Positions 1 through 64,000 of a DNA stretch of 64,000 nt are shown piece by piece. Location of the stretch: assembly GCA_021158125.1 (NCBI GenBank), contig JAGGVF010000022.1, positions 1-64,000 on the forward strand, given 5' to 3'. This stretch comes from Candidatus Bathyarchaeota archaeon. GTDB taxonomy: Archaea > Thermoproteota > Bathyarchaeia > Bathyarchaeales > WUQV01. The notes below the pieces were generated by a model. That model had not been told where the DNA came from. It was given only the letters and a program-made list of their open reading frames with translations, and did not search any database. Every line of letters starts with the position of its first letter. Position 1 is the first letter of the stretch. The position numbers were made by a program, and so were the translations under genes.

Positions 1-245
1 AAGTATACATAGACACAACCCCAACAACACCCCAAATAACAGAAAACACAACCCACACATTCATATACATAAACTACACCCACACAACCCACACAATATC
101 AATAAAAGGAACAGAAGTAATACCAGATTTTCCGTCAACATTCATGCTGCTTGCTGTCGGAATATTGATAATGGCTATAGCGGCTTTCCTAAAGGTTGTA
201 TGCAAGAAAAACTTTAAGGTTAATAACAAATTTTCCTCTTTTTGA
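1..245 (+). CDS. C-terminal end of a surface protein with PEF-like membrane anchor (partial)
   Basis: An open frame enters from the left edge (first full codon at base 3) and stops at TGA 243-245, giving about 80 residues. It is Thr/Asn/His-rich, then has VIPDFPS, a hydrophobic stretch of about 20 residues (FMLLAVGILIMAIAAFL) and a Lys/Asn tail. That PEF-like motif plus membrane helix plus basic tail is the C-terminal sorting or anchoring layout of many archaeal secreted proteins. The N-terminus lies outside the window, so the extracellular domain cannot be named. The reading on the opposite strand is taken as a shadow. Confidence 0.7.
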   Translation, partial: VYIDTTPTTPQITENTTHTFIYINYTHTTHTISIKGTEVIPDFPSTFMLLAVGILIMAIAAFLKVVCKKNFKVNNKFSSF

Positions 246-278
246 TTAGGGAAACTTAGAAATGCATCATAGTAAACC

Positions 279-300
279 TTTAAAACTGATTTATATAAAG
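279..300 (+). promoter_or_regulatory. TATA-box region for the cohesin/collagen-like gene
   Basis: Two AT-rich elements, TTTAAAA near 279-285 and TTTATATAAAG at 290-300, lie 23 to 45 bases before the TTG start at 323. The first would place transcription near 308, upstream of the AGGTGG ribosome site at 311-316; the second would give a nearly leaderless message. Which one is used cannot be decided from the sequence. Confidence 0.4.
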
Positions 301-322
301 TATTAGCAAGAGGTGGCATGAT

Positions 323-1252
323 TTGAGAATTTCAAAGGAAACAGCCATAATTAGCTTAATTATGTTGACGTCTTGGCTAATGATGAATATCCCGGAAATT
401 TCATGTCAAGTTCCATCAACTCAGATAGTGATTGAGCCGGAATCAACGCTTATAACCAATGCTACAATGTTAGGGAAAACGTTTCAGATAGACATTAAAG
501 TCAAAAACGTTGAAAATCTAAACGCGTGGGGAGTAAAACTGTCCTTCTCCCCAAAAGTTCTTTCAGTATGCAATTACGCCTATGGAGATTTCTTAAGCAG
601 TCAAGGTATGACAACGAATCTTTGGACCAACAAGTCTTTGATTGGATGGATAAATATTGGACAGGCTCTCAATGAGCCAATAGGTGTTTCCGGCAATGGC
701 ACACTTGCAACATTAACTTTTAGAATACTTGGAGGAGGAAAAAGTCCTCTGCATCTGTATGACACTGAACTCTATGACCCCGATGCTAACTTTATAAACC
801 ATACAACCGTCGACGGCGAGTTTACTTTTAGACTTCTTTCGTTGACGCCTGATAGAGGCGTGGGAGCATTTACAATAGAAGGCTACGGCTTTAACGCTAA
901 TTCATCGATTACTATCAAATGGGAGCAAACAGAATTAACTACCATACCGAAATCGGTAAAGACGGACTCTGAAGGATACTTTATTGCAATAGCTACGGTT
1001 CCCATTCAGGACACGCCTGGAAATTACACTGTAACTGCAATTGACGGTTTCGGCGCCATGGCGACTGCTACATTCACGGTTATTGATGTAAAGGGTGAAC
1101 CCGGTCCCCCTGGCCCCCAAGGTCCTCCTGGCCCGCAAGGTGAGCAAGGTCCTCCTGGCCCCGGAGTTCCTTTAACGTATCCGTTAGTTGCAATAGTATT
1201 GTCGATAATAGCTATAGCGATTTCAGCCTACTCCCTGAAAAAGAAAATTTAA
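323..1252 (+). CDS. Secreted, membrane-anchored cohesin-like protein with collagen-like Gly-X-Y repeat
   Basis: The 309-residue protein has an N-terminal signal sequence (hydrophobic to about residue 29), a cohesin-like beta domain at about 33-165 (WGVKLSFSPKVL, GNGTLATLTF), an Ig-like/IPT-type domain at about 170-255 (LTPDRGVGAFTIEGYGF), eight collagen-type triplets at 258-281 (GEPGPPGPQ...), a final membrane helix and the tail SLKKKI. This layout predicts a cell-surface protein with a stiff stalk just outside the membrane. TTG at 323 is chosen because AGGTGG lies six bases upstream; the ATG at 318 meets a stop after two codons. Function and partner are unknown. Confidence 0.88.
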   Translation: MRISKETAIISLIMLTSWLMMNIPEISCQVPSTQIVIEPESTLITNATMLGKTFQIDIKVKNVENLNAWGVKLSFSPKVLSVCNYAYGDFLSSQGMTTNLWTNKSLIGWINIGQALNEPIGVSGNGTLATLTFRILGGGKSPLHLYDTELYDPDANFINHTTVDGEFTFRLLSLTPDRGVGAFTIEGYGFNANSSITIKWEQTELTTIPKSVKTDSEGYFIAIATVPIQDTPGNYTVTAIDGFGAMATATFTVIDVKGEPGPPGPQGPPGPQGEQGPPGPGVPLTYPLVAIVLSIIAIAISAYSLKKKI

Positions 1253-1256
1253 TCTC

Positions 1257-1270
1257 TTCCCTTTTTTTTT
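1257..1270 (+). terminator. Oligo-T terminator after the cohesin/collagen-like gene
   Basis: Five bases after the stop codon begins a pyrimidine tract ending in nine consecutive T residues (1262-1270). Runs of T in the non-template strand are the usual intrinsic stop signal for archaeal RNA polymerase. Confidence 0.45.
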
Positions 1271-1344
1271 ACGTTTAGCGTAAGATTTTAAAATATCGAA
1301 GGGTAGAGTCTTGAACAACGCAAGTTTAAGGATGTTGATGGGGG

Positions 1345-1992
1345 ATGTGGAGGAAAAAATTATTTGAAGTTCATCTTTCACTTCTTGTTTGTCTAATCTT
1401 AATAAGTTGCTTTGAAGCTTGTCATGCGGAGAATACGCGAAGTCTCTACATTAAATACGTGTTTGACGCTTCACCCATCTACCCTGGGGACAGTTTCACA
1501 TTAACTATTTACGTGGGAAACAAATGGTGGGAATTTGTTAATTACACAGAAATCCGCCTATTTCCTTCAATTGAAGAATATGGTATAGAGTTAAAATCAT
1601 TGCCTAGAGTACCGCTTGGTGAAATCTTGTTGAATGAAACAAAAGAAGTTTCTTTCTCATTTGAAGTCTCTGGAGGCATGTCTCAAGGAGTTTATCCTTT
1701 AGAAGGAGTTATAGAATACTTTGACGATGATTACCGTTTTCATAGGGATTACTTTAACATACCAGTAGTAATCTCTTCAAGTGACCTACGTGATAGATGC
1801 GACTTATTCAATATATTAATACAGGATTTACAGCAAAAAATACCTCGTGTCGAAAGTAAAGCTTGGTCAAATCTTATCTATGCATCAATTATACTTCTAG
1901 CGATCTTTGCAGGCATCTCCCTATTCCTCTACTTAGAGATAAGACAATTAAAGAAAAAACTGAGGGAACTGAGAAAAATAAGAAAAAAGTAG
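1345..1992 (+). CDS. Secreted membrane-anchored protein with NEW3/CARDB-like beta domain
   Basis: The 215-residue product begins MWRKKLFEVH followed by a hydrophobic signal segment and a likely cleavage region near CHAENT (about 29). The middle (35-150) is a beta-rich domain that looks like the NEW3/CARDB class of extracellular domains, with YPGDSFTLTIYVGN and KEVSFSFEVSGGMSQGVYPLEG. A membrane helix at about 178-198 is followed by a strongly basic tail (KKKLRELRKIRKK). It is presumably exposed outside the cell. ATG at 1345 follows a G-rich leader. It is convergent with the next gene and shares a palindromic terminator with it. No specific function is recognised. Confidence 0.85.
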   Translation: MWRKKLFEVHLSLLVCLILISCFEACHAENTRSLYIKYVFDASPIYPGDSFTLTIYVGNKWWEFVNYTEIRLFPSIEEYGIELKSLPRVPLGEILLNETKEVSFSFEVSGGMSQGVYPLEGVIEYFDDDYRFHRDYFNIPVVISSSDLRDRCDLFNILIQDLQQKIPRVESKAWSNLIYASIILLAIFAGISLFLYLEIRQLKKKLRELRKIRKK

Positions 1993-2006
1993 TTTAACTA
2001 CTTTTT
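1984..2006. terminator. Palindrome shared by two convergent genes, likely bidirectional terminator
   Basis: AAAAAGTAGTT and AACTACTTTTT form 11-base arms around one central T (1995). Each strand shows a hairpin followed by five T residues. The arms include the stop codons of both flanking genes (TAG at 1990-1992 on plus, TAG at 2000-1998 on minus) and encode the Lys-rich ends of both proteins. Confidence 0.65.
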
Positions 2007-2663
2007 CTTGAAGACTCTTCTTTTTCTATACAAAACTTTTCTTTTCTCTTTCCTCCGCACCTTAACTATGCCCACGCTGCCGAGAAAAATGAAAAAGCCC
2101 CCTATGTATAAAAGGTACATGTAGGGGTATTCCGTTGTACTTACCAATTTCATCTTATAAAAAGCCATGGCGGCGGGAGGAGTATTACTTAGATAAACAA
2201 GAGTTACCTCCGCAGTGTAGGTTCCGTTCTCTAAAACTTGACCTTCCACCCCTGTAGGAGTAAATGGCAATTCTTCTTCGTCCATAACTAAACCATTAAT
2301 TGTTGTAGGATTTACATCATAAAGATACAATACGGATCCACGCGGTTTAAATATTAACTCAATTTCGCTTTCCAGCCCACTCGGGCTTGTAATATTCACG
2401 AGCACCGACTTGAATTTTCCATATTTCGGAATGTAGTCTAACCCTTCAATCCAGTCCGCTGCTGGAGTTACTTCTAACTTGAAATAGTCTCCTGCGATGA
2501 AGTTGTAGGATACAGTAAACGAGTTTTTTTCTATTTTTGGCTCTGCAGTCGGGTCTTCTTCCAAGTCGTAGTTTAGGTAATGTATAGTGGAGCATGGTAT
2601 GGCTATGGCTCCCAACAATATTAGTATGATGCATATTATATAGATCACAGTTGCCTTTTTCAT
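1998..2663 (-). CDS. Two-helix membrane protein with extracytoplasmic beta domain, function unknown
   Basis: This 221-residue protein starts MKKATVIYI and has an N-terminal membrane helix at about 5-27, an external domain at about 30-180 (FIAGDYFKLEVTPAADW, ENGTYTAEVTLVYL), a second helix at about 183-203 (YPYMYLLYIGGFFIFLGSVGI) and a basic cytoplasmic tail ending FKKK. The architecture resembles the neighbouring surface proteins at 323 and 1345, so the three may form a cell-envelope group, but no domain name or function is recognised. The stop lies inside the shared palindrome at 1984-2006. Confidence 0.82.
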   Translation of the reverse strand: MKKATVIYIICIILILLGAIAIPCSTIHYLNYDLEEDPTAEPKIEKNSFTVSYNFIAGDYFKLEVTPAADWIEGLDYIPKYGKFKSVLVNITSPSGLESEIELIFKPRGSVLYLYDVNPTTINGLVMDEEELPFTPTGVEGQVLENGTYTAEVTLVYLSNTPPAAMAFYKMKLVSTTEYPYMYLLYIGGFFIFLGSVGIVKVRRKEKRKVLYRKRRVFKKK

Positions 2664-2826
2664 GTGTACATTCCTTCGATAAAGTAAAAGATTCTGCTTC
2701 GGGTATTTTAATGTTGACTCGGTTTTCTGAATTATTCTGGCTCAGTATCTTATATTTTAGAAAATTTTATAGGTTAGGTTTTCATCATGCATGCTAGCAT
2801 TTAGTAGAAGCTTGGATGGAATAAAA

Positions 2827-5037
2827 ATGCCAAAGTTTCGTCATACTTCAGAGATACTTAAGCTGATGGGTAAGAAAGAGGATATTCGCAACATTGGAAT
2901 TATTGCGCATATTGACCATGGGAAGACTACTATGACTGACTCTCTTTTGGCTGAGGCTGGCTTGCTTTCGCCTAAAATTGCTGGTGAGGCAAGAGCCCTT
3001 GACTATCTGGAAGAGGAGCAGAAAAGAGGGATAACAATAAAAACTGCTAACATTTCGCTTTTACATGAAATTGAGGGAAGACCATACGTTATCAACTTAA
3101 TTGACACTCCTGGCCATGTGGACTTCACTGGGAAGGTTACGCGGGCTTTGAGGGCCATAGATGGATGCGTGGTTGTAGTTGACGCTGTAGAAGAAGTTAT
3201 GGTTCAAACGGAAACGGTTACTCGTCAAGCCCTAAACGAGAGGGTTAGGCCTGTTCTCTTTATAAATAAGGTTGACAGGCTTATTAGGGAGTTGAAGCTT
3301 AGCCCTGAAGAGACTCAGAAAAAGCTTGCAAGGATAATAAGGGACTTCAACAACCTAATTGAGCTCTACGGAGAACCGGAATTTAAGGATAAATGGAAGG
3401 TTGACCCGGCTAAGGGAACCGTAGCCTTCGGTTCAGCCCTGCACCGTTGGGGTTTCACAGTAGACATAGCGCAGAAGAAGGGAATTAAATTTAAGGACAT
3501 TGTTGACGCCTATCGGAAAGACGAATGGAAAGCCTTACAGCAGCTTCTTCCATTACACGTGGCCATACTAGACATGGTTGTTAAAAACTTGCCAAACCCG
3601 ATTGAAGCACAAAGATACCGTGTTCCCAAAGTTTGGAAGGGTGATATAAACTCCGAAGTCGGTCAGGCCATGCTTAACTGCGACGATAACGGGCCGACAG
3701 TAATGTGTATTACGATGGCTCAGATGGATCCGCATGCAGGCTTAGTTGCGACTGGAAGATTGTTTTCTGGTTCAATTCGGGAGGGAGACCAAGTATATCT
3801 TGTTGGCGCTCGGAAAGAGTACAGAGTACAGCAGGTTTCCATGTATATGGGTGCGTTCCGTGAGGTTGTTGACGAAATAGTTGCGGGTAACATTGCAGCT
3901 TTGCTTGGACTTGACTTGGCAAGGGCTGGAGAAACTTTGGTTGACGCTGCCCATAAAGAGGGAATGATACCTTTTGAACGTATCAAATATGTTTCTGAAC
4001 CAGTCATAACCATAGCTCTTGAACCTAAAAACCCAATGGATTTACCTAGGCTTGTTGACGCAATGCACAGGCTTTCAATTGAGGATCCAAACCTCGTTAC
4101 CACCATTAATAAGGAAACCGGAGAATACTTGCTCAGCGGAATGGGCGAACTACACTTGGAGATAGCCGTCAAATTCCTTAGAGAATATGGAGGGGGACTT
4201 GACATAGTAACTTCCCAGCCAATAGTCGTCTACAGAGAAAGCGTTCAAACTCAAGGAATAGTTGCAATGGCAAAAAGTCCCAACAAGCATAATAGGTTCT
4301 GGATTCAAGTTGAACCCTTGGACGAGAAAGTTATCCAAATGATTGAAAAGGGTGAAATAGCCGAAGACATGGGAAGGAAAGAGATTGGAAACATCCTTTA
4401 TCGTGAATGCGGATGGCCAGTTGAAGAAGCTAGAAACGTTTGGGCAATAGAGGAACACAAGAACATTCTAATAGACCTAACCAAGGGAATTCAATATTTA
4501 CGTGAAGCAAGAGACATGATAATTTCAGGGTTCAGATGGGCATGCGAAACTGGGCCCCTCTGCGAAGAACCAATAAGAGGAGTAAAAGTCAAACTCGTGG
4601 ACGCACAACTGCACGAGGACCCAGTTCATAGAGGACCAGCCCAAATAATGCCTGCTACGCGAAGGGCAATTTTAGGTTCCTTCCTAACAGCGAAACCAGT
4701 TCTGCTAGAGCCAATATACAAAATTGGAGTTTCCGTTCCAGCTCAGTGGGTAGGCGAAGTAACAAGCCTAATAACACGTAAACGCGGAAGAATAGTAGCC
4801 TCAGAATCGAAGGGCGCTTTAACAATGATAACTGGCTACATACCAGTCGCAGAAACTTTCGGGCTTTCAGCCGAGATGCGGTCTGCAACTTCAGGCCACG
4901 CCTTCTGGCAGTGCACATTCGACCACTGGGAAAAGGTTCCAGAAAATCTCGCATTAGACGTAATAATGAAGATTAGGGAAAGAAAAGGACTGCCAAAAGA
5001 GATACCAAAACCGCAAAGATTCATAGATGAAGCCTAA
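2827..5037 (+). CDS. fusA: Translation elongation factor aEF-2
   Basis: This GTPase drives ribosomal translocation. The sequence shows the P-loop AHIDHGKTT, the G2/G3 region RGITIKTA and DTPGHVDF, and the NKVD guanine-recognition motif, followed by domains II to V. LHEDPVHRGPAQ contains the histidine that becomes diphthamide in archaea and eukaryotes (codon 4627-4629, residue 601). I start at ATG 2827 (736 residues, MPKFRHTSEILK), which matches the family N-terminus and follows GGATGGA by six bases; an in-frame ATG at 2791 would add 12 atypical residues. AAAATTTTAT at 2761-2770 is a plausible TATA box. It appears monocistronic. Confidence 0.96.
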   Translation: MPKFRHTSEILKLMGKKEDIRNIGIIAHIDHGKTTMTDSLLAEAGLLSPKIAGEARALDYLEEEQKRGITIKTANISLLHEIEGRPYVINLIDTPGHVDFTGKVTRALRAIDGCVVVVDAVEEVMVQTETVTRQALNERVRPVLFINKVDRLIRELKLSPEETQKKLARIIRDFNNLIELYGEPEFKDKWKVDPAKGTVAFGSALHRWGFTVDIAQKKGIKFKDIVDAYRKDEWKALQQLLPLHVAILDMVVKNLPNPIEAQRYRVPKVWKGDINSEVGQAMLNCDDNGPTVMCITMAQMDPHAGLVATGRLFSGSIREGDQVYLVGARKEYRVQQVSMYMGAFREVVDEIVAGNIAALLGLDLARAGETLVDAAHKEGMIPFERIKYVSEPVITIALEPKNPMDLPRLVDAMHRLSIEDPNLVTTINKETGEYLLSGMGELHLEIAVKFLREYGGGLDIVTSQPIVVYRESVQTQGIVAMAKSPNKHNRFWIQVEPLDEKVIQMIEKGEIAEDMGRKEIGNILYRECGWPVEEARNVWAIEEHKNILIDLTKGIQYLREARDMIISGFRWACETGPLCEEPIRGVKVKLVDAQLHEDPVHRGPAQIMPATRRAILGSFLTAKPVLLEPIYKIGVSVPAQWVGEVTSLITRKRGRIVASESKGALTMITGYIPVAETFGLSAEMRSATSGHAFWQCTFDHWEKVPENLALDVIMKIRERKGLPKEIPKPQRFIDEA

Positions 5038-5134
5038 CTGAACTCAAGTATTTTCTAAAATTTTAATCTTTCAAATTTTTGTCGTCTCTTAAATGTAAAC
5101 ATTCTTTAGGCAAAAGGATGAATAATTAGCTGGA

Positions 5135-6049
5135 ATGTCAAGTGCGGACGTTGCCGTAAGTCTTTACCTAAAACTGCATCCGTTAGACATTAGCATACTT
5201 AAGGCGATAGAACTTTTAATGGCAAAGCATGAATATGTTCCGGAAGTTCTGATAGCGAAAAAGGCGAAAGTAAGCCTTGAAGAAGCTCAGCATCGTCTGC
5301 AGCATTTAAGCAAAAACCGTTTAATTAGAAAATGGAAAGGAGCCTACACTGGGTATGTCCTAAACATGGCTGGATACGACGTTCTAGCGATAAACGCCTT
5401 TGTAAAGGCAAATGTCCTTGAAGCTTTCGGAAAACCGTTAGGAATAGGGAAAGAGGCAGACGTATACGATGCGTTAACTCCAGAAGGCCAAAGAGTAGCC
5501 GTAAAATTTCACAGACTTGGAAGAACAAGCTTCCGCCAAACTAGGCGTAAAAGAGATTACGTAGCTGAAAGATTTCACATAAGCTGGCTATATCAATCTA
5601 GACTGGCAGCCATAAAGGAGTTTCAAGCATTAAAGCTTCTTTATCCAGAAAAAGTGGCTGTTCCAAAGCCGGTAAAACATAATAGACATGCAATAGTCAT
5701 GAGCATGATAGAAGGAGCGGAACTCTATAGATACCGAGACATACCTGACCCGAAGCATGTTTTCATGGAAATTCTGGAAAACGTCAGAAAAGCCTACTTG
5801 AAGGCAGGCGTAATTCACGCAGACTTAAGCGAATATAATGTTATTCTTCAACCAGACATGCATATTCTGATAATAGATTGGCCTCAATACGTAAGAAATA
5901 ATCATCCTAATGCTGAACAACTGCTTAAAAGAGATTTGCGAAACATTTTGACTTTTTTCCGTAAAAAACGCCTTTTAAAAGCTAATCTTGATGAAGTTTT
6001 CGCGTATGTTACTGGCTTGAAAGATTCCGTGAATGTCACTGAGGTTTAG
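5135..6049 (+). CDS. rio2: RIO2-type serine/threonine protein kinase
   Basis: RIO2 is an atypical kinase/ATPase of small ribosomal subunit maturation. The 304-residue protein has the RIO2 N-terminal winged helix (about 1-90), the nucleotide loop GIGKEADVY (103-111), the catalytic Lys124 in VKFHRLG, the catalytic loop HADLSEYN (Asp230, Asn235) and the metal-binding Asp248 in IIDWPQ. All key residues are present. It lies between EF-2 and the Sm-like gene, a translation/RNA neighbourhood. Its 3' end overlaps the convergent Sm gene by 14 bases. Confidence 0.95.
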   Translation: MSSADVAVSLYLKLHPLDISILKAIELLMAKHEYVPEVLIAKKAKVSLEEAQHRLQHLSKNRLIRKWKGAYTGYVLNMAGYDVLAINAFVKANVLEAFGKPLGIGKEADVYDALTPEGQRVAVKFHRLGRTSFRQTRRKRDYVAERFHISWLYQSRLAAIKEFQALKLLYPEKVAVPKPVKHNRHAIVMSMIEGAELYRYRDIPDPKHVFMEILENVRKAYLKAGVIHADLSEYNVILQPDMHILIIDWPQYVRNNHPNAEQLLKRDLRNILTFFRKKRLLKANLDEVFAYVTGLKDSVNVTEV

Positions 6050-6278
6050 GCATGTCTATTCTGATGTAAAGTATATTGTTCCCGCGGACGAGTATTGTTC
6101 CGTAGTTGGCCACCATTTCTCCGTTGACGTATTCTGTTGCTCCGTCAAGTATAAGGTTCATATGACCATCGCATTGAACCATTGTCCCACGGTATTCAAC
6201 ACCATTCTTTAAAACAACAGCTATATACGAATTTAACCGTTTTACTATGACATTTAACGGCTTTTTACTAGGCTCCAT
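6036..6278 (-). CDS. Sm-like archaeal RNA-binding protein (LSm)
   Basis: The 80-residue product has the Sm1 motif (LNSYIAVVLKNGVEYRGTMVQCDGHMN region, about 15-40) and the Sm2 motif ILVRGNNILYI (about 62-72). Such proteins form heptameric rings that bind U-rich RNA. The length is normal for a single-domain archaeal LSm. A TTGGAG element upstream supports ATG 6278. The gene is convergent with RIO2 and overlaps its end by 14 bases. Confidence 0.95.
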   Translation of the reverse strand: MEPSKKPLNVIVKRLNSYIAVVLKNGVEYRGTMVQCDGHMNLILDGATEYVNGEMVANYGTILVRGNNILYIRIDMPKPQ

Positions 6279-6361
6279 GCTCCAACCGCCATCACTTGCT
6301 ACGGTATTCAGAGAAATTAACCCATATAAAACTTATGAACTAAAACTCTCTTAGTGAGGTT

Positions 6362-6583
6362 TCATTCTGTTTCAATTTTGTAAAAAACTTTTAGCCCCTT
6401 CAAAGTTTCATGAACCTTATTTGCTAATTCAAGGATATCCGTAAGATCTACGTTTTTCTTCCAGTCGTAAACGTGGTCATGATAACCCTTCAAAGGCTTA
6501 AAACCTAAAGAACGAAGTCTGTCAACGACTTCAAGCGGACTTGCGCCTTCGCTGTAGAACCAAATTGTTAAATATGTCTTCAT
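6362..6583 (-). CDS. Small conserved-looking archaeal protein, unknown function
   Basis: The 73-residue protein begins MKTYLTIWFYSEG and contains PLEVVDRLRSLGFKP and a DHVYDWKK segment; the alternating strand-helix-strand-helix pattern suggests a small ferredoxin-like alpha/beta fold. A GGAG ribosome site precedes ATG 6583. Coding-like composition and compact hydrophobic patterning argue that it is real. I do not recognise a family. It may share a transcript with the Sm-like gene downstream (83-base gap). Confidence 0.7.
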   Translation of the reverse strand: MKTYLTIWFYSEGASPLEVVDRLRSLGFKPLKGYHDHVYDWKKNVDLTDILELANKVHETLKGLKVFYKIETE

Positions 6584-6730
6584 ATGATTCAGCTCCGAAT
6601 TTCGGCTATAAAAATAGGAACAGAAATTAATTTTTTTCGGTATAAAATCTAAATTTTATTCAATAAAACAGTGTTAATAGTCACACTTAACGAAAGTTAA
6701 ATGGTCGAATAAAGTTCTTCTTAAGAATAA

Positions 6731-6751
6731 AAAGGAAATCCTTTTAAAAGC
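6731..6751 (+). promoter_or_regulatory. Inverted repeat and TATA-like element before thiC
   Basis: AAAAGG-AAAT-CCTTTT forms a six-base inverted repeat, and CTTTTAAAAG within it is TATA-like. It would start transcription near 6770, just before the thiC start. The repeat could be an operator; I saw no TPP riboswitch consensus in the 185-base gap. Confidence 0.3.
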
Positions 6752-6786
6752 TTAAATGATTTCATGCAGTGGATGGCGAATCTTCC

Positions 6787-8088
6787 ATGACTACGCAGAT
6801 GGAAATTGCGAAAAAGGGAGAAATAACTCCTGAAATGCGCCTAGTAGCCAGAGAAGAGCAAGTTTCAGAAGAAAAATTAAGAAGAAGAATAGCTGAAGGA
6901 ACCGTGATAATAACTAAGAATGCTAAAAGAGAAAACGTGCACCCAATTGGGATAGGTAAAGGATTAAGGACAAAAGTTAACACCAACATCGGAACCTCAC
7001 GAGACCTCTGCGATTTGAAATTGGAGCTAAAAAAGGCTGAAATAGCAATAAAATATGGAACAGACACCATAATGGATTTGAGCACAGGCGGAAACCTCGA
7101 CGAGATAAGAAGGACAATCCTAGAAAAAGTAACTGTTCCAGTTGGCACAGTTCCAATTTATCAAGCCGCGATTGAGGCTGCCCAAAAGAAGGGTTCAATA
7201 GTTTACATGACAGAAGACGACATTTTCAACACGATTGAACGACACGCCAAGGACGGCGTTGACTTCATAACGGTTCACTGCGGAATAACCAAAAGAATAG
7301 TTAAACGGATAGCAAAGCATCCGCGTCTTATGGGAATAGTCAGCAGGGGGGGAACGTTCCTTGCAGTTTGGATGCTTTACAACAAAAAGGAAAACCCGCT
7401 CTATTCAAATTATGATTATCTTCTTGAAATAGCAAAGGAATACGATGTTACACTAAGCCTAGGAGATGCATTAAGGCCAGGCTGCATATTCGACTCAACA
7501 GATTGGGCTCAAATACAGGAACTCTTAACCGTAGGCGAACTAGTCGAAAGGGCAAGAGAAAGAAATGTTCAAGCAATGGTTGAAGGCCCTGGCCATCTGC
7601 CTCTAAACCACATTGAAGCCAACGTTCAGCTTGAAAAGGCGATCTGTAAAGACGCACCCTTCTATGTTCTAGGGCCAATAGTAACCGAGATAGCGCCGGG
7701 ATACGATCATATAGTTTCAGCAATAGGCGGTGCAATAGCCGGAATGGCCGGAGCAGACTTCCTATGCTACCTAACTCCAGCAGAACACTTAGCCTTACCA
7801 ACAGTTGAGGATGTAAAGGAGGGAGTTATAGCAACAAGAATAGCTGCTCACGCCGCGGACATAGTCAAGTTAGGAGCGGAAGCATATAAAAAAGACCTTA
7901 AAATGGCAAAAGCAAGAGCGGAACTAAACTGGAAAGCCCAGTTTGAAAACGCTATAGACCCGGAAAAAGCTAGAAAAATTAGAAGCCGTGTGAAATTGAA
8001 GTCTCCGGAAACATGCTCAATGTGCTCAGAATTTTGTGCAATAAAACTATTAAAAGAGGCGTTAAAGACAAAGGCTGAATGTCTTTAG
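6787..8088 (+). CDS. thiC: Phosphomethylpyrimidine synthase ThiC
   Basis: ThiC is a radical SAM enzyme that converts aminoimidazole ribotide to the hydroxymethylpyrimidine phosphate of thiamine. Family signatures include DLSTGGN, GTVPIYQA, DGVDFITVHCGI, SRGGTFLAVWM, SLGDALRPGC and EGPGHLPL. The C-terminal cluster ligands read CSMCSEFC (Cys-x2-Cys-x3-Cys), one residue shorter than the Cys-x2-Cys-x4-Cys known from bacterial ThiC; this may be normal for archaea. I choose ATG 6787 (MTTQMEIAKKG), matching archaeal homologs; an in-frame GTG at 6769 would add six residues. No other thiamine gene is nearby. Confidence 0.95.
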   Translation: MTTQMEIAKKGEITPEMRLVAREEQVSEEKLRRRIAEGTVIITKNAKRENVHPIGIGKGLRTKVNTNIGTSRDLCDLKLELKKAEIAIKYGTDTIMDLSTGGNLDEIRRTILEKVTVPVGTVPIYQAAIEAAQKKGSIVYMTEDDIFNTIERHAKDGVDFITVHCGITKRIVKRIAKHPRLMGIVSRGGTFLAVWMLYNKKENPLYSNYDYLLEIAKEYDVTLSLGDALRPGCIFDSTDWAQIQELLTVGELVERARERNVQAMVEGPGHLPLNHIEANVQLEKAICKDAPFYVLGPIVTEIAPGYDHIVSAIGGAIAGMAGADFLCYLTPAEHLALPTVEDVKEGVIATRIAAHAADIVKLGAEAYKKDLKMAKARAELNWKAQFENAIDPEKARKIRSRVKLKSPETCSMCSEFCAIKLLKEALKTKAECL

Positions 8089-8147
8089 CAGTCATCAACA
8101 ATTAAATTTAAACGGTGATTAGAGATAATACTTAGGAAAGTCATGCT

Positions 8148-8858
8148 ATGAAACTGACCATAAAAGGCTTTGTAGATGTAAGCCTAGTTGATTGGGACGG
8201 AAAAGTATCGTCAGTAGTATTCCTCCCCAACTGCAACCTACGTTGCCCCTTCTGTCAAAACGCTAAACTTGTTCTGCATCCCGAAGAACTTCCAACAATA
8301 AGCTTCGAAGAAATAACGGAAAGATTGGCGAAAATGAAGAAATGGATAGATGGAGTAGTAATAACTGGTGGAGAACCAACACTTCACTTAGACCTACCGT
8401 CATTTTGCAGAAAATTGAAAGACTTAGACTTTAAGGTTAAACTAGACACTAACGGCACAAATCCTAGAGTTTTACAAAAATTAATCGAAGAAGAACTTAT
8501 AGACTATGTAGCATTAGATGTTAAGGCTCCGCTAAACGAACAGAAATATTCTGAAGCAACAGGAGTTAAAACTGAAAAACTGCTTAAAGAAATAATTAAT
8601 TCGATAAACCTTCTTCAAAACGGAAAAGTCGACTATGAATTTAGAACAACTGTTGTTCCGTCAATCCATACGAAGGAAAGCATAGAAGAAATTTGCAAGG
8701 CATTAAAGGGCTGTAAAAAATACGTTATACAAAACTTTAGACCCGGAGAAACTATAGACCCTAGATTCAGTAAGGTTAAGCCTTTCTCCAGAGCTGAGCT
8801 GGACGATTATGTTAAAATAGCCAGCAAATACATTTCAAACGTTGTTCTAAGAACTTAA
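8148..8858 (+). CDS. Radical SAM activating enzyme, NrdG-like (anaerobic ribonucleotide reductase activase type)
   Basis: The 236-residue protein has the radical SAM cysteines in CNLRCPFCQN (about 27-36), the SAM-binding GGEP motif in VVITGGEPTLH and the DTNG and DVKAP strands of a short TIM-like barrel. Length and the absence of extra Fe-S domains fit the NrdG2-type glycyl-radical activase family, which generates the radical on anaerobic ribonucleotide reductase. No reductase gene is in the window, so the partner is inferred. It lies 59 bases after thiC, possibly cotranscribed, and its end overlaps the convergent coiled-coil gene by four bases. Confidence 0.85.
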   Translation: MKLTIKGFVDVSLVDWDGKVSSVVFLPNCNLRCPFCQNAKLVLHPEELPTISFEEITERLAKMKKWIDGVVITGGEPTLHLDLPSFCRKLKDLDFKVKLDTNGTNPRVLQKLIEEELIDYVALDVKAPLNEQKYSEATGVKTEKLLKEIINSINLLQNGKVDYEFRTTVVPSIHTKESIEEICKALKGCKKYVIQNFRPGETIDPRFSKVKPFSRAELDDYVKIASKYISNVVLRT

Positions 8859-10480
8859 TGACCCACATAAAAGTCAATTATCGACGTTTTCTCTTCCGGT
8901 TTCAGAATTTCTCTTTCAACAAGTTTTTCGAGGCCGGACAGTAGGAATTTCTTGAAATCTCGAGATTTCAAAACGTTAACTTTACTAGCTCTCTGTGCAA
9001 CTTGATTTTCAAAATTTTTGTCACTTTGAATTCTTTCACTTAAAGAGGAAACAAGTAACGTTAAGGAGTCGGACCTTGGCTTAAGAATGGCGTTAATTCT
9101 CGCTTCTAATCCTCTCTTCAGCAAAGCTGTTTGTATTTTCTTCATCACACCAACAGAAGTTGATGCAAAAACTGGCGGAAACAGATGATATCTAAGTTTA
9201 TTTTCAGACTCAAAGCAACTTATGTAAAAAGGTACGCAAATAACTGTTGGAGCTTCAACTGTTAACGGAAGCATAACTTGTTTAAGGTTAGACAAGTACA
9301 TCTTTTTCTGGTCGATTAGCCATTCTATCTGAGTTGAAATTGTGTCTGTGAGAGCTAGAATCTCCTCAATTTTCTTCTTTTCCTGTTCAATTTTCAATTT
9401 GTAAACATTTTCCAGACTTGAAAGTTCTTTCTTTTTCTTATTTAATTTTTCTTCGTATTCTTTCTCTATTTTTTCAGTTATCTCCTTGATTTCCTCTGAC
9501 AGTTTTTCTTGTATTTGCGTGTAAAGCTTTATTTTTCCCTTACATTCCGAAATTTTATTTTCTGCTTCCAAAGCAAGAAGGTTCCAACGTTTTGAATGTT
9601 CAAAGCTTTCCTCCTTCATGCTTTCTTTCATTCTTCTTTCGTATTCCCTCTTCTTTCTTTCCAGTTCATGAATTTCATTTTGCAACTTCATTTTCATTCT
9701 CAGTAACCTTTCAATTTCCCCTTCAAGAAAGCTTCTGATTTTAGTGATTTTTTCCTCTTTTTCACTTGAAAGTTTCCTAGATTCCTCGTCTATGGCAGTT
9801 TTTAGTTCATAAATTTCTTTTTCAAAGTTATTTTGCATTTGAATTATGTTTCTGTTAATTTTGCTTTCAATTTTCTCTGTTTCTTCTTTGAGTGTTTCTA
9901 AAGCTAATTTTAACTTTTCAAGTTCGTCAGCTATCAGTTTTTCATGAGTGAAGAATTCTTGAGCTATTTCTTTTGCGTATTGCTCCTCTACTATGAGGGG
10001 TAATTCTTCAGTTTTAGCCTTACTTTCTTCCGTTTTTCCTCTCAAATAGCTTAGAATTGCGGAAAGAAAATTTTTGTCTCCAACAATCGTGTTGAAGGAG
10101 AATCTAGTTTCAGCCATAAACTCCTCGAAAGTTTTAGAATTAGCCCTTAAAATAATCTTGAAAAGTTCTGGGTTTCCTTCACAACTTTTTATTTGTTCAA
10201 TAAATTTGTCTACATCTGGAATAACCATGTAATCAACTGTGAAAATGTTTTGACCTAATCCATCAAGTAGTAAGGTTTCATTTTCGCTTGGAATTGCCCA
10301 AAACGGATAATAAAGCTTTGAAATAAAAACAACCTTTTCGGGTGCACCGCCCAAAAGGCCGGGTTTTTTCTTTCTTTTCTCCTCTGTTAAACATGTTATC
10401 AAGGCTATCTCTAAGTCCCTATCAATCTGCTTTCCCTCAGGTTCCTCGACTGCATAGGGAAGAACCTTCTTGGCATACAT
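8855..10480 (-). CDS. Large coiled-coil protein, function unknown
   Basis: The 541-residue protein has a globular N-terminal part (about 1-165, with VVFISKLYYPFWAIPS and a GLLGGAPEK loop), a long charged coiled coil at about 175-400 (heptad-like runs rich in Glu, Lys and Ile) and a C-terminal globular region from about 400 (EAPTVICVPFYISCF, then VFASTSVGVMKKIQ). There is no signal peptide or membrane helix, so it is probably cytoplasmic. It is the last gene in a minus-strand series behind a sugar nucleotidyltransferase and a small membrane protein. I do not recognise the family; an SMC-like label is not justified because no Walker motifs are visible. Confidence 0.85.
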   Translation of the reverse strand: MYAKKVLPYAVEEPEGKQIDRDLEIALITCLTEEKRKKKPGLLGGAPEKVVFISKLYYPFWAIPSENETLLLDGLGQNIFTVDYMVIPDVDKFIEQIKSCEGNPELFKIILRANSKTFEEFMAETRFSFNTIVGDKNFLSAILSYLRGKTEESKAKTEELPLIVEEQYAKEIAQEFFTHEKLIADELEKLKLALETLKEETEKIESKINRNIIQMQNNFEKEIYELKTAIDEESRKLSSEKEEKITKIRSFLEGEIERLLRMKMKLQNEIHELERKKREYERRMKESMKEESFEHSKRWNLLALEAENKISECKGKIKLYTQIQEKLSEEIKEITEKIEKEYEEKLNKKKKELSSLENVYKLKIEQEKKKIEEILALTDTISTQIEWLIDQKKMYLSNLKQVMLPLTVEAPTVICVPFYISCFESENKLRYHLFPPVFASTSVGVMKKIQTALLKRGLEARINAILKPRSDSLTLLVSSLSERIQSDKNFENQVAQRASKVNVLKSRDFKKFLLSGLEKLVEREILKPEEKTSIIDFYVGH

Positions 10481-10519
10481 GTTTTAACACCGACCAGAGA
10501 TAATATAGAGTATGTTGTT

Positions 10520-11272
10520 CTATTTAAAAAGAAAAGCCATAACTCTATCCACGGTTTTCGGATTCAACTTCTCATAGGCTTCTGTACTTCCAACATCATA
10601 CCAAAATGCCTTCGAAAGGTAACCATAAACTGGCATGTTATTTTCAATTAGATACGGAATGACGTCCCTCATTAGATCGGTTTCCCTCTTCTCTTCTGCT
10701 AATTTCTTCATAAGTTCTAAAACTTTTCCATCCAGTGCGACTATTCCCATACTAACGGGTTTTTCTAAAACAGGCTTTTCAACAAAACCCTTTATTCTTC
10801 CTTCATCGTTAATTTCTGCCAGGCCAACTCTAACGCTGAAGCCGGGGGCCAATGCGACAGTTGCTGAAGCCTTCTTTCTTTTATGGTACCTAATCATTTC
10901 TCTTATGTCCAAGTTTGTGAGAATATCTCCATAATAGACAAGTAATGTATCGTTTAAATCTATGACTTCTTTGTGGTAAGCGTTTAAAATTGAGCCGCCT
11001 GTACCTTTCAATTTTGGGTCATCGTGGAGATAGGAAATTTTAACCCCGAATCTTGAGCCGTCGGAAAAGTAGTTTTCTATCTGCTCGTACTTGTAATTAA
11101 CTAGAAACGTTAACTCTCTTATACCGTGATATTTCAGAAGTCTAACAACATATTCAAGAAGAGGTTTTTGCTTTGTTCCAACTGGAATCATGGTTTTTTG
11201 GAAATAATAGGTGATCGGCCTTAACCTTGTTCCAGGCCCTCCGCATAAGATAAGGGCCTTTGCCTTTGGCAT
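10520..11272 (-). CDS. Nucleotide-sugar pyrophosphorylase (NDP-sugar nucleotidyltransferase)
   Basis: The enzyme class joins a sugar 1-phosphate to an NTP, releasing pyrophosphate. The signature LCGGPGTRLRPITYYFQKTMIPVG (cut here at LCGGPGTRLRP) binds the nucleotide and the following Lys the phosphate; YYGDI holds the catalytic aspartate, and GFVEKP and WYDVGS are also family motifs. At 250 residues it lacks the C-terminal left-handed beta helix of larger members. Substrate (glucose, mannose or other) is not determined. It sits between a small membrane protein and a coiled-coil protein, suggesting glycosylation or envelope work. Confidence 0.9.
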   Translation of the reverse strand: MPKAKALILCGGPGTRLRPITYYFQKTMIPVGTKQKPLLEYVVRLLKYHGIRELTFLVNYKYEQIENYFSDGSRFGVKISYLHDDPKLKGTGGSILNAYHKEVIDLNDTLLVYYGDILTNLDIREMIRYHKRKKASATVALAPGFSVRVGLAEINDEGRIKGFVEKPVLEKPVSMGIVALDGKVLELMKKLAEEKRETDLMRDVIPYLIENNMPVYGYLSKAFWYDVGSTEAYEKLNPKTVDRVMAFLFK

Positions 11273-11296
11273 CCCCCGCCCTCAATTGTGAAACTG

Positions 11297-11620
11297 TTAT
11301 TCCTTTTTCTTTCCTTTTTTCTCTTTTTCTTTCTCTTCAGTTTCGCTCTCACTTTTAGTTTCAGTCGTTGTCTCTTCTTCTTTTTCCTCTTCTATTTCTG
11401 CTTCTATTTCCTCTATGGGCTTCGGTGGAGGCGTTGTCGCCATGGTCCATCCTATCCAAGCGCCAATAGCGAATATTAGAATTATTGCTATGGTTACTGG
11501 AACTGCCACTAGAATGAACTGCCATTCGGGCCATACATATAATGCGGTTGGGTATCCGATTATTACGATTATGCATATTATGAGTATTATCCATCCTATT
11601 GCTTGGTCCTTACTAACCAT
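11297..11620 (-). CDS. Small two-helix membrane protein with charged C-terminal tail
   Basis: The 107-residue product has two membrane helices at about 8-30 and 36-60, a Pro-rich hinge (TTPPPKP) and a low-complexity tail of Glu, Lys, Thr and Ser (about 68-107). The tail is expected in the cytoplasm or as a flexible interaction segment. It lies 24 bases upstream of the nucleotidyltransferase, so they are probably cotranscribed. No family or function is recognised. Confidence 0.75.
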   Translation of the reverse strand: MVSKDQAIGWIILIICIIVIIGYPTALYVWPEWQFILVAVPVTIAIILIFAIGAWIGWTMATTPPPKPIEEIEAEIEEEKEEETTTETKSESETEEKEKEKKGKKKE

Positions 11621-11691
11621 TTTCTCACCACATCGTAGCCTTGTTTAGGTGAAATAGAATTTAAAGTTTATCATTCATGGAAGTAAAGGCT

Positions 11692-12948
11692 TTAAATAGT
11701 GCCCATTTTCCACGATTCTAAGTAGCGTTTTTGTTCTTCTGTGAGTTCGTCTATTTTGATGTTCATGGCTTCCAGTTTAAGCTTTGCTACTTTTTCGTCT
11801 ATTTCTTTTGGCACTTTGTAAACTTTCGGCGGCATTTTCTCATTTTTGGCCAAGTATTCAACGCAAAGAGCTTGATTTGAAAATGACATGTCCATTACTT
11901 CTGATGGATGTCCCTCGGCTGAGGCTAAGTTGACGAGTCTGCCTTCGCTTAAGAGGTATATTTTTCTCCCGTTTGAAAGTGTGAACTCCTCTAGGTTCGG
12001 CCTTATCTTCCTTTTTGTTTCAGCTAGATTCTCTAGGTCTTTTAGGTTTATTTCTACGTTGAAGTGGCCGCTGTTGGCTAGTATGGCGCCGTTCTTCATT
12101 TTAAGCATGTATTCTTTTCTTATCACGTTTATGTTCCCCGTGGTGGTTACGAATATATCTCCAATTTCTGAGGCTTGAGTTAGCGGCATAACTCTGAAGC
12201 CGTCCATTACTGCTTCTAGGGCTCTGAGGGGATTTACTTCCGTGATGATTACGTTTGCACCCATTCCTCTTGCTCTGAGGGCTAGTCCTCTACCGCACCA
12301 TCCGTAACCGCAAACTACGAAATTTTTCCCAGCTAATAGAATGTTAGTTGCCCTTAATATTCCATCAATTGTGCTTTGCCCAGTTCCATATCGGTTATCA
12401 AATAGAAATTTTGTATAGGCGTCGTTAACGGCGATTATTGGGTACTTTAGGTCTCCGGTTTTCTCCATAGCTCTAAGCCTTTGCACTCCAGTTGTTGTTT
12501 CCTCTGTTCCCCCTTTGATTTCAGATAGAAACTCTGGTTTTTCCGCATGTATCGTGCTTACTAGGTCTGCCCCATCATCCATTGTTATTTTTGGCTTATA
12601 AGCTATCACCTGGTCTATGCACCAGTAGTACTCGCTTGTTGTTTCCCCCCTCCATGCATATACGTGTATGCCCCGCTTTGCAAGCGCAGCGGCAACTTCG
12701 TCTTGTGTTGAGAGGGGATTTGAGCCGCAGAGGGCAACTTTTGCTCCTCCGGCTTGGAGGGTTGTGACGAGCACTGCTGTTTCCTTTGTAACGTGTAAGC
12801 ATGCGCCTATGGTCAGGCCTTCAAGCGGTTTTTCCTTTTCAAATCTTTCTTTTATCTTGTTTAGAACGGGCATGTGCATGGAAGCCCATTCTATTAGAAG
12901 TTCACCTTTTGGTGCTAGTTCAGGATTTTTCACTTTAAATTCTTCCAT
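11692..12948 (-). CDS. ahcY: S-adenosylhomocysteine (or S-inosylhomocysteine) hydrolase
   Basis: The enzyme cleaves the SAH product of methylation to homocysteine and the nucleoside, using bound NAD. The 418-residue protein carries the NAD-binding loop [43 protein letters not shown] and the C-terminal [16 protein letters not shown] motif. The start [15 protein letters not shown] is typical of archaeal members. It directly follows a SAH/MTA deaminase gene (35-base gap), which raises the possibility that its in vivo substrate is S-inosylhomocysteine, as known in Methanocaldococcus. Confidence 0.95.
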
Positions 12949-12983
12949 TTTATGTTCCCAACCCTATTTTAACTTCAAACTAT

Positions 12984-14348
12984 TTATTTTGCACGTTGCA
13001 ACTTTTCCAATAGTTTTTCTTTGCACTTTTCCGCCATTTTCATTACATGTTCAACATTGACGGTTTTTACTTCGCGGTTTTCTACGACTATCCTTCCATC
13101 TATTAGGACGGTTTCTACGTCTGCTGACTTGGCCGAATATACGAGGTGGCTTATTTCGTCATAAAGCGGATGCAAGTGAGGTTTTCTGAAGTTTACTATT
13201 GCAAGGTCCGCCTTTTTCTCTGCTTCAATTGAGCCTATTTCCCTTTCCCAGTTTAGTGCCTTCGCCCCTTCGATAGTTGCCATTTTGAAAACTTGTCTTG
13301 CAGGAGTTACCGTCGGGTTAAGGTTTACTCCTTTGTGGAGCAAAGCTGTAATCTTCATGACTTCAAACATGTCTGGGCTGTTGTTTGAACATGCACTGTC
13401 GGTGCCAAGCGAAACAGTGACTTTGCTTTCAAGAAGTTTCGGAATTGGACTTATCCCAGAGGCAAGTTTTAAATTTGAAACTGGATTATGAGAAACTTTA
13501 ACTTTTCTTTTCCTTATTATTTGAATGTCCTTTTCGCTAAGCCAAACGCAATGAACAGCCAAAACTTTGCTGTCTAAAACTTTCAATGAATCTAAATATT
13601 TGAAAATTCCCTCTTTTAGACTTATTTTAAAGTTTTTCTCTATTTTCTCTTTTTCATCCTTAGTTTCGGCAATGTGGATATGCCAAATTATTGGCTTTTC
13701 TATACCGTACTGTTCGTTTAATTGGTTTGAAAGCTGTTTTAGTTCAACCATGTAGTTAGGGTCAACCGTGTAGGGTGCATGAGGGCAGACGCTAACCCTT
13801 ATTCTGCCGTTTTCTTTGCCGTGCCAGTTTTTAGCTAGATCTTCTAAGGCTTTTATGTCGTCCTTTTTTCTCCATGAGAAACATACGTGGCCGATAACTC
13901 CCCTTAGGCCAGCTTCAGCAAAAGCTTTAGCTTCATTCTCGTTTGGAAGGTAATGATACATTGTGTTAACGGTTGTTGTTCCGCTTAGCAAAGATTCTAC
14001 GGCGGTAAGTAAAGCGCCTACATAGATATCATGTCCAGTCATGTGTTTTTCAAGAGGCCATATCCACTTTTCCAGCCACTCGTGAAGCGGGTAATCATCA
14101 GCATAACCTCTCAAAAGGCTCATGGCAGCGTGATGATGCGTATTTACCAACCCTGGGACAACAACTTTCCCTTTAGCATCTATTTTGTCATATCCTCGTG
14201 GATACTTGTGCTTTAAATAGTCGCATTTTCCAACTTCAACAATTCTATCGTCCTCAATTACGACTGCGCCTTCACGTATTGTTCCCTTTTCACTGCCAGT
14301 TACTATCGTTCCATTAGTTACCATTAAATCCAACGAATACACCAGCAT
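12984..14348 (-). CDS. mtaD: 5'-methylthioadenosine/S-adenosylhomocysteine deaminase-type amidohydrolase
   Basis: This amidohydrolase-superfamily enzyme deaminates adenine nucleosides such as SAH, MTA or 5'-deoxyadenosine to inosine forms. VNTHHHAAMSLLRGYADD supplies the metal-binding HxH, HIAETKDE and AVHCVWL carry further ligands and SLGTDSACSNN the catalytic Asp. The 454-residue length and GTTTVNTMYHY fit the MtaD/DadD family. It precedes ahcY on the same strand. ATG 14348 (MLVYSLDL) is used; MVTNG, eight codons later, is an alternative. In archaea the DadD branch also recycles 5'-deoxyadenosine from radical SAM enzymes, of which this window has several. Confidence 0.93.
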   Translation of the reverse strand: MLVYSLDLMVTNGTIVTGSEKGTIREGAVVIEDDRIVEVGKCDYLKHKYPRGYDKIDAKGKVVVPGLVNTHHHAAMSLLRGYADDYPLHEWLEKWIWPLEKHMTGHDIYVGALLTAVESLLSGTTTVNTMYHYLPNENEAKAFAEAGLRGVIGHVCFSWRKKDDIKALEDLAKNWHGKENGRIRVSVCPHAPYTVDPNYMVELKQLSNQLNEQYGIEKPIIWHIHIAETKDEKEKIEKNFKISLKEGIFKYLDSLKVLDSKVLAVHCVWLSEKDIQIIRKRKVKVSHNPVSNLKLASGISPIPKLLESKVTVSLGTDSACSNNSPDMFEVMKITALLHKGVNLNPTVTPARQVFKMATIEGAKALNWEREIGSIEAEKKADLAIVNFRKPHLHPLYDEISHLVYSAKSADVETVLIDGRIVVENREVKTVNVEHVMKMAEKCKEKLLEKLQRAK

Positions 14349-14418
14349 TCAATAATAATTTTAAAGATAAATAATACGACAACTTTAAAATTATTTAATC
14401 TAATTCTTAGCTTTCTTG

Positions 14419-14898
14419 ATGAAATTAAAGAATGTTAGAGCTGCAATAAGCTGTCTTCCCATCCTGGGAGTATTCGACGTAGTTTCGACTTTGTACGTAA
14501 GTAGTCTTGGATATCCTTTAGAGAAAATTGAAGTAGGTTTTTTAGCCTCTTTCTTTGCTAGAAAAGGTCTACTTTATTTATATATTCCAGTTTATATGCT
14601 GATTTTGTGTTTAGCTGCCCTTTTCATGTTGTATGTTGAAAAATCATTGGATTACAATTTATTAATCGATAGAATTGTTTTAATTCTTTTAGTAGGAGCT
14701 GTTTGCACAGTTGATTCCACCCTAATAAGTACAATAATTTCGAATTTGGCAGTTTCGTTGCAAATTCAAACGTCTCGCTTTATTTTATTAAAGAACATGA
14801 CGTTTGTTACAGCATTCATCGCCATATTTCTATTTCTCTTTAACGATCTAAAAATGGCTATTAAAACAAAATCTCTTAAGAACTCGGTTCTGAATTAA
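14419..14898 (+). CDS. Four-helix integral membrane protein, unknown function
   Basis: The roughly 159-residue protein has about four membrane helices (near 10-30, 50-75, 82-105 and 125-145) with short loops and ends in a basic tail. The first helix has FDVVSTLYVSSLGYPLEKIE, a pattern seen in small archaeal DUF5658-like membrane proteins, though I would not assign that family firmly. ATG 14419 is preferred over the TTG immediately before it. It diverges from mtaD with a 70-base AT-rich gap holding both promoters. Confidence 0.7.
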   Translation: MKLKNVRAAISCLPILGVFDVVSTLYVSSLGYPLEKIEVGFLASFFARKGLLYLYIPVYMLILCLAALFMLYVEKSLDYNLLIDRIVLILLVGAVCTVDSTLISTIISNLAVSLQIQTSRFILLKNMTFVTAFIAIFLFLFNDLKMAIKTKSLKNSVLN

Positions 14899-14921
14899 AA
14901 TGAAATAAATAGGAGTGTGAA

Positions 14922-15128
14922 ATGGGTTACCATTCCTCTTCTTCTTCCCATTCTTCCTCTTCTTCCCAGCCTTCTTCCTCTTCCCAATCTTCTTCCCATT
15001 CTTCCTCTTCTTCGAATCTCAACACTCCCACCTCCAACCGAGACATGCTTAGTATTCCAGTAGCCACTTTTACTGAAGGAACATCAGAATTTTTTAAGCC
15101 TTTCGTTGGAAAGTTAACTGCAGCATGA
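14922..15128 (+). CDS. Ser-rich low-complexity ORF; coding strand uncertain
   Basis: A 68-codon ORF follows an AGGAG site by six bases and reads as a Ser/His/Gln/Pro repeat (MGYHSSSSSHSSSSSQ), then a unique tail MLSIPVATFTEGTSEFF. It follows the membrane protein gene by 23 bases. The same DNA read on the minus strand gives an acidic Glu/Trp repeat protein (14927-15046), so only one strand is likely to be coding. The ribosome site favours plus; the more protein-like periodicity favours minus. Confidence 0.35.
   Translation: MGYHSSSSSHSSSSSQPSSSSQSSSHSSSSSNLNTPTSNRDMLSIPVATFTEGTSEFFKPFVGKLTAA
14927..15046 (-). CDS. Alternative reading: small acidic Trp-repeat protein
   Basis: From ATG 15046 the minus strand encodes 39 residues beginning MSRLEVGVLRF and ending in repeated EEEEEW/EEDW units up to a TAA stop at 14927-14929. 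A GTG at 15067 would add seven residues (VATGILS). It lies about 110 bases downstream of the asparaginase gene on the same strand. Periodic Trp in a Glu-rich tail looks functional, but no ribosome site is obvious and the opposite strand has one. Confidence 0.3.
   Translation of the reverse strand: MSRLEVGVLRFEEEEEWEEDWEEEEGWEEEEEWEEEEEW
14930..15016. repeat. Tandem degenerate repeat, unit about 18 bases (CCATTCTTCCTCTTCTTC)
   Basis: Four to five imperfect copies of a pyrimidine-rich unit run from about 14930 to 15016, with shortened copies (CCAATCTTCTTC). The unit length is a multiple of three, so copies can be gained or lost without shifting either reading frame. Confidence 0.75.
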
Positions 15129-15155
15129 AATCGCCGGGGGATGCAGAATTTTCGT

Positions 15156-16112
15156 TTATGATTTAATTATTTCGGCTGTCAAGCTTGCTTTCGGACTTGA
15201 CATTCCCCTATGCATGTAAGCCCAGCACATGTTTGGAGAATTATGTGCAGCGCCTATGTTTCCTTCGGTGTCAACAGCTATTAAGCCCATAAAATTGGCT
15301 TTAGCAGCTATCCTTCTATTCACAAGTTTGATTGCTTCTTCCACTGCTTTTTGCGCACTTACCCTCTGCATGTAATCGCAGACAGTTTTTGCAAGAACTA
15401 GTCTTATGGCTATTTCCCCTATTCCGGTGGCTGAGCATGCTCCGGCGGCATTATCCGCGTAGGTGCCGCATCCGATGAGTGGAGAGTCGCCTATTCTGCC
15501 AGGAATCTTTAGGGTCATCCCGCCGGTTGATGTTGCTGCGGCAACGTTTCCTTCTTTATCTAACGCTACTGCGCCAACGGTTTCATAGACGAAAAGTTCG
15601 GGGTGTTGCTCTACAAGCTCGTGAAGTCTAGGTAAATAGTTAACTTCGCCTTTCAAGAGTTTCTCCCTTAAGTTTTTCCAGTATTTTAGCCTAAGCTCCG
15701 TAGCAGGGTTTTGTCTTTCTAGGTTGTAAATTTCAGCCAGTTTTTCTGCTCCTTCTCCTATAAGAAAGACGAAATCTGTTTTTTCCATGACTATTCTTGC
15801 CAAATGCACCGGGTTTTTTATGTCCGTCAGCAGGCCGGCGGCTCCGGCTTTGAGGGTTTTTCCGTCCATTATTGAAGCTTCCATCTCTATTCGCTTATCC
15901 AACGTGAAAGTTGAACCCTTCCCTGCATTGAAAACTTCGTTATCCTCCATGGACATAACTGCAACTTCAACAGCGTCCACGGCGCTTCCGTTCTCCATCA
16001 AAATGTTAAAGCCTTTTAAAGCGGCTTCTTTAACTCCTTCAATGCCAGGATTTTGTCTTTCCGGATGCCAGGTTCCAGCTCCTCCATGTACAACTATGAC
16101 TGGCTTGGTCAA
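15156..16112 (-). CDS. Isoaspartyl peptidase / plant-type L-asparaginase (Ntn hydrolase)
   Basis: The family self-cleaves to expose a threonine nucleophile and hydrolyses isoaspartyl dipeptides or asparagine. IVVHGGAGTW opens the protein; TVGAVALDKEGNVAAATSTGG (given here by its ends TVGAV and ATSTGG) holds the nucleophile Thr in TVGAVAL and the substrate-binding region; PLIGCGTYAD follows. Length 318 is normal. The residue before the nucleophile is Glu (YETVGAV) rather than the Gly of bacterial type III enzymes. The start is TTG 16112, seven bases after GGTG. Confidence 0.92.
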   Translation of the reverse strand: MTKPVIVVHGGAGTWHPERQNPGIEGVKEAALKGFNILMENGSAVDAVEVAVMSMEDNEVFNAGKGSTFTLDKRIEMEASIMDGKTLKAGAAGLLTDIKNPVHLARIVMEKTDFVFLIGEGAEKLAEIYNLERQNPATELRLKYWKNLREKLLKGEVNYLPRLHELVEQHPELFVYETVGAVALDKEGNVAAATSTGGMTLKIPGRIGDSPLIGCGTYADNAAGACSATGIGEIAIRLVLAKTVCDYMQRVSAQKAVEEAIKLVNRRIAAKANFMGLIAVDTEGNIGAAHNSPNMCWAYMHRGMSSPKASLTAEIIKS

Positions 16113-16173
16113 GCTTTACACCTTAAGGGAGTTGAAGATAGAATGAGCCATATCAGAAATTTAAGGCTAATTG

Positions 16174-17148
16174 CTAAAGCAAGCTGTTTAATGCAACCAG
16201 TACTTCTGCGGCTAATTCTATATCCTTAAGCCTAACTCTCTCCTCGGAAGTGTGGCAGTAGAATAGTTTTCCCGGCCCAAAAATAACTGAGTCGCAACCT
16301 ACAGAATGTAAGTTAATTGAATCGTTCCAAGAAGGCATCTCAGAAAATTCTATTTCCGTTCCAACTTTTTCTAGGGCCCTCCTAAGCAGTTCGGCAGCTT
16401 CATGGCTTATAAATCCGTCGTAAATGTCTTTCACTTCAATTTTCGTTTTTTCCGGGCAGATGTTCTTTAATTCATTTAGAAAATTGCTTGCTTTCACTTC
16501 CGGCCTAAAAAGGAATTCGATTCGCATTTCACATTCGCCTGGAATGACGTACTCTTTGCTTCCACCGCTTATTTGCTGAACTGAAATTTTGACGTTTTCC
16601 AGTTTTTTGAATTTATTTAGGAGTTTTATGCATTCTTCTATGGCGTTTACTCCCATCCATGGAGTTGAGCCGTGAGCTGCTTTTCCTTCAACTTTTATCT
16701 TTACTTCCAGTCCACCGTATTGAATATTTGCTATGGTTAGGTCTGTTGGCTCCATCACCAAGGCCATTCTAGGTTTATATTTCCTGCTGTAAGCTTCTGA
16801 ACCTTTTCCTTCGCCTTCCTCATCATAAAAAAGTGCTACTCCAAATTTTGGCTTGCTTATTCTTTCTAAAGCTAAGAGAATAGCTGTTACGCTTGCTTTT
16901 GCATCGCAAACACCAGTTCCGTAGGCATATTCTCCGTCAAAACGGAAAGGAGAAACAACCTTGACAGTGTCGAAGTGGGTTGCTACTATGAAATCCCTTT
17001 CAGGGTTCAAAAGAACGTTTAAGTCTTCCATAAACACGTCGTACCCCATTTCCTTCAAACAGTCTAAGAGATACCTCGCCAGTTTATTCTCTCGCCCATA
17101 GGGGGATTCTATTTCTACGAGGGATTTAAGAAGTTGAAGGGTTTCCAT
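16174..17148 (-). CDS. M20-family metallohydrolase (ArgE/DapE/LysK type)
   Basis: This zinc-dependent deacylase or peptidase family has the first metal ligand in VATHFDTV, the bridging Asp in GTGVCDAKAS and the catalytic Glu pair in FYDEEGEGKGSEA, then MEPTDL and a late HTSEERV. The dimerisation insert (AAHGSTPWMGVNAIE) is present. The protein resembles LysK-type amino-acid deacylases of archaeal lysine/arginine synthesis, but no such pathway genes are near. I start at ATG 17148 (METLQLLKS, about 324 residues), 22 bases after a TTTAAAAAT element, implying a leaderless message; ATG 17184 would add 12 residues. Confidence 0.88.
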   Translation of the reverse strand: METLQLLKSLVEIESPYGRENKLARYLLDCLKEMGYDVFMEDLNVLLNPERDFIVATHFDTVKVVSPFRFDGEYAYGTGVCDAKASVTAILLALERISKPKFGVALFYDEEGEGKGSEAYSRKYKPRMALVMEPTDLTIANIQYGGLEVKIKVEGKAAHGSTPWMGVNAIEECIKLLNKFKKLENVKISVQQISGGSKEYVIPGECEMRIEFLFRPEVKASNFLNELKNICPEKTKIEVKDIYDGFISHEAAELLRRALEKVGTEIEFSEMPSWNDSINLHSVGCDSVIFGPGKLFYCHTSEERVRLKDIELAAEVLVALNSLL

Positions 17149-17189
17149 AGAAGAGAGATTTTTAAATTTCCAAAATAAAAACATTCCAT

Positions 17190-17645
17190 GTGAAAATCAG
17201 AAAAGTGAAAGCTTCAGACATCGACTCTTTCATTAAACTCTACATAGAAGCCTACAAAGGACTTAACAAGTATGCGTACAACAAAAGAAAGGACATTAAA
17301 CATTATTTTAAGTGGCTTCTCTCAAGAGATGCAAACGGATTTCTAATTGCGGAACTAAACGAACCAGTAGGCTTTATCGCATGCGACACAAACTGGTTCA
17401 GCTACGTCGAACTTCGCCATGTAGGCGAAATACACGAAGTCTTCGTGCATCCAAACTACAGGAGACAAGGCATAGGAAGCACCCTCCTGAAAAAGGCGAT
17501 AGAATATGCAAAAAGTAGAAACAGAAAAATTGCGGGTCTTTGGGTCGGAGTGGAAAACTATGAAGCAAAGAAATTCTATGAAAAATTCGGATTTAACGAA
17601 AGAGTAACCATCGGAAAATGGACAAGAATGATAAAGAAAATTTAG
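17190..17645 (+). CDS. GNAT-family N-acetyltransferase
   Basis: The 151-residue protein transfers acetyl from acetyl-CoA to an unknown amine. The pyrophosphate-binding loop is NYRRQGIGSTLL (about 91-102), preceded by the strand EIHEVFVHP and followed by the C-terminal NYEAKKFYEKFGF. This resembles RimI-like stand-alone members; the substrate is undetermined. It starts at GTG 17190 and diverges from the M20 hydrolase across a 41-base promoter region. Confidence 0.9.
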   Translation: MKIRKVKASDIDSFIKLYIEAYKGLNKYAYNKRKDIKHYFKWLLSRDANGFLIAELNEPVGFIACDTNWFSYVELRHVGEIHEVFVHPNYRRQGIGSTLLKKAIEYAKSRNRKIAGLWVGVENYEAKKFYEKFGFNERVTIGKWTRMIKKI

Positions 17646-17688
17646 AGCTACGAGAAACCCTTAAATCATCTAAAATGAAATTTTAGCT

Positions 17689-17752
17689 TGGAATGATGTG
17701 AGGCGACGGCGTGGAGCCTCTGGCTGTGAAACAACTAACCTGCACTGACCAC
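17689..17752 (+). ncRNA. Weak candidate C/D box-like small RNA
   Basis: A C-like box ATGATGT (17693-17699), a C'-like CTGTGAA (17724-17730) and a D box CTGA (17745-17748) are spaced as in archaeal methylation guides, with TGG/CCA flanking pairs. The last base of the C box deviates at a position needed for the kink-turn, and the first guide interval is long. GAGGC/GCCTC (17700-17704, 17716-17720) can form a hairpin instead. Confidence 0.22.
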
Positions 17753-17803
17753 CTCTCATAGAATCTTATTTTAAGAAGTTCCAAGAGAATTCCTTCCGAG
17801 AAA

Positions 17804-18415
17804 ATGCGAATATTAAAGGCAACAAACAAGAACATTCGCTTAGCTGTAGAAACCATCAAAAGGGGAGGACTAGTTGTTTATCCAACAGACACGGTTTACG
17901 GACTTGGATGCGACCCATTTAATGTAAATTCTGTAAGGAAAGTTTTCGAAGTTAAAGGAAGAACCAGAAAACCTCTCCCTGTTCTCGCCTACAGCATAAA
18001 GGACGTTGAAAAAGTAGCTGAAGTTACTGAGTCAGCCGTAAAAATAGCAAGGAAGTTTTGGCCTGGGCCTCTAACATTAATTCTTCCCAGAAAACCCAAG
18101 CTTCCAGGCGTAGTTACATGCAATTTAAACTCTGTAGGCGTAAGAATACCGGGGCATAAAATTGCCCTTGAGCTTATACGCATTTCAAACGGGCTTTTGA
18201 TAGGGACAAGCGCCAACAAAACCGGAGAAGAACCCCCAAGAACTCCGTTGGAGGCTGCTCAACAGATTGGAGATAAAGTTGACATAATAATTGATGGAGG
18301 TCCAACTCCGTTGGGTAAATCTTCAACGGTAGTTGACTTGACAAGGGAAAAGCCGACTCTTGTTCGAGAAGGGCCAATAGGTTTAGACGCTGTTCTCAAG
18401 GCTTTAAAGGCTTAG
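17804..18415 (+). CDS. Threonylcarbamoyl-AMP synthase, TsaC/Sua5 family
   Basis: The enzyme makes threonylcarbamoyl-AMP from Thr, bicarbonate and ATP, the first step of tRNA t6A37 synthesis. Family motifs are YPTDTVYGLGCD, KGRTRKPLPVL, FWPGPLTLIL, GVRIPGH and GTSANKTGE (SxN). At 203 residues it has the YrdC domain but not the C-terminal Sua5 domain. The KEOPS subunit gene cgi121, acting in the same pathway, lies 2.2 kb downstream. No obvious partner is immediately adjacent. Confidence 0.95.
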   Translation: MRILKATNKNIRLAVETIKRGGLVVYPTDTVYGLGCDPFNVNSVRKVFEVKGRTRKPLPVLAYSIKDVEKVAEVTESAVKIARKFWPGPLTLILPRKPKLPGVVTCNLNSVGVRIPGHKIALELIRISNGLLIGTSANKTGEEPPRTPLEAAQQIGDKVDIIIDGGPTPLGKSSTVVDLTREKPTLVREGPIGLDAVLKALKA

Positions 18416-18460
18416 CTTTTCAAGAACTAGAATCTTCTACGGGTTAACCGCAAAAAAGGG

Positions 18461-19831
18461 CTAACGTAGCCTTCCCCTAACGAGTGAAGCGAAAACTCCC
18501 AAGAAACAAAGGGCAGAGAAAACCCTAAACACCGTTCTTGCCCCTTCTAAGAAAAGCGGATACTGCTCAGGCGTGATTTGAACTCCCCCAAGGTAAAGGG
18601 TCAATACCAACATGGCTACTGCCATGCTCAAAGTTTGTCCAATCAATCTCATAGTCCCAAGGGTTCCTGAAGCAACCCCGTAAAATCTTTTCTCAACAGA
18701 GCTCATAACAGCGTTTGTATTGGGAGAAGAAAATAGAGCAAAACCGAGACCCAATAAACTTAAGTTTGCTACGATAAGACTCAAAGCGGTTCCTTCATTT
18801 AGAAAGGCAAAAAGTAAAAGCCCCGCGAAAGTTAAGGTCATCCCCGCCGACGCCACAATCCGCGGTTCAACCCTGTCAGAAAGCCTCCCAGAAAAAGGTG
18901 ACATAACAGCTTGCACAACGGGTTGAGCTAGCAAAACCAGCCCCGCACTTTGAGGACTAAGCCCCTTCACGTATTGGAGGTATAAACTTAAAAGAAAGCT
19001 CACAGCGAAGGTAGCGCTGTAATTTATCAAAGCCGCCAAGTTAGAGAAAGCAAAAACTCGGTTATTTAGGAACAAGTGCACATTTAAAACAGGGTTTTTC
19101 ATTTGCGTCTCCAAAATGAAAAATGCCAGAAGCCCCAACCCGCCAGCGAAAATCAGCAACATCCCAAACGTCGATGGCAGTAGGGAAAAACCGTAGATCA
19201 CCGCCGCAAGAGAGATACTGTAGATCACAGAGCCGACGAGATCAAAGCGTTCTCCTCTCGCCCCTGCCCATTCGCCCTTTAACTTCCCAAAAACAATAGC
19301 AATTATCATTAGAGATAAGAACAGGCCCGCAAGGAAAATGCTCCTCCAGCTGAATCGCTCTGTTAAGACTCCGCCTAGGACCGGGCCTAGGGAGATTCCT
19401 GAGTAAGTCGCCGCAGCATTTATCCCCAAAACCTTTCCTCTTTCCCCAATCGGAAAAGCTGACGTTAAAATCGCTACGCTAGTTCCGTAGATCATCGCTC
19501 CGCCGATTCCTTGTAAAGCTTGAAAAGAGACGAGCAAAGGCAACGAGGTTGAATTTGCAGATAGAAAAAGCGAAAGGGCGAAAACCACCATGCCACAAGT
19601 AAAGATCTTTTTCCGTCCATAAATGTCCGCTATCCTCCCGAAGGGAACAAGAAACATCGCCGCGGCCAATAAATATGCAGTATTGACCCAACCCAACGAA
19701 ACGGCGTTCACAGCGAACTCCCTACCAATCGATGGAAGTGCAACGGTGATGGCAGAACCCATGAAAGGAGTTAGAAAAGAACTTAACGTAGCGATGAATA
19801 GAACAACTCGCTTGCGTATAATGACTTCCAT
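18461..19831 (-). CDS. MFS drug-efflux-type transporter (DHA2/EmrB-QacA-like)
   Basis: The 456-residue membrane protein has about 14 predicted helices, the motif-A loop GRIADIYGRKK between helices 2 and 3, the antiporter-type motif ATYSGISLGPVLGG in helix 5 and WVNTAYLL early on. This pattern belongs to proton-coupled drug or metabolite exporters. The exported compound is unknown. No regulator is adjacent. The gene diverges from the THUMP gene across a 203-base gap. Confidence 0.92.
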   Translation of the reverse strand: MEVIIRKRVVLFIATLSSFLTPFMGSAITVALPSIGREFAVNAVSLGWVNTAYLLAAAMFLVPFGRIADIYGRKKIFTCGMVVFALSLFLSANSTSLPLLVSFQALQGIGGAMIYGTSVAILTSAFPIGERGKVLGINAAATYSGISLGPVLGGVLTERFSWRSIFLAGLFLSLMIIAIVFGKLKGEWAGARGERFDLVGSVIYSISLAAVIYGFSLLPSTFGMLLIFAGGLGLLAFFILETQMKNPVLNVHLFLNNRVFAFSNLAALINYSATFAVSFLLSLYLQYVKGLSPQSAGLVLLAQPVVQAVMSPFSGRLSDRVEPRIVASAGMTLTFAGLLLFAFLNEGTALSLIVANLSLLGLGFALFSSPNTNAVMSSVEKRFYGVASGTLGTMRLIGQTLSMAVAMLVLTLYLGGVQITPEQYPLFLEGARTVFRVFSALCFLGVFASLVRGRLR

Positions 19832-20034
19832 CCCTTTTCAGTCCTTAAAAGCAAGTTTTCCCAGAAGTATTTCTAAATTTTGGTTTCCTCCGAAAAGGCT
19901 CTCTTGTAGTGGTTGATTGCTGGGCGGTTTGGGAATATGATACAACCCGGCTCAGAATCCGGAAAGCCATTAAATTTTGTGAGAAAAATGGAATATATCT
20001 TTTTAAGTTTGAATGTTAAGTATGAATCTCTGGG
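19832..20034. other. Divergent intergenic region, no gene recognised
   Basis: The 203 bases between the MFS gene and the THUMP gene hold AT-rich stretches near both starts (for example ATATATCTTTTTAAG at about 19992-20006, a plausible TATA region for the THUMP gene) and a CCGG-CTCAGAAT-CCGG short inverted repeat near 19949. A 35-codon ORF in the middle looks accidental. Confidence 0.4.
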
Positions 20035-20565
20035 ATGCCCATAATGCTTAAGGAATTCAACCTTCTGGTCACAACTACCCGTGGAAACGAGGATAACGCA
20101 TGCTCAGAAATATGGTATTTGCTTAAGGAAATAGGCGACGAGAAGGCTGAAGTTGACAGAACAGGAGTTTCAGGTCTAATAGCTGCCAAAACAAGTCTAA
20201 ACCCATTCGAAGTAATCGCAAAATTCAGGGAAATTTTGAAAGAACGCCCATACGAGTTCCGCTATTCACTACGTATAATACCGATAGAAAAAGTTGTAAA
20301 AACAAGACTGGAAGAAATTCAAAAAGTTTCAGATGAATTATCCCGAAAAATTGGGGAGAACGAAACTTTCAGAGTTACGGTTGAAAAGAGATTCACGGAA
20401 ATCTCAACTAGGGATGTAATCGAAGCTGCAGCTTCAAAAATTAAAAGGAAAGTCAACTTGGAAAGGCCAGACAAGATTTTACTCATTGAAATAGTCGGAG
20501 GCCTAACTGGAATTTCCGTAATAAAGCCGGACGACATACTTTCAGTTACAAAGGAAAAGTTTTAG
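20035..20565 (+). CDS. THUMP-domain protein, Tan1-like
   Basis: The 176-residue protein has the layout of the Tan1/THUMPD1 group, which in eukaryotes assists acetylation of tRNA cytidine 12. The N-terminal part (FNLLVTTTRGNEDNACSE) is followed by the THUMP domain at about 70-170 (YRYSLRIIPIE-like strand, FRVTVEKRFTEI, LLIEIVGGLTGISVI). THUMP domains bind the tRNA acceptor end. ATG 20035 or 20044 could start it. It converges on cgi121 with a two-base gap. The acetyltransferase partner is not in the window. Confidence 0.88.
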   Translation: MPIMLKEFNLLVTTTRGNEDNACSEIWYLLKEIGDEKAEVDRTGVSGLIAAKTSLNPFEVIAKFREILKERPYEFRYSLRIIPIEKVVKTRLEEIQKVSDELSRKIGENETFRVTVEKRFTEISTRDVIEAAASKIKRKVNLERPDKILLIEIVGGLTGISVIKPDDILSVTKEKF

Positions 20566-20567
20566 GC

Positions 20568-21134
20568 TTAGCGTCTCGTGACAAGCAGGGCTACACGTTC
20601 GATAACTAGGTCTCTTAAAGCTTCTTTCTCCAGCCCTTCCCTTTCAAGTTTCGCCTCAATCTCCAAATCGGAAACGTCGAAAAATTCTTTGATGACTTCA
20701 AATTTTTTGTCGTTAATTTCCAATATGCTCTCGTCTTCCTCAGCTTGAATAAGCTCTAGAAGCTTCTTAAGAACCATCGCAATCTTTTCTTCATCTTCTG
20801 CTAAAACAACAACTGCAACTTCACTTGTGTCCTCCTTAATTCCAAAAAGTTCCACTGCGTTTCTTATTTGTCTCTGAGCTGAAGCGTAAAGGAGAATTTC
20901 AACTGCAAGACTGTTGGAAATGTTAAGTTTATTTTTGAAAGCCGTTAGGGCGTTAAGAACTGCAAAGTATAAATGTTCCCAGCCAGCCACCAAATTTGCA
21001 TTAAAAAACTGTAAGGTTACATTTCCAACTTCTTTTCTGGCCTTTTCAATGAATTCTTGAACATTTCCTATTTTTACGTTTTTATACGCAGTTATCGCCA
21101 AGTACAAGTTGAATTCTCCAATTTTCTTAATCAA
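20568..21134 (-). CDS. cgi121: KEOPS complex subunit Cgi121
   Basis: Cgi121 binds Bud32 in the KEOPS complex and helps recruit tRNA for t6A formation. The 188-residue protein shows the family core FFNANLVAGWEHLYFAVLNA and the conserved LAVEILLYASAQRQI, followed by VELFGIKEDTSEVAVVV. It has a C-terminal extension of about 40 acidic residues ending near the stop. ATG overlaps the upstream phosphoribosyltransferase stop by four bases, indicating coupled translation. Confidence 0.93.
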   Translation of the reverse strand: MIKKIGEFNLYLAITAYKNVKIGNVQEFIEKARKEVGNVTLQFFNANLVAGWEHLYFAVLNALTAFKNKLNISNSLAVEILLYASAQRQIRNAVELFGIKEDTSEVAVVVLAEDEEKIAMVLKKLLELIQAEEDESILEINDKKFEVIKEFFDVSDLEIEAKLEREGLEKEALRDLVIERVALLVTRR

Positions 21135-21745
21135 CTGTGGGCACCAAGCTTTTTTAGGGCTTCTTCCGCAAACTTTTCAACTTGTTCTTTATTCATTCCC
21201 GATTCAATCAATTTTCTTTTCGCTTCTTCAACTGATTTTCCATTTTTCAAGTATTTTTTGATGAGGCTTGTAACGCTCTCTTTTCTTTCCCACGGGAACA
21301 CTATCCATTTACTTGTTTTCTTCTCATAGTAGTCGGGTACCAGTTTGCTCCAAGGCTTATAATAGATGGTTGCAACCTTAACTTCCGTTGCTCCCATTTC
21401 GTCCAAGTGTTGTTTAACTAAGCATAAGCTTTCACCAGTATCAGTCACATCGTCAACGACAAGAACCTTCTTTCCCATAACAGAAACTGAAACTGGTTGA
21501 GTTATAACTGGTTCACCCTTAGTTTCAGCTACACCAGCGTAGAACTCAACTTTAACGTTTGCAAGTTGAGGATTCTCAAGCAAGTCTGAAAGAACACGGG
21601 CCGGGGGCCAGCCTCCCCTGCAAACACCAACTAAAACGTCAGGCTTAAAGCCATCCTTCTTTATCTTATCAGCCAAGTTAAGCAGCATCTCGTAAATCTG
21701 TTCCCAAGACGGAATCTCCAATTCAATTTCGCTCAAGTTAAGCAC
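21131..21745 (-). CDS. Purine-type phosphoribosyltransferase
   Basis: The PRPP-binding motif is VLVVDDVTDTGES (about 93-105) with the upstream PRTase strand LVGVCRGGWPPARVL (about 40-54). The protein resembles archaeal hypoxanthine/xanthine-guanine salvage enzymes (Gpt-like); the base specificity is not certain. After about residue 150 it carries an extra helical tail (SVEEAKRKLIESGMNKEQVE) that looks like a small UBA-like helical bundle. It is the first gene of a two-gene operon with cgi121. Confidence 0.9.
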   Translation of the reverse strand: MLNLSEIELEIPSWEQIYEMLLNLADKIKKDGFKPDVLVGVCRGGWPPARVLSDLLENPQLANVKVEFYAGVAETKGEPVITQPVSVSVMGKKVLVVDDVTDTGESLCLVKQHLDEMGATEVKVATIYYKPWSKLVPDYYEKKTSKWIVFPWERKESVTSLIKKYLKNGKSVEEAKRKLIESGMNKEQVEKFAEEALKKLGAHS

Positions 21746-21847
21746 CTTTTCAATGGCAAAATTAAGGTGAAATACAAGTTACTTTAAACTTTTCCTAAAC
21801 TTAGGCCGTTAAGAAAGAGATAAATCGTAGAATTATTCATTAAGTAT

Positions 21848-22384
21848 TTGGAGAGGAAATTGAAAACCCGTATTACAATGAAAGTTTTGCTCGTTCTATT
21901 GTTTTTAACTTTAGCGTCTTACCTAGTATCTAATGTTTATGGAAGTTTAACCTCACGGTGTAGTTGCTGGATTGAAGTAGAGCCCGAAAATCCTACAGAA
22001 GCCGACGAGGTGAAGATAACCGTAAACTTCAGCTTTTTAACGCATCCGCCTTATGTTGAAAAGTTCGGTTCACTAAGTAGTAAAGATAACGTGTTTGCGG
22101 TTAACGTTACAATACATGAGCCTAGAAAAGACGAATTTGTCCTAGAGGTGACCCATACAGACAGTTTCACCTATCAGCTTGGAAAACTCAAGGCTGGAAA
22201 GTACATCTTCCAAGTTTACGTTCAAACAGTTCATGGAAGCCAAGATTACTGGCTTGAAAACGAAATAGAGTTTACAGTCTCCTCCTGTTCCTTAGACGCC
22301 GCTCCAGAATTCTCCGCATACCAACCTTTACTGTTAATACTGGCTTTAACTTCACTAATTTTGATTATCAAAAAGTTCAGGTAA
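21848..22384 (+). CDS. Secreted protein with PEF-like C-terminal anchor
   Basis: The 178-residue protein begins with a basic stretch and signal helix (MKVLLVLLFLTLASYL), then a beta-rich extracellular domain of about 35-150 (SCWIEVEPENPTEADEVKIT) and ends with APEFSAYQ, a hydrophobic helix and IIKKFR. That end matches the anchor of the truncated protein at the left edge. TTG 21848 is used; TTG 21860 sits after GGAGAGG with only three bases spacing and ATG 21878 is a third choice. Function is unknown. Confidence 0.78.
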   Translation: MERKLKTRITMKVLLVLLFLTLASYLVSNVYGSLTSRCSCWIEVEPENPTEADEVKITVNFSFLTHPPYVEKFGSLSSKDNVFAVNVTIHEPRKDEFVLEVTHTDSFTYQLGKLKAGKYIFQVYVQTVHGSQDYWLENEIEFTVSSCSLDAAPEFSAYQPLLLILALTSLILIIKKFR

Positions 22385-22422
22385 ACGCCACGCAATGAAC
22401 AAACTGAAATAGCAGTTACGTG

Positions 22423-22462
22423 AATTTTATTTCTACCCGCTTGAAAACGTTGTTTACGGAGG
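22423..22462 (+). promoter_or_regulatory. Promoter and strong ribosome site for the histidine-degradation genes
   Basis: AATTTTATTT (22423-22432) would place the transcription start near 22453, and GGAGG (22458-22462) lies eight bases before ATG 22471. This decides the ftcD start and excludes the longer in-frame reading from 22420. Confidence 0.5.
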
Positions 22463-22470
22463 ATACGCAA

Positions 22471-23406
22471 ATGCTTAAGGAAGTGATTGAATGTGTTCCG
22501 AACTTTAGCACTTCAGACTCAAAGGTTGTGGAAGCAATTTTAAATGAGATAAAAGAAACGCCTAGAGCCTACATCCTAGACTACACCTATGACGACTACT
22601 ATAATCGACTTGTAGTTTCCTTCGTTGGAGATAAGGAATCAGTGTTGGAGGCGATGTTGAAAGCAGCTGATAAAGCAATTGAACTTATAGACATGCGGAA
22701 GCATAAGGGGCAACACCCAAGAATAGGCGCCGTAGACGTCGTTCCGTTCATTCCAATAAGAAACGTTACAATGAACGATTGCATAGAACTAGCCAGAAAA
22801 TTCGGGAAGACACTTGCAGAAAAGCATAATGTCCCCGTTTACCTCTACTCAGAAGCTGCTACAAGTCCAGAAAGAAGGGACTTAGACTGGATAAGGAAAG
22901 GCGAATATGAAAAACTGGCTGAAATGATAAAAAAACCCGAGAGAAAGCCTGATTTTGGACCTGCTGAAGCTCATCCAACCGCAGGAGCCACAATAACCGG
23001 GGCAAGAAAGCTAATGGCAGGCTTCAACGTCAACCTTGGAACCTCAGACATTAAAATTGCAAAGAAAATAGCTAAAGCCCTACATTCGAAGAAAGGCGGA
23101 TTATCAAATGTAAAGGCTATGGCGGCCTACATACCGGAAAAGAACATCACCCAAATAGGGATGAGCATAACAGACTATGAGAAAACACCGCTTTACAGAG
23201 TATTCGAACTATTAAAAATTGAAGCTGAAAGGTATAACGTCCCAATCATAGGTTCAGAATTCTGCGGAATGGCCCCATTAAAAGCCATAGTCGACGTGGC
23301 GGCCTACTACCTAAAGATAGATAACCTAACAATGGACAGAATAATTGAAATAGCCATTCAACGGGCAATGGAAGAAAACGAAAGCAAAGGCGAAAAAGTT
23401 GCCTAA
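22471..23406 (+). CDS. ftcD: Glutamate formimidoyltransferase
   Basis: The enzyme moves the formimino group of N-formimino-glutamate to tetrahydrofolate, releasing glutamate, the last step of this histidine route. The 311-residue protein covers only the two transferase subdomains (VIECVPNFSTS, KHKGQHPRIGAVDVVPF, VYLYSEAATSPER, GARKLMAGFNVNLGT); the cyclodeaminase domain fused in animals is absent. It is the first gene of the hut cluster and overlaps hutI by eight bases. No stand-alone cyclodeaminase is visible in the window. Confidence 0.94.
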   Translation: MLKEVIECVPNFSTSDSKVVEAILNEIKETPRAYILDYTYDDYYNRLVVSFVGDKESVLEAMLKAADKAIELIDMRKHKGQHPRIGAVDVVPFIPIRNVTMNDCIELARKFGKTLAEKHNVPVYLYSEAATSPERRDLDWIRKGEYEKLAEMIKKPERKPDFGPAEAHPTAGATITGARKLMAGFNVNLGTSDIKIAKKIAKALHSKKGGLSNVKAMAAYIPEKNITQIGMSITDYEKTPLYRVFELLKIEAERYNVPIIGSEFCGMAPLKAIVDVAAYYLKIDNLTMDRIIEIAIQRAMEENESKGEKVA

Positions 23407-24685
23407 AGAACAAGTTGACTTAATAATTGAAAAGGCAAACCAGCTTGTAACCCTTAGAGGTGCAAGTGAAAAACCCCTAACCAAAGAGAATATGCGTCAA
23501 CTTGGCATAATAGAGAATGGAGCTGTAGCAGTAAAAAACGGGAAAATAATCGCCATAGGGAAAACTGAAAAAATAAGTTCAAAATATAAGTCAGAAAACG
23601 TTATAAACGCTTATGGAAAGCTTGTTGCTCCCGGATTTGTGGATGCGCATACCCATTTAGTTTTCGCTGGTTCCCGTGAAGACGAATTTGAAATGAAACT
23701 TGAAGGAATTTCCTACATGGAAATACTGCAGAAAGGCGGCGGAATATTAAGGACGGTGGCTGAAACCAGAAAGGCTAGTTTAGAACAGCTCATCGAGCTT
23801 GGGAAGGAGAGACTCGACACAATGCTTATTCATGGAACAACTACCGTTGAAGCGAAAAGCGGCTACGGGCTTTCAACAAGGGATGAAATCAAATGTCTAG
23901 AGGCAATAGAGAAGCTTAACAAGCAGCATCCAATAGATTTGATTCCAACATTTCTTGGAGCACATGCCGTTCCAAACGAATATAGAGATAGGCCAGACGA
24001 TTATGTGGATTTAGTTGTTGAAGAAATGATTCCGGCTGTTGCTGAACGTAAGCTTGCGGAGTTCTGCGATGTTTTCTGTGAAAAAGGAGTTTTTAATGTT
24101 GAACAGTCTAAAAGAATTCTTTTAGCTGGGAAAGAGTATGGATTATTGCCTAAAATCCACGCTGATGAAATGTCTTGGCTTGGCGGGGCAGAACTTGCAG
24201 CTGAAGTAGAAGCTGTTTCGGCTGAACATCTACTTTTCGCTTCTGAGAATGGAATTAAAGCCTTAGCCGAGAAAGGCATCGTAGCCGTTTTGCTGCCCGC
24301 AGCCTCTTTTTCGCTTATGCTTGGGAAATACGCCAACGCTAGGAAAATGATTGCTGAAGGCGTTGCAGTTGCACTTGGAACAGACTTAAATCCGATATGC
24401 TGGGTTGAAAACATGCAGCTAGTAATCGCACTAGCCTGCAGAATGATGAGGCTTACGCCTGCAGAGGCCCTTTCAGCTGCCACAATCAACGCCGCGCATA
24501 GTTTAAGAAAGGCTCACATGATTGGAAGTTTGGAAGTCGGCAAAAAAGCTGACATTGTGATTTTTAAAGTTCCAAATTATAGGTTTTTGGGTTATCGCTT
24601 TGGAGTGAACTTGGTTGACAAAGTTATTAAGAATGGAAGGCTTGTTGTTGATGACGGTAGGTTAATCTTAGGGGAAGCTTCTTAA
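23399..24685 (+). CDS. hutI: Imidazolonepropionase
   Basis: This amidohydrolase opens imidazolone propionate to N-formimino-glutamate. It shows the metal-binding VDAHTHLVFAGSRE, the substrate-region KGGGILRTV and AKSGYGLS, the histidines of KIHADEMS and AEHLLFA, and GTDLNP near the C-terminus. Length 428 is usual. TTG 23399 is the start, overlapping the ftcD stop by eight bases; the preceding AAAGGCG can serve as ribosome site. Position between ftcD and hutU fits the pathway. Confidence 0.95.
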   Translation: MPKEQVDLIIEKANQLVTLRGASEKPLTKENMRQLGIIENGAVAVKNGKIIAIGKTEKISSKYKSENVINAYGKLVAPGFVDAHTHLVFAGSREDEFEMKLEGISYMEILQKGGGILRTVAETRKASLEQLIELGKERLDTMLIHGTTTVEAKSGYGLSTRDEIKCLEAIEKLNKQHPIDLIPTFLGAHAVPNEYRDRPDDYVDLVVEEMIPAVAERKLAEFCDVFCEKGVFNVEQSKRILLAGKEYGLLPKIHADEMSWLGGAELAAEVEAVSAEHLLFASENGIKALAEKGIVAVLLPAASFSLMLGKYANARKMIAEGVAVALGTDLNPICWVENMQLVIALACRMMRLTPAEALSAATINAAHSLRKAHMIGSLEVGKKADIVIFKVPNYRFLGYRFGVNLVDKVIKNGRLVVDDGRLILGEAS

Positions 24686-24712
24686 GTGTAGCTGCATATT
24701 AATATATTGTAA

Positions 24713-24901
24713 ATGAGGAAAATTCGTTTGGAAAACTGTGTAGTTTGCGGTGAACCCCTCAAGAAGAGGGGTGTTCTTATCTGCGAAAAATGTAGGGCTA
24801 AGGGCTGGGTAGACTGTAAGGCGGAAATAACCGAAAAAAGAAAGGAAAAACTTGCAGATGCCGACGAAGTTTTACGTAGGCTAGTTGAAGCAAAGCAGTA
24901 G
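24713..24901 (+). CDS. Small zinc-ribbon protein inside the hut cluster
   Basis: The 62-residue product contains CVVCGE and CEKCRAKGWVDC, a four- to five-cysteine zinc-ribbon knuckle pair at about 9-36, followed by a charged helix (EKRKEKLADADEVLRRL). It lies 27 bases after hutI and 87 before hutU on the same strand, so it may be cotranscribed. It may be a small regulator or RNA-binding protein, or just coincidental; no family is recognised. Confidence 0.72.
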   Translation: MRKIRLENCVVCGEPLKKRGVLICEKCRAKGWVDCKAEITEKRKEKLADADEVLRRLVEAKQ

Positions 24902-24988
24902 TATTTAACCGAACGTCGACGTCTTACCATGTCCAACTCAACTTTTATCTAGGATACTCTATCTCAATTATTAAAGGGAGTAATGCGT

Positions 24989-26677
24989 ATGAACGAAAAA
25001 ATTGATAATCCAAGCGTAACTGAAACAAAAAGGAAAGTTATTCGCTGCATAACCGGCCCGGAGCTTCATTGTAAAAACTGGCAAATTGAAGGAATACTCC
25101 GCATGCTTCACAACGTTTTAGACCCGGAAGTTGCAAAGGATCCGGAAAACCTCATAGTTTATGGTGGAACCGGAAAAGCAGCTAGAAACTGGGAATGCCT
25201 AGAAAAAATTGAGGAAACCCTGCTTAACTTGGAACCGGATGAGACCATGCTTATCCAAAGTGGGAAGCCAGTTGCAGTTTTTAAAACTCATGAGTGGGCT
25301 CCTAGAGCTTTACTTGTAAATTCTATGCTTGTTCCGAAATGGGCGACTTGGGACTACTTTTACGAGCTTGAACAGAAAGGCTTAATCATGTTTGGGCAGA
25401 TGACTGCTGGTTCTTGGGCTTACATCGGAACGCAGGGTATACTGCAAGGTACTTATGAAACGCTTGCAGCTGTTGCCAAAGAACATTTCGGTGGAAGCCT
25501 ACGTGGAAAACTTGTTTTGACCGCTGGTCTCGGCGAGATGGGGGGCGCCCAACCTTTAGCTGTTACCATGAATGAAGGGGTTGCCCTTGTAGTTGAAATT
25601 GACAAGCATATGATTGAACGTAGAATTAGGCACAAGTATCTAGAGATGTGGACAGACGATCTAGACGAGGCAATAAGCTTAGCCATGGAAGCCAAAGAGA
25701 AAGGAATTCCGAGAAGCATAGGCTTGTTAGGAAACGCAGCTGAAGTTCATCCTGAACTCGTTAGGAGAGGAATAATCCCCGATGTTCTAACAGACCAAAC
25801 TGCAGCTCACGACCCGTTAAACGGCTACTACCCAGCTGCACTTTCTAAAGAAGAAGCAGACGAGCTTAGAGAAAACAACCCTGAAGAATACTTGAGAAGA
25901 GCAAGAGAAAGCATCAGAGAGCATGTTAAGGCTATGGTTCAAATGATGCAGAAAGGAGCAGTAACCTTCGAGTATGGAAATAATATTAGGCAAGAAGCCT
26001 ACAACGCTGGATTAAAAGAAGCCTTTGCATTTCCAGGCTTCGTCCGAAGATATATTAGGCCAATGTTCTGCGAAGGAAGGGGGCCGTTCAGGTGGACAAG
26101 CCTCGTAGGCGACCCAGAAGACATCTACAAACTTGACGACGTAATCTTGAAAGAATTCTCGTATAACACTGAACTTTGCAGATGGATACGCAAAGCGAAA
26201 GAACAAGTTCAGTTTCAAGGTTTACCCGCCCGCGTTTGCTGGCTTGGCTTCGGAGAAAGAGCCCGCTTTGGAAAAATAATAAACGATATGGTAAGAAACG
26301 GTGAACTTTCAGGTCCAATCTGGATTGGACGCGACCACTTGGACGGCGGAAGCGTTGCAAGTCCAAACCGCGAAACTGAGGGAATGAAAGACGGAAGCGA
26401 CGCAATCGCAGATTGGCCAATATTAAACGCTTTGCTAAACGCTGTGGCAGGCGCAACTTGGGTAAGCGTTCATCACGGAGGCGGAGTTGGCATAGGATAC
26501 AGCATACACGCTGGAATGTGCCTAGTAGCCGACGGAACCCCAGAAGCCGAAAAAAGAATAGTACGTGTATTGACAACTGACCCTGGAACAGCAATTGTAA
26601 GACATGTAGACGCTGGATATGAAAAAGCAAAGAAAATAGCGAAAGAAAAGGGCATAAAAATACCAATGCTAGAGTAA
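24989..26677 (+). CDS. hutU: Urocanate hydratase
   Basis: The enzyme adds water to urocanate using tightly bound NAD as electrophile. The sequence has [13 protein letters not shown], the [17 protein letters not shown] region, the NAD site [14 protein letters not shown], the conserved Cys in LPARVCWLG and the C-terminal [15 protein letters not shown]. The length (562-564) is typical. ATG 24989 is eight bases after GGGAG; ATG 24983, two codons earlier, is possible. It stands between the zinc-ribbon gene and hutH. Confidence 0.96.
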
Positions 26678-26678
26678 A

Positions 26679-26885
26679 CTATTCTTGTTTGCCATAAACT
26701 TCCACAAACTTTCTAATAGTTCTATCGTATGTTCTCTCTATTTTTGGTGGAAATAGGCATCCGGGTAGTTCTCCTCTTTCCCTGTGATACCGTATACATT
26801 CACAGCATTTTCCACGTTTCTCACATGCAGTATAAGTGCACGTGCAGTTTTTCAAGTTAGTTTCTAGGTTTGGGCAATCAGTCAA
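26679..26885 (-). CDS. Cys-rich small protein, DUF6485-like
   Basis: The 68-residue protein has eight cysteines in the pattern CPN...NCTCTYTACEKRGKCCECIRYH, then GELPGCLFPPKIE. I recognise this as the DUF6485 type, which is found in bacteria and archaea and probably binds a metal; no function is known. It is on the minus strand within the hut gene cluster, one base from the end of hutU and 93 bases from hutH, so it is transcribed against them. Confidence 0.82.
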   Translation of the reverse strand: MTDCPNLETNLKNCTCTYTACEKRGKCCECIRYHRERGELPGCLFPPKIERTYDRTIRKFVEVYGKQE

Positions 26886-26930
26886 CCTTGACTCCTCTTA
26901 GGCGGTAATTTATGCGTTAATCATAAATCG

Positions 26931-26970
26931 TATAAACTTTCTCCTACAATTTGCTAACGAATCTAGGGGA
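26931..26970 (+). promoter_or_regulatory. Promoter and ribosome site for hutH
   Basis: TATAAAC (26931-26937) predicts a transcription start near 26958. AGGGGA (26965-26970) lies eight bases before TTG 26979. hutH therefore probably has its own transcript, apart from ftcD-hutI-hutU. Confidence 0.55.
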
Positions 26971-26978
26971 CGACGTAT

Positions 26979-28529
26979 TTGAGAAAGGTAATTGTTGACG
27001 GGGAAAGCCTAACAATTGAAGATGTCGTTGCAGTTGCACGTGAAAACGTAAAAGTTGAAATCCTTGAAAAGGTTAAAAATCAAGTTGTAAACTCCCGTAA
27101 AATCCTAGAAGAACTCTTAAATTCCGGCAAGGTCATCTACGGGGTTAACACTGGTTTTGGCGCCTTAGCCAATGTTAAAATTTCAGAAAAAGAACTTGAA
27201 AAGTTGCAGTTAAATCTTATCCGTAGTCATTCTGCCGGTGTCGGCAAGCCTTTACCGAAGGATGTTGTGAGGGCAACAATGCTTCTAAGAGTTAACACCC
27301 TAGCAAAAGGGTATTCCGGTGTGAGAACCGAAGTTTTAGAAGCCTTAGTTGAAATGTTAAACAAGGGTGTTCATCCAGTTGTTCCCGAGAAAGGAAGCGT
27401 AGGTGCAAGCGGAGACTTAGCCCCGCTTTCGCATATTGCACTCGTCCTAATTGGAGAGGGAAAAGCAGAATACAAAGGTGAAATCCTAAGCGGGAAAGAA
27501 GCTCTAGAAAAAGCGGGAATTAAACCTTTGAGGCTTAGGGCAAAGGAGGGAATGGCCCTAAACAATGGAACTCAGCTGATGACTGCCATAGCAGCCTTGG
27601 CAGTACATGACGCAGAAATCCTAATCAAAACAGCAGAAGCCGCAACTGCCCTTAGCCTAGAAGCCCTACAGGGCATAGTTGACGCCTTTGACGAAAAAAT
27701 ACAGAGAGTTAGACCGCATAACGGCCAAATTCTAAGTGCAAGAAACATTAGGCAACTCATAAAGGGCAGTAAACTCGTTTGCTCCGGAGAAGAGGCAGCG
27801 GAAAAATTTGGCTATCCGCAAGATCCTTATACGCTGCGGTGCGCGCCGCAAGTTTTAGGTGCAGTTCGCGACGCCATAGCCTATGCAAGAAGCGTGGTTG
27901 AAACTGAAATCAACTCGGTGACAGACAATCCGCTGGTTTTCCCAGAAGATAAAACTTGCATTTCTGGCGGAAACTTTCACGGTCAACCAATAGCAATTGC
28001 AATGGACTTGTTAGGAGTGGCTGTTGCATCAGTAGGAAACATTTCTGAAAGAAGAATAGCAAGGTTGATAGACGAAAACCTAAGTAGGGGACTTCCGGCT
28101 TTCCTAGTTCCAAAAGGGGTGAAGAAAGGGATAAACAGCGGATTTATGCTTGCTCAGTACACGGCTGCAGCTCTAGCCTCTGAAAATAAGGTTTTAGCTC
28201 ATCCAGCAAGCGTGGATTCCATTCCAACTTCAGCAAACTTTGAAGACCATGTCAGTATGGGGCCGATAGCTGCTAGAAAGGCTATGCAAATAATCGAAAA
28301 TGTTCAACGCATAGTTGCCATAGAACTGCTCTGCGCATGTCAAGCAGCCGACATCCGCGGGGCAGAAAAGCTTGGAAAAGGAACAAAAATTGTCCATTCA
28401 ATAATAAGAGAGAAGGTTCCAACATTAAAAGAGGACAGAATGCTTAGCGAAGACATAGAAAAAGTTTTCAAGATAATTAAGAATGGCGAGTTAGTAGAGG
28501 CTTTAGCGAAGCATGTGAAGCTTGTTTAA
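26979..28529 (+). CDS. hutH: Histidine ammonia-lyase
   Basis: The enzyme removes ammonia from histidine to give urocanate, the entry step of the pathway. ASG at 143-145 (in GSVGASGDLAPLSH) forms the MIO electrophile; YGVNTGFG (54-61) and NGTQLMTA bind substrate; SVTDNPLVF and GGNFHGQP are also present. Length 516 is normal. The TTG start is supported by AGGGGA upstream. Its stop overlaps the convergent htpX-like gene by four bases. Confidence 0.96.
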   Translation: MRKVIVDGESLTIEDVVAVARENVKVEILEKVKNQVVNSRKILEELLNSGKVIYGVNTGFGALANVKISEKELEKLQLNLIRSHSAGVGKPLPKDVVRATMLLRVNTLAKGYSGVRTEVLEALVEMLNKGVHPVVPEKGSVGASGDLAPLSHIALVLIGEGKAEYKGEILSGKEALEKAGIKPLRLRAKEGMALNNGTQLMTAIAALAVHDAEILIKTAEAATALSLEALQGIVDAFDEKIQRVRPHNGQILSARNIRQLIKGSKLVCSGEEAAEKFGYPQDPYTLRCAPQVLGAVRDAIAYARSVVETEINSVTDNPLVFPEDKTCISGGNFHGQPIAIAMDLLGVAVASVGNISERRIARLIDENLSRGLPAFLVPKGVKKGINSGFMLAQYTAAALASENKVLAHPASVDSIPTSANFEDHVSMGPIAARKAMQIIENVQRIVAIELLCACQAADIRGAEKLGKGTKIVHSIIREKVPTLKEDRMLSEDIEKVFKIIKNGELVEALAKHVKLV

Positions 28530-29497
28530 GTGCTGGCTCTGAGCTCCTGTAATGCCTTTATTCGGTTAACAACATTTGGATGGGTTGAGAAAATTTCCAT
28601 AATCTTATCTGACAGGGTTACTTGCTTTCTTAGAATCTCTTCGACAAGCCTTTGATCTGAACCGCCTACAGTTCTTGAAATTGCCAGTGCATCGCTTTCA
28701 GCTCTGTCAGGATCCGATATGAATAATGCCTTAAATGCGTGTAGACTTGAAGTTTGAGGAGTTTTCCTTTTCATTCTTCCGCTTGCATAGACTATTTTCG
28801 CTAATCCTTCCTGTAGTTTGCGTGCTCCATCATCGACTATGCTTGCGCTGTGTCTGTCAGCGTAGTATTCGCGGAGCCTACTTAAATACAGTGTGAAAAG
28901 TTGTAGTATCCAGTAGAGGGCTATACATGCCAAACCTATAACTGCATAGCTTGCTCCGCCTTCTCTGTCGCTTGAACCCCACATTGAAGACAGCAAAAGC
29001 GAGTATCCAATGTAGTAGAATATTGCTGGCAGAATTGAAGCAAACATCATTATTTGTACATCCTTATGCTTTAGGTGGCCAAGCTCATGTCCAATTACGG
29101 CTTCAACTTCCTCGTCTTCAAGGATCTCCAGCAGCCCTTTAGTGACAGCCACTCGTGTTCCAGCTATAGGTGAACCGTATGCAAAAGCGTTAGGTATCGG
29201 TACATTTGCAAGCATGATTTTAGGCATTTTTATTCCGCTTTTCCGGCTTAATCGTTCAACTATTTCATAAAGCTTTGGATGCTCACTTCTTGAAACTTCC
29301 TTTACACGGTACATGGCGTCGATAATGTACGGGGCGAAAAGCCATTGAAGAAGGTTAAATGCCACAACCAAAATTAGTAGTGTCGTTAAGCTAAACGCAT
29401 TAAATAAGCTAAGAATTACTGTAAATGCTAATGTTGTAAGCCCGATTATTACTGCCAGAGTGCCAATCATCGAAGCCCTAAGCTTCCATATGCTCAT
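28526..29497 (-). CDS. htpX: HtpX-like M48 membrane metalloprotease
   Basis: HtpX degrades misfolded membrane proteins at the membrane. Two N-terminal helices at about 13-33 and 37-57, the zinc motif VIGHELGHLKH (HExxH at about 139-143), two further helices at about 155-210 and the third ligand in YYADRHSA are all visible. Length 323 is in the family range. It may be the last gene of a transcript with RtcA and FAU-1. Confidence 0.93.
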   Translation of the reverse strand: MSIWKLRASMIGTLAVIIGLTTLAFTVILSLFNAFSLTTLLILVVAFNLLQWLFAPYIIDAMYRVKEVSRSEHPKLYEIVERLSRKSGIKMPKIMLANVPIPNAFAYGSPIAGTRVAVTKGLLEILEDEEVEAVIGHELGHLKHKDVQIMMFASILPAIFYYIGYSLLLSSMWGSSDREGGASYAVIGLACIALYWILQLFTLYLSRLREYYADRHSASIVDDGARKLQEGLAKIVYASGRMKRKTPQTSSLHAFKALFISDPDRAESDALAISRTVGGSDQRLVEEILRKQVTLSDKIMEIFSTHPNVVNRIKALQELRAST

Positions 29498-29549
29498 ACT
29501 ATTTAACCCTCAAGAATGTTGAGCAGAACAATGAAACTTATATCCTTTA

Positions 29550-30947
29550 CTATTTTGAACTAACTGAATTGGCTATTTCCCTCGTTTTTTCCATAATGAA
29601 TCTAGCCAACTTTTCAGTTATAAACCGCCTTTCAACAGCCTTCCACAATTTGTCCTCATCTAAAACCTTAATGGTTCCGTCGGGCAAAACGCAGACATCA
29701 ACTTCCAAGTCTACATAACGTAACTTATTAGGGTAAAGCTCAACAGGAGTGTTCAAGTTAAAATAAGTGCCCTTATACTCGCCGTTTTCTGAAAAATAGC
29801 TGGTTTTTAAAAACCATTCGCCAATTTTAGTTTCAGTTATAGCAACGTCTCCGGGCTCTTTCTTAGTTCCTAAACCGTCATAAACTCCTGGTTTACGAAA
29901 AACCCTTCTAAAACACATTTTTTCACCGTTAAGCTCTTCGATAACCCCTACTCCAAGGCTAATGGTTTTTCCGCCTAACTTCACATGCTCGATACGTATG
30001 GTTGAGCCTTCAATGGGATACTCGCTTTCAATTGTCGTTTTGAAAAGGGATAGAACCTCCTCCTTTGTTTTCCCCTTCTCCAAAAGCTTTTCAGCCATTT
30101 CTAGTGCCGAGGAAACCTTTCCGCCGCACGCTTTATAGTAATGATGCCCCTGCAGCGTAGCCACCACGGTTTCACGTAGTTTATCGAGTCTTTTCTTAGA
30201 AAGAGCTGGAAACTCAACGTCCATGCAATGTAAACCATCTAAAATCAGAGAAGGTGCCTCAACGTATTCTGCCTTTTTCATAACTTCCTGCGCCTTATGA
30301 ACCAGTTCTTCAACTTCACTTCTTAAAATTTCATGAGATTCCTCAGCTGCCCTTTCCCGCCAAATTATTCCCCAACTTTCAGGAACCAATTCTCTGCCAA
30401 GCTGGTAAAGTTCAAAACGTTTTTTAACATCCCTTATTCTTAGGCTTACCCCCACCTTTTTTAAAGAAATCAAAATTGCACATTTTCCGGAGACTTTAAT
30501 TTGGGTTGTGAGAAATGGCTTAGATGCCCCTATTCCTCTTCTTTCAACTTGGACGAGAACGTTTCCTTCAAGTTGATTTACTAATTCTTTGCATGGAAGC
30601 CTACCTATCGCCTCGCCTATGTCAACAAGGAAGTAGCCGTCCTTTTTTCCCCTTATAACCCCTTTATATATGCCGTCTAAGCTTACTGGCCACTTTCTAG
30701 TTATCACATCTTCCAAGGTTGATTGTAGAATTTTCCAAAAACGGTCAACCGCCTCTTTGGTTCCAATCACACGGACCCCTTGTCTGTCAAATCTATCCTT
30801 AATTTTAATGTCTGCAGAAGCCCTATTTTCGTTTAATCCAAATCTTTCTCTAATTGCAGCTGAAGGTTCAACTATTTCAAATCCGTTTTCAATTAAAAGC
30901 TTTGTCAGAGCAGTCGTGTAGATTCCTCGAATTTTTGCTTTTGGCAT
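29550..30947 (-). CDS. FAU-1-type RNA-binding protein / putative endoribonuclease with DUF402 domain
   Basis: FAU-1 binds AU-rich RNA and has been linked to rRNA maturation. The 465-residue protein has an N-terminal S1-like/RNase E-G-like region (about 1-200, KIRGIYTTALTKLL, GYFLVDIGEAIGRL) and a C-terminal DUF402 domain with CFRRVFRKPGVYDG, GDVAITETKIG and YVDLEVDVCVLPDG followed by ALDEDKLW-like VLDEDKLWKAV. It starts 20 bases after the rtcA stop. Together with RtcA this suggests an RNA-processing operon. Confidence 0.9.
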   Translation of the reverse strand: MPKAKIRGIYTTALTKLLIENGFEIVEPSAAIRERFGLNENRASADIKIKDRFDRQGVRVIGTKEAVDRFWKILQSTLEDVITRKWPVSLDGIYKGVIRGKKDGYFLVDIGEAIGRLPCKELVNQLEGNVLVQVERRGIGASKPFLTTQIKVSGKCAILISLKKVGVSLRIRDVKKRFELYQLGRELVPESWGIIWRERAAEESHEILRSEVEELVHKAQEVMKKAEYVEAPSLILDGLHCMDVEFPALSKKRLDKLRETVVATLQGHHYYKACGGKVSSALEMAEKLLEKGKTKEEVLSLFKTTIESEYPIEGSTIRIEHVKLGGKTISLGVGVIEELNGEKMCFRRVFRKPGVYDGLGTKKEPGDVAITETKIGEWFLKTSYFSENGEYKGTYFNLNTPVELYPNKLRYVDLEVDVCVLPDGTIKVLDEDKLWKAVERRFITEKLARFIMEKTREIANSVSSK

Positions 30948-30967
30948 TTGCTTTCGCCTCTGAAGTT

Positions 30968-32002
30968 TCAGAGCTTTTCAATTTTGTAGAGCCCATTGGT
31001 TTTGGTAATCTTGAATTCCACGCCAAGTATTTTCTCGGCGAGCCAAATATTCGTCTCTAGATGATCTGACATTTCACGTGCAAGATAAGTCGAGCGTCCT
31101 TGTGCTAGAGCCACGTATGGAATCAATATGTCTGCCATGTGGATGTCGACTGTCGCCTTAGCTTCAATTTCTCTGTAAAGCTTCTCGGCTGCTTCCCTTC
31201 CAACCGATTCGCTTGTTTTTCTTAACTCGCCTATTGCGTCTCCGCCTAAAAGAACGTTTTTGTCTGTTTCAGCCCACAAAACTATTGAACTGCCTTTCTG
31301 CAATGGATTCGAACGGTCGTTAACTATTCGAATATTAGCTTCGAACCCTCTGATTTTCAAAAATTCATTTGCCGCTTTTGCCTGTCGCTCCGCAACCCTT
31401 CGGTCAGCAAGGAATGTGCAAACAGATATTCCACTTAACTTTTCTACTTTGCCGAAATCTTCTAAATTTATTGGTTCAATTTTTGGAGAAGGCCAAACTT
31501 CAAGTGTAACTTCGCCCATACCCTTCGGATAGTAACCGTACTTATGCACAGTTATAAGGGCTTTAACACCCATACGTTTGAGAACCCTAAGCATTACATA
31601 TTGCAAATAGTTAATGGTTGGAGAATTTCTTACATCCGTCCCTCCACGGGTAATATGCAATTTAACCGGGTTTTTTGCAAATATGCAGATTGGTAGAACC
31701 GTCATGATGAGCATCGGTATGCTTCCAGCGGTGCCAATTTCAGCTTTTAATTCTCCGCCAGAAATTTCTCTAGGTCTAAACCACAATTCTCTTGAGCCTA
31801 AAGTTGCCCCTTCAACTTCGGCTTTACAGATTTTCGCCGCCGTTAAAACGGCCTCCAAATGCTGAGGCCTCAACCCCGGCTTAGGTCTTTTCTCCCTTAT
31901 ATGATGAATATGTAAGGGTTCCTTCAGTATGCTTGCTAACGCCACTGATAGTCGAAGTATGGTTCCGCTTCCGCTTTTCTGACTTCCGTCAACTTCAAGC
32001 AA
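30968..32002 (-). CDS. rtcA: RNA 3'-terminal phosphate cyclase
   Basis: RtcA converts RNA 3'-phosphates to 2',3'-cyclic phosphates with ATP via an adenylylated histidine. The 344-residue protein has DGSQKSGSGTILRLSVALA at the N-terminus, PGLRPQHL, RGGTDVRNSPTINY and the active histidine in TVDIHMADILIPYVALA. The first motif is altered from the usual EGGGQILR to KSGSGTILR, which may affect substrate fit. TTG 32002 is eight bases after GGTGG. FAU-1 follows on the same transcript. Confidence 0.92.
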   Translation of the reverse strand: MLEVDGSQKSGSGTILRLSVALASILKEPLHIHHIREKRPKPGLRPQHLEAVLTAAKICKAEVEGATLGSRELWFRPREISGGELKAEIGTAGSIPMLIMTVLPICIFAKNPVKLHITRGGTDVRNSPTINYLQYVMLRVLKRMGVKALITVHKYGYYPKGMGEVTLEVWPSPKIEPINLEDFGKVEKLSGISVCTFLADRRVAERQAKAANEFLKIRGFEANIRIVNDRSNPLQKGSSIVLWAETDKNVLLGGDAIGELRKTSESVGREAAEKLYREIEAKATVDIHMADILIPYVALAQGRSTYLAREMSDHLETNIWLAEKILGVEFKITKTNGLYKIEKL

Positions 32003-32098
32003 CTATTATCCACCAATTAGGCGTAAGACTGCTTTATGTCAAGTATGGCAAAATAAAAGAGTGTGTTCTTAAGATATTATTGTTGCGGAGGAATTAAA

Positions 32099-32503
32099 CT
32101 GTCAAGTCAAGATGAAGAAAAGCCTTCTCTCGAAGTTTTAATTCAAAGGATGAATGATCTACTTGTAGTTTTGGAAACAATAGCTGAAGATTTGAAAGAA
32201 CTGGTAACCACGTTGAAATCTTCTGTTAGACCCGTTCCTCAACCTTCAGTTCAGCCCCCAGCCCCCTCTCCACCAGTTCATGAAAGAATACAAAAAATAG
32301 AGGACGTACGCATGATGTTTCCGAAGGAACTTGAAGACATGCTTGCCTTTGAAGAAGAAGCGGAATACATAGTTGTAAAACCTAGGCAGTATTTAGGCGC
32401 GGAAAATTTCGCTAAAATAGCTTCAATTGTCCGTGGGGCAGGCGGAGAATACATAAGTGCAGGAAAGGAATCCCACTTTAGAATACCTAAAAAGATCAGT
32501 TGA
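32099..32503 (+). CDS. Uncharacterised archaeal protein with probable CTG start
   Basis: The product (about 134 residues) has an N-terminal helical coiled region (LIQRMNDLLVVLETIAEDLKELV), a Pro-rich linker at about 42-60 (PVPQPSVQPPAPSPP) and a conserved-looking C-terminal domain (VVKPRQYLGAENFAKIAS, then GGEYISAGKESHFRIP). The latter looks like a small nucleic-acid or protein interaction domain found in several archaea, but I cannot name it. GGAGG at 32087-32091 is seven bases before CTG 32099; GTG 32063 would start a longer version with an atypical YYCCGG segment. Confidence 0.75.
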   Translation: MSSQDEEKPSLEVLIQRMNDLLVVLETIAEDLKELVTTLKSSVRPVPQPSVQPPAPSPPVHERIQKIEDVRMMFPKELEDMLAFEEEAEYIVVKPRQYLGAENFAKIASIVRGAGGEYISAGKESHFRIPKKIS

Positions 32504-32504
32504 A

Positions 32505-33302
32505 CTAACGAAACTGCGAGTGCAAATGGTCTATTAAGCCTCTAACTCCCTCAGTGTTATGTATAAACCTTAACTTAATGGGAGTTACAGCAATTCTTTT
32601 CCTCCTCTTTACGGTGTAAAGGTCCGTTCCGGGTACATCGTCGGGATAGTCTTCCAAAACCCAATGGTCGATTATGTAGCCTCCATTTCGATCGACAAAC
32701 AAGTCCAAGTAGCCCTTATAAGAAAGGGTTGTAGCCTCAAAGCTTAAAGACCTCATTTTCTCAGGGACATTAATTGAAATTAGATCTACATCGTATGGCA
32801 TTCCATTTTCCAAAATGTATTTTGCAGTTTCAACGGCTATTTTCGCTGTTAAATCCAAAATTTCTTTGTTCACGAGTGAAGCTTTATTCTGTCCTTCAAG
32901 AAATTTTTCCATGCAGTAGGAGACGGCTATGGCTGGAACTTGGTGAATAGCTGCTTCTATTGCCGCTCCTAGGGTTCCTGAAGTAAAGAAGTCGTCAACT
33001 CCGAGGTTCGGGCCGAGGTTTATGCCGGAAATTAACAGGTCTGGATTTTGTCCAAGAATCTTGTGGGTTGCTATCATGTAAGCGTCGGCTGGCGTCCCAT
33101 CTATGCCGTAGGCTTTTGAACCATCCGGTAAAATAACCTGTTCAATTTTTACAAATTTTGAGCTTATGGCCTTTCCTATTCCGCTTGTTTCCTTCAAGGG
33201 GGCTACAACAACTACTCCGCCTAGCTTGTCTAATTTCCTCTTCAGAGTTAAAATTCCGGGTGAAAATATTCCGTCATCGTTTGTTAAGAGAATTTTCGGC
33301 AT
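32505..33302 (-). CDS. surE: 5'/3'-nucleotidase SurE
   Basis: SurE removes phosphate from nucleoside monophosphates. The metal site ILLTNDDG starts the protein; SGINLGPNLG, SGTLGAAIEAA and the following PAIAVS complete the fold core, with DLISINVP later. Length 265-267 is usual. ATG 33302 (MPKILLTNDDG) is preferred, with GAGTG eight bases upstream; ATG 33308 is two codons earlier. It could supply nucleosides for salvage. Confidence 0.95.
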   Translation of the reverse strand: MPKILLTNDDGIFSPGILTLKRKLDKLGGVVVVAPLKETSGIGKAISSKFVKIEQVILPDGSKAYGIDGTPADAYMIATHKILGQNPDLLISGINLGPNLGVDDFFTSGTLGAAIEAAIHQVPAIAVSYCMEKFLEGQNKASLVNKEILDLTAKIAVETAKYILENGMPYDVDLISINVPEKMRSLSFEATTLSYKGYLDLFVDRNGGYIIDHWVLEDYPDDVPGTDLYTVKRRKRIAVTPIKLRFIHNTEGVRGLIDHLHSQFR

Positions 33303-33350
33303 GTCCATTCACTCTTGCCTCTAAAAGTTAAAGCTTTAACTTTTAAGGCT

Positions 33351-33650
33351 TTAGTAGTAGCCATATATAATTCTAAAATCTTGGAATTCGCCTTTATATG
33401 GTTCCCATTTTACCTCTACTTTCTTAACCCTTGCTGCTGGAGGACCACGTTTGCAGAACTCCACCATGTACTCAACAGCCGTCTTTTCACCTTCGAAGAC
33501 TGCTTCAACTCGTCCATCTGGAAGGTTTTTAACCCAGCCGGTTACGCCTACTTTCCGGGCATGTTGGCGAGTTTCATACCTAAAGAAAACGCCTTGAACC
33601 CTTCCGCTCACAAATACGTGGGCTCTCACCTTTGGCAAATCCGTCACCAC
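33351..33650 (-). CDS. acyP: Acylphosphatase
   Basis: The 99-residue protein hydrolyses carboxyl-phosphate bonds. The phosphate loop and catalytic Arg are in GRVQGVFFRYETRQHA, and the catalytic Asn is in GWVKNLPDGRVEA; FEGEKTAVEYMV follows. It is a stand-alone acylphosphatase of normal size. It sits 42 bases upstream of surE on the same strand and may be cotranscribed with it. Confidence 0.94.
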   Translation of the reverse strand: MVTDLPKVRAHVFVSGRVQGVFFRYETRQHARKVGVTGWVKNLPDGRVEAVFEGEKTAVEYMVEFCKRGPPAARVKKVEVKWEPYKGEFQDFRIIYGYY

Positions 33651-33806
33651 TTAAACTTCCTAAGTGATGTTAAGGTTGATGCTAAATTTTGAATTTATTG
33701 AAATAGGTTTTGGAATACTTTAACTTGACTCTCCCTGCTTCGACAATTTTCCTTATCGACGAATTTTTTAAAAGCTTAAGCCTTGAGCACAAGGTTTGTG
33801 GGTCAT

Positions 33807-34136
33807 ATGACTACTAATGGAAGGATAATAATTTATGTGCCTGGTAGCCCTAAGGGAGGATTTCATGAAACAGAGAAGATAAGGAAGGCTGCTTGCAGAA
33901 TAGCGGAGAGACTTAAGTTAGAGGTTGAGGTTATTCAAAGATTTGATTTAAGTTCTGTTTGGGTCTACTTTGAAAGTTGTGAGGGCGAACTTATTCCTAT
34001 ATATTTTGATTACGGCTTACATCGTCAAGAGGAGGAAGTTTACGCTAAGATAAGGAACATGATGTTCGTTTTGTCTTTCCATCCAAAGTTTTCGGATTTA
34101 AAGCCAATTAGAGAGGACGTCATTCGGATTTCTTAA
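33807..34136 (+). CDS. Conserved-looking small protein, unknown function
   Basis: The product of about 109 residues begins MTTNGRIIIYVPGSPKGGFHE and has alternating strands and helices (KIRKAACRIAERLKLEVEVIQ, VWVYFESCEGELIPIYFD). It resembles no family that I can name. ATG 33807 is preferred because TTTTTAAAAG near 33766-33775 would start transcription close to 33800; TTG 33783 is an in-frame alternative. It is convergent with the next gene, overlapping by 17 bases. Confidence 0.75.
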   Translation: MTTNGRIIIYVPGSPKGGFHETEKIRKAACRIAERLKLEVEVIQRFDLSSVWVYFESCEGELIPIYFDYGLHRQEEEVYAKIRNMMFVLSFHPKFSDLKPIREDVIRIS

Positions 34137-34506
34137 AAGTTATACTTTGATTTTTTAATTCAACCTCGTAGATTTGATTTACATCAAAATCTATGCCAAG
34201 TCTTTCATATTCCTCTTCTGTTAAGAAAAGAATTATTTTTGGAACAGACAATCTGGTTTGCGTTTTTATAAATGGGAACTGCTGCTGCAAAACTTGCATG
34301 ACATCTTGAACAACTTTTGCTTCTTCAGAGGCTGGCTGAATAGCAAACCTCGGTATCGAACGGTCTTCAATGAGTTCTATTCGTTTTCCTAAATTTCCTT
34401 CTGGGTCACGAATGGACTCTATACGCTGAACTCTAACTTTAATCAAAGCCCTCACAACAGTAGCAAAATAGCGGGGGAGCCCCTTATAGGTTTTCCCATT
34501 TATCAT
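34120..34506 (-). CDS. Small protein in the guaA operon, possibly arcadin-1-like
   Basis: The 128-residue protein has VRALIKVRVQRIESIRDPEG, an IELIEDRSIPRF segment, VVQDVMQVLQQQFPFIK and a C-terminal ILFLTEEEYERLGIDFDVNQIYEVEL. The pattern recalls arcadin-1, a small protein encoded near the archaeal actin crenactin; this is a tentative memory-based resemblance and no crenactin gene is in the window. ATG overlaps the guaA stop by four bases (ATGA), so translation is coupled to GMP synthase. Confidence 0.82.
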   Translation of the reverse strand: MINGKTYKGLPRYFATVVRALIKVRVQRIESIRDPEGNLGKRIELIEDRSIPRFAIQPASEEAKVVQDVMQVLQQQFPFIKTQTRLSVPKIILFLTEEEYERLGIDFDVNQIYEVELKNQSITFKKSE

Positions 34507-35699
34507 TCCATTTCGATGGTTGCAGGTGGCTTAGGGGTTACATCATAATAAACCACAGAAACGTTTTGGCATACTTCCAGAATTTTTTCTCCAGCTTCTT
34601 GTAGGGTTTCCCATGGTATATCAGCCACTTGAGCTGTTAGGAAGTCCCTTGTTTTAACGGCTCTAACAGCTATAACGTAATCTTTCTCCTCATCAGCCTT
34701 GCTTGTGGCGTATAGAACACGAGTGAATGAAGGCATTTCAGTGATTATTTTAGTTTGCAGAGAAATCAGCCTAGGAAGTTGAGCAGCATGTATTTTTCCA
34801 TTTTCAGAAGTAATAATCGCAGCAATGTCGCCATAAAGCCGTCTTCCACCTTTAAGACCAGTAGCTTTATCCTCAAATATCTTAACTTCTACATTTCGCG
34901 ACGGAACATTAAGCTGCCTCGCAGTAACTTCCCGAACATGCAACTGCCTTCCACGGTCCACTCTTTCTTTATTGTCAATTATCGCCGCAAAATATTGGCT
35001 TGGCTTATACTTAGCCAAAAACTCTTCAACTATGCTTGTTGCCCTTTTGAGAGTTTCAAGTTTTTCTTCTCTTATTTCTCCAACAACCCTCACGGCGAGC
35101 CCTGGACCTGGAAATGGTTGTCTTTCTGAAATTTCCGGCGGCAGGCCTAAGTGGCGTGCAACCATCCTTACTTGTTCCTTATAGAGTTCAGCAACTGGTT
35201 CAACAACTTGAAAGCCGAAACGTTCAGCGGGGTCAATTCCAACTTGGGCTAAAACATTATGCTGAGTTTTCACTCCTCCAACAGTTTCCACAACGTCGGC
35301 TTTAATTGTTCCTTGAACAAGAAAACTGCAGCCTTCCTTTTTGGCGACTTCAGCCAACGTCTGATAAAAGGTTTCCCTAAACGCCTTACGCTTTTCTTCA
35401 GCGTCCCTAAGCCCTTTCAACGCATTAAGAAATCTTTCCCTAGCATTTATTATTCGGACTGGCAAGTTTATTGGAGGAGCAGACAACAATTTAGTAACTT
35501 TTTCTGGTTCACCCTCACGCATAAAGGCGTCATCAATAAATATGCATATTAGATTCTCACCTATCGCCTTGTAAGTAAGAACAGCGCTTGTTGTACTGTC
35601 GACTCCCCCAGAAACAGCAACTATTGCCTTTTCATCGCCAATCTTATTTTTGATATTATCAATCTGCCTTTTCACAAATTCTTCTGGATTAAAGTTCAA
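34503..35699 (-). CDS. guaAB: GMP synthase ATP-pyrophosphatase subunit with long insertion
   Basis: The subunit adenylates XMP and, with ammonia from a separate glutaminase subunit, makes GMP. The PP-loop is VAVSGGVDSTTS, and GTIKADVVE, ERQPFPGPGLAVRV and the C-terminal VTPKPPATIEME are family signatures. At 398 residues it is about 90 longer than the common archaeal form (about 310). The extra residues (about 242-338) lie between PSQYFAAII and YVIAVRAV within the dimerisation domain. It overlaps both neighbours by four bases. No glutaminase subunit gene is in the window. Confidence 0.94.
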   Translation of the reverse strand: MNFNPEEFVKRQIDNIKNKIGDEKAIVAVSGGVDSTTSAVLTYKAIGENLICIFIDDAFMREGEPEKVTKLLSAPPINLPVRIINARERFLNALKGLRDAEEKRKAFRETFYQTLAEVAKKEGCSFLVQGTIKADVVETVGGVKTQHNVLAQVGIDPAERFGFQVVEPVAELYKEQVRMVARHLGLPPEISERQPFPGPGLAVRVVGEIREEKLETLKRATSIVEEFLAKYKPSQYFAAIIDNKERVDRGRQLHVREVTARQLNVPSRNVEVKIFEDKATGLKGGRRLYGDIAAIITSENGKIHAAQLPRLISLQTKIITEMPSFTRVLYATSKADEEKDYVIAVRAVKTRDFLTAQVADIPWETLQEAGEKILEVCQNVSVVYYDVTPKPPATIEME

Positions 35700-36151
35700 A
35701 CTTTAACTCCCCTGATTAACTGGTTCACGGTTTCTTCGCTTAAATATTTACCTCCTCTAGGCATCCTTGCAATACCAGCTCTTGTCAATAGCTGCTGAGC
35801 CGGAATTGGAGAGGGAAGTTCACGGAAACCTCTAAACTTTATGAATGTAGCTTTTTCTCGCTTTCCCAAAAAACGCAGGAACTCGTTATAATTTTTTAGG
35901 CAAGTTCCTTCACCGTACTTTTTCCAAAGTTCATGTTTATCTCCGGCAAATCTTTCAACAAATTCCGCTGCTCCACGTATTTCCTTAATGGGATGCTTAA
36001 CGTAAAAAAGCAAAATCTTAGTTTTCAAAGGGCCTCTTAATCCTCTTCTGACGAAAATGTGAACCTTCCTTCCCTTCGAATTTCCTTCTACAAGACGTCT
36101 CCACCATTTTTCACTCATCAACAACACATAGCCATAACGTTCATAATCCAT
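35696..36151 (-). CDS. Archaeal PUA/ASCH-like protein (DUF365-type), first gene of guaA operon
   Basis: The 151-residue protein opens DYERYGYVLLMSEKWWRRLVEG and continues with KILLFYVKHPIKEIRGAAEFVERF, a beta-barrel pattern of PUA/ASCH/EVE-like proteins that bind modified nucleotides or RNA; DUF365 is my best family guess. The C-terminus has ELPSPIPAQQLLTRAG and RGGKYLSEE. The stop overlaps the guaA start by four bases. Its role in guanine nucleotide synthesis is unknown. Confidence 0.8.
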   Translation of the reverse strand: MDYERYGYVLLMSEKWWRRLVEGNSKGRKVHIFVRRGLRGPLKTKILLFYVKHPIKEIRGAAEFVERFAGDKHELWKKYGEGTCLKNYNEFLRFLGKREKATFIKFRGFRELPSPIPAQQLLTRAGIARMPRGGKYLSEETVNQLIRGVKV

Positions 36152-36238
36152 AGAGCTGCACCGTGATAGCAGATATTTAAGAATTAGTATTTAACAGTTG
36201 AAACAGGGAATTCAAAAACCATACTTAAAAGCTACATG

Positions 36239-36257
36239 GCATAATTTTAAATTATGC
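36239..36257. repeat. Perfect 19-base inverted repeat
   Basis: GCATAATTT and AAATTATGC flank one central T, an uninterrupted palindrome in the non-coding gap before the gene at 36375. It could be a regulator site or a structural element. Confidence 0.5.
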
Positions 36258-36286
36258 AATGTCAAAATCCACTACTTGACGTAAGA

Positions 36287-36302
36287 TTTTTCACATGAAA
36301 AA
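36287..36302. repeat. Second inverted repeat in the same intergenic gap
   Basis: TTTTTCA and TGAAAAA form seven-base arms two bases apart. It lies 30 bases after the palindrome at 36239-36257 and about 70 bases before the TTG start at 36375. Nothing else was recognised in the 223-base gap. Confidence 0.4.
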
Positions 36303-36374
36303 CTAAACTGAAAATCCCGAGGTTAACAATGATGCCAGTAAAGTCATGTTAATTTTGCATGTTAAAACTTTTGT

Positions 36375-36767
36375 TTGCACAAGGCTACTAATGAACTGGT
36401 GCCAATTGTGGAAAGAGAGCAAGAAGAACTGAGGAAGCTCAAAATCGCTAAAAAATCAATAGAAGAGCTTAATTTAAGCTATACTGAGACTTTGGGGAAC
36501 ATAAAAGAGTTCTCTGAAAACTTAAGTTCTTTAAAGAGTTTATGGAAAACCGGCAACAAATCAAAACTCGTAAAGTTGGGTTTAAGCCTCATAGTTTTCC
36601 CGGAGCCAACACCAGTTACAGAAATAGTGGGCGCCACCTTACTCTCAGCGGGTTTAATTCAACAGAAAATTCGTAACAGCGGCCTTCACGTAGAGGATAT
36701 TCAGAAAACATTTCAAGAAGTGTTTAAGAATTTAAATTGCCTCCGAGAAGATTTGATTAGATATTAA
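36375..36767 (+). CDS. Helical protein of unknown function
   Basis: The 130-residue product is mostly helical: an N-terminal coiled segment (VEREQEELRKLKIAKKSIEELN), a hydrophobic central stretch (KLGLSLIVFPEPTPVTEIVGATLLSAGLI, given as its ends KLGLSLIVF and LLSAGLI) that could be a membrane hairpin or buried helix, and a C-terminal helix VEDIQKTFQEVFKNL. The start would be TTG 36375. It is followed after 51 bases by a ribbon-helix-helix gene on the same strand. No family is recognised. Confidence 0.65.
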   Translation: MHKATNELVPIVEREQEELRKLKIAKKSIEELNLSYTETLGNIKEFSENLSSLKSLWKTGNKSKLVKLGLSLIVFPEPTPVTEIVGATLLSAGLIQQKIRNSGLHVEDIQKTFQEVFKNLNCLREDLIRY

Positions 36768-36818
36768 GCTTATATTGCAGCATAACATGTACATAACATA
36801 CTGGAGGGAGTAGATAAA

Positions 36819-36971
36819 ATGAAACTTGTAACAGTACTGCTTCCTGAAGCATATTTAGAAGGATTAGACGAACTCGTAAGAGCAAACATGTACCCAAGTA
36901 GAAGCGCGGCAATCCGCTCCGCAGTAAGGGACCTTCTTAAAAAAGAGCTTTGGGGAAGGAAAGAAGAATAA
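36819..36971 (+). CDS. Ribbon-helix-helix (CopG-like) DNA-binding protein, 50 residues
   Basis: The short ORF encodes MKLVTVLLPEAYLEGLDELV, then RANMYPSRSAAIRSAVRDLL and the tail KKELWGRKEE. The beta strand with alternating residues, the helix, the PSRSAAIR turn and the second helix match the CopG/MetJ-Arc RHH fold. GGAGGGAG (36803-36810) lies eight bases before ATG, a very good ribosome site. It may regulate its own small operon or the nearby genes; the two inverted repeats at 36239-36302 are possible targets. Confidence 0.85.
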   Translation: MKLVTVLLPEAYLEGLDELVRANMYPSRSAAIRSAVRDLLKKELWGRKEE

Positions 36972-36981
36972 AATTAAAAGT

Positions 36982-37289
36982 TTAAGATTTAAATTCCCGC
37001 CATCTTCTTATTTCAACATCCAGTTTCCTGTCAACAGCACTCCATAAGTCGATTTCGCAAACTTTAGCACAAATAAATGCCGTTATCACAACATCAGAAA
37101 GCTCACTGCCTAACTTCTCCCTTATTTCCTCTACTTCATAACTTTCCCTTCTAAAACCAACAAACTTAAAAACAAGATTAATGGTCTCGCCAGTCTCCTC
37201 AGCAATCTTGGCGGCTTGAAAAACCGGATGCTTCTCAAGAACTTTCTCATTAAAAAGCTGCCATAACTCCTCAAATTTTCTTTTAACAT
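36982..37289 (-). pseudogene. MazG-like nucleotide pyrophosphohydrolase with apparent N-terminal frameshift
   Basis: ATG 37289, seven bases after GGTGA, reads MLKEN and then runs out of frame; after adding one A in the run near 37277 the frame continues as KFEELWQLFNEKVLEKHP. It has the MazG motif AKIAEETGE and the second acidic motif EIREKLGSELSDVVI, ending WREFKS. The repaired product is about 102 residues, normal for a single-domain MazG NTP pyrophosphatase. In the frame with the motifs no ATG, GTG or TTG occurs before the first motif. A sequencing error, a recent mutation or ribosomal frameshifting could explain this. Confidence 0.72.
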
Positions 37290-37320
37290 AAAATCACCTG
37301 CTTCAGAAAAAGTTATTTCG

Positions 37321-37331
37321 TAAAATTATTA
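37321..37331 (+). promoter_or_regulatory. TATA-like element upstream of the C/D box RNA
   Basis: TAAAATTATTA lies about 28 to 38 bases before the predicted 5' end of the RNA at 37359, the usual archaeal promoter distance. Confidence 0.4.
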
Positions 37332-37358
37332 CCAAATCTTGTTGACGTGCATTTGATA

Positions 37359-37419
37359 CCGCCGATGAAGAGGCCCGTTGCTTAGGAACTGATGAAAAGC
37401 GGTTGGACAGCTGAGGCGG
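37359..37419 (+). ncRNA. Candidate C/D box guide sRNA
   Basis: In 61 bases there is a C box GATGA (37364-37368), a C' box CTGATGA (37389-37395) and a D box CTGA (37411-37414); D' would be CTTA at 37381-37384. CCGCC (37359-37363) and GGCGG (37415-37419) are fully complementary ends. Candidate guides are GAGGCCCGTTG before D' and GCGGTTGGACAG before D. Such RNAs direct 2'-O-methylation of rRNA or tRNA with L7Ae, Nop5 and fibrillarin. It ends exactly where the pyrF stop codon begins on the other strand. The first two C-box bases are CC instead of the usual RU. Confidence 0.5.
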
Positions 37420-38193
37420 CTAAAACCCAGTTAAAACTGAATTTACCGTATCTCTGATCTTTTTTGCGGCTTCAGCTGGATTTTTAGCCAGGGTTATGCT
37501 TCTTCCAACTATTAAGTAGTTGGCTCCCGCCCTTACTGTTTCTTCAATTTTTCCTCCTTGAAAACCTACTCCGGGCGAGTAAATTGGAACCTTATCTTTA
37601 ACTATTTGCTTTACTTCAACTATTTTTTCCGGATAAGTAGCGCCTACAACCACTCCGTCGGCATTCCGCTCAACCGCTTTTCTTGCGAAAATTTGATATT
37701 GAGGAGTTAAACTTCCAGTTTTCTCATCCTTCACAGTTTGCCCATACCCTTCATTTGCGCTTTTATGGCTCATATAAACAAGGATTATTACGCCTTTACC
37801 GTTTTCACGGGCCAATTTAAAGACTGGTTTTAGGCCTTCTTCCCATCCGACAAAAGGGTTAGCTGTGACAGCGTCAAATCCAGCCTCGAAATAATACCTT
37901 GCAATTATCTCATTTGTGTGTCCAACATCGTTTATTTTACAGTCCATGATAAGTGGCAACTCGTAATCTTTTGCTACGCGGATAACTGTTTGGAGTCCTC
38001 TAAACAGTCCTAGGGGAAGAACTAACTGACGGTTAATTTTAACTGCGCACACGTAATCGTTCGTTTCATCCAATATTTTAATGGCTTTTGAAAGGAGAAT
38101 CTCATACGGTTTCTCAGGTGGAAGGTCAAGGGCCAAAACGATACGGGAGTTTCTTTCCTCAGCCGCTTTCTCTATTTTAGTTTTGAAATCCAA
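37420..38193 (-). CDS. pyrF: Orotidine 5'-phosphate decarboxylase
   Basis: PyrF converts OMP to UMP, the last step of de novo pyrimidine synthesis. LALDLPPEKP opens the TIM barrel, the catalytic lysine and aspartates are in LIMDCKINDVGHTNEI (D-x-K-x2-D), followed by FDAVTANPFVGWEEG, GVVVGATYPE and the phosphate-binding NYLIVGRSI. The length of 257 is slightly long but normal for the group with the TANPF motif. It stands alone between the C/D box RNA candidate and the HExxH protein. Confidence 0.95.
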   Translation of the reverse strand: MDFKTKIEKAAEERNSRIVLALDLPPEKPYEILLSKAIKILDETNDYVCAVKINRQLVLPLGLFRGLQTVIRVAKDYELPLIMDCKINDVGHTNEIIARYYFEAGFDAVTANPFVGWEEGLKPVFKLARENGKGVIILVYMSHKSANEGYGQTVKDEKTGSLTPQYQIFARKAVERNADGVVVGATYPEKIVEVKQIVKDKVPIYSPGVGFQGGKIEETVRAGANYLIVGRSITLAKNPAEAAKKIRDTVNSVLTGF

Positions 38194-38241
38194 TTTGGCA
38201 CCCAGAATAATCTCTTGCCTTCATAAAAAAGGTTTATCGGT

Positions 38242-39027
38242 TTAGTAAAATCGGCATGCGTTTTTGACTCCGTAAAGTCTCTCTATAAGTAAATTCAGTA
38301 CGCTTTCAATTAGTGGAATATCGCATTGTTTAACTCCCTTTTGCTCAAATATTTTGCTATAGAGTTTTTCTACAGGATTAAATGGGAAAGGCACACCTTT
38401 TAGTTCTTTAGCCGACTCTTTTAGCAGTTTATCTAGAACGTTGCTTTCCTCTTGGGAAAACTTTGTTGTAACTTTCAAGGCCAAGAGGAACAATGGATGC
38501 GGCAGTTCATTTTTCTTTATTATTGACTTGAATATTTCTCTGTTTTTCTTATTCCTCGTTTTTGCCGGTAATAAAGCATCAGCCAAGACTTCTTCAATCT
38601 CATTTAGGAAGATGATTGCAAACTGTTTGGCATCTGACGATAAGCTCTTCTTAAATCTTGGAGTAGGTATTACATTTCCCGTTTTGTAGTGCCTTATATG
38701 GGCGAATTCATGTGCCAGAACTCCCTTGATGTTTCTTCTTACAAACGGGTTAGTTGCATTGATAAATGTCCTAGTTTTGAGTTTCCTCCCTTCGGTTTGA
38801 AATTCAGTTGTAGCAACCACCCTCGGAGAAGACATCGTAAATTTTTTGAATCTTCTGGCGGCCTTTCTGAATGCTCTCTTTCTGAGAACGTAGATTTCAT
38901 CAGCTGCATCGCCGATTATTTTTTTGGCTTTCTCAACAGCCCTAACTATTTTCTCCAATTTTCGTTCAAATTTCGAGTCAACGGTTAACTTAACATCGGA
39001 AACCTTAACAGTGATGTACTCAGCCAT
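38242..39027 (-). CDS. Predicted zinc metalloprotease-like protein (HExxH)
   Basis: The 261-residue protein has a single zincin motif VLAHEFAHIRHYK (HExxH at about 107-111) and, downstream, NEIEEVLADALLPA whose Glu could be the third ligand. There is no membrane helix or signal. AGGAGG, formed by the last codons of the upstream half-MFS gene, precedes ATG 39027 by nine bases, so the two are translationally coupled. The substrate is unknown, and no specific family is recognised. Confidence 0.82.
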   Translation of the reverse strand: MAEYITVKVSDVKLTVDSKFERKLEKIVRAVEKAKKIIGDAADEIYVLRKRAFRKAARRFKKFTMSSPRVVATTEFQTEGRKLKTRTFINATNPFVRRNIKGVLAHEFAHIRHYKTGNVIPTPRFKKSLSSDAKQFAIIFLNEIEEVLADALLPAKTRNKKNREIFKSIIKKNELPHPLFLLALKVTTKFSQEESNVLDKLLKESAKELKGVPFPFNPVEKLYSKIFEQKGVKQCDIPLIESVLNLLIERLYGVKNACRFY

Positions 39028-39033
39028 CTTCCA

Positions 39034-39594
39034 TTACCTCCTAAAGGTTTTTCCAGATTTTACGGCTAGGATTCCGGAAAGGGCTTGGCAACAGGAGCAA
39101 GTGTAAAATAATGCGTCAAATCCAAGTTGACTTACAATAACAACGGATAAGACGGCTGCCGCCGCCTCTGCAATGTCATAAGCCGAGTCGAAGAAGCCCA
39201 TCATGAAACCTCTGTTCTTTCTATTACTCAGATCGGCCATCAAGGCGAGTAGTGCTGGCCGTTGGAGAGCATAGGACAACCCGCTGGTGAATTCGATGAT
39301 GTAAAGTTGAATGACGTCATATGCGAAGATGTAGGAAAGCATGCAGGCTACTCCTAGGAAAACGCCTAGGAGGAAAATTTTCACTTTCCCTTGTCTATCC
39401 GCTAGCCTTCCTGCTGGAGCCTTGAAAACCGCTGCGACTATGCAGAAAATTGCGTAGAGAATGCCGGTGTCAATTATTGTTGCTGAGAATCTTTTAAGCA
39501 CGTAGATTGGATATATGGGGCCGACTAGGCCAACGCATAATGAGCTTAGTAGACTTAATGTGAATATGAGCATTATTGGTTTGCGCATGTGCAC
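39034..39594 (-). CDS. Half-size MFS transporter-like membrane protein
   Basis: The 186-residue protein has about six membrane helices and the motif-A loop GRLADRQGKVK, that is the N-terminal half of an MFS transporter, and then stops at TAA after CQALSGILAVKSGKTFRR. A full MFS has 12 helices. The stop is not followed by a second-half MFS frame; instead the HExxH gene begins seven bases on. It may be a truncated remnant or a natural half transporter that dimerises. It diverges from a padR-type regulator with a palindrome in the promoter gap. Confidence 0.8.
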   Translation of the reverse strand: MHMRKPIMLIFTLSLLSSLCVGLVGPIYPIYVLKRFSATIIDTGILYAIFCIVAAVFKAPAGRLADRQGKVKIFLLGVFLGVACMLSYIFAYDVIQLYIIEFTSGLSYALQRPALLALMADLSNRKNRGFMMGFFDSAYDIAEAAAAVLSVVIVSQLGFDALFYTCSCCQALSGILAVKSGKTFRR

Positions 39595-39679
39595 TCCCCC
39601 TGGTTAAAGCGAGGGAGCGCGTGTTTAACCTTACATAAGTTTTCATTGTCGGTGAACTGGCCTCCGGCGAAAAATTTTT

Positions 39680-39697
39680 TACCTATAGGTATAAATA
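39680..39697. promoter_or_regulatory. Palindromic operator candidate beside the padR TATA box
   Basis: TACCTATAGGTA (39680-39691) is a perfect 12-base palindrome overlapping TATAAATA (39690-39697), the probable padR promoter. A dimeric regulator bound there would block transcription factor access; PadR itself is the obvious candidate. Confidence 0.5.
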
Positions 39698-39731
39698 AAC
39701 CTTTCGGAACAAACAGAAAGGAGCCGACAAA

Positions 39732-40070
39732 ATGCCGAGAAAACAAGGATCAATAGGCAAGACGAAACTAATGATGCTGGCAATAATTTACTACCTCGAA
39801 AAAAGAAGAGGGGAAAAACCCTACGGATACGCAATATGGCAAATCCTGAAAAAGGTATTCAAAAGCTACCTAAAACCCATGGACGTTAGAAACATTTACC
39901 GTCACTTGAGGGACTTAACAAACATGGAATACATTAAAAAAGTTGAAGTTGAAACTGTAAAAGGCGCTCCAGACAGACAACTTTACGCTTTAACAGATAA
40001 AGGGAAAAAATTCACTGAAGATGAATGCAAAAATCACCTAGAACTTCTTGAAAAATCTGGGAATAGTTAA
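39732..40070 (+). CDS. PadR-family transcriptional regulator
   Basis: The 112-residue protein has the PadR winged helix: KTKLMMLAIIYYLEKRRGEKPYGYAI region, helix VRNIYRHLRDLTNMEYI and the wing GAPDRQLYALTDKGKKF. The second PadR helical domain is short. AAAGGAG lies seven bases before ATG 39732. It is divergent from the half-MFS gene, the classical arrangement for a repressor controlling an efflux gene and itself. Confidence 0.9.
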   Translation: MPRKQGSIGKTKLMMLAIIYYLEKRRGEKPYGYAIWQILKKVFKSYLKPMDVRNIYRHLRDLTNMEYIKKVEVETVKGAPDRQLYALTDKGKKFTEDECKNHLELLEKSGNS

Positions 40071-40074
40071 TTTA

Positions 40075-40770
40075 TCACTTTTCAGTGCATGGGTAAAACT
40101 TTATTCCGTCAATTTCTCCTCCAGCAACCCTTTTGATGAAGTTCAATGCGGTTTTCACAGCATTTTCTAATGTTTCTTTACCTATCTTAGGGGCGCCATA
40201 TCCCACGATAAGTACGTTACGTGTTTCATTGGTAATTTTTGTTTCATCAGCATCTCTATGTGGATAAATACACAGAATTCTTTTCCGGTCGGCTAACACA
40301 AGCATTTTCTTCTCAAGTTTTAGTGGAGCCTCCATACCTATTCCGCGGAAAATGTCATTTTCATTTGAAAAACGCACAGTTAACGGTGGAAAAATCTTTT
40401 CTAGGTCAAACCCGCTTAGTGGAACTATTGTTTTAAGTGAGGCTAGGTTGTAGGCGTCTACAACGTTTGATATATTCGGAATGTTCTTTCCCTGTAAAAC
40501 TCTTCTGAGCAAAGCTTCGCCGGAAGGCCTAGTCTTGGTTGGGTCTATGTTTAAGCTCCAGAAAAGGTCTCTGTAAGCCCTAACAATGGGATTATCCTTT
40601 AAAGTTTCTAAAACATGCTTCTTTTTTGCTTCTTCAAAAACTTGTTTACGTAATTCTTCTACTTTTTCATTTGTTGATTCAACTTTTACGTTCCGAATAA
40701 CCCCTATGCATATTGCTAATTCTGGAAACTTAGATGCAACTTCCTTATCCCAGTTGACTACTAAAGCCAT
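40075..40770 (-). CDS. B3/B4 tRNA-binding-domain protein
   Basis: The 231-residue protein is a stand-alone version of the B3/B4 domain found in the beta subunit of phenylalanyl-tRNA synthetase. Typical pieces are DPTKTRPSGEALLRRVLQGK, ISNVVDAYNLASL and the downstream PLSGFDLEKI. Such free-standing domains may edit mischarged tRNA or bind nucleotides, but their activity is not settled. It ends four bases from the padR stop in convergent orientation. Confidence 0.88.
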   Translation of the reverse strand: MALVVNWDKEVASKFPELAICIGVIRNVKVESTNEKVEELRKQVFEEAKKKHVLETLKDNPIVRAYRDLFWSLNIDPTKTRPSGEALLRRVLQGKNIPNISNVVDAYNLASLKTIVPLSGFDLEKIFPPLTVRFSNENDIFRGIGMEAPLKLEKKMLVLADRKRILCIYPHRDADETKITNETRNVLIVGYGAPKIGKETLENAVKTALNFIKRVAGGEIDGIKFYPCTEK

Positions 40771-40879
40771 TCCAACTCACCTTTTAAACGTCAGTTTCCA
40801 GTTGATTAAGATATTCTTTTCATTTGCTTAGGTAACATAAATTTTTAAGGAAATGTAAATTACGAATTAGGTATTCGTT

Positions 40880-41779
40880 ATGATTAAGGTTGGTTGTTGC
40901 GGTTACCCAGTTTCGATGAAACGTTATTATGAAAGCTTTAGCCTAGTTGAGTTAAATACAACTTTCTACAATTACCCTCGCATTTCAACGGTTGAAGGTT
41001 GGAGGGCGAAAGCACCGGAAAACTTTGAGTTTACAGTTAAGGCTCATCAGGATATAAGCCACAAGTTTAGGCTTAAACCAGAAAAATCATGTTTAGAAGC
41101 ATTTGAAAGAATGAAGGAAATATGCAGAATTTTAAACAGTAAAGTTCTCGTTGTTCAAACTCCTGCTTCTTTCCGTCCGGACAAACTTGATGATGCAAAG
41201 GAATTTTTCAGTAAGATAAACCGCGGAGACCTAACAGTTGTATGGGAAACCAGAGGGCCAGCATGGGAAAAAACGGAAATTCGCAAAAAACTTGCGGAGA
41301 CGCTGAAAAAACTTGATGTACCGCATGTTACTGACCCATTCAAAACCTCTCCAGTTTACACGGGTAAAATAGCCTACTTTAGACTTCACGGACTCGGAGA
41401 AAAACTCTACTACTACCAATATTCAGACAAAGAACTGGAAAAATTACATAAAATCGTGGAAAGCTACGAGGAGAAGACAGAAGATGTCTACGTATTATTT
41501 AATAATCTTTCAATGTTTGATGACGCTGCCAGATTCGTTTACTATATTGAGAATGGGAAGTTTCCTAGCTTGACCGGCGCAGTTGGAATTGAATCAGTTC
41601 GTAACGTTCTAAGCAAAACACGCTATCCAACAAATAAAAGTCTGCTTTTAAAGAGGGTTGGCTGGAAACTCGTTGAAGTTAAAGAAGGCCGACAAATAAG
41701 ACTTGAAGAATTGTTAAAAGAAATTCCTTCTAGAACTTATGAAAATGTGGATGAGTTGTTGAAGGAAATTAAAATTTAG
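40880..41779 (+). CDS. DUF72 TIM-barrel protein
   Basis: The 299-residue protein starts MIKVGCCGYPVSMKRYYESF and contains VELNTTFYNYPR, FTVKAHQDISHK and VVWETRGPAW, the core of the DUF72 family. A FRLHGLGEKLYYYQYSD segment is also typical. The C-terminal DUF72 part is followed by about 60 residues (TNKSLLLKRVGWKLVEVKE) that are not part of the usual core. The function of DUF72 is unknown. Confidence 0.92.
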   Translation: MIKVGCCGYPVSMKRYYESFSLVELNTTFYNYPRISTVEGWRAKAPENFEFTVKAHQDISHKFRLKPEKSCLEAFERMKEICRILNSKVLVVQTPASFRPDKLDDAKEFFSKINRGDLTVVWETRGPAWEKTEIRKKLAETLKKLDVPHVTDPFKTSPVYTGKIAYFRLHGLGEKLYYYQYSDKELEKLHKIVESYEEKTEDVYVLFNNLSMFDDAARFVYYIENGKFPSLTGAVGIESVRNVLSKTRYPTNKSLLLKRVGWKLVEVKEGRQIRLEELLKEIPSRTYENVDELLKEIKI

Positions 41780-41783
41780 AAGC

Positions 41784-42494
41784 TTAGAATGAGAATTTAG
41801 GGTTTAAAACTTCAATTTTAACGCTGCTAGGCGGCTGAAATATCAGAGTTTGAGTGAAAATGTTTAATCCCTCCTTGTGTGCAGCTTCCAACAGTTTTGA
41901 AAATTTCGGGTCTATTTCGTAGCATGGTCTAACGGTTTTTGCGTCTGGCCTTTGAACAGCGAATAAGATCCCTGCTTTGAACCCTTCTTTTAGGCATTTC
42001 ATTAAAGTTTGAACATGTTTTCTACCCCTCAGTGTTGGTGCATCTGGAAACATGGCAACTTCATTGATAACGTATGAAACGCTTTTAACTTCAAGATAGA
42101 AACGTTGTCCGTTTCTTCCAAGCAGAAAGTCAAGTCTAGACTTGTCTTTCAGTACGTTTTCTTTCAGAACTCGATACTTCCTAAGGGGAGGAAATAAGCC
42201 TTTATCTATTAGGGCTTTTGTTATTTTATTTGCAAATCTTGTGTCAACTATTATTGGTATGTTATGGTGTTCAACTGCAAACATTGTATATTTGCTCTTC
42301 TGGTTAAGTGAACGTTTTTCTTGCAGAAAGGCTTTGCATTTTGGAAAAAGAACTGTTAGCATTCTTCCAGAATTTGGAAGGTGAGCTAAAACCTTCTTTC
42401 CGTCCAGTTCTATTTCCGCCAAGAATCTATTTAATCTCTGAATAAATGTCCCTTGGAAAAGTTTGAAGCTTAATTTAACGTTAATTGAACTCAT
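41784..42494 (-). CDS. sfsA: SfsA family DNA/RNA nuclease-like protein
   Basis: The 236-residue protein has an N-terminal OB-like part (FVQRLNRFLAEIEL-like FIQRLNRFLAEIELDG, LPNSGRMLTVLFP) and the nuclease-like core SRLDFLLGRNGQRFYLEVKSVSYV containing D-x and E-x-K residues, then FPDAPTLRGRKHV and the C-terminal AVQRPDAKTVRPCYEIDP. These match SfsA, once described as a sugar fermentation stimulation protein and now thought to be a nuclease. Confidence 0.93.
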   Translation of the reverse strand: MSSINVKLSFKLFQGTFIQRLNRFLAEIELDGKKVLAHLPNSGRMLTVLFPKCKAFLQEKRSLNQKSKYTMFAVEHHNIPIIVDTRFANKITKALIDKGLFPPLRKYRVLKENVLKDKSRLDFLLGRNGQRFYLEVKSVSYVINEVAMFPDAPTLRGRKHVQTLMKCLKEGFKAGILFAVQRPDAKTVRPCYEIDPKFSKLLEAAHKEGLNIFTQTLIFQPPSSVKIEVLNPKFSF

Positions 42495-42595
42495 TTCTGT
42501 ATCTCAGCCTCAAATAAAATATAATTTCAGCATAGAAAACTTTAATTATGGAAACATAGTTGAAAGAAAAGCCAAGCTATAGGAAGGAAGCTCCA

Positions 42596-43315
42596 ATGAT
42601 AATTGCCCAATTATCCGACCTACACTGTTCAACAAGTTCACAATTCTTAAAGGATAAACTGACAACTGCTATAAATGAGATAAACCAGCTAAACCCAGAC
42701 TTGGTCATAATTGCAGGGGACTTAACGGAAAGCGGGTTTAAAACCGAGTTTGAAGAGGCGAAAAGATTCATAGACCAAATTAAATGCCCAAAAAAGATAA
42801 TTACTATGGGAAACCACGACTCACTTTACACTGGTTATCTTCTATACGAACAGTTTTTCGGAAAGCCATCCGGCGTGTTGGATACGCCAGACTGCCGAAT
42901 AATTTACGTTAACACTGCAAGGCCGGACAGAGATGAAGGCAGAGTTGGAAGAGACCAAATTCAATTCATTAAGGAAAACTTTGTTGAAGAAAAAATGAAC
43001 ATTCTTGTTATGCATCATCATTTAATTCCTGTTCCAGACACAGGCTTAGAAGTAGCCATAGTTGAAGACGCAGGCGACGTATTAAAAGTACTTTCAAAGT
43101 TTAAGCCTGATCTCGTCTTAAGCGGACATAGGCATCGTCCATGGATGTGGAAACTTAACGACATAGACTTTATATTTTCTGGGGCAGTATCCACAATAAG
43201 ACTTAGAGGCTTTTTTGAGAACTCATATAACGTTATAAAAATAAAGCGAAGAAGAGTTTGGGCGAAACTGAAGATTGTAGGCGGCCCCTACATAGACTTT
43301 GATAAACTGACTTAA
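42596..43315 (+). CDS. Metallophosphoesterase (CpdA/Icc-like)
   Basis: The 239-residue protein has all metal motifs of the calcineurin-like class: AQLSDLHCS, IIAGDLTESG, MGNHDSLY, MHHHLIP and SGHRHRP. Its layout is closest to cyclic nucleotide phosphodiesterases, but the substrate is unknown. ATG 42596 is preferred with AGGAAGGAAG six bases upstream; a TTG at 42560 would add 12 residues. It is convergent with the next gene with a four-base overlap. Confidence 0.9.
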   Translation: MIIAQLSDLHCSTSSQFLKDKLTTAINEINQLNPDLVIIAGDLTESGFKTEFEEAKRFIDQIKCPKKIITMGNHDSLYTGYLLYEQFFGKPSGVLDTPDCRIIYVNTARPDRDEGRVGRDQIQFIKENFVEEKMNILVMHHHLIPVPDTGLEVAIVEDAGDVLKVLSKFKPDLVLSGHRHRPWMWKLNDIDFIFSGAVSTIRLRGFFENSYNVIKIKRRRVWAKLKIVGGPYIDFDKLT

Positions 43316-44109
43316 ACTTTAATAGTGCCTGAGAAAGCTTCGGCTGCTGCTTTAAAGGTTTCTTCAGCCTCTTTTTCAGAGGCTACTCCTAAAGCAACTA
43401 TGCTGAGTAGGCCAGACTTACAAGCGTATTCTAGGGCTTCCTTAGGCCTTAAATAGCCAGCTGCTAAAACTTTCTTCCCGATTATGGGCTTATGAAGCAA
43501 GGCTGCTTTCTCCGCGATTTTTTCCGGTTTTGCATCCATGAACATTCCAAGCTTGTTGTAGGGCATCATAACAAGGTCCATGTCAAGTTCAGTTTTAAGC
43601 AGCCAACTTATCGTTGAAAATGGCCTATGAGTAGTTACTCCGGCGAGAAAACCAGCGTAATGTATTCTGTTTAATAACTCGGAAATTTTTCGCTTATCTT
43701 TTTTGTCAGTGATTTCTCCGTGTAGAATTGCTGCAATAGTGTTAAAATTTTGAAAATTCTTCAAGTCCTCAACTGGGTTTTCTGGCCCAACAGTTGCGAT
43801 AACATGCAGCCTTTCTTTCAAATTCTCTTCAGCAATTTTTATGGCTTTGAAAATTGGAGGGTAAGGAAGGGCTTGAATTCCCGTAACCCCCATATCTACT
43901 GCTTTAAGGATTATTTTCGCGATTTTTTCCGGTTTCTTGTAGAATTTTTGGTAATATAAGTAGGCTCTGCTTCCAAATTGTCCAGCACCGATGAACGGTG
44001 AAGTTCCTAAAAGCACGCGGGGAATTTTAGCTTTTCCAATTTGAATTTGAAGTTGCAACAGTAACTCTCGAATCGAAATTAGTTTCGGTTTGATAGTCAA
44101 CTTAAACAA
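43312..44109 (-). CDS. TIM-barrel protein, aldo/keto-reductase-like
   Basis: The 265-residue protein has PRVLLGTSPFIGAGQFGSRAY, VDMGVTGIQALPYPPIFKAIK, HVIATVGPE and AAILHGEITDKKD, an eight-fold alternating pattern. The end SIVALGVASEKEAEETFKAAAEAF is like aldo/keto reductases, but I see no complete catalytic tetrad, so the activity may differ. It starts one base after the UDG stop and is probably expressed with it. Confidence 0.75.
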   Translation of the reverse strand: MFKLTIKPKLISIRELLLQLQIQIGKAKIPRVLLGTSPFIGAGQFGSRAYLYYQKFYKKPEKIAKIILKAVDMGVTGIQALPYPPIFKAIKIAEENLKERLHVIATVGPENPVEDLKNFQNFNTIAAILHGEITDKKDKRKISELLNRIHYAGFLAGVTTHRPFSTISWLLKTELDMDLVMMPYNKLGMFMDAKPEKIAEKAALLHKPIIGKKVLAAGYLRPKEALEYACKSGLLSIVALGVASEKEAEETFKAAAEAFSGTIKV

Positions 44110-44110
44110 C

Positions 44111-44704
44111 TCATCTGAAGCTTATGCTTTTGATTTCAGATTCAAGAACTTTGAAGTCTTCTTCTAAGGCGTCTCGTAGCTTCACATTATACAATGCTGC
44201 TGCCGGATGATACATTGGAATTAAAACTATTTCAGAGTCAAATAATTTTACGTGGTAAACTTTGCCGTGAACCCGACTGATTCCGCTGAACGGCATTCCT
44301 ATTTTTGAAAAAATGTAAGAAGTTGCGTGTCTTCCCAAAGTTACGATTATTCTAGGTTTTATAATTTTTATTTGCCTATCCAAGTAGGGTGTGCAGGCTT
44401 TAACTTCTTCGGGTTGTGGGTCACGATTTTCCGGAGGTCTACACTTCAAAATGTTTCCTATGAAAACTTCGCTTCTTGAAAGTCCAATTCCGGCGAGAAG
44501 GCTGTCCAGAAGTTTTCCAGCGGCTCCTACGAAAGGTTTGCCTTTAACATCTTCCCAATAGCCTGGAGCCTCACCGATAAACATTATTTTCGCGTCTAAG
44601 CTTCCCTCACCTGGAACTGGATTGCGTCTAAACTTCCAAAGAGTACACTTTTTACATTCAAAAATTTCCTTTACAATTTCGTCCATAAGTTCCCTTTTAG
44701 ACAT
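44111..44704 (-). CDS. udg: Family 4 uracil-DNA glycosylase (Fe-S)
   Basis: The enzyme removes uracil from DNA. The 197-residue protein has CKKCTLWKFRRNPVPGEG, IMFIGEAPGYWEDVKGKPFVG (shown by GEAPG), GNILKCRPPENRDP and CTPYLDRQI, providing four cysteines for a 4Fe-4S cluster, and MYHPAA as the C-terminal catalytic region. It is the first gene of a two-gene unit with the TIM-barrel protein. Confidence 0.95.
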   Translation of the reverse strand: MSKRELMDEIVKEIFECKKCTLWKFRRNPVPGEGSLDAKIMFIGEAPGYWEDVKGKPFVGAAGKLLDSLLAGIGLSRSEVFIGNILKCRPPENRDPQPEEVKACTPYLDRQIKIIKPRIIVTLGRHATSYIFSKIGMPFSGISRVHGKVYHVKLFDSEIVLIPMYHPAAALYNVKLRDALEEDFKVLESEIKSISFR

Positions 44705-44780
44705 TTAGCAACTACCTTACAATTTAGAATTGATTTAAACGGCAATAAGCTTTATCAAACATTCAAGCTTACCTTATGAA

Positions 44781-45329
44781 ATGGTGAAAGACATGAGTTT
44801 TGAACGTGAATATAAAGGCGTGAAAATTCGAGTTGTACGTGGAGATATAACAAAAATGGAAGTTGAAGCCATAGTTAATCCGGCTAACAGCCTACTCGTT
44901 ATGGGCGGCGGAGTAGCCGGAGCCATAAAGAGAGCTGGGGGAAAAGAAATAGAGGAAGAAGCTGTTAAACATGCTCCAATACCCGTTGGAGAAGCTGTGG
45001 CAACAACCGCCGGAAGGCTTAATGCAAAATACGTCATACATGCACCTACTATGGAAAGGCCGGCTATGAGAATAGGGCCGGAAAATGCGAGAAAAGCCAT
45101 GAAAGGAGCATTAGAATGCGCAAGAAAGCTGAAGGTGAAAAGCATAGCCTTTCCCGGACTTGGAACGGGAGTAGGCGGGGTTACCGCAGAAGAAGCCGCT
45201 AACGTAATGGTTGAAGAATTAAAGAGGCATATTGACGAAGGAACATCTCTCAAGGAAGTTTTGCTTGTCGGATTCGGTGAAGAACTAGCTAAAGCCTTTG
45301 AAAGGGCTGTTGCCGAAATCATCCGTTAA
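44781..45329 (+). CDS. Macro-domain ADP-ribose-binding protein
   Basis: The 182-residue protein is one macro domain: RGDITKMEVEAIVNPANSLLVMGGGVAGAI (shown by VNPANS and GGGVAGAI), PVGEAVATTAG, YVIHAPTM and SIAFPGLGTGVGG. These bind ADP-ribose, and some members remove ADP-ribose from proteins or hydrolyse ADP-ribose-1''-phosphate. The start is ATG 44781. Just downstream is the promoter of the HTH-Fae-HPS gene. Confidence 0.93.
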   Translation: MVKDMSFEREYKGVKIRVVRGDITKMEVEAIVNPANSLLVMGGGVAGAIKRAGGKEIEEEAVKHAPIPVGEAVATTAGRLNAKYVIHAPTMERPAMRIGPENARKAMKGALECARKLKVKSIAFPGLGTGVGGVTAEEAANVMVEELKRHIDEGTSLKEVLLVGFGEELAKAFERAVAEIIR

Positions 45330-45346
45330 TCTTATAATACAATTAA

Positions 45347-45503
45347 TGTCGACAACTGTCGGATAAGACGGAGAGAGCAAGCAAAATGTAGTCATATTCA
45401 TTGTATAATTCTCTCTGTTTATCCTTTTTAATTTCGTCAGTATCCTACACTTAGTTGTCGGGTAATGTCGGCATATTTTATGCGTCTCCGACAAGCTTTT
45501 ATA
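45347..45503. promoter_or_regulatory. Promoter region with repeated TGTCGG/CCGACA sites before HTH-Fae-HPS
   Basis: The region contains TGTCGACA (45347-45354), TGTCGG at 45357-45362, 45456-45461 and 45466-45471, and inverted CCGACA at 45488-45493. The last site directly precedes TTTTATA (45497-45503), the likely TATA box, which would start transcription near 45525. Two of the sites are ten bases apart, one helical turn. This looks like an operator array for a DNA-binding protein, possibly the HTH domain encoded by the next gene. Confidence 0.6.
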
Positions 45504-45553
45504 GGAGTTCCTTTTATCTGATTATTTCGGTGCGAAGCTTGACTGTTTCAGTA

Positions 45554-46984
45554 ATGAAGCCTAAGTCAAGAGATGAACTTGTTGAATTGTTAAAGGCAGC
45601 TATGAAACGGGAGATGAGTCTCCGTAAGGCTAAGGGATTAGCTGTGAAGCCAACTATTTCTGGGACAGCTAAAATTTTGGGTATTCACCGTGACACACTT
45701 TATGAATGGATGAAAGAGTATAATGTTAACTTTGAGGAGATTGCACGGGAAATAATTTCTCCAGCTAAAATCTTGGAGGAACCGGAAAAGCATGTTTATT
45801 TAATTGGAGAGGCTCTTCTCGGCTCTGGAAATGAAGTTGCCCATGTAGATTTATTGATAGGTGATAAAGACGGCCCTGTCGGCGAGGCTTTTGCGCATAG
45901 TCTTTCAAGTATGTCGGCTGGCCATACGCCTTTACTTGCAGTTATTAGGCCTAACCTTCCACCTAAGCCTCATACAGTTATAGTTCCGAAGGTTACGATT
46001 AGAAATATGGATGATGCAAACAAGATTTTTGGACCTGCGCAGGCTGCTGTTGCAAAGGCTGTTGCCGACGCTGTTGAGGAGGGAATAATTCCTAAGGACA
46101 AAGTTGACGATTGGGTTGTAATTTGCAGCGTTTTCATTCATCCAGACGCAAAGGATTACAGGCGCATCTACCACTTTAACTATGGGGCAACCAAGCTGGC
46201 TTTGAAAAGAGCCCTAGCTAAGTATCCTCCGCTGGAAAAGATTATGTATGATAAGGACAGAGCAAAACATCCAATAATGGGATTTCAAGTGCCGCGGCTT
46301 TGGCGACCGCCATACTTGCAGATAGCCCTTGACATTCCAAGCCTAGAAAGGACAAAGAAGATTATTCAGCAAATACCGAAAAGCGACCGCATAATACTGG
46401 AAGTTGGAACTCCTCTTCTGAAGCGGTACGGGACAAAGGTTATTCGGGAACTTAGAGAAGTTGCCAAAGACATGTTTATCATCGCCGACTTGAAAACTTT
46501 GGATGTTGGAAAAGTTGAAGTAGACATAGCCTATGAGGAAACCGCCGACGCCGTTGTTGCCGCAGGCCTCGCAGACATCCCGACCCTTAACAACTTCATA
46601 TACGAAGCCAAAAGACTTGGAATCTACGCCTTCATAGACCTCATGTACGTTGACAACCCAGTTGAGAAACTTAAGCAGCTAAAGGACTTTCCAGACGTAA
46701 TAATAATTCACCGTGCAATAGATGTTGAAACAGGCAGAACCTTAGGTTTAGACCTAATTCCGAAACTTAGGAAAGAATTTAAGGATAAAAAATTCTTGGT
46801 TGCTGTTGCAGGCGGAATAATACCTGAAACTGCAAGAGAAGCCTTAGAAAAAGGTGCCGACATAATCATTGTTGGAAGATACATAACCCAGTCGAAAGAC
46901 ATTGAAAGAGCAGTTAGAGAATTCCTAAAAATAACACGAGAAATGCGAGAAGACATAGATCTCTACAGAGTCCATGTGGAGTAA
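45554..46984 (+). CDS. fae-hps: HTH-Fae-HPS fusion: formaldehyde-activating enzyme with hexulose-6-phosphate synthase
   Basis: Residues 1-78 form an extension with a Fis-type helix-turn-helix ([20 protein letters not shown]). Residues about 79-245 are Fae, which condenses formaldehyde with a pterin carrier: [32 protein letters not shown] (shown by its ends) and the catalytic His in AHVDLL. Residues about 260-470 are [39 protein letters not shown] and IIVGRYIT. In archaea the HPS direction usually releases formaldehyde and makes ribulose 5-phosphate. ATG 45554 is conservative; GTG 45530 is near the predicted transcription start. PRPP synthetase follows. Confidence 0.93.
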
Positions 46985-47095
46985 ATATCATTTATAAAAT
47001 GGTCAACCTCAGTAACGAGGAAAGAACTGCATTGAAAAGATTCCAAAGATTTTATTTCTGAGCTCAACGCATAACACAGTGAGCAGGGAGAAGCT

Positions 47096-47980
47096 ATGAT
47101 AATAGTTCCCGGGCCTTCTTCGGCTAGTCTTGGAAGAAAAATGGCTGAAATATTGGAAGCTAAACTTGTTCCAGTTGCTTTCAAAAAATTTCCAGATGGT
47201 GAATCTTATCTTAGATTCGAAGGGGAAGTTGCGGGGGAAGAAGTTGTTGTTGTTCAGAGTACGGGTCCACCGCAGGATACGAGTCTCGTTCAGCTTTTAA
47301 TTTTGATAGATGCCGCCAAAGATTTGGGAGCAAAGCGTGTGACTGCTGTTGTTCCCTACTTGGCCTATGCAAGGCAAGATAAACGTTTCTTGCCGGGAGA
47401 AGCCATAAGTATACAAACTGTTGGAAAACTTTTGAAGGCTGCTGGCGTAGATGAACTGCTAACGGTAAACGTCCACGAAGAAAAAGTCTTAAAAAATTTT
47501 GGTTTTCCAGCTGAAAGCGTTTCTGCAATGAGTTTGCTGGCTGAATACTTTAAGTCAAAGGGTTTTCAAGGCGCTTTTTCTCTTGCCCCAGACCGTGGCG
47601 CAGTTCAACTTGCCGTAGAAGCCGCCGGAGTCTTAGGTGGAGAGTATGGATGGCTTGAAAAGAAGCGGGATCTCTACACGGGTGAAGCGAAGACTGAAGA
47701 GAAAATCCTTAACGTTTCTGGAAAGGACGTCATAATCTTTGATGATATCATAAGTACTGGCGGAACAGTTGCTAATGCCGTTAAAATTTTAAAGAAGCAG
47801 GGTGCAAGAAGGGTTTTTGCCGCTTGTGCTCATCCGTTAATGATTGGAAATGCAAAGGAAAAAATTTTGCAAAGCGGAGCAGAAGGCATAGTTGGAACGG
47901 ACTCTGTTCCAAGCGATGTGACAGTTGTTTCACTTGCCCCATTGCTCGCCAAGGTTTTAGCCGAGAAATTTAAGGGATAA
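47096..47980 (+). CDS. prs: Ribose-phosphate pyrophosphokinase (PRPP synthetase)
   Basis: The enzyme makes PRPP from ribose 5-phosphate and ATP. GPSSASLGRKMAEIL, KKFPDGESYLR, VPYLAYARQDKRF, the nucleotide-binding NVHEEKVLKNFG and the PRPP-binding loop VIIFDDIISTGGTVANA are visible. Its 294 residues are the archaeal class length. It sits 111 bases after Fae-HPS, in line with ribulose 5-phosphate supply for PRPP, and three bases before the THUMP methyltransferase. Confidence 0.95.
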   Translation: MIIVPGPSSASLGRKMAEILEAKLVPVAFKKFPDGESYLRFEGEVAGEEVVVVQSTGPPQDTSLVQLLILIDAAKDLGAKRVTAVVPYLAYARQDKRFLPGEAISIQTVGKLLKAAGVDELLTVNVHEEKVLKNFGFPAESVSAMSLLAEYFKSKGFQGAFSLAPDRGAVQLAVEAAGVLGGEYGWLEKKRDLYTGEAKTEEKILNVSGKDVIIFDDIISTGGTVANAVKILKKQGARRVFAACAHPLMIGNAKEKILQSGAEGIVGTDSVPSDVTVVSLAPLLAKVLAEKFKG

Positions 47981-47982
47981 CA

Positions 47983-49020
47983 GTGCCAAAACTATTCTTC
48001 CTGGTTTCCGGGGAGCATGAAACTCTTCCCTTCTCCGAGTTAAAAGCAATTTTAGAGGCAGAAGGTTTCCAATACAAAGTTTTGGAAAGGCTAACTCAAG
48101 TTTTAAGGTTAGAAGGTAAACGTGAAAGCGTTAGGGTTGTTGCATTAAGAGCAGCTTTAACAAGGGTTGGCGCAGAGGAAATTTTCAAGTGTGAAGCTGA
48201 CAAAGCTGAAATAATTAGAAAACTGTCGCAAACTCCTCTAGAAAATTTCATAAAGTCAGGAGAAACTTTTGTAGTCAGAATGAAACGTGTCGCTGGAAGT
48301 TCCCCCCATTTAAGCACGCTTTGGCTTGAAAGGAAAATTGGAGAAATAATCTTGAACAAAGTTGCAAACGTAAAAGTTAACCTTTTCAATCCTGACAAAG
48401 TTTTTTTCGGGGTTTTAACTCAGAACCAGTTTATTTTTGGCCTTAAACTTGCAGAAGTCAAACCAAAGCCTTTCGTTCAGAGAAGACCCAAGAATAAGCC
48501 TTTCTTTCATCCTTCAGCCATGCCAGCTAAACTTTCTCGGTGCATGGTAAACTTGGCAAGGCCTAAAAGGAATAGCCTATTTCTCGACCCGTTTTGTGGA
48601 ACTGGAAGCCTATTAATAGAAGCTGGACTTATTGGTTGTAGGCTCATTGGATGCGACATTAAGCGTTTAATGGTTAAGGGGAGCAGAGAAAATATGCGCT
48701 TTTGCGGTTTAAAACCTGAAGGCTTAATTGTAGCTGATGCGAGAAAGCCTCCGTTTAGTTATGCAGATTGCGTTTCAACAGACCCTCCCTATGGAAGGTC
48801 AGCAACCACTATGGGCTCAACCACAAAGGAAATAGTGAGTGAAACCCTAAGCATGCTCTTGGACATTATACCTAAAGGCGGCCACATTTGTATGGCTTCT
48901 CCGAAAACTGTGCAGTTGGGAACAGTTGGAAAAGAAATTGGCTATAAACATTTAGAGTCCCATTTTGTTTATGTCCATCGAAGTCTAACTCGGGAGATAG
49001 CCGTTTTCAAGAGGCCCTAA
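47983..49020 (+). CDS. THUMP-domain tRNA guanine-N2 methyltransferase (TrmG10/Trm11-like)
   Basis: The 345-residue protein has an N-terminal THUMP-type RNA-binding part (about 1-150) and a Rossmann methyltransferase with the SAM loop LDPFCGTGSLLIEAGLIG and the catalytic DPPYGRSATTMG. This matches archaeal enzymes that methylate G10 of tRNA. GTG 47983 starts it, with AAGGGATA upstream. It is translated right after prs and one base before rnz, so it belongs to a three-gene operon. Confidence 0.9.
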   Translation: MPKLFFLVSGEHETLPFSELKAILEAEGFQYKVLERLTQVLRLEGKRESVRVVALRAALTRVGAEEIFKCEADKAEIIRKLSQTPLENFIKSGETFVVRMKRVAGSSPHLSTLWLERKIGEIILNKVANVKVNLFNPDKVFFGVLTQNQFIFGLKLAEVKPKPFVQRRPKNKPFFHPSAMPAKLSRCMVNLARPKRNSLFLDPFCGTGSLLIEAGLIGCRLIGCDIKRLMVKGSRENMRFCGLKPEGLIVADARKPPFSYADCVSTDPPYGRSATTMGSTTKEIVSETLSMLLDIIPKGGHICMASPKTVQLGTVGKEIGYKHLESHFVYVHRSLTREIAVFKRP

Positions 49021-49021
49021 C

Positions 49022-49945
49022 ATGAGCTTAAACGTAATATTCCTTGGAACGGCTGGAAGTACGCCGACTCCGGAGAGAAGCCTACCAGCAGTTGCCATCA
49101 GAAGAAAAGGTGAAATAATCCTTTTCGACTGCGGAGAAGGCGTGCAAAGACAAATGATAAGAGCAAAGCTTAGTTTCCACCGCAAAATGAAAATTTTCAT
49201 CACGCATATGCACGGAGACCACGTTTTAGGTTTACCGGGACTCATTCAGACAATGTCGCTGTTCGATAGGCAGAGAAAACTTGAAGTTTACGGCCCAGAA
49301 GGAATAAGAGAATTTATTGAAGCCATCCATAAAACCGTGCAGTTTACGCTCACCTTCCCGATAGAAGTCTCTGAAATTACAAAAAGCGGGGTTATATGCG
49401 AAGAAGATGAATATTCAGTTTTAGCTGTTAAGGCTGACCATGTGATTCCAAGCTTTGCTTTCGCACTTGTTGAAAAGCCTAGGCCTGGAAAGTTCTATCC
49501 GGAAAGGGCAAAGAAACTCGGGGTTCCGGAGGGGCCTTTATGGTCTAAGCTTCAAAAGGGCCAGAGTGTAAAACTTCCTAACGGAAGAATAATTGAACCT
49601 TCAGAGGTTGCTGGGCCTCCCAGACCTGGAAGGAAAATAGTTTATACTGGTGACACAAGACCCTGCGAAAACGTAGTGAAATTGGCTGAAAATGCTGATT
49701 TGCTTATTCACGACTCAACCCTAGACGACGAATTGGCTGAGAAAGCCTACGAAGATGGACATTCAACTCCGACGCAGGCAGCTGAAATCGCAAAGAAAGC
49801 CGGAGCCAAAATGCTTGTTTTAACGCATATAAGCGCCAGATACAAAACAGCGGATAAGCTTCTTCAACAAGCAGAGAAAATCTTTCCGAATGTCGCTGTG
49901 GCCGAAGACTTCATGAAAATTGATGTACCGCTTAAGAAGAGTTAG
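49022..49945 (+). CDS. rnz: Ribonuclease Z
   Basis: RNase Z cuts the 3' trailer of tRNA precursors. The beta-lactamase fold signature is FLGTAGSTPTPERSLPAVAI, followed by the metal-binding THMHGDHVLGLPG, YTGDTRPCENVV and HDSTLDDELAEKAYEDGHS; LTHISARY supplies the last histidine. It is a normal archaeal form of 307 residues. It ends the operon prs-methyltransferase-rnz and overlaps the convergent isomerase-like gene by 14 bases. Confidence 0.95.
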   Translation: MSLNVIFLGTAGSTPTPERSLPAVAIRRKGEIILFDCGEGVQRQMIRAKLSFHRKMKIFITHMHGDHVLGLPGLIQTMSLFDRQRKLEVYGPEGIREFIEAIHKTVQFTLTFPIEVSEITKSGVICEEDEYSVLAVKADHVIPSFAFALVEKPRPGKFYPERAKKLGVPEGPLWSKLQKGQSVKLPNGRIIEPSEVAGPPRPGRKIVYTGDTRPCENVVKLAENADLLIHDSTLDDELAEKAYEDGHSTPTQAAEIAKKAGAKMLVLTHISARYKTADKLLQQAEKIFPNVAVAEDFMKIDVPLKKS

Positions 49946-50714
49946 AGAAAAATTTTCGAAGCGTTTCAAGGCTTTCTTCTACCTTCTGAACAGATTCGAC
50001 GACTATGCCTCTGTTAAACTTTATCTCCTTGATTTTCTCAGCAACTTTTGTCCAGTTTACTGTTCCTTCGCCTATTCCTAAATGTAAGTCGTTTCTTCCA
50101 TCGTTATCGCTTGCGTGCATATGCACTATTTTATCTTTGAAGACTTCTAGGAAGAGTTCTATTTCGCCGTTAAGGTTTGCGTGGCCTATGTCCAAAGCTA
50201 TACCAATATCCTCTGTTACTTCGTCGTAGAAGCGGAGAAAACCATCAACATTTCTCATCAGTAGCGGATAGGGCGGTGGAAGATTTTCAATTGCTATTTG
50301 CACATTAAATTCACTAGCAACTTTTGAAAGATGTTTCGCTGAATTAACATTGTTTTTCCATTCTTTTTCCGGATAGAAGTATGTTAAGCCCGTTTTTACT
50401 CCTGGATGGAAAACCCAAACTTTTGCTTCAAGCTGACTTGCAAGTTGAAGAGATTTTTCCAGCTTTTTCATCATAATTTTCCTTATCGAGTTATCCAAGG
50501 CTGCAATGTTTATGTCTGCAAATGGGGCGTGAACTGAAAATTCCAGTTCGTACGTGCTGGCGAGTTCTTTTAGGAACTTAACTCTTCTCTTGTTTAGTGC
50601 GTGTAGGCCGTCATCAACAATTTCGACGAGTTCCGTGTTAAGTTTTAGAATTCTTTTTATTGCGTCTTCGAGGTGTTCTGTTATTAAGTAAAGTGTTGAT
50701 ATGCCTATCTTCAA
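49932..50714 (-). CDS. Sugar phosphate isomerase/epimerase-like TIM-barrel protein
   Basis: The 260-residue protein starts MKIGISTLYLITEHLEDAIK and has FSVHAPFADINIAALD, WVFHPGVKTG, IAIENLPPPYPLL, IALDIGHANLNGE and IVHMHASDNDGRNDLHLGIGEG, conserved metal-ligand positions of the xylose-isomerase-like superfamily. The substrate cannot be told. It is the last gene of a four-gene minus-strand series (UPF0200, UPF0201, dehydrogenase, this one). Confidence 0.88.
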   Translation of the reverse strand: MKIGISTLYLITEHLEDAIKRILKLNTELVEIVDDGLHALNKRRVKFLKELASTYELEFSVHAPFADINIAALDNSIRKIMMKKLEKSLQLASQLEAKVWVFHPGVKTGLTYFYPEKEWKNNVNSAKHLSKVASEFNVQIAIENLPPPYPLLMRNVDGFLRFYDEVTEDIGIALDIGHANLNGEIELFLEVFKDKIVHMHASDNDGRNDLHLGIGEGTVNWTKVAEKIKEIKFNRGIVVESVQKVEESLETLRKFFSNSS

Positions 50715-50723
50715 TTTTTTCGC

Positions 50724-51878
50724 CTAAGCAAGCTTCAAAGTTTTTTCCACAGTCTCGTTTATGGTTATTCCTCTTTTCGCTAATTCCTTGAAGAAACTTT
50801 CATGTGGAACAGCTGTTTCTGGCGGTAAAACCCCCTTCTCTTTTATTTCACCTTTAGCGAGCATTTGACTAACTATTGAAAGCGGAACGCCAGTTAAGTA
50901 TGCTATTGCGCTTACATTATAGGTTTCATGAAATTTTTGAACCAAGCTGTACCTAACCTTTGCAGAACAGCCATCCCTTTCTCCCTTAACTTCCACGATT
51001 AGGCTCGACGCATCTTCGGCTTTAACGTCAAGTGGAGGAACACATTTGAGCAGGAACTCTCGCGGCGAGATTTCAATTTCACCTATTCTGATTGGTTCTG
51101 TTTTCGTTAGGCCGAGTTCGTTTAGAACCTTAATTCTCAATTCGTCTTCCTGAGTGTAAGACATTGAGCATGCAACCTTGTTCACGCCCTTATTTATGGT
51201 GTAGGGGAGTGTGGCTAATCCCGAGTATAGGGCATAACAGCATGCTCTTTCTCCAACTGGAGCTGGAAATTCTACGAGTTGTTTCCCTGAAAAGGGTGGA
51301 AGGCTTTTAAATTCTCCATTTTCGTAGACTACCGGCCCTTTTGTATACTCCTCTAAGACTGTTCGGAAACTCCACTTGTACTTTGCGGGTTCGAAGCTTC
51401 TGTCGCCATACCATATATGAACTTCCTCTACCTTGTCAAGTTTGTCTGCACCGTGTTTAGCCAAAACGTCTGCGACGCCTGGAGCTAAGCCGCATCCAAG
51501 AACAACCGTTACGTCTGCATTTTTTGCTTCATTGTTTAATTCAAGCTGTTTCAACGTCATATAGTAGACTCCGCCGAGATCCGTCAAGTTTTTCCTCGCA
51601 TAAATTGCCGCCTTTGTAACAATTAGATTTAGATGGTAAGGAGCTGCATTTGCAACGGCGTCAACTTCCTTCATCACGGAAGTTAGACTTTCAAAGTTTG
51701 AAATATCCACTTTTTTAACGGAAACTTTCTCCGTACCCGTCCATTCGGCGACTTCTTTCGCCTTTTCAACATTTGCGTCTCCAATTATTACTTCTGAAAC
51801 TTCCGGGCTCTCTGCCAAGTCTCTAACTGCAACCATTCCCATGGCTCCTGCTCCGCCTAAAACTAGGATTCTCATCAT
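50724..51878 (-). CDS. Saccharopine-dehydrogenase-like oxidoreductase
   Basis: The 384-residue protein has the NAD(P)-binding start ILVLGGAGAMGMVAVRDLA, then VDAVANAAPYHLNLIVTKAA, DLGGVYYMTLKQLE and VVLGCGLAPGVADVLAKHG, which are typical of the LYS9/saccharopine dehydrogenase group. These enzymes may serve lysine or polyamine metabolism, but here the substrate is unknown. The start is ATG 51878 or 51875. It lies 11 bases after the UPF0201 gene. Confidence 0.88.
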   Translation of the reverse strand: MMRILVLGGAGAMGMVAVRDLAESPEVSEVIIGDANVEKAKEVAEWTGTEKVSVKKVDISNFESLTSVMKEVDAVANAAPYHLNLIVTKAAIYARKNLTDLGGVYYMTLKQLELNNEAKNADVTVVLGCGLAPGVADVLAKHGADKLDKVEEVHIWYGDRSFEPAKYKWSFRTVLEEYTKGPVVYENGEFKSLPPFSGKQLVEFPAPVGERACCYALYSGLATLPYTINKGVNKVACSMSYTQEDELRIKVLNELGLTKTEPIRIGEIEISPREFLLKCVPPLDVKAEDASSLIVEVKGERDGCSAKVRYSLVQKFHETYNVSAIAYLTGVPLSIVSQMLAKGEIKEKGVLPPETAVPHESFFKELAKRGITINETVEKTLKLA

Positions 51879-51889
51879 GCTTTCAACCC

Positions 51890-52297
51890 CTAGCTGGTTG
51901 TAGTTTTTGGAGCTAACCAGTCAATTAATTCTTTTGGGTTTTCACATTTAATTTGAACCTTGATGGGGCCTAGTGGAGACTCTGCAACCGGCTTGCAGAA
52001 GGATATGTGGCCTACATAGGCAACTTGCTTGTTAAGGTAGAAAGTTACAGAATTTTCGTTTGCCCCTTCGAATAGTACTGCTCTGGCTGCGTCTCTTATG
52101 CGTTCTCTACGTAGCAAGTTATAAAACTTTGTTAATCCAGCTGCTCCCTTCGTTTTTGCTATTAGAAGTTTTCCTCTTCTAAGTTCCTTAACTTCGTATT
52201 CGACTGTTCCGAAAACGTTTTCAATTGCCAGCTTAACTTTTTCAATGTCCTCTGTCGGATTGACCTCAGCTTCTATTAAAACTTCTATTTCATTCAT
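51890..52297 (-). CDS. UPF0201 archaeal RNA-binding-like protein
   Basis: The 135-residue protein has VLIEAEVNPTEDIEKVKLAIENVFG (ends shown as VNPTED and IENVFG), LRRERIRDAARAVL and ISFCKPVAESPLGPI, which are the UPF0201 family marks. It adopts a ferredoxin-like fold and is probably RNA-binding. It overlaps the end of the UPF0200 kinase-like gene by eight bases; the two families commonly appear together in archaea. Confidence 0.92.
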   Translation of the reverse strand: MNEIEVLIEAEVNPTEDIEKVKLAIENVFGTVEYEVKELRRGKLLIAKTKGAAGLTKFYNLLRRERIRDAARAVLFEGANENSVTFYLNKQVAYVGHISFCKPVAESPLGPIKVQIKCENPKELIDWLAPKTTTS

Positions 52298-52847
52298 CTC
52301 TAGCCACTTTCTTTAAGAATTTTTCAACTTTACTTTTAAACTCGACCTTTGTGCCCTCGTTAACTATTAAGTGGTCTGCCATTGCGATTACGTTGCCGAG
52401 TCCAACGTTAAGTTCCCTCATGTCTCGTTCGAGGAAAACCTCCCATTTCTTCGGGTCGTCGCTTCTTTTTCTTTTGAAGAGTCTTTTAAAACGTGTTTCT
52501 GGTGAAGCGTGAACAGCAAGCAGGATAAAATCTGTAAAATGCTTTTTAAACTCGTCAACCTCGTGAAGACTTCTAACACCATCAACTACGACAACTTGGC
52601 TTTTAGCATTCTCTATTTTCGGAACACATCTCTTTGCAACAACTGCAGGACCTTCCGTTTCTCTTAATTCAAGCATTAAGCTGCCAAGATTTTCAGGAGT
52701 CGGCTCTAACCCCCTCTTTTTTGCTTCTTCCCTTATCACATCACCCATTATAATTACTTCGAACCCCATTTGTTTGGCAATTTCAGAGACTACAGATTTG
52801 CCTGCCCCGGGCATACCGGCGACGCCTACAACTTTTCTATTGGACAT
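52290..52847 (-). CDS. UPF0200 P-loop kinase-like protein (dephospho-CoA/adenylate kinase-like)
   Basis: The P-loop is GMPGAGKSVVSEIAK, with the lid-like arginines in RCVPKIE and DGVRSLHEVDEF. This is the archaeal UPF0200 family, similar to nucleotide or dephospho-CoA kinases; the phosphorylated substrate is uncertain. ATG 52847 (MSNRKVVG, 185 residues) has AGG eight bases upstream; ATG 52865 and ATG 52853 are in-frame but spaced worse. It leads a four-gene operon. Confidence 0.9.
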   Translation of the reverse strand: MSNRKVVGVAGMPGAGKSVVSEIAKQMGFEVIIMGDVIREEAKKRGLEPTPENLGSLMLELRETEGPAVVAKRCVPKIENAKSQVVVVDGVRSLHEVDEFKKHFTDFILLAVHASPETRFKRLFKRKRSDDPKKWEVFLERDMRELNVGLGNVIAMADHLIVNEGTKVEFKSKVEKFLKKVARDE

Positions 52848-52967
52848 TTCCATTCCTGCCTGCAACTATGCGTTAATTTATTAAATTTAAAAATTATGAT
52901 ACAAAATTCATAAACCCAGAAAGTTTTGTTAGACAGCACTTCTTATTACCTATCTCTGCAGCTTTTA

Positions 52968-53096
52968 ATGATGAAAATTTTAGATGTAGTAATCGAGAGG
53001 ACAAAGAAAAATGCAAATAATGTTAGATTAGAATACGGTAGTTCCTTTAAGCACTTGTTCTGTATAATATACTTGGTGGAGGACGTGTATAAGTGA
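52968..53096 (+). CDS. Possible small ORF coupled to the MFS gene
   Basis: A 42-codon ORF starting MMKILDVVIERTKKN and ending LVEDVYK overlaps the GTG start of the MFS gene by four bases (GTGA), and it remains open upstream to TTG 52926. There is no good ribosome site for it. The four-base overlap is the only hint that it is real; composition is not decisive. Confidence 0.22.
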   Translation: MMKILDVVIERTKKNANNVRLEYGSSFKHLFCIIYLVEDVYK

Positions 53097-54286
53097 TACT
53101 TGAATTTTTCAAGAAAATTTTTGTTAATATGAAAGAAATTCTGTATTTGCCTAGAGACTTAAAATTAATTTTTTTCGCTCATATGTTGTGGGAGGTCGGT
53201 TCAGGTTTCTATCTTTTTGTTTTTCCCTTATTTATAAGAGACCTCGGTGGAAGCCCTGAGGACATAGGGTTTCTATATTCATTAATGTATTTTGTTGTTA
53301 CATTAGCAACTCTGATTGGCGGTTTCTTAGCTGATAGATTTGATCGGAAGAAGCTTATACTCCAAATGTGGATTTTTGGATCTATAGCTATATTGTTATA
53401 TTCTTTTGCCACCGAATGGTTACATCTAGCGCCCGCAATAATCCTTTACTCTCTCATTATAGGAGGCCCTGCAGAAGACGCTTATATCGCTACTTCAACT
53501 TCTGAAGAAACTATGGCTAAAGCTTTTACGTACACCGAGATAGGATATTCGCTCGGGATGATCTTTTCGCCACTTTTAGGCGCTTATTTATTCACATTTC
53601 TCGGCATCCGAGGCCTTCTCAGACTAGCATTTGTGGTATGCGCAGCCTCCATAACTCCTCTTTTGTTAATATCCTCTCAATTCCCCAAAGAAAAGAAGTC
53701 GTATGGGATTAAAAAGACATTAAAGGATTTTCTAATCCCGTTCAAAAACAAGCAATTAATGTTGTGGATTCCATTTTTCATGTTAATTGTCTTTATCATT
53801 ACGATGATTATACCTTTCATTTCTCCTTTACTAGAGGACATATACGGGCTCGATAGAAGCTTAATTCTAGCTATGAGTTCAGCCCTGTCTGCTGGAGAAG
53901 TTTTATTTGGAGTATTTCTTGGATGGATAGGGGATAGATGGACTATTGGAAAAATTTTGTCCTTGGCTCTTGTTGTATTAAGCTTAAATGTCTTGGTTTT
54001 GGCTCTTAAAATTCCACTTTTTATTCTTCCGCTAGTAATCTTCATCACAGGAATATGGCGGGGGACTATAGCCTTGACTAGATCTATAGTTGGACTACAT
54101 GCTGGTTCTTCTCCTGGAATTACGTTTGCAGTCTACTCCATACTTTTATCCGTCCCGCAAATTCTTGCACCAAAAATAAGCGGCATCCTTTATGAAAAAT
54201 CCCCAATCCAACCGTTTCTCATTGGCAGCATACTGCTACTAGCTCTTGCTCCGGTTATAATAATCAAAGAGAAACACAGTGCTTAA
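53093..54286 (+). CDS. MFS transporter
   Basis: The 397-residue protein has 12 hydrophobic helices and the motif-A sequence GGFLADRFDRKKLI near residue 75, with a second one FLGWIGDRWTIGKIL in the C-terminal half. It resembles MFS exporters of unknown substrate. GTG 53093 follows GGTGGAGGA (53075-53083); TATAATATA at 53062-53070 is a possible promoter. The gene is more AT-rich than its neighbours, which may indicate transfer, but the signal is weak. Confidence 0.9.
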   Translation: MILEFFKKIFVNMKEILYLPRDLKLIFFAHMLWEVGSGFYLFVFPLFIRDLGGSPEDIGFLYSLMYFVVTLATLIGGFLADRFDRKKLILQMWIFGSIAILLYSFATEWLHLAPAIILYSLIIGGPAEDAYIATSTSEETMAKAFTYTEIGYSLGMIFSPLLGAYLFTFLGIRGLLRLAFVVCAASITPLLLISSQFPKEKKSYGIKKTLKDFLIPFKNKQLMLWIPFFMLIVFIITMIIPFISPLLEDIYGLDRSLILAMSSALSAGEVLFGVFLGWIGDRWTIGKILSLALVVLSLNVLVLALKIPLFILPLVIFITGIWRGTIALTRSIVGLHAGSSPGITFAVYSILLSVPQILAPKISGILYEKSPIQPFLIGSILLLALAPVIIIKEKHSA

Positions 54287-54304
54287 ACTGAAAGAGATTC
54301 AGTT
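54286..54304 (+). terminator. Hairpin after the MFS gene
   Basis: AACTGAA-AGAGA-TTCAGTT is a perfect seven-base stem starting at the last base of the MFS stop codon. No T run follows, so its function as a terminator is unsure. Confidence 0.35.
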
Positions 54305-54361
54305 ATTAATTGGTTAATTGTCTTATATAATCCTCGTTAAGTAAATTGAAGGAAAGTGGAA

Positions 54362-54925
54362 ATGTCTGAAAGATTGAGAAGCTTTATTGCCTTCGACATA
54401 GAAGACAGCGAAATTGTGATGCGCCTAACAGAAGCTCAAATGGAGATAGCCAAAACCGGTGCTGATCTAAAGCTGGTTGAACCCAAAAACATTCACATAA
54501 CCGTTCGCTTTCTCGGAAACATTTCACCGGGGATAGTGAACAAGATATATGGGGCTATGGAAAACGTTTCGTTCAAGCCTTTTCAAGTTGAAATTAAAGG
54601 GCTTGGAGCTTTTCCAAACTTGCGTTTTCCAAGAGTTGTTTGGGCTGGAATACGGAAGGGTGCGGAAGAATTAAGAAACATTTTCGAACAGCTTGAACCT
54701 CAACTTCGAAAACTTGGCTTTCAGCCAGACCCTAAAGGGTTTAGTCCCCACATAACAATAGCAAGAGTAAAAACGGGAAGAAACAAGGCCGAACTCGCTA
54801 AGACGTTGAAGGAATTAGCTGAAAAAGAGTTTGGAGTTATGATTGCGAAGTGTTTAAGGCTTAAAAAGAGTACACTTACGCCCAGAGGCCCTATCTACAC
54901 TACTCTAAAAGAGGTTTGCCGTTGA
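54362..54925 (+). CDS. thpR: RNA 2',3'-cyclic phosphodiesterase
   Basis: This 2H-fold enzyme hydrolyses cyclic phosphates at RNA ends. The two catalytic motifs are HITVRFLG (about 42) and HITIARVK (about 130). RSFIAFDIED begins the protein, and FPRVVWAGI and PRGPIYTTL are family features. ATG 54362 is preferred over GTG 54356. It overlaps the CCA enzyme gene by four bases, so end processing and CCA addition are translated together. Confidence 0.92.
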   Translation: MSERLRSFIAFDIEDSEIVMRLTEAQMEIAKTGADLKLVEPKNIHITVRFLGNISPGIVNKIYGAMENVSFKPFQVEIKGLGAFPNLRFPRVVWAGIRKGAEELRNIFEQLEPQLRKLGFQPDPKGFSPHITIARVKTGRNKAELAKTLKELAEKEFGVMIAKCLRLKKSTLTPRGPIYTTLKEVCR

Positions 54926-56343
54926 AAAACAACAAAATAGAAACGGTTTTAAAAGAAGTTCTAAAGAGAGTTAAGCCTAGCCCTGAAAGAAGGAAAGAAA
55001 TTCTAGAATTAGCTGAAAAAGTGGAATCTAAAGTTCGGAAAGAACTTAAAAAGGCTGGTTTAAAAGCTGAAGTTAGAGTTGAAGGTTCAGTAGCGAAGGA
55101 TACTTGGCTTAGTGAAAATCCAGACATAGACATCTTCGTACGCTTCCCACCCAACTTTCCAAGGGAGAAGTTTCGAACAACCTTCTTACAAATTGCAAAA
55201 AAGGCAACCGAAGGAGCACAACATGTTGAAAGGTTTGCTGAACACCCCTACCTAGAAGCAATAATCAACTCTAACAGGATAAACATAGTTCCATGCTACG
55301 CAACGAAACCGAAAGAATGGAAAAGCGCCACTGACAGAACTCCCTACCACACCGACTATGTTAGAAAACACCTAACAGAGAAATTCTGCGACGAAGTTAG
55401 ACTTTTGAAAAAATTCATGCAGGGAATAGAGGTCTACGGAGCTGAAATAAAAGTTGGAGGGTTCAGCGGATACTTATGCGAACTTCTAACCCTAAAGTAT
55501 GGAAATTTCATCAAAGTTTTGGAAAATTTCGCAAAATGGAAAGGAAAACTTGTAATAGACCTTGAAAACTACTACAAGGAACGAGAAGACGACTTAAACT
55601 TAATGTTTAAAGAACCATTAATCGTTGTCGACCCGGTTGATGAAAGCAGAAATGTTGCGGCGGCTGTTCAAAGAGACCACCTTTACGAGTTCATTGCAGC
55701 TTCGAGGCAGTTTTTAAAGAATCCATCATTAAAGTTCTTTTACCCAAGTGAAACAGCTCCGCTTACTAGAGAAGAACTCGTAAAAAGTATACGAAAGAGA
55801 AAAACAACCATAGTTTTTCTAAAACTTGGCTGCGTAGAGGCTGTTCCGGATATTTTGTGGGGGCAAATCTACAAGTCTCAACGTTCCTTACGGAAGCTGT
55901 TTAAACAGTACGAATTTGAATTGATTCGTGATGCGGTTTGGAGCGACGAGAAGAACATAATAATGATGATTTTCGAGTTTGAAGCCGGAAAGCTTCCGCA
56001 TGTTAAGAAGCATTTTGGTCCTCCGCTTGAAAAACAGGTTGAATGCGAAAAGTTTCTCTCAAAGCACCTTCTTTCTAAGAGTAGTTTTTCAGGCCCTTAC
56101 ATTGAAGATGGAAGATGGATTGTTGAAACTAAACGTAAATATTTTGACGTTGTTAGGCTTCTGAAAGAAAAGCTTCGTGATGGCGGTAAAAATTCTGGTG
56201 TAGCTGAGCTTGTTGCAGAAGGAATCAGAAAGCAGTTCAAAATTTTCGTTAATGAAGAAATAATGGAATTCTACGTTTCAAATGTGGATTTTGCCAGGTT
56301 CCTAACAGATTACTTGGACGGTAGACCTAAATGGCTTAGATAA
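54922..56343 (+). CDS. cca: Archaeal class I CCA-adding tRNA nucleotidyltransferase
   Basis: The enzyme builds or repairs the CCA end of tRNA without a template. The catalytic motif is GSVAKDTWLSENPDIDIFVRFP (key GSVAK, DID), with HPYLEAII, the HTDYVRKHL region and KVGGFSGYLCELLTLKYG further on. The length of about 473 residues is typical. TTG 54922 is chosen: GAGG is seven bases upstream and it overlaps the thpR stop as TTGA; TTG 54916 is too near the ribosome site. Confidence 0.94.
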   Translation: MKNNKIETVLKEVLKRVKPSPERRKEILELAEKVESKVRKELKKAGLKAEVRVEGSVAKDTWLSENPDIDIFVRFPPNFPREKFRTTFLQIAKKATEGAQHVERFAEHPYLEAIINSNRINIVPCYATKPKEWKSATDRTPYHTDYVRKHLTEKFCDEVRLLKKFMQGIEVYGAEIKVGGFSGYLCELLTLKYGNFIKVLENFAKWKGKLVIDLENYYKEREDDLNLMFKEPLIVVDPVDESRNVAAAVQRDHLYEFIAASRQFLKNPSLKFFYPSETAPLTREELVKSIRKRKTTIVFLKLGCVEAVPDILWGQIYKSQRSLRKLFKQYEFELIRDAVWSDEKNIIMMIFEFEAGKLPHVKKHFGPPLEKQVECEKFLSKHLLSKSSFSGPYIEDGRWIVETKRKYFDVVRLLKEKLRDGGKNSGVAELVAEGIRKQFKIFVNEEIMEFYVSNVDFARFLTDYLDGRPKWLR

Positions 56344-57367
56344 GCGGTTCAGCAATCAATATGTTATGCTTGTTAGCCACTACTCTCGCTTTCAACTTGG
56401 CTCCAACCGGAATTTCCTCAGCATTAACAAGCGTGACGGCTCTATCTCCGCTGAGTGTAACGGCGAGCTTTTCCCTTCTTAGCCATCCAGGCCCCACAAC
56501 TTTAACTCTAATTGATTCATACTTTCTATAGGGAACCGGAAGCATTCTGCGCTTGTGAATCCCGAAGTCCTCTGGGCGAAGAACAAGTTTAATGTTAAAT
56601 TCTTTCTCCCATTTTCTTAATTTGGCGTAGAAATCCTTCCAAGAAGGAGATTTCACGCCTTTAACTTTCCTTCCGTGCTTGTGAATCTCATATTTCTGTA
56701 TGCCCAACGCTGGAAAACGTTTTCCAGCCTTAATCTTTTTGGCTAATTCTATTATTTTGGGTATTTCTTCGTCGTTTATTTTCGGAACCCAAACTGGGGC
56801 GATAAGGAGGTCAATTGAAGTGTTTGATGCTATATGCTGCATCAACTTCACTATTTTTTCGACGTCATACCATTCTGTGTCGGCGATTTTCTTTGCTAAT
56901 TCAGGGTTTAAAGCGTCAATTGAAAGATTAATTCTTGTTAAGCCAGCCTCAGAAAGCCTATCCAAGGTTTTTTCGTTTAATACTGAGCCGTGAGTTTGAA
57001 GGGAGACAACTTCAACTCCTTCAATTTGTTTTAATCTGAAAACAAGTTCAACAATTTTGGGATAGGTTAACGGGTCGCCAACGGTGTCTATGTGAGCTTC
57101 TATCTTACGTCTACCTTTGAAAGCTACTATTTTCTCGAATTCCTCAATTATGTAGTCTAACGGAACTACATACTCAGCTTGGCGAATCCTAGATTTCGGC
57201 CCAGCGTTAGTTGAACAGAAAATACATGATAGGGGACAAGTTGAAATGGGTCTAACTTGAATAAGGTTTGTTCCACGGTCAATTAATCCGAAGGCTATGC
57301 AACCAACAAGCGGAATAGACTCGTCTACTTTAAACAGTGGTCTTTGTATTTTCAAGCTTCTCAACAA
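56336..57367 (-). CDS. Radical SAM protein with C-terminal TRAM-like domain
   Basis: The 343-residue protein has the cluster motif CPLSCIFCSTNAGP (Cys-x3-Cys-x2-Cys), HIDTVGDPLTYP, SLQTHGSVLN and NLSIDALNPELAKKIA, and ends with a beta domain (VKVVGPGWLRREKLAVTLSG, AKLKARVVANKHN) like TRAM. The group is known as predicted Fe-S oxidoreductases (COG2100), with unknown substrate, possibly RNA. Its stop overlaps the cca stop by eight bases. Confidence 0.87.
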   Translation of the reverse strand: MLRSLKIQRPLFKVDESIPLVGCIAFGLIDRGTNLIQVRPISTCPLSCIFCSTNAGPKSRIRQAEYVVPLDYIIEEFEKIVAFKGRRKIEAHIDTVGDPLTYPKIVELVFRLKQIEGVEVVSLQTHGSVLNEKTLDRLSEAGLTRINLSIDALNPELAKKIADTEWYDVEKIVKLMQHIASNTSIDLLIAPVWVPKINDEEIPKIIELAKKIKAGKRFPALGIQKYEIHKHGRKVKGVKSPSWKDFYAKLRKWEKEFNIKLVLRPEDFGIHKRRMLPVPYRKYESIRVKVVGPGWLRREKLAVTLSGDRAVTLVNAEEIPVGAKLKARVVANKHNILIAEPLI

Positions 57368-57387
57368 GTATTCAATGTTTTAGGGAT

Positions 57388-58128
57388 TTAAATAAGCATA
57401 ATTAGAACTACGGCTCCAACAAGCCAACAGTAAGGCGAAAACCAATGTAGTTTACCCTTACGAACTACGCCTAACAGCAGCTTTAGTGCAAAATATCCGA
57501 CAACCATGGCAATAAGAACTCCAATTAAAATGGAGTAAACATTCATTTCCATAAAGTTGCATTCCAAGCTTTTCTTTATGGCAGCTCCAATAACTGCAGG
57601 TATTGCAAGTATAAAGGAAAATTTCGCCGCCTTAGTTCTTTCAACTCCAAGTAAAAGCGCAACCGCAATTGTTGAACCGCTTCTTGATATCCCCGGAATC
57701 AGAGCAAAAGCTTGGGCAACTCCGACTAGAAAAGCGTCTAAATAGGTAATTTCTTCCCTTTCCTTCTTCTCTCTCCATTTAGTCAAAAATAGGAGAAAAC
57801 CAGTGCACATAAATGCAACCGCTACTGGAAACGGATTCGAGAAGAAGCCTTCGATGATGTCGCCGAAAAGTAAGCCTACAATTGCTATGGGGATGCTTCC
57901 CACAATTACGAGTTTAACGAGTTTTCCTTCTTCCGTTCCGAAGTTAAAAGCGAAAACTGCTTTACATATTTCCTTTATATCATGCCTAAAAACTATTAAG
58001 ATAACTATTAGGGTGCCTACATGGAGCATTACGTCAAGGAAAACTGGGCTTTCGATGCCCAGTTGCTGCTGAATCAACGCTAAGTGACCACTGCTTGAGA
58101 TAGGCAACCACTCGGTTATTCCTTGCAC
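57388..58128 (-). CDS. uppP: Undecaprenyl-diphosphatase-like UppP (BacA)
   Basis: The membrane enzyme removes a phosphate from a polyprenyl diphosphate, probably to recycle the lipid carrier for glycans. QGITEWLPISSSGHLAL carries the catalytic Glu and Ser motif and ALIPGISRSGSTIAVALLLG the second PGxSRSGxT motif; about seven helices follow. GTG 58128 is the only canonical start, but it cuts the usual N-terminal helix: 18 further codons (58129-58182) read in frame as TSILETILLAV and lack ATG, GTG and TTG. Confidence 0.9.
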   Translation of the reverse strand: MQGITEWLPISSSGHLALIQQQLGIESPVFLDVMLHVGTLIVILIVFRHDIKEICKAVFAFNFGTEEGKLVKLVIVGSIPIAIVGLLFGDIIEGFFSNPFPVAVAFMCTGFLLFLTKWREKKEREEITYLDAFLVGVAQAFALIPGISRSGSTIAVALLLGVERTKAAKFSFILAIPAVIGAAIKKSLECNFMEMNVYSILIGVLIAMVVGYFALKLLLGVVRKGKLHWFSPYCWLVGAVVLIMLI

Positions 58129-58257
58129 AACTGCGAGAAGTATTGTCTCAAGTATTGAAGTTAATGTTTTTCCCTCGCTAAACTATTAACTTTCATTGTT
58201 CAATTAAGCTTTAAAGGTATGCGTAGGAGTATTATTGCCTTGCTGTAGTGATTTAAA

Positions 58258-59595
58258 TTGCTTCGTGAAGCATGGACGCTGGCAATTGAAGCCCTAAGCT
58301 GGATGGAACTTCAAGGACTAAACGAGAAGCTAGCCCTAGCTAGGACAATGAAACAACTGGGAATTAAAGATGTAAATACTCTTAGACTAGCTCATAAAAT
58401 GGTTCTGGAAACCGTTCGTAAACGCAATTTAATAGACTTCATTTTGAATAACGTTTTAAGGCCTCGTTCCATAGGGCAATTTAAACTCGGCGTTAGAGAA
58501 TTTCTAAGACTTTACACTCACGAGATACACTTTGAAAAAGCAAAATTCGAAGAGGCAATTGAAATGGCTAGAACTGGTAGGGCAATTCTCGGCTGGCAAG
58601 AACTACATGAAGTTGAAGACGTTTTAGGAAAAATTTACAATGTGAAATTAAACGAGCTCCTAAAAAGCCTAACAGATGAAGAGAAAGTCAGTTTAATGAC
58701 TTACAATCCGAAGTGGTTTGTAAAGTACTGCTTCAAAATTTTCGGGAGAAATGAGGCCTTAAAAATCCTTAAGAGTGGAACAAGAAGCCCCCCAGTTTAC
58801 ATTAGGATAAATACGCTGAAGGATTCTGAGCGAAAAATGTTAAAAAGGCTTCATGCAGAGGGAATACACCTAAAAAGGGTTGAAGGCCTACGCTACACAT
58901 ATGAAGTTCTATCAACAGAAAAACCACTGAACAGAACTAAAAGTTTCGCAGAAGGCCTATTCTACATACAGGATAAGGCCAGTTGCCTAGCAACCGAAGT
59001 TGCAAACCCACTGCCAAACATGACAGTCCTCGACGTTTGCGCCGCACCCGGGGCAAAAACAAGTTTTATGGCACAATTAATGGAAAATAAAGGAAAAATA
59101 TACTCGGTTGACTACTCTAAACGCAGAATGGAAGTATGGAGAAAAGAAATCAGAAGAATGGGTGTAAAAAATGCCCATCCAATAATTGCGGACGCTTGCA
59201 ATCCGCTACCGCTAAAAATTCAAGCAGACCTCGTCATTTTAGATCCTCCATGCACTAGTACTGGGGCTTTTGCCAAAATGCCTTCTGCCAAATGGAGGTT
59301 AAACAAGCGTTCTCCACTGAAAATGTCGCAGATACAATGGCAAATGCTAGTCAACTGCGCTGAAAAAGTCAAGCCTAGCGGATACCTGGTCTACTCAACT
59401 TGCAGCATATGCCTAGAAGAAAATGAACTTTTAATTAGAAAATTCCTGAAGCTTTTCCCAGAGTTTAAACTTGTTGATGCCGAACCATGGATTGGAAAAC
59501 CAGGCTTGAGAGGATTAAATAAGTGCCAAAGACTCTATCCGCACATCCACAAATGTAACGGATTCTTCGTTGCAAAACTCTTAAGAGAAGACTAG
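58258..59595 (+). CDS. NOL1/NOP2/Sun-type RNA cytosine-C5 methyltransferase with NusB domain
   Basis: The 445-residue protein has an N-terminal NusB-like helical domain (about 1-150, LDFILNN-like IDFILNNVLRPRS) and a SAM methyltransferase: DVCAAPGAKTSFMAQLMENKG (key CAAPG), DPPCTSTGAF with the first Cys and YLVYSTCSICLEENE with the nucleophile Cys. This resembles RsmB-type fusion. It probably methylates tRNA or rRNA. TTG 58258 starts it. It is divergent from uppP. Confidence 0.92.
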   Translation: MLREAWTLAIEALSWMELQGLNEKLALARTMKQLGIKDVNTLRLAHKMVLETVRKRNLIDFILNNVLRPRSIGQFKLGVREFLRLYTHEIHFEKAKFEEAIEMARTGRAILGWQELHEVEDVLGKIYNVKLNELLKSLTDEEKVSLMTYNPKWFVKYCFKIFGRNEALKILKSGTRSPPVYIRINTLKDSERKMLKRLHAEGIHLKRVEGLRYTYEVLSTEKPLNRTKSFAEGLFYIQDKASCLATEVANPLPNMTVLDVCAAPGAKTSFMAQLMENKGKIYSVDYSKRRMEVWRKEIRRMGVKNAHPIIADACNPLPLKIQADLVILDPPCTSTGAFAKMPSAKWRLNKRSPLKMSQIQWQMLVNCAEKVKPSGYLVYSTCSICLEENELLIRKFLKLFPEFKLVDAEPWIGKPGLRGLNKCQRLYPHIHKCNGFFVAKLLRED

Positions 59596-59610
59596 AAAAT
59601 AATTTTCAAA

Positions 59611-60522
59611 TTAACCAGTAAAACTGGGAGCTGTCCTATTTCTTTCAATGCAGCAGAGAGTTTCAAAAATCGTTCTTGATGCTTGTATTGCAGTTGCTCC
59701 ACTATCATAGTTGGGTGTGACTTCCACAAGGTCGAATCCAACAACTCTCTTTTTGCAGACTTCGGCTATTAATTCGTGAAGCATAAACGGTGATATTCCC
59801 TCCGGTTCTGGGTTTTGTACTGCTGGAGCATAGGCGGGATCAAGCACATCTAAGTCGATAGTTAAGTAGACGTTTTGGATTTCTGCGAGAAGTTCTCTCA
59901 GTTTCTCTTTAGCTTGTTCAATTCCTTCCTTTAAGATTTGTAGTGAAGTTATGAATTTTACGCCAGCTTTTTCAGCATATTCAAGTTCTTCTCGGCAGAC
60001 AGCCCTCGTTCCAACTTCAATTATAGTTTTTGGCTTTATCTGCTCGTTTATTCTCCGCATGAACGTTGTATGGGAAGTTTTTATGTCTAAATATTCATCG
60101 CGGAGGTCAAGATGAGCGTCAAAACTTACTACTGCAAGGTTTTCCAATTTTTTAAATGCTCTAACTATACCGAGCGTAATTGTGTGTTCTCCACCTATAA
60201 AAACCGGTGTTTTTCTAGCTTCTAAAATTTCATTGGCTACAAGCTCAAGTCTTTTCAATGTTTCATCAGTATTAGCTGATATTTCTAGGTTGCCTGCATC
60301 ATGAATTTTCAGTTTTTCAACATCTATATTCATTCTAAAACTGTATGTTTCAATATTTAATGAAGCTTCTCTTATGGCTGTTGGTGCAAAGCGGGCTCCA
60401 GTTCTATATGTACTTGTATTGTCGAATGGAACTCCCAAAACGACGTAGTTTGCTTCTTCAAATGATTTTTGAAAGCCGCTGAAGACCAGTGAAGGCGAAA
60501 CGTAAAGTTCGAGATAACTCAA
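59611..60522 (-). CDS. speB: Agmatinase-like ureohydrolase
   Basis: The enzyme class hydrolyses agmatine to putrescine and urea. Manganese ligands are in FIGGEHTITLG, SFDAHLDLRDEY and TIDLDVLDPAYAPA, all intact; NPEPEGIS and VEVTPNYDSGATA follow. In archaea this activity takes part in polyamine formation. The length of 303 is usual. It stands alone between the NSUN gene and a small membrane protein. Confidence 0.94.
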   Translation of the reverse strand: MSYLELYVSPSLVFSGFQKSFEEANYVVLGVPFDNTSTYRTGARFAPTAIREASLNIETYSFRMNIDVEKLKIHDAGNLEISANTDETLKRLELVANEILEARKTPVFIGGEHTITLGIVRAFKKLENLAVVSFDAHLDLRDEYLDIKTSHTTFMRRINEQIKPKTIIEVGTRAVCREELEYAEKAGVKFITSLQILKEGIEQAKEKLRELLAEIQNVYLTIDLDVLDPAYAPAVQNPEPEGISPFMLHELIAEVCKKRVVGFDLVEVTPNYDSGATAIQASRTIFETLCCIERNRTAPSFTG

Positions 60523-60657
60523 TTTCCTATTCTCCCAGCCTAACTATCTGAAAGATAAGGGTTCTTAAAGGTTTTCAAACCATGATCCAAGCGTGAGGAT
60601 GCGAAATAGATTTATTTGTTTAACTATTTATTAGGCTAAAGTTTGCGGTGTGCTAGG

Positions 60658-61029
60658 ATGAGCAAGAAAAAGGAAAAGTCAAGGTTCAAAATTGAAAATC
60701 CACTTGCACTGTCATTTGCAACGTTCTATTTAATCTCGGCTGCAGTGTTTTTCTATTCATTAATCAACGACCCAAACATGGTTCACGTGGGCTTAATAGG
60801 GATTCTAAGTCTAATAACTGCATTTGGAGTTTTTAGAAGGGAGAAATGGAGCGTTTGGTTAGCATTTCTAGTCTTCTGCATAGGCAACGCCTTCTCCATC
60901 ACATTACTTTTGAATCCACTAACAGCCGAGGTGGGCGGAACAACCCTCGAAGCGGCACTTATAATCTATCTGATTATAATTTGGATTTCAATATTCTATT
61001 TAATTGCAAAAAGAGAAGAATTCAGCTAG
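60658..61029 (+). CDS. Four-helix small membrane protein
   Basis: The protein of about 123 residues begins MSKKKEKSRFKIENP and has four hydrophobic helices (ALSFATFYLISAAVFFYSLI, VGLIGILSLITAFGVF, VWLAFLVFCIGNAFSI, AALIIYLIIIWISIFYL). It ends with KREEFS directly against the convergent moeA stop. ATG 60658 is preferred, with GGTGTG six bases upstream. It resembles several archaeal small membrane proteins without function. Confidence 0.75.
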   Translation: MSKKKEKSRFKIENPLALSFATFYLISAAVFFYSLINDPNMVHVGLIGILSLITAFGVFRREKWSVWLAFLVFCIGNAFSITLLLNPLTAEVGGTTLEAALIIYLIIIWISIFYLIAKREEFS

Positions 61030-62268
61030 TTAGTTTCCAAACAGATGAACCGTTACTTCTTCTCCCAAATCTAAGAACTGCCTACTTTCCGGTATTTCCA
61101 CATAGCCGTCGGCTTTAGCTAGGGTGGTTATCGCCCCTGACAAACCCTTTGGAACGGGATATGCAACTAAACGCCCGGAATCTTCTCTTTTTAAGGTTAC
61201 CATAATGAACGTTCTTCGCCCCCTAGCTGAAAACATTTTTTCGCCGACAAAAGCCTTGACTGATGGGATTTCTTCTCTGTTTGGGTAGCCGGCCATTCTC
61301 CGCAGTATCGGCCTAGCAAATATATGGAAAACGAAAAGAGCAGAAGTTGGTTGACCAGGCAAGGCGAATACCGGCTTTTCGTCTATAATTGCGATTGTTG
61401 TAGGTTTTCCAGGCTTTATAGCTACTCCGCAGACAATTACGCTCGGCTCACCCATTTCGGCTAAAACTTTAGGAATTAAATCCTTGGGGCCTACTGAGAC
61501 ACCGCCTGAAGTTATCACTGCGTCCGCAATTTTGAGCGCATTTTTGATGGCTTGCTCAATTTCTTCTTTCTCATCTGGAACGATTCCGATGTTTATGGGT
61601 GTTGCCCCACATTCGCGTACTGCTGCGGAAAGCGTGTAGGAGTTTATGTCATAAACCTTCCCAAGTGGAAGAGAATTTCCAGGCTTAACTATTTCAGGCC
61701 CAGTTGAAATTATTGCGACTTTTGGTTTTTTGTAAACTTTGACTTTGGTTAGACCCAAAGCTGCTAAGACTCCGATTTTACGTGGCCCAAGAATTTCACC
61801 TTTCTCCAAAATTTTTTCTCCCTCTTTAATGTCGTCCCCAATTTTCATTGTGTTTTCGCTTGAAACAACTGAACGATAAATTAGAACTTCGTCGGCTTCT
61901 CGGCTTGAATATTCAACCATAACAACTGCGTCGGCTCCCTCTGGAAGCGCTGCCCCAGTTGCAACTTCAACTGCTTCGCCCGGTTTAACAGCAACACTTG
62001 GAGCTTCTCCCATGTTAACTTTGCCGACAACTTTCAATCGTATGGGCTTCTCTTCATCGGCGCCAAAAGTATCTTCAGCTCTAACGGCATACCCGTCAAC
62101 GATAGAACGATTAAAAGATGGAACGTTAAATGGAGCCTTAACGTCTTCGGCTAAAACTCTATTGTGGGCCTCTAGTAATTCTACCTCTTCAACTCCTACA
62201 GTTTTTGGAATAAACTTCTCAGAAAGAATTTTTTTGGCTTTTTCAAGCGAAACTATTTCCCTAAACAT
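61030..62268 (-). CDS. moeA: Molybdopterin molybdotransferase MoeA (copy 1)
   Basis: MoeA inserts molybdate or tungstate into adenylated molybdopterin. RSIVDGYAVRAEDTFGA, PEGADAVVMVEYS, IGVLAALGLTKVKVY, ISTGPEIVKPG, VITSGGVSVGPKD and ALPGQPTSALF are the family motifs. Length 412 is normal. It starts three bases after the stop of a second MoeA copy and likely shares its message. In archaea one copy often handles tungsten, but the metal cannot be told. Confidence 0.94.
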   Translation of the reverse strand: MFREIVSLEKAKKILSEKFIPKTVGVEEVELLEAHNRVLAEDVKAPFNVPSFNRSIVDGYAVRAEDTFGADEEKPIRLKVVGKVNMGEAPSVAVKPGEAVEVATGAALPEGADAVVMVEYSSREADEVLIYRSVVSSENTMKIGDDIKEGEKILEKGEILGPRKIGVLAALGLTKVKVYKKPKVAIISTGPEIVKPGNSLPLGKVYDINSYTLSAAVRECGATPINIGIVPDEKEEIEQAIKNALKIADAVITSGGVSVGPKDLIPKVLAEMGEPSVIVCGVAIKPGKPTTIAIIDEKPVFALPGQPTSALFVFHIFARPILRRMAGYPNREEIPSVKAFVGEKMFSARGRRTFIMVTLKREDSGRLVAYPVPKGLSGAITTLAKADGYVEIPESRQFLDLGEEVTVHLFGN

Positions 62269-62271
62269 TTT

Positions 62272-63519
62272 CTACACTCCATTCAACTTTGGAATGTTAT
62301 CAAAAACGTGTACTGTGACTGTTTCGCCGTTTTCTAGGCCTTCTCGATTTTCAGGGATAATTACGTATCCATTAGCTTTTGTCATTGTTGTGAGAATTCC
62401 TGAACCAGTTGTCCGAATGGGATCAGCGTAAAACTCGCCATTTTGTTCATAAACCTTAACGCGAAGGAAAACTTTTCTTCCTAAGACCCCTGCAACTCGC
62501 CGCGTAATTTTTGCCTTAAGCCTAGGTCTAGTTTCTCCCTCGGCTCCGAGCATTTTTAAAATTAGAGGCCTAGCGAAAACTTCGAATCCTATCATTGCTG
62601 CGACTGGGTTTCCAGACAAGACTAGAACTGGTTTATTCTTTATAACTGCAAGCGCTGTTGGCATTGCCGGCCTCATTGCCATTCCGTGCACGATTATTGA
62701 AGAGGAATCTATACTGCGCAAGCTTAGCGGAACCAAATCGGCCTTTCCAACGCTTGTTCCGCCGGTTGAAACAACAACGTCAGCCTTTTCTACTCCTTCT
62801 AAAATTTTTTCTCGAATTAAAGCTTCATCGTCGCCAACTATTCCTAAATCAACTGGTTCTGCACCAAGTTCTCGGCAAAGCCATGAAATTATAAGTCTGT
62901 TTGTTTCAATTATTTGATTTTTCGAGGGAATCTTGCCAAGTTCAACCAGTTCATTTCCAGTTGCAAAAATGGCCACTTTCGGCTTTCTTGTAACCTCAAC
63001 TTTTTCTAAGCCTAAAGCGGCAAACAACCCTAAATGTTGAGGTTTAAGTCTATTTCCTGCTTTTATGGCAGTTTCTCCAGCTTTAACGTCTTCTCCCTTA
63101 GATGAAACGTTTTCCCATTTTGCAACAGCCTTTAAAACGGCAATTTCAGTTTCATTCAATCTCCTAGTGTGCTCAATCATTATTACTGCGTCGGAACCTT
63201 CAGGTAGAGGCTGCCCAGTCCATATTGGTTTAGCTTCTCCCTCGCCTATCACTCCTTTTTCAACTATTTTTAGGGTTTTAGGCTGAAAAGAAGAAGCTCC
63301 AAACGTGCTTTCCGCCTTAACTGCGTAACCGTCAACTGCAGAGCGGTCAAAGGGAGGCAAATCTGTTTTTGCAATTATGTCTTTTGCTACTACTCTTCCG
63401 TAAGCGTTTTGAACTGGAACCAGTTCTGATTCAAGCCTTTGAGGGTTAACTCTCTTGAAGAAGAGTTCTAAGGCTTTTTCTATTGGTGTTAGTTCCGTGA
63501 AGCCCTTCAGCCTAACCAA
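62272..63519 (-). CDS. moeA: Molybdopterin molybdotransferase MoeA (copy 2)
   Basis: The 415-residue paralog has RSAVDGYAVKAESTFGA, PEGSDAVIMIEHTRR, LGLFAALGLEKVEVT, FATGNELVELG, VVSTGGTSVGKADLV and VLSGNPVAAMIGFEVF. Differences in SGNP versus PGQP and the C-terminal region indicate divergence from copy 1. It is the upstream member of the pair. The gap to the next gene (63576) is 56 bases. Confidence 0.94.
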   Translation of the reverse strand: MVRLKGFTELTPIEKALELFFKRVNPQRLESELVPVQNAYGRVVAKDIIAKTDLPPFDRSAVDGYAVKAESTFGASSFQPKTLKIVEKGVIGEGEAKPIWTGQPLPEGSDAVIMIEHTRRLNETEIAVLKAVAKWENVSSKGEDVKAGETAIKAGNRLKPQHLGLFAALGLEKVEVTRKPKVAIFATGNELVELGKIPSKNQIIETNRLIISWLCRELGAEPVDLGIVGDDEALIREKILEGVEKADVVVSTGGTSVGKADLVPLSLRSIDSSSIIVHGMAMRPAMPTALAVIKNKPVLVLSGNPVAAMIGFEVFARPLILKMLGAEGETRPRLKAKITRRVAGVLGRKVFLRVKVYEQNGEFYADPIRTTGSGILTTMTKANGYVIIPENREGLENGETVTVHVFDNIPKLNGV

Positions 63520-63575
63520 TAATTGGCACCAGAAACAGCAACAACTTTAAGCTAGAAAAAAGTATCGATTAAAGG

Positions 63576-64000
63576 CTACTGGAGAGATTTCCCTAGCTTC
63601 TTTAATTCTTCAATGAGTATATTTCTCATTTTAATTGAGTCCACGTCGAGAATTGGACTTTCACTTATTATCACTGGTTTTAGGTCATGCTCAGCTATTA
63701 GTTGGGCTAAAGGCCTAAAGTCTGGGCCATAATCCGTCTCATCCAGTGTATGATGGCATTTTTCTCCCTTTTCTGTAAATTCAACTCTCGTGAAGTGGCA
63801 ATGTAAGTTTTTAACAGAATCGCTTCCAAGTCTCTTTTCAATTTCATCTAAAACTTTGCGGTAATCGTCAATTGTCTTGAATTTCCCCCTTTCTCTTGCA
63901 TGTATATGCGCCCAATCGATAACTGGAACAGTACGTTCTAATTTTTCGCAAACTGTCAAGATTTCATCTAGGCTTCCAAACTGCGAAAGCTTGCCCATAG
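63576..64000 (-). CDS. Endonuclease IV-like AP endonuclease/TIM-barrel protein (C-terminal part)
   Basis: About 141 residues of the C-terminal half are present; the gene continues beyond the right edge. TMGKLSQFGSLDEILTV, PVIDWAHIHARERGKF, NLHCHFTRVEF, HHTLDETDYGPDF and PVIISESP carry the histidine and glutamate ligands of the AP endonuclease family 2, used in DNA repair at abasic sites. The Met at 63998 is probably internal because homologs have Thr-Met-Gly-Lys at this point. Confidence 0.88.
   Translation of the reverse strand, partial: MGKLSQFGSLDEILTVCEKLERTVPVIDWAHIHARERGKFKTIDDYRKVLDEIEKRLGSDSVKNLHCHFTRVEFTEKGEKCHHTLDETDYGPDFRPLAQLIAEHDLKPVIISESPILDVDSIKMRNILIEELKKLGKSLQ

Follow-up and report, generated by a model that had tools for sequence, protein, structure and literature searches.

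The HTH-Fae-Hps enzyme described here very probably controls its own production, since it carries a predicted DNA-binding domain, and matching sites are found at its promoter and almost nowhere else in the genome. Comparison of the 64,000-nucleotide stretch of bathyarchaeal DNA analysed here (the window) with related genomes shows a predicted operator of TGTCGG and inverted CCGACA sites that is conserved, helically phased, near-unique, dedicated to the HTH-Fae-Hps gene and tied to the helix-turn-helix (HTH) domain. We infer strongly that this fused HTH binds the sites, and with less confidence that binding is simultaneous and multivalent, that it represses and that a metabolite relieves it. 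Overall, we consider it highly probable that the sites are the dedicated operator of the downstream gene, acting through phased multivalent binding, negative autoregulation and metabolite relief. The protein would then most likely be a ‘trigger enzyme’ with a single target, its own promoter, which it would bind as a multivalent oligomer and repress.

The gene occupies 45530..46984 on the plus strand, with an uncertain start (GTG at 45530, TTG at 45539 or ATG at 45554), and encodes in one chain an N-terminal HTH domain (45554..45763, plus strand; approximately residues 1-70, counted from the ATG at 45554), a formaldehyde-activating enzyme domain (Fae; 45803..46279, plus strand, residues 84-242) and a 3-hexulose-6-phosphate synthase domain (Hps; 46310..46924, plus strand, residues 253-457). 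Fae matches PF08714 (E 2.8e-72) and TIGR03126 and aligns at full length with the structure 1Y5Y (E 1.5e-41), and Hps matches PF00215 (E 1.4e-31) and the HPS structures 9lj9 and 3f4w. The NCBIfam equivalog NF009833 (‘bifunctional 5,6,7,8-tetrahydromethanopterin hydro-lyase/3-hexulose-6-phosphate synthase’) spans both enzyme domains (residues 82-475) at 576 bits, against a cut-off of 274, with the HTH falling outside the model; by homology, the protein is predicted to be a clear member of the bifunctional Fae-Hps enzymes. A methanogen relative, Mhun_1628 of M. hungatei, is an active enzyme placed in the formation of ribulose-5-phosphate from fructose-6-phosphate (PMC5241800), and Bathyarchaeia have been inferred to run the ribulose monophosphate pathway in reverse (PMC8407382). 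A PRPP synthase gene downstream (47096-47980, annotated by eye) and a PHI gene elsewhere in the genome are consistent with a role in ribulose-5-phosphate formation. On the 5' side a macro-domain (ADP-ribose binding) gene adjoins on the same strand (44781-45329), as it does in several relatives (e.g. L030 and L238). The same genome holds a second Fae, fused to a DapA-like aldolase/synthase (L002:1486-2964; G000:C4, approximately 70180-71660, minus strand; 492 aa), which scores 253 bits against dapA TIGR00674 and 218 bits against Fae TIGR03126; a similar frame in genome G001 is interrupted by two stops.

The N-terminal domain resembles several HTH families without clearly exceeding any Pfam HTH model. 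Pfam HTH matches were obtained for 34 of 38 HTH-bearing members, all weak (best E 1.5e-5); the window protein reaches 22.2-22.6 against a cut-off of 22 for HTH_8 (Fis), which matches only six of the 38 (E 0.01), and HTH_28 fits more members yet stays below its own cut-off. An AlphaFold model of the domain is helical with core pLDDT above 90, Foldseek against the PDB returned no significant match (best E 0.66, to Rex, Fis and TetR-like folds), and the recognition helix HRDTL.W is invariant across the 38 diverse members. The original prediction had placed an HTH domain in the next gene: the domain is there, but as a fusion to the enzyme itself rather than as a separate regulator.

Five related sites precede the gene, at the places first proposed: four exact copies of TGTCGG/CCGACA and one palindromic variant. 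The distal pair comprises the palindrome TGTCGACA (a TGTCGA/TCGACA variant; 45347..45354, no strand assigned) and, 10 bp away, a TGTCGG within TGTCGGATAA (45357..45362, plus strand). Nearer the gene, two candidate TGTCGG sites on the plus strand (45456..45461 and 45466..45471) stand 10 bp from each other and 32 bp (three turns) and 22 bp (two turns), respectively, 5' of site A, the TATA-proximal CCGACA on the minus strand (45488..45493), which overlaps the predicted BRE. The TATA box, TTTTATA (45497..45503, plus strand), was assigned from sequence and aligns with the TATA boxes of orthologs. Two sites had been noted as lying one helical turn apart, as 45456 and 45466 do, and the distal pair repeats that spacing. 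The surrounding DNA proved as AT-rich as described, with 36% GC over the 224-nt gap 45330-45553; this gap holds the densest TGTCGG/CCGACA cluster of the window, with four exact sites against 0.06 expected from dinucleotide shuffles, none of which reached four in 5,000 trials (maximum two). Only three places in the entire genome (1.37 Mb) combine a TGTCGR with a YCGACA at a distance of 3-33 bp. A locus from a sister genus (L026) repeats the window layout with TGTCGA/TGTCGG and one CCGATA, reading TTTCGACACAAAGTGTCGG at the place of the distal palindrome, TGTCGGATAA again at the corresponding place directly 3' of the macro-domain gene, and TGTCGACTTTTGTCGG at the place of the 45466 site; several other relatives have a similar TGTCGG at the place of the distal 45357 site.

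Strong Fae-Hps matches occur in 119 of the 163 genomes of the order, most of them full-length including the HTH. The ortholog set comprised 87 HTH-bearing genes from that order whose upstream sequence was available; they form 59 clusters at 88% identity and come almost entirely from metagenome assemblies. Because the sequences share ancestry, the conservation counts below are not phylogenetically independent and p-values overstate independence. Of the 87 orthologs, 84 (56 of the 59 clusters) have site A a few bases before the TATA box, and it keeps a constant distance to the gene; in an alignment picked for having the site (those 56 clusters), its columns carry approximately 2 bits each and the flanks approximately none. 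The expectation that the motif would exceed chance and recur upstream of orthologs was thus strongly borne out by the shuffles and by site A alike. In 77 of the 87, a further TGTCGG covers the start codon (ATGTCGG) or follows it closely, 50-55 bp 3' of site A, mostly at 52-54 bp with a peak at 53. This start-codon site appears to be under constraint as DNA, rather than a side effect of a Met-Ser start, because the Ser2 codon is TCG in 81 of 83 cases, whereas TCG makes up 13% of the Ser codons of these genes (Fisher p 4e-63, from sequences that are not independent). The window promoter is without it, and its TTTTATA sits at a shifted spacing. Additional upstream sites fall mostly at -30..-32 (used in 23 of 82 orthologs), -40..-43, -52..-54, -73..-75 and -82..-85 from site A, the neighbours in the window being at -22 and -32. 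Among cluster representatives these sites are phased with site A at a period of 10.5-10.6 bp (R=0.78, n=56), a value equalled in none of 20,000 uniform simulations. The HTH-enzyme fusion, the group-wide arrangement and the start-codon site of most relatives all go beyond the original prediction.

The combination of CCGACA with a TATA box, searched as CCGACANNYTTAWATA, occurs in 98 of the 163 genomes, mostly once in each, with far fewer matches to a reversed control pattern. Places that were checked are HTH-Fae-Hps promoters with few exceptions, and most of those off the known orthologs are orthologs broken by contig ends; matches at other places are G056:C357, G065:C3 and G074:C17. The window's own promoter, whose spacing differs slightly, is not matched. 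A regulon beyond the gene itself was considered and rejected, because CCGACA-TATA places across the 163 genomes resolve almost entirely to HTH-Fae-Hps. No such operator was found at the PHI (HxlB) gene of the same genome (G000:C12:137359) or of seven relatives, nor a TGTCGG operator upstream of the DapA-Fae paralog (L002). One of the other places, G065:C3:483116 (L159:1617-1700), has further CCGACA and TGTCGG copies at +41 and +61 and precedes a secreted-looking gene starting MTQQTKTKTLTLTLLIILAATA; it is a possible second target, and site A of the Fae-Hps gene in this genome has decayed to CCGAGA.

The HTH domain and the sites also travel together. Across 257 genomes of the class, the domain was found in 121, all within the window's order and essentially once each, and only as part of the Fae-Hps fusion or fragments of it; no stand-alone copy was seen save contig-end fragments and one relic. 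HTH-less Fae-Hps genes of other lineages (12 loci) have no TGTCGG/CCGACA near the start. In G042 and G066 the HTH is cleanly deleted (MSGTEVKKPENRASGPTYLIG...) and both sites are altered, to CCGGCA and to ATGTCAGG or ATGACAGG; a second gene copy in G043 has neither HTH nor sites, and a second copy in G054, with HR of the helix changed to QL, has no sites. These four cases form one clade (support 98/83), so that they may represent only one or two events. The relic, in G002:C54 (L167:1468-1760), retains operator, TATA box and an HTH with an in-frame TAG, with no Fae-Hps behind it; an Hps-only frame lies elsewhere in that genome. An HTH-Fae fragment in an assembly containing N (L237; G148:C1, approximately 151700-152550) has a promoter in which TGTCGT/ACGACA replace TGTCGG/CCGACA, possibly a drift of site specificity.

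A separate lineage offers a comparison from another protein fold. Families f25-f27 of the class (16 genomes) encode Fae-Hps with an N-terminal ribbon-helix-helix (RHH) domain, which matches ParD antitoxins of the PDB by profile (3KXE, E 9e-5) and RHH_1 in 10 of 13 cases (best E 7.6e-6); the monomer model is of low confidence and its fold too weak to judge. TGTCGG occurs in none of the RHH-Fae-Hps promoters, where a different operator, GTGACACCTAGAGGTCAC, is predicted. Its pattern, GTGWCACNNNNAGGNCAC, is an imperfect palindrome that ends approximately 15 bp 5' of the TATA box, and in f27 genomes it stands at a fixed 33 bp from it (start to start). Whole-genome searches place it at RHH-Fae-Hps in 12 of the 16 genomes, with one extra match in G246; most RHH promoters have a second GTGACAC 51-53 bp farther upstream, and others have it at 62-64 or 40 bp. 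As the HTH and RHH groups separate on the Fae-Hps tree, and a phylum-wide sample outside the class yielded only short frames (434 aa or less) with no room for an extra domain, independent domain gains are the simplest reading. One genome, G211 (G211:C4; L229, approximately 81720-83130), encodes a Fae-Hps whose N-terminal HTH is of a third kind (GLNIAEMAQKYNVSRDTIERRLKFA); TGCCGC/GCGGCA flank its TATA box on both sides, 42 bp apart, which in this single genome only hints at a third domain capture.

How might such an enzyme regulate itself? The HTH of the oligomeric enzyme would recognise TGTCGG(A), with several protomers of one oligomer settling on sites at whole-turn spacing around the BRE and TATA box and, in most relatives, also covering the start codon five turns downstream. 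With site A overlapping the BRE and a further site at the start codon, just inside the gene, the protein once bound would be expected to impede TFB/TBP or RNA polymerase; these positions suggest repression, and exclusion of the transcription machinery would amount to negative autoregulation, as with Lrs14 or LrpA. Because Fae forms pentamers and HPS dimers, one oligomer could present several HTHs, which would explain the many whole-turn sites and why the two lineages share a similar spacing of five turns, though the multi-HTH oligomer is a weaker part of the model. The enzyme would form ribulose-5-phosphate from hexulose-6-phosphate and capture the released formaldehyde, and a substrate or product could alter the oligomer and so relieve repression. 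The trigger enzymes PutA, BirA and NadR (PMC8249747) would lead one to expect, by analogy, a metabolite signal of this kind (formaldehyde, ribulose-5-phosphate or hexulose-6-phosphate). A broader reading, tentative though not far short of an even chance, is that Fae-Hps has repeatedly captured unrelated DNA-binding domains within Bathyarchaeia (an HTH in the window's order, an RHH in another and perhaps the third HTH of G211), each with its own operator. The oligomeric enzyme body would then set the common spacing of approximately five helical turns (52-53 bp), the pentameric Fae and dimeric Hps forming a multivalent ring able to bridge the promoter or wrap it, with its own active sites serving as sensors of formaldehyde or hexulose/ribulose phosphate.

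Other readings of the same sites must be weighed against autoregulatory repression. That the cluster reflects chance, codon bias or a repeat or methylation motif has a negligible probability: the window does hold slightly more TGTCGG than expected (22 versus 13), but the shuffles, the fixed position in 84 of 87 orthologs and the roughly one CCGACA-TATA place per genome all speak against it, and the ortholog comparison refutes it. Control at the level of translation, with the start-codon TGTCGG acting as a site on the mRNA, draws on its position over or near the start codon in 77 of 87 orthologs; we regard it as very improbable, as site A and the other upstream sites precede the TATA box, and hence lie outside the mRNA, and phasing at 10.5 bp is a property of DNA. 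The sites might instead form a real operator bound by a separate transcription factor, the fused HTH serving structure, RNA or protein contact. HTH domains are indeed poor predictors of specificity; however, the operator exists only with an intact fused HTH and is lost with it, it is exchanged where the fused domain is an RHH, and an independent factor serving a single target in each genome is unlikely to follow the fusion so exactly, all of which makes this reading improbable.

Closer to our own reading is one in which the same protein binds the same sites to activate, or to activate at low and repress at high concentration in the manner of Ss-LrpB. On archaeal promoters, activators of the Lrp type bind a few bp 5' of the BRE (PMC2995911), the end of the RHH operator some 15 bp from the TATA box is a possible activator seat, and upstream sites at -31 and -53 are common. 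Yet conservation is highest at the two sites that overlap the BRE and the start codon, and their position leads one to expect bound protein to block TFB/TBP or RNA polymerase; we consider activation or such a dual role unlikely, if worth keeping in view. The preferred reading of HTH-Fae-Hps as regulator of its own operator, in essence the pairing that the original prediction suggested, is supported at the level of sequence by conservation across 87 orthologs, helical phasing, genome uniqueness, the coupled loss of HTH and sites, and the joint swap of domain and operator in the RHH lineage.

Enzymes of this kind have precedents, for which Commichau and Stulke (2008) are said to be a source. PutA, for instance, carries an RHH domain, which parallels the RHH-Fae-Hps lineage. 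Like HTH-Fae-Hps, the trigger enzymes PutA, BirA and NadR of E. coli join a metabolic enzyme to a DNA-binding domain (PMC8249747), and HTH-Fae-Hps would seem, like PutA, to regulate one target only, the transcription unit that encodes it. What differs here is the enzyme, Fae-Hps, an archaeal TATA/BRE promoter with sites phased around its core, the capture by one enzyme of at least two unrelated DNA-binding domains, and that regulation is as yet a prediction. Fae-Hps of Methanosarcina barkeri was reportedly described by Goenrich in 2005. Methanogen Fae-Hps proteins (M. barkeri; Mhun_1628, PMC5241800) have the same two enzyme domains in the same order, but the known Fae-Hps model includes neither an N-terminal HTH nor an RHH, and the extra domain of the window protein lies outside it. 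Autoregulation at an archaeal core promoter, as proposed here, is established for LrpA of Pyrococcus and Lrs14 and Ss-LrpB of Sulfolobus, the last with cooperative sites and DNA wrapping (PMC2995911); these, however, are dedicated transcription factors of other families without such an enzyme domain, and no homology was found between them and the window HTH. ParD/CopG-type RHH antitoxin regulators resemble only the RHH-Fae-Hps lineage and not the window protein, and there the RHH is fused to an enzyme with no toxin partner seen. No description of the arrangement was found in PMC papers that treat Fae or Hps together with helix-turn-helix or ribbon-helix-helix, an absence that is not proof; trigger enzymes are a known kind, and to our knowledge the enzyme, the archaeal promoter architecture and the repeated domain capture are new.

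Bathyarchaeia are abundant and uncultured, and their control of transcription is almost unknown. The present comparison supplies a predicted regulator, its site and its target, in an arrangement that spans a large group of uncultured archaea and is paralleled in a second lineage by an unrelated domain with unrelated sites; a single purified protein and a single DNA fragment would suffice to test the prediction. If true, an archaeal enzyme would double as its own regulator at the ribulose-5-phosphate-making, formaldehyde-releasing step, which must stay in balance. Two unrelated domains on one enzyme, each with a new operator, would constitute a natural experiment on the evolution of autoregulation, and a common spacing would link operator geometry to the quaternary structure of the enzyme.

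Follow-up and report, generated by a model that had tools for sequence, protein, structure and literature searches.

The question that this locus raises is why an archaeal enzyme that is tied to the supply of ribulose 5-phosphate and the capture of formaldehyde (PMC5241800) should begin with what looks like a DNA-binding domain. The window, meaning the whole 64,000-nucleotide stretch of Bathyarchaeia DNA that was analysed, holds an open frame at 45455-46984 (+) that gives a protein of 476 aa when read from the ATG at 45554. A first-pass annotation had described this protein as a Fis-type helix-turn-helix (HTH) domain fused to the N-terminus of Fae-HPS, with a possible role as a metabolite-controlled self-regulator. 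The fusion itself is borne out, with both enzyme domains intact in Pfam and NF009833 searches, and the gene is composed of the following features.

45530..45556, + strand: alternative start codons GTG 45530, TTG 45539 and ATG 45554 (in-frame sequence; starts of relatives)
45554..45790, + strand: N-terminal HTH domain and linker, residues 1-79 counted from ATG 45554 (Pfam HTH_28/HTH_8, 78-member scan, AlphaFold2, conservation)
45656..45718, + strand: helix-turn-helix proper, residues 35-55, with putative recognition helix 46-55 (AlphaFold2 helices 35-42 and 46-55; invariant residues)
45803..46279, + strand: Fae domain (formaldehyde-activating enzyme), residues 84-242 (PF08714, E 2e-71; PDB 1y5y, 1.2e-41)
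46310..46924, + strand: HPS domain (3-hexulose-6-phosphate synthase), residues 253-457, ADLKTLD motif kept (PF00215, HPS/OMPdecase, 1.4e-31; NF009833)

Judged by its sequence, the protein from residue 82 onward is an ordinary archaeal Fae-HPS. Residues 82-475 match positions 2-390 of the 392 in the NF009833 equivalog model with 576 bits, a full-length match over the curated cut-off of 274 bits. The catalytic motifs are kept, including ADLKTLD and H97, one of the invariant alignment columns, and both Fae and HPS activity are predicted from them. PHI is also encoded in the genome (182 bits). Downstream of the gene, at 47096-47980, lies a frame that by eye resembles ribose-phosphate pyrophosphokinase (prs), which fits a role in ribose phosphate supply; prs was not found beside Fae-HPS in the 37 other loci among the 38 inspected, with flanks of 1.5-4 kb or less. 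The same genome has a second Fae of 492 aa (L002:1486-2964, minus strand; G000:C4 ~70187), in which Fae lies behind a domain that by eye is DapA-like (dihydrodipicolinate synthase family), and similarly long frames at Fae matches recur throughout the order.

The extension of about 80 residues has the features of an HTH domain. Profile searches against the Pfam HTH families, as the first-pass annotation had proposed, returned matches at E values of about 1e-5 to 1e-4, namely HTH_28 (2.7e-5, 24.6 bits, slightly below the cut-off of 25) and HTH_8/Fis (PF02954; 8.9e-5, 22.6 bits, above the cut-off of 22). In structure modelling, AlphaFold2 places helices at residues 6-26, 35-42, 46-55 and 60-68; block-mean pLDDT over residues 1-70 is 82-92 when the domain is modelled alone and 75-95 when the whole protein is, and confidence in the extension is good as far as about residue 68. 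P33, T34, A39, H45, R46, D47, T48, W52 and F60 are invariant in 78 homologues, and the alignment has no conserved cysteine within the domain. The label "Fis-type" is only loosely right and fair for the turn alone. When the 78 homologues were scanned at E<=0.001, HTH_28, HTH_29 and HTH_23 matched 48, 41 and 28 members and HTH_8 only 4, so that by sequence the family is a generic homeodomain-like one (HTH_28/29/23) and not specifically that of Fis. Fis ranked first in Foldseek, but with E 0.5; neither Foldseek nor sequence searches against the PDB gave a significant match for the extension.

The extension is kept across one order of Bathyarchaeia. A search of 151 genomes gave matches in 129, and in about 100 the fusion is present from residue 2 onward. 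Where a record with a full-length relative bears a name, it is Ca. Bathyarchaeota, and the CSMAG_1134 relative is 72 % identical across residues 2-476. Entropy is 0.73 bits in the HTH core (consensus GTAKxLxIHRDTLYxWxKEFxVxF) and 0.74 in HPS, compared with 3.0 in the linker. Because some 100 genomes carry the extension and its HTH core is as conserved as HPS, the extension is a translated and selected protein, not a product of chance. A translation start directly at Fae is thus rejected on protein conservation, and a chance HTH look-alike is rejected on conservation across the order together with the structure prediction. The exact start codon in the window is uncertain and may be 45530, 45539 or 45554; in most relatives, the start lies 6-7 codons ahead of the conserved KP. 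A profile of the HTH domain run over 61 genomes found it on Fae-HPS, once per genome, and essentially nowhere else, the exceptions being a degraded paralogue in G025 and a very weak 36-residue match in G035. The extension is absent from ordinary Fae-HPS: the 392-residue NF009833 model has no N-terminal DNA-binding domain, and the Fae-HPS genes read outside the class have no recognisable DNA-binding extension. In one genome of the window's own family (G002; L191 and L199), the HTH frame stops at a TAG and HPS without Fae lies on another contig, which reflects a gene that is broken or split, or else an error of assembly.

If the domain binds DNA, its target may be sought in the gene's own promoter, where a short motif recurs.

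45357..45362, + strand: putative operator site TGTCGG, with a near-site, TGTCGA, ahead of it at 45347 (sequence)
45456..45461, + strand: putative operator site TGTCGG (sequence)
45466..45471, + strand: putative operator site TGTCGG, 10 bp from the 45456 site (sequence)
45488..45493, - strand: putative core operator CCGACA (TGTCGG on the - strand) in the BRE position, 3 nt before the TATA box and 22 bp from the 45466 site (sequence, comparison)
45497..45503, + strand: TATA box TTTTATA (sequence; same position in most relatives)

These four full sites compare with about 0.03 expected there at the shuffled window-wide rate. Aligned upstream regions of the relatives share TCCGACA just before TATA, ATGTCGG over the start codon and more TGTCGG upstream; the start-codon site is absent in the window and likewise in its closest relative, G001. 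Over 81 distinct upstream regions of 200 bp, 235 TGTCGG/CCGACA sites were observed against 5.1 expected, and CCGACA plus TATA was present in 77 of them. A larger promoter set has CCGACA-TATA in 87/90 and TGTCGG at the start codon in 82/90. The strict TCCGACA-TATA pattern, TCCGACANNYTTWWATA, occurs at 96 places in 95 of 151 genomes, and at 90 of these places the first conserved codon of an HTH-Fae-HPS gene follows 67-76 bp downstream; five of the remaining six precede partial copies of this gene at the ends of contigs, precede a masked-interrupted copy or lie at a scaffold gap, and one is inside an unrelated CDS. The HTH gene of one genome (G032, L091) has degenerate sites only. A wider regulon that uses the site-TATA arrangement was considered and rejected, as the other strict matches in the window's genome fall inside CDSs (L101, L102, L235). 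The site-TATA arrangement was not found at the PHI locus or the DapA-Fae locus, and the latter (L002) has no TGTCGG.

The pairing of domain and motif can be examined where the domain has been lost. Two genomes (G033 and G148) have deleted the HTH between the start peptide and Fae and kept no other Fae-HPS copy, and their promoters read CCGGCA and ATGTCAGG or ATGACAGG. Two others (G025, L086; G076, L087) have two Fae-HPS genes, a normal HTH copy with sites and a copy with the HTH degraded or missing and without sites. TGTCGG/CCGACA sites are present in 91/91 promoters of HTH genes, 0/4 of HTH-lost genes, 2/16 of genes with no extension and 1/15 of genes with the ribbon-helix-helix (RHH) extension described below; for the extension-less genes this is about chance level (2/16 regions, with 0.75 sites expected). 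The four lost or degraded copies form one clade (support 100/96), so their joint loss of HTH and sites amounts to one or two events.

In families f25-f27 of the same class, the Fae-HPS extension is instead an RHH domain. At E<=0.1, 16 of 16 extensions match ParD_antitoxin and 12 of 16 match RHH_1 (best 8.3e-6), the RHH profile matches ParD 3kxe at 8.5e-5, and four members scanned singly fall under the Pfam cut-offs. A different motif, GTGWCAC, is found in 15/15 RHH-Fae-HPS promoter regions and 0/111 others, and the full pattern of this operator plus TATA is present in 13 of 257 genomes, a single time in each, and was absent from the reversed control. In the tree, the HTH has a single origin with later loss and the RHH genes form one clade (100/98); the row without extension inside the HTH clade (L084) is masked sequence. 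From these sequences, it is most likely that Fae-HPS acquired DNA-binding modules at least twice, with matching operators. A third type of extension was seen in one genome of the class (G211, f18; L175), matching Sigma70_ECF at 1e-4 with a region-4-like HTH.

The spacing of the sites is also regular. Distances between neighbouring sites cluster near 22, 31-32, 42-43, 53, 63-64 and 84-85 bp, which are approximately whole helical turns. For a period of 10.5 bp, the vector strength is 0.76 when the fixed TATA/start pair is left out (n=104) and 0.60 when each of the 34 distinct spacings is counted once, the latter being the safer figure because of the shared ancestry of related genomes. Bacterial Fae is a homopentamer, and PDB 1y5y and 1y60 hold ten chains across the two entries. 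Sites in both orientations on the same face would suit an oligomer with several HTH heads.

Taken together, these observations suggest that the HTH-bearing Fae-HPS is very probably a trigger enzyme that binds TGTCGG sites in its own promoter and probably represses its own transcription. Four properties of the motif support autoregulation: it is almost confined to this promoter, its copies keep to the helical repeat, genes that have lost the HTH do not have it, and genes with another DNA-binding domain have another motif in its place. The self-regulator proposed in the first-pass annotation therefore gains strong support from genome comparison, in which the HTH, the motif, their near one-per-genome pairing, the phasing, the joint absence and the module swap all appear. 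With respect to the trigger-enzyme definition, the complete enzyme and the DNA-binding domain are both present, and the operator in its own promoter is predicted by comparative genomics. We infer DNA binding, repression rather than activation, bridging by an oligomer and metabolite control. In this mechanism, the HTH would bind one TGTCGG site against TATA at the TFB recognition position and others upstream, with a further site over the start codon in most relatives and all sites on about one helix face. An enzyme oligomer with several HTH heads could bridge the phased sites and, bound at the BRE/TATA edge and the start, would hinder TBP, TFB or RNA polymerase such that assembly or escape is blocked. 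Ligands of the Fae or HPS sites may alter the fit to DNA, so that enzyme level would track the demand for ribulose 5-phosphate or formaldehyde capture. PutA and other trigger enzymes offer an analogy that makes such metabolite control plausible, as does the link of the archaeal enzyme to the supply of ribulose 5-phosphate and the capture of formaldehyde.

Other explanations account for parts of this evidence. The fused enzyme might bind the sites as an activator of its own gene, for instance by bringing TFB or TBP to the BRE position. Archaeal activators can sit upstream of TATA/BRE as these sites do, one abutting the upstream side of TATA and others lying farther upstream, yet the start-codon site in 82/90 promoters better fits a roadblock or looping repression, and activation is unlikely. 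It is more doubtful still that a separate formaldehyde or pentose regulator binds the sites while the HTH serves in nucleoid tethering, subunit assembly or partner binding. HTH folds do sometimes mediate protein contacts; however, such a regulator would persist in genomes that keep an HTH copy, and the HTH-lost paralogues there are without the motif. The restriction of the motif to one promoter per genome and the pairing of a second DNA-binding fold on the same enzyme with a second motif also argue against it. That the extension is an evolutionary passenger without DNA-binding function is very improbable: the HTH can be lost, as in the two genomes that keep only an HTH-deleted copy, but its core matches HPS in conservation whereas the linker diverges, which strongly disfavours this explanation, and different DNA-binding domains were added in separate lineages. 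Finally, the core-promoter position of TCCGACA-TATA might suggest a general promoter element of the order unrelated to the HTH, an idea refuted by the genome scans, in which it occurs about once per genome and, except for one CDS-internal match, at HTH-Fae-HPS.

Negative autoregulation by the fused enzyme may be one case of a broader pattern, to which we assign about even chances. Fae-HPS would have become a metabolite-gated, DNA-binding self-regulator more than once in Bathyarchaeia through different modules (homeodomain-like HTH, RHH and perhaps sigma-region-4-like HTH), with each lineage having its own operator at the same promoter position, an oligomer bridging phased half-sites and the enzyme itself acting as the formaldehyde/pentose sensor. 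The presence of two unrelated DNA-binding folds on one enzyme, in separate lineages and with their own operators, suggests repeated selection for coupling the formaldehyde/ribulose-phosphate state directly to transcription, and gives formaldehyde-responsive genetic switches a starting point. Well-studied self-regulating enzymes are few, and the present one is a central C1/pentose enzyme of widespread uncultured archaea. With the operator and its one target both predicted, and with loss and swap available as natural controls, a single protein and a single promoter fragment suffice for testing the mechanism.

Among known systems, the methanogen Fae-HPS (NF009833; Mhun1628 of Methanospirillum hungatei) shares the catalytic part but is without an N-terminal DNA-binding domain in the 392-residue model; there, HPS is reversible, and the formaldehyde that it releases is believed to be taken up by Fae (PMC5241800). 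HxlR and FrmR also control formaldehyde or RuMP genes at the level of transcription but, in contrast, are stand-alone regulators that sense via cysteine cross-links (PMC8879981). Such sensing is unlikely in the HTH domain, given its lack of a conserved cysteine, and would need other parts of the protein. Five trigger enzymes are listed for E. coli, among them BirA and NadR, which likewise join an enzyme to a DNA-binding domain but are multi-target regulators (PMC8249747), whereas HTH-Fae-HPS has a single predicted target. PutA of E. coli and relatives carries an N-terminal RHH and binds its own promoter region, with few or no other targets (PMC8249747). It thus shares the plan of a metabolic enzyme with an N-terminal DNA-binding domain, and the RHH-Fae-HPS of f25-f27 follows the same plan. 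PutA is a different enzyme, however, and the promoter here is archaeal, with an HTH in place of the RHH in the window's order; DNA binding and substrate switching are proven for PutA and predicted for HTH-Fae-HPS. The main text of a survey of archaeal fusions mentions Fae/Hps and neither helix-turn-helix nor ribbon-helix-helix (PMC11237513), and no HTH- or RHH-bearing Fae-HPS was found reported in the open-access literature that was searched. The trigger enzyme as a kind is known, while the HTH-Fae-HPS form of it, the operator and the parallel swap of modules appear to be new.
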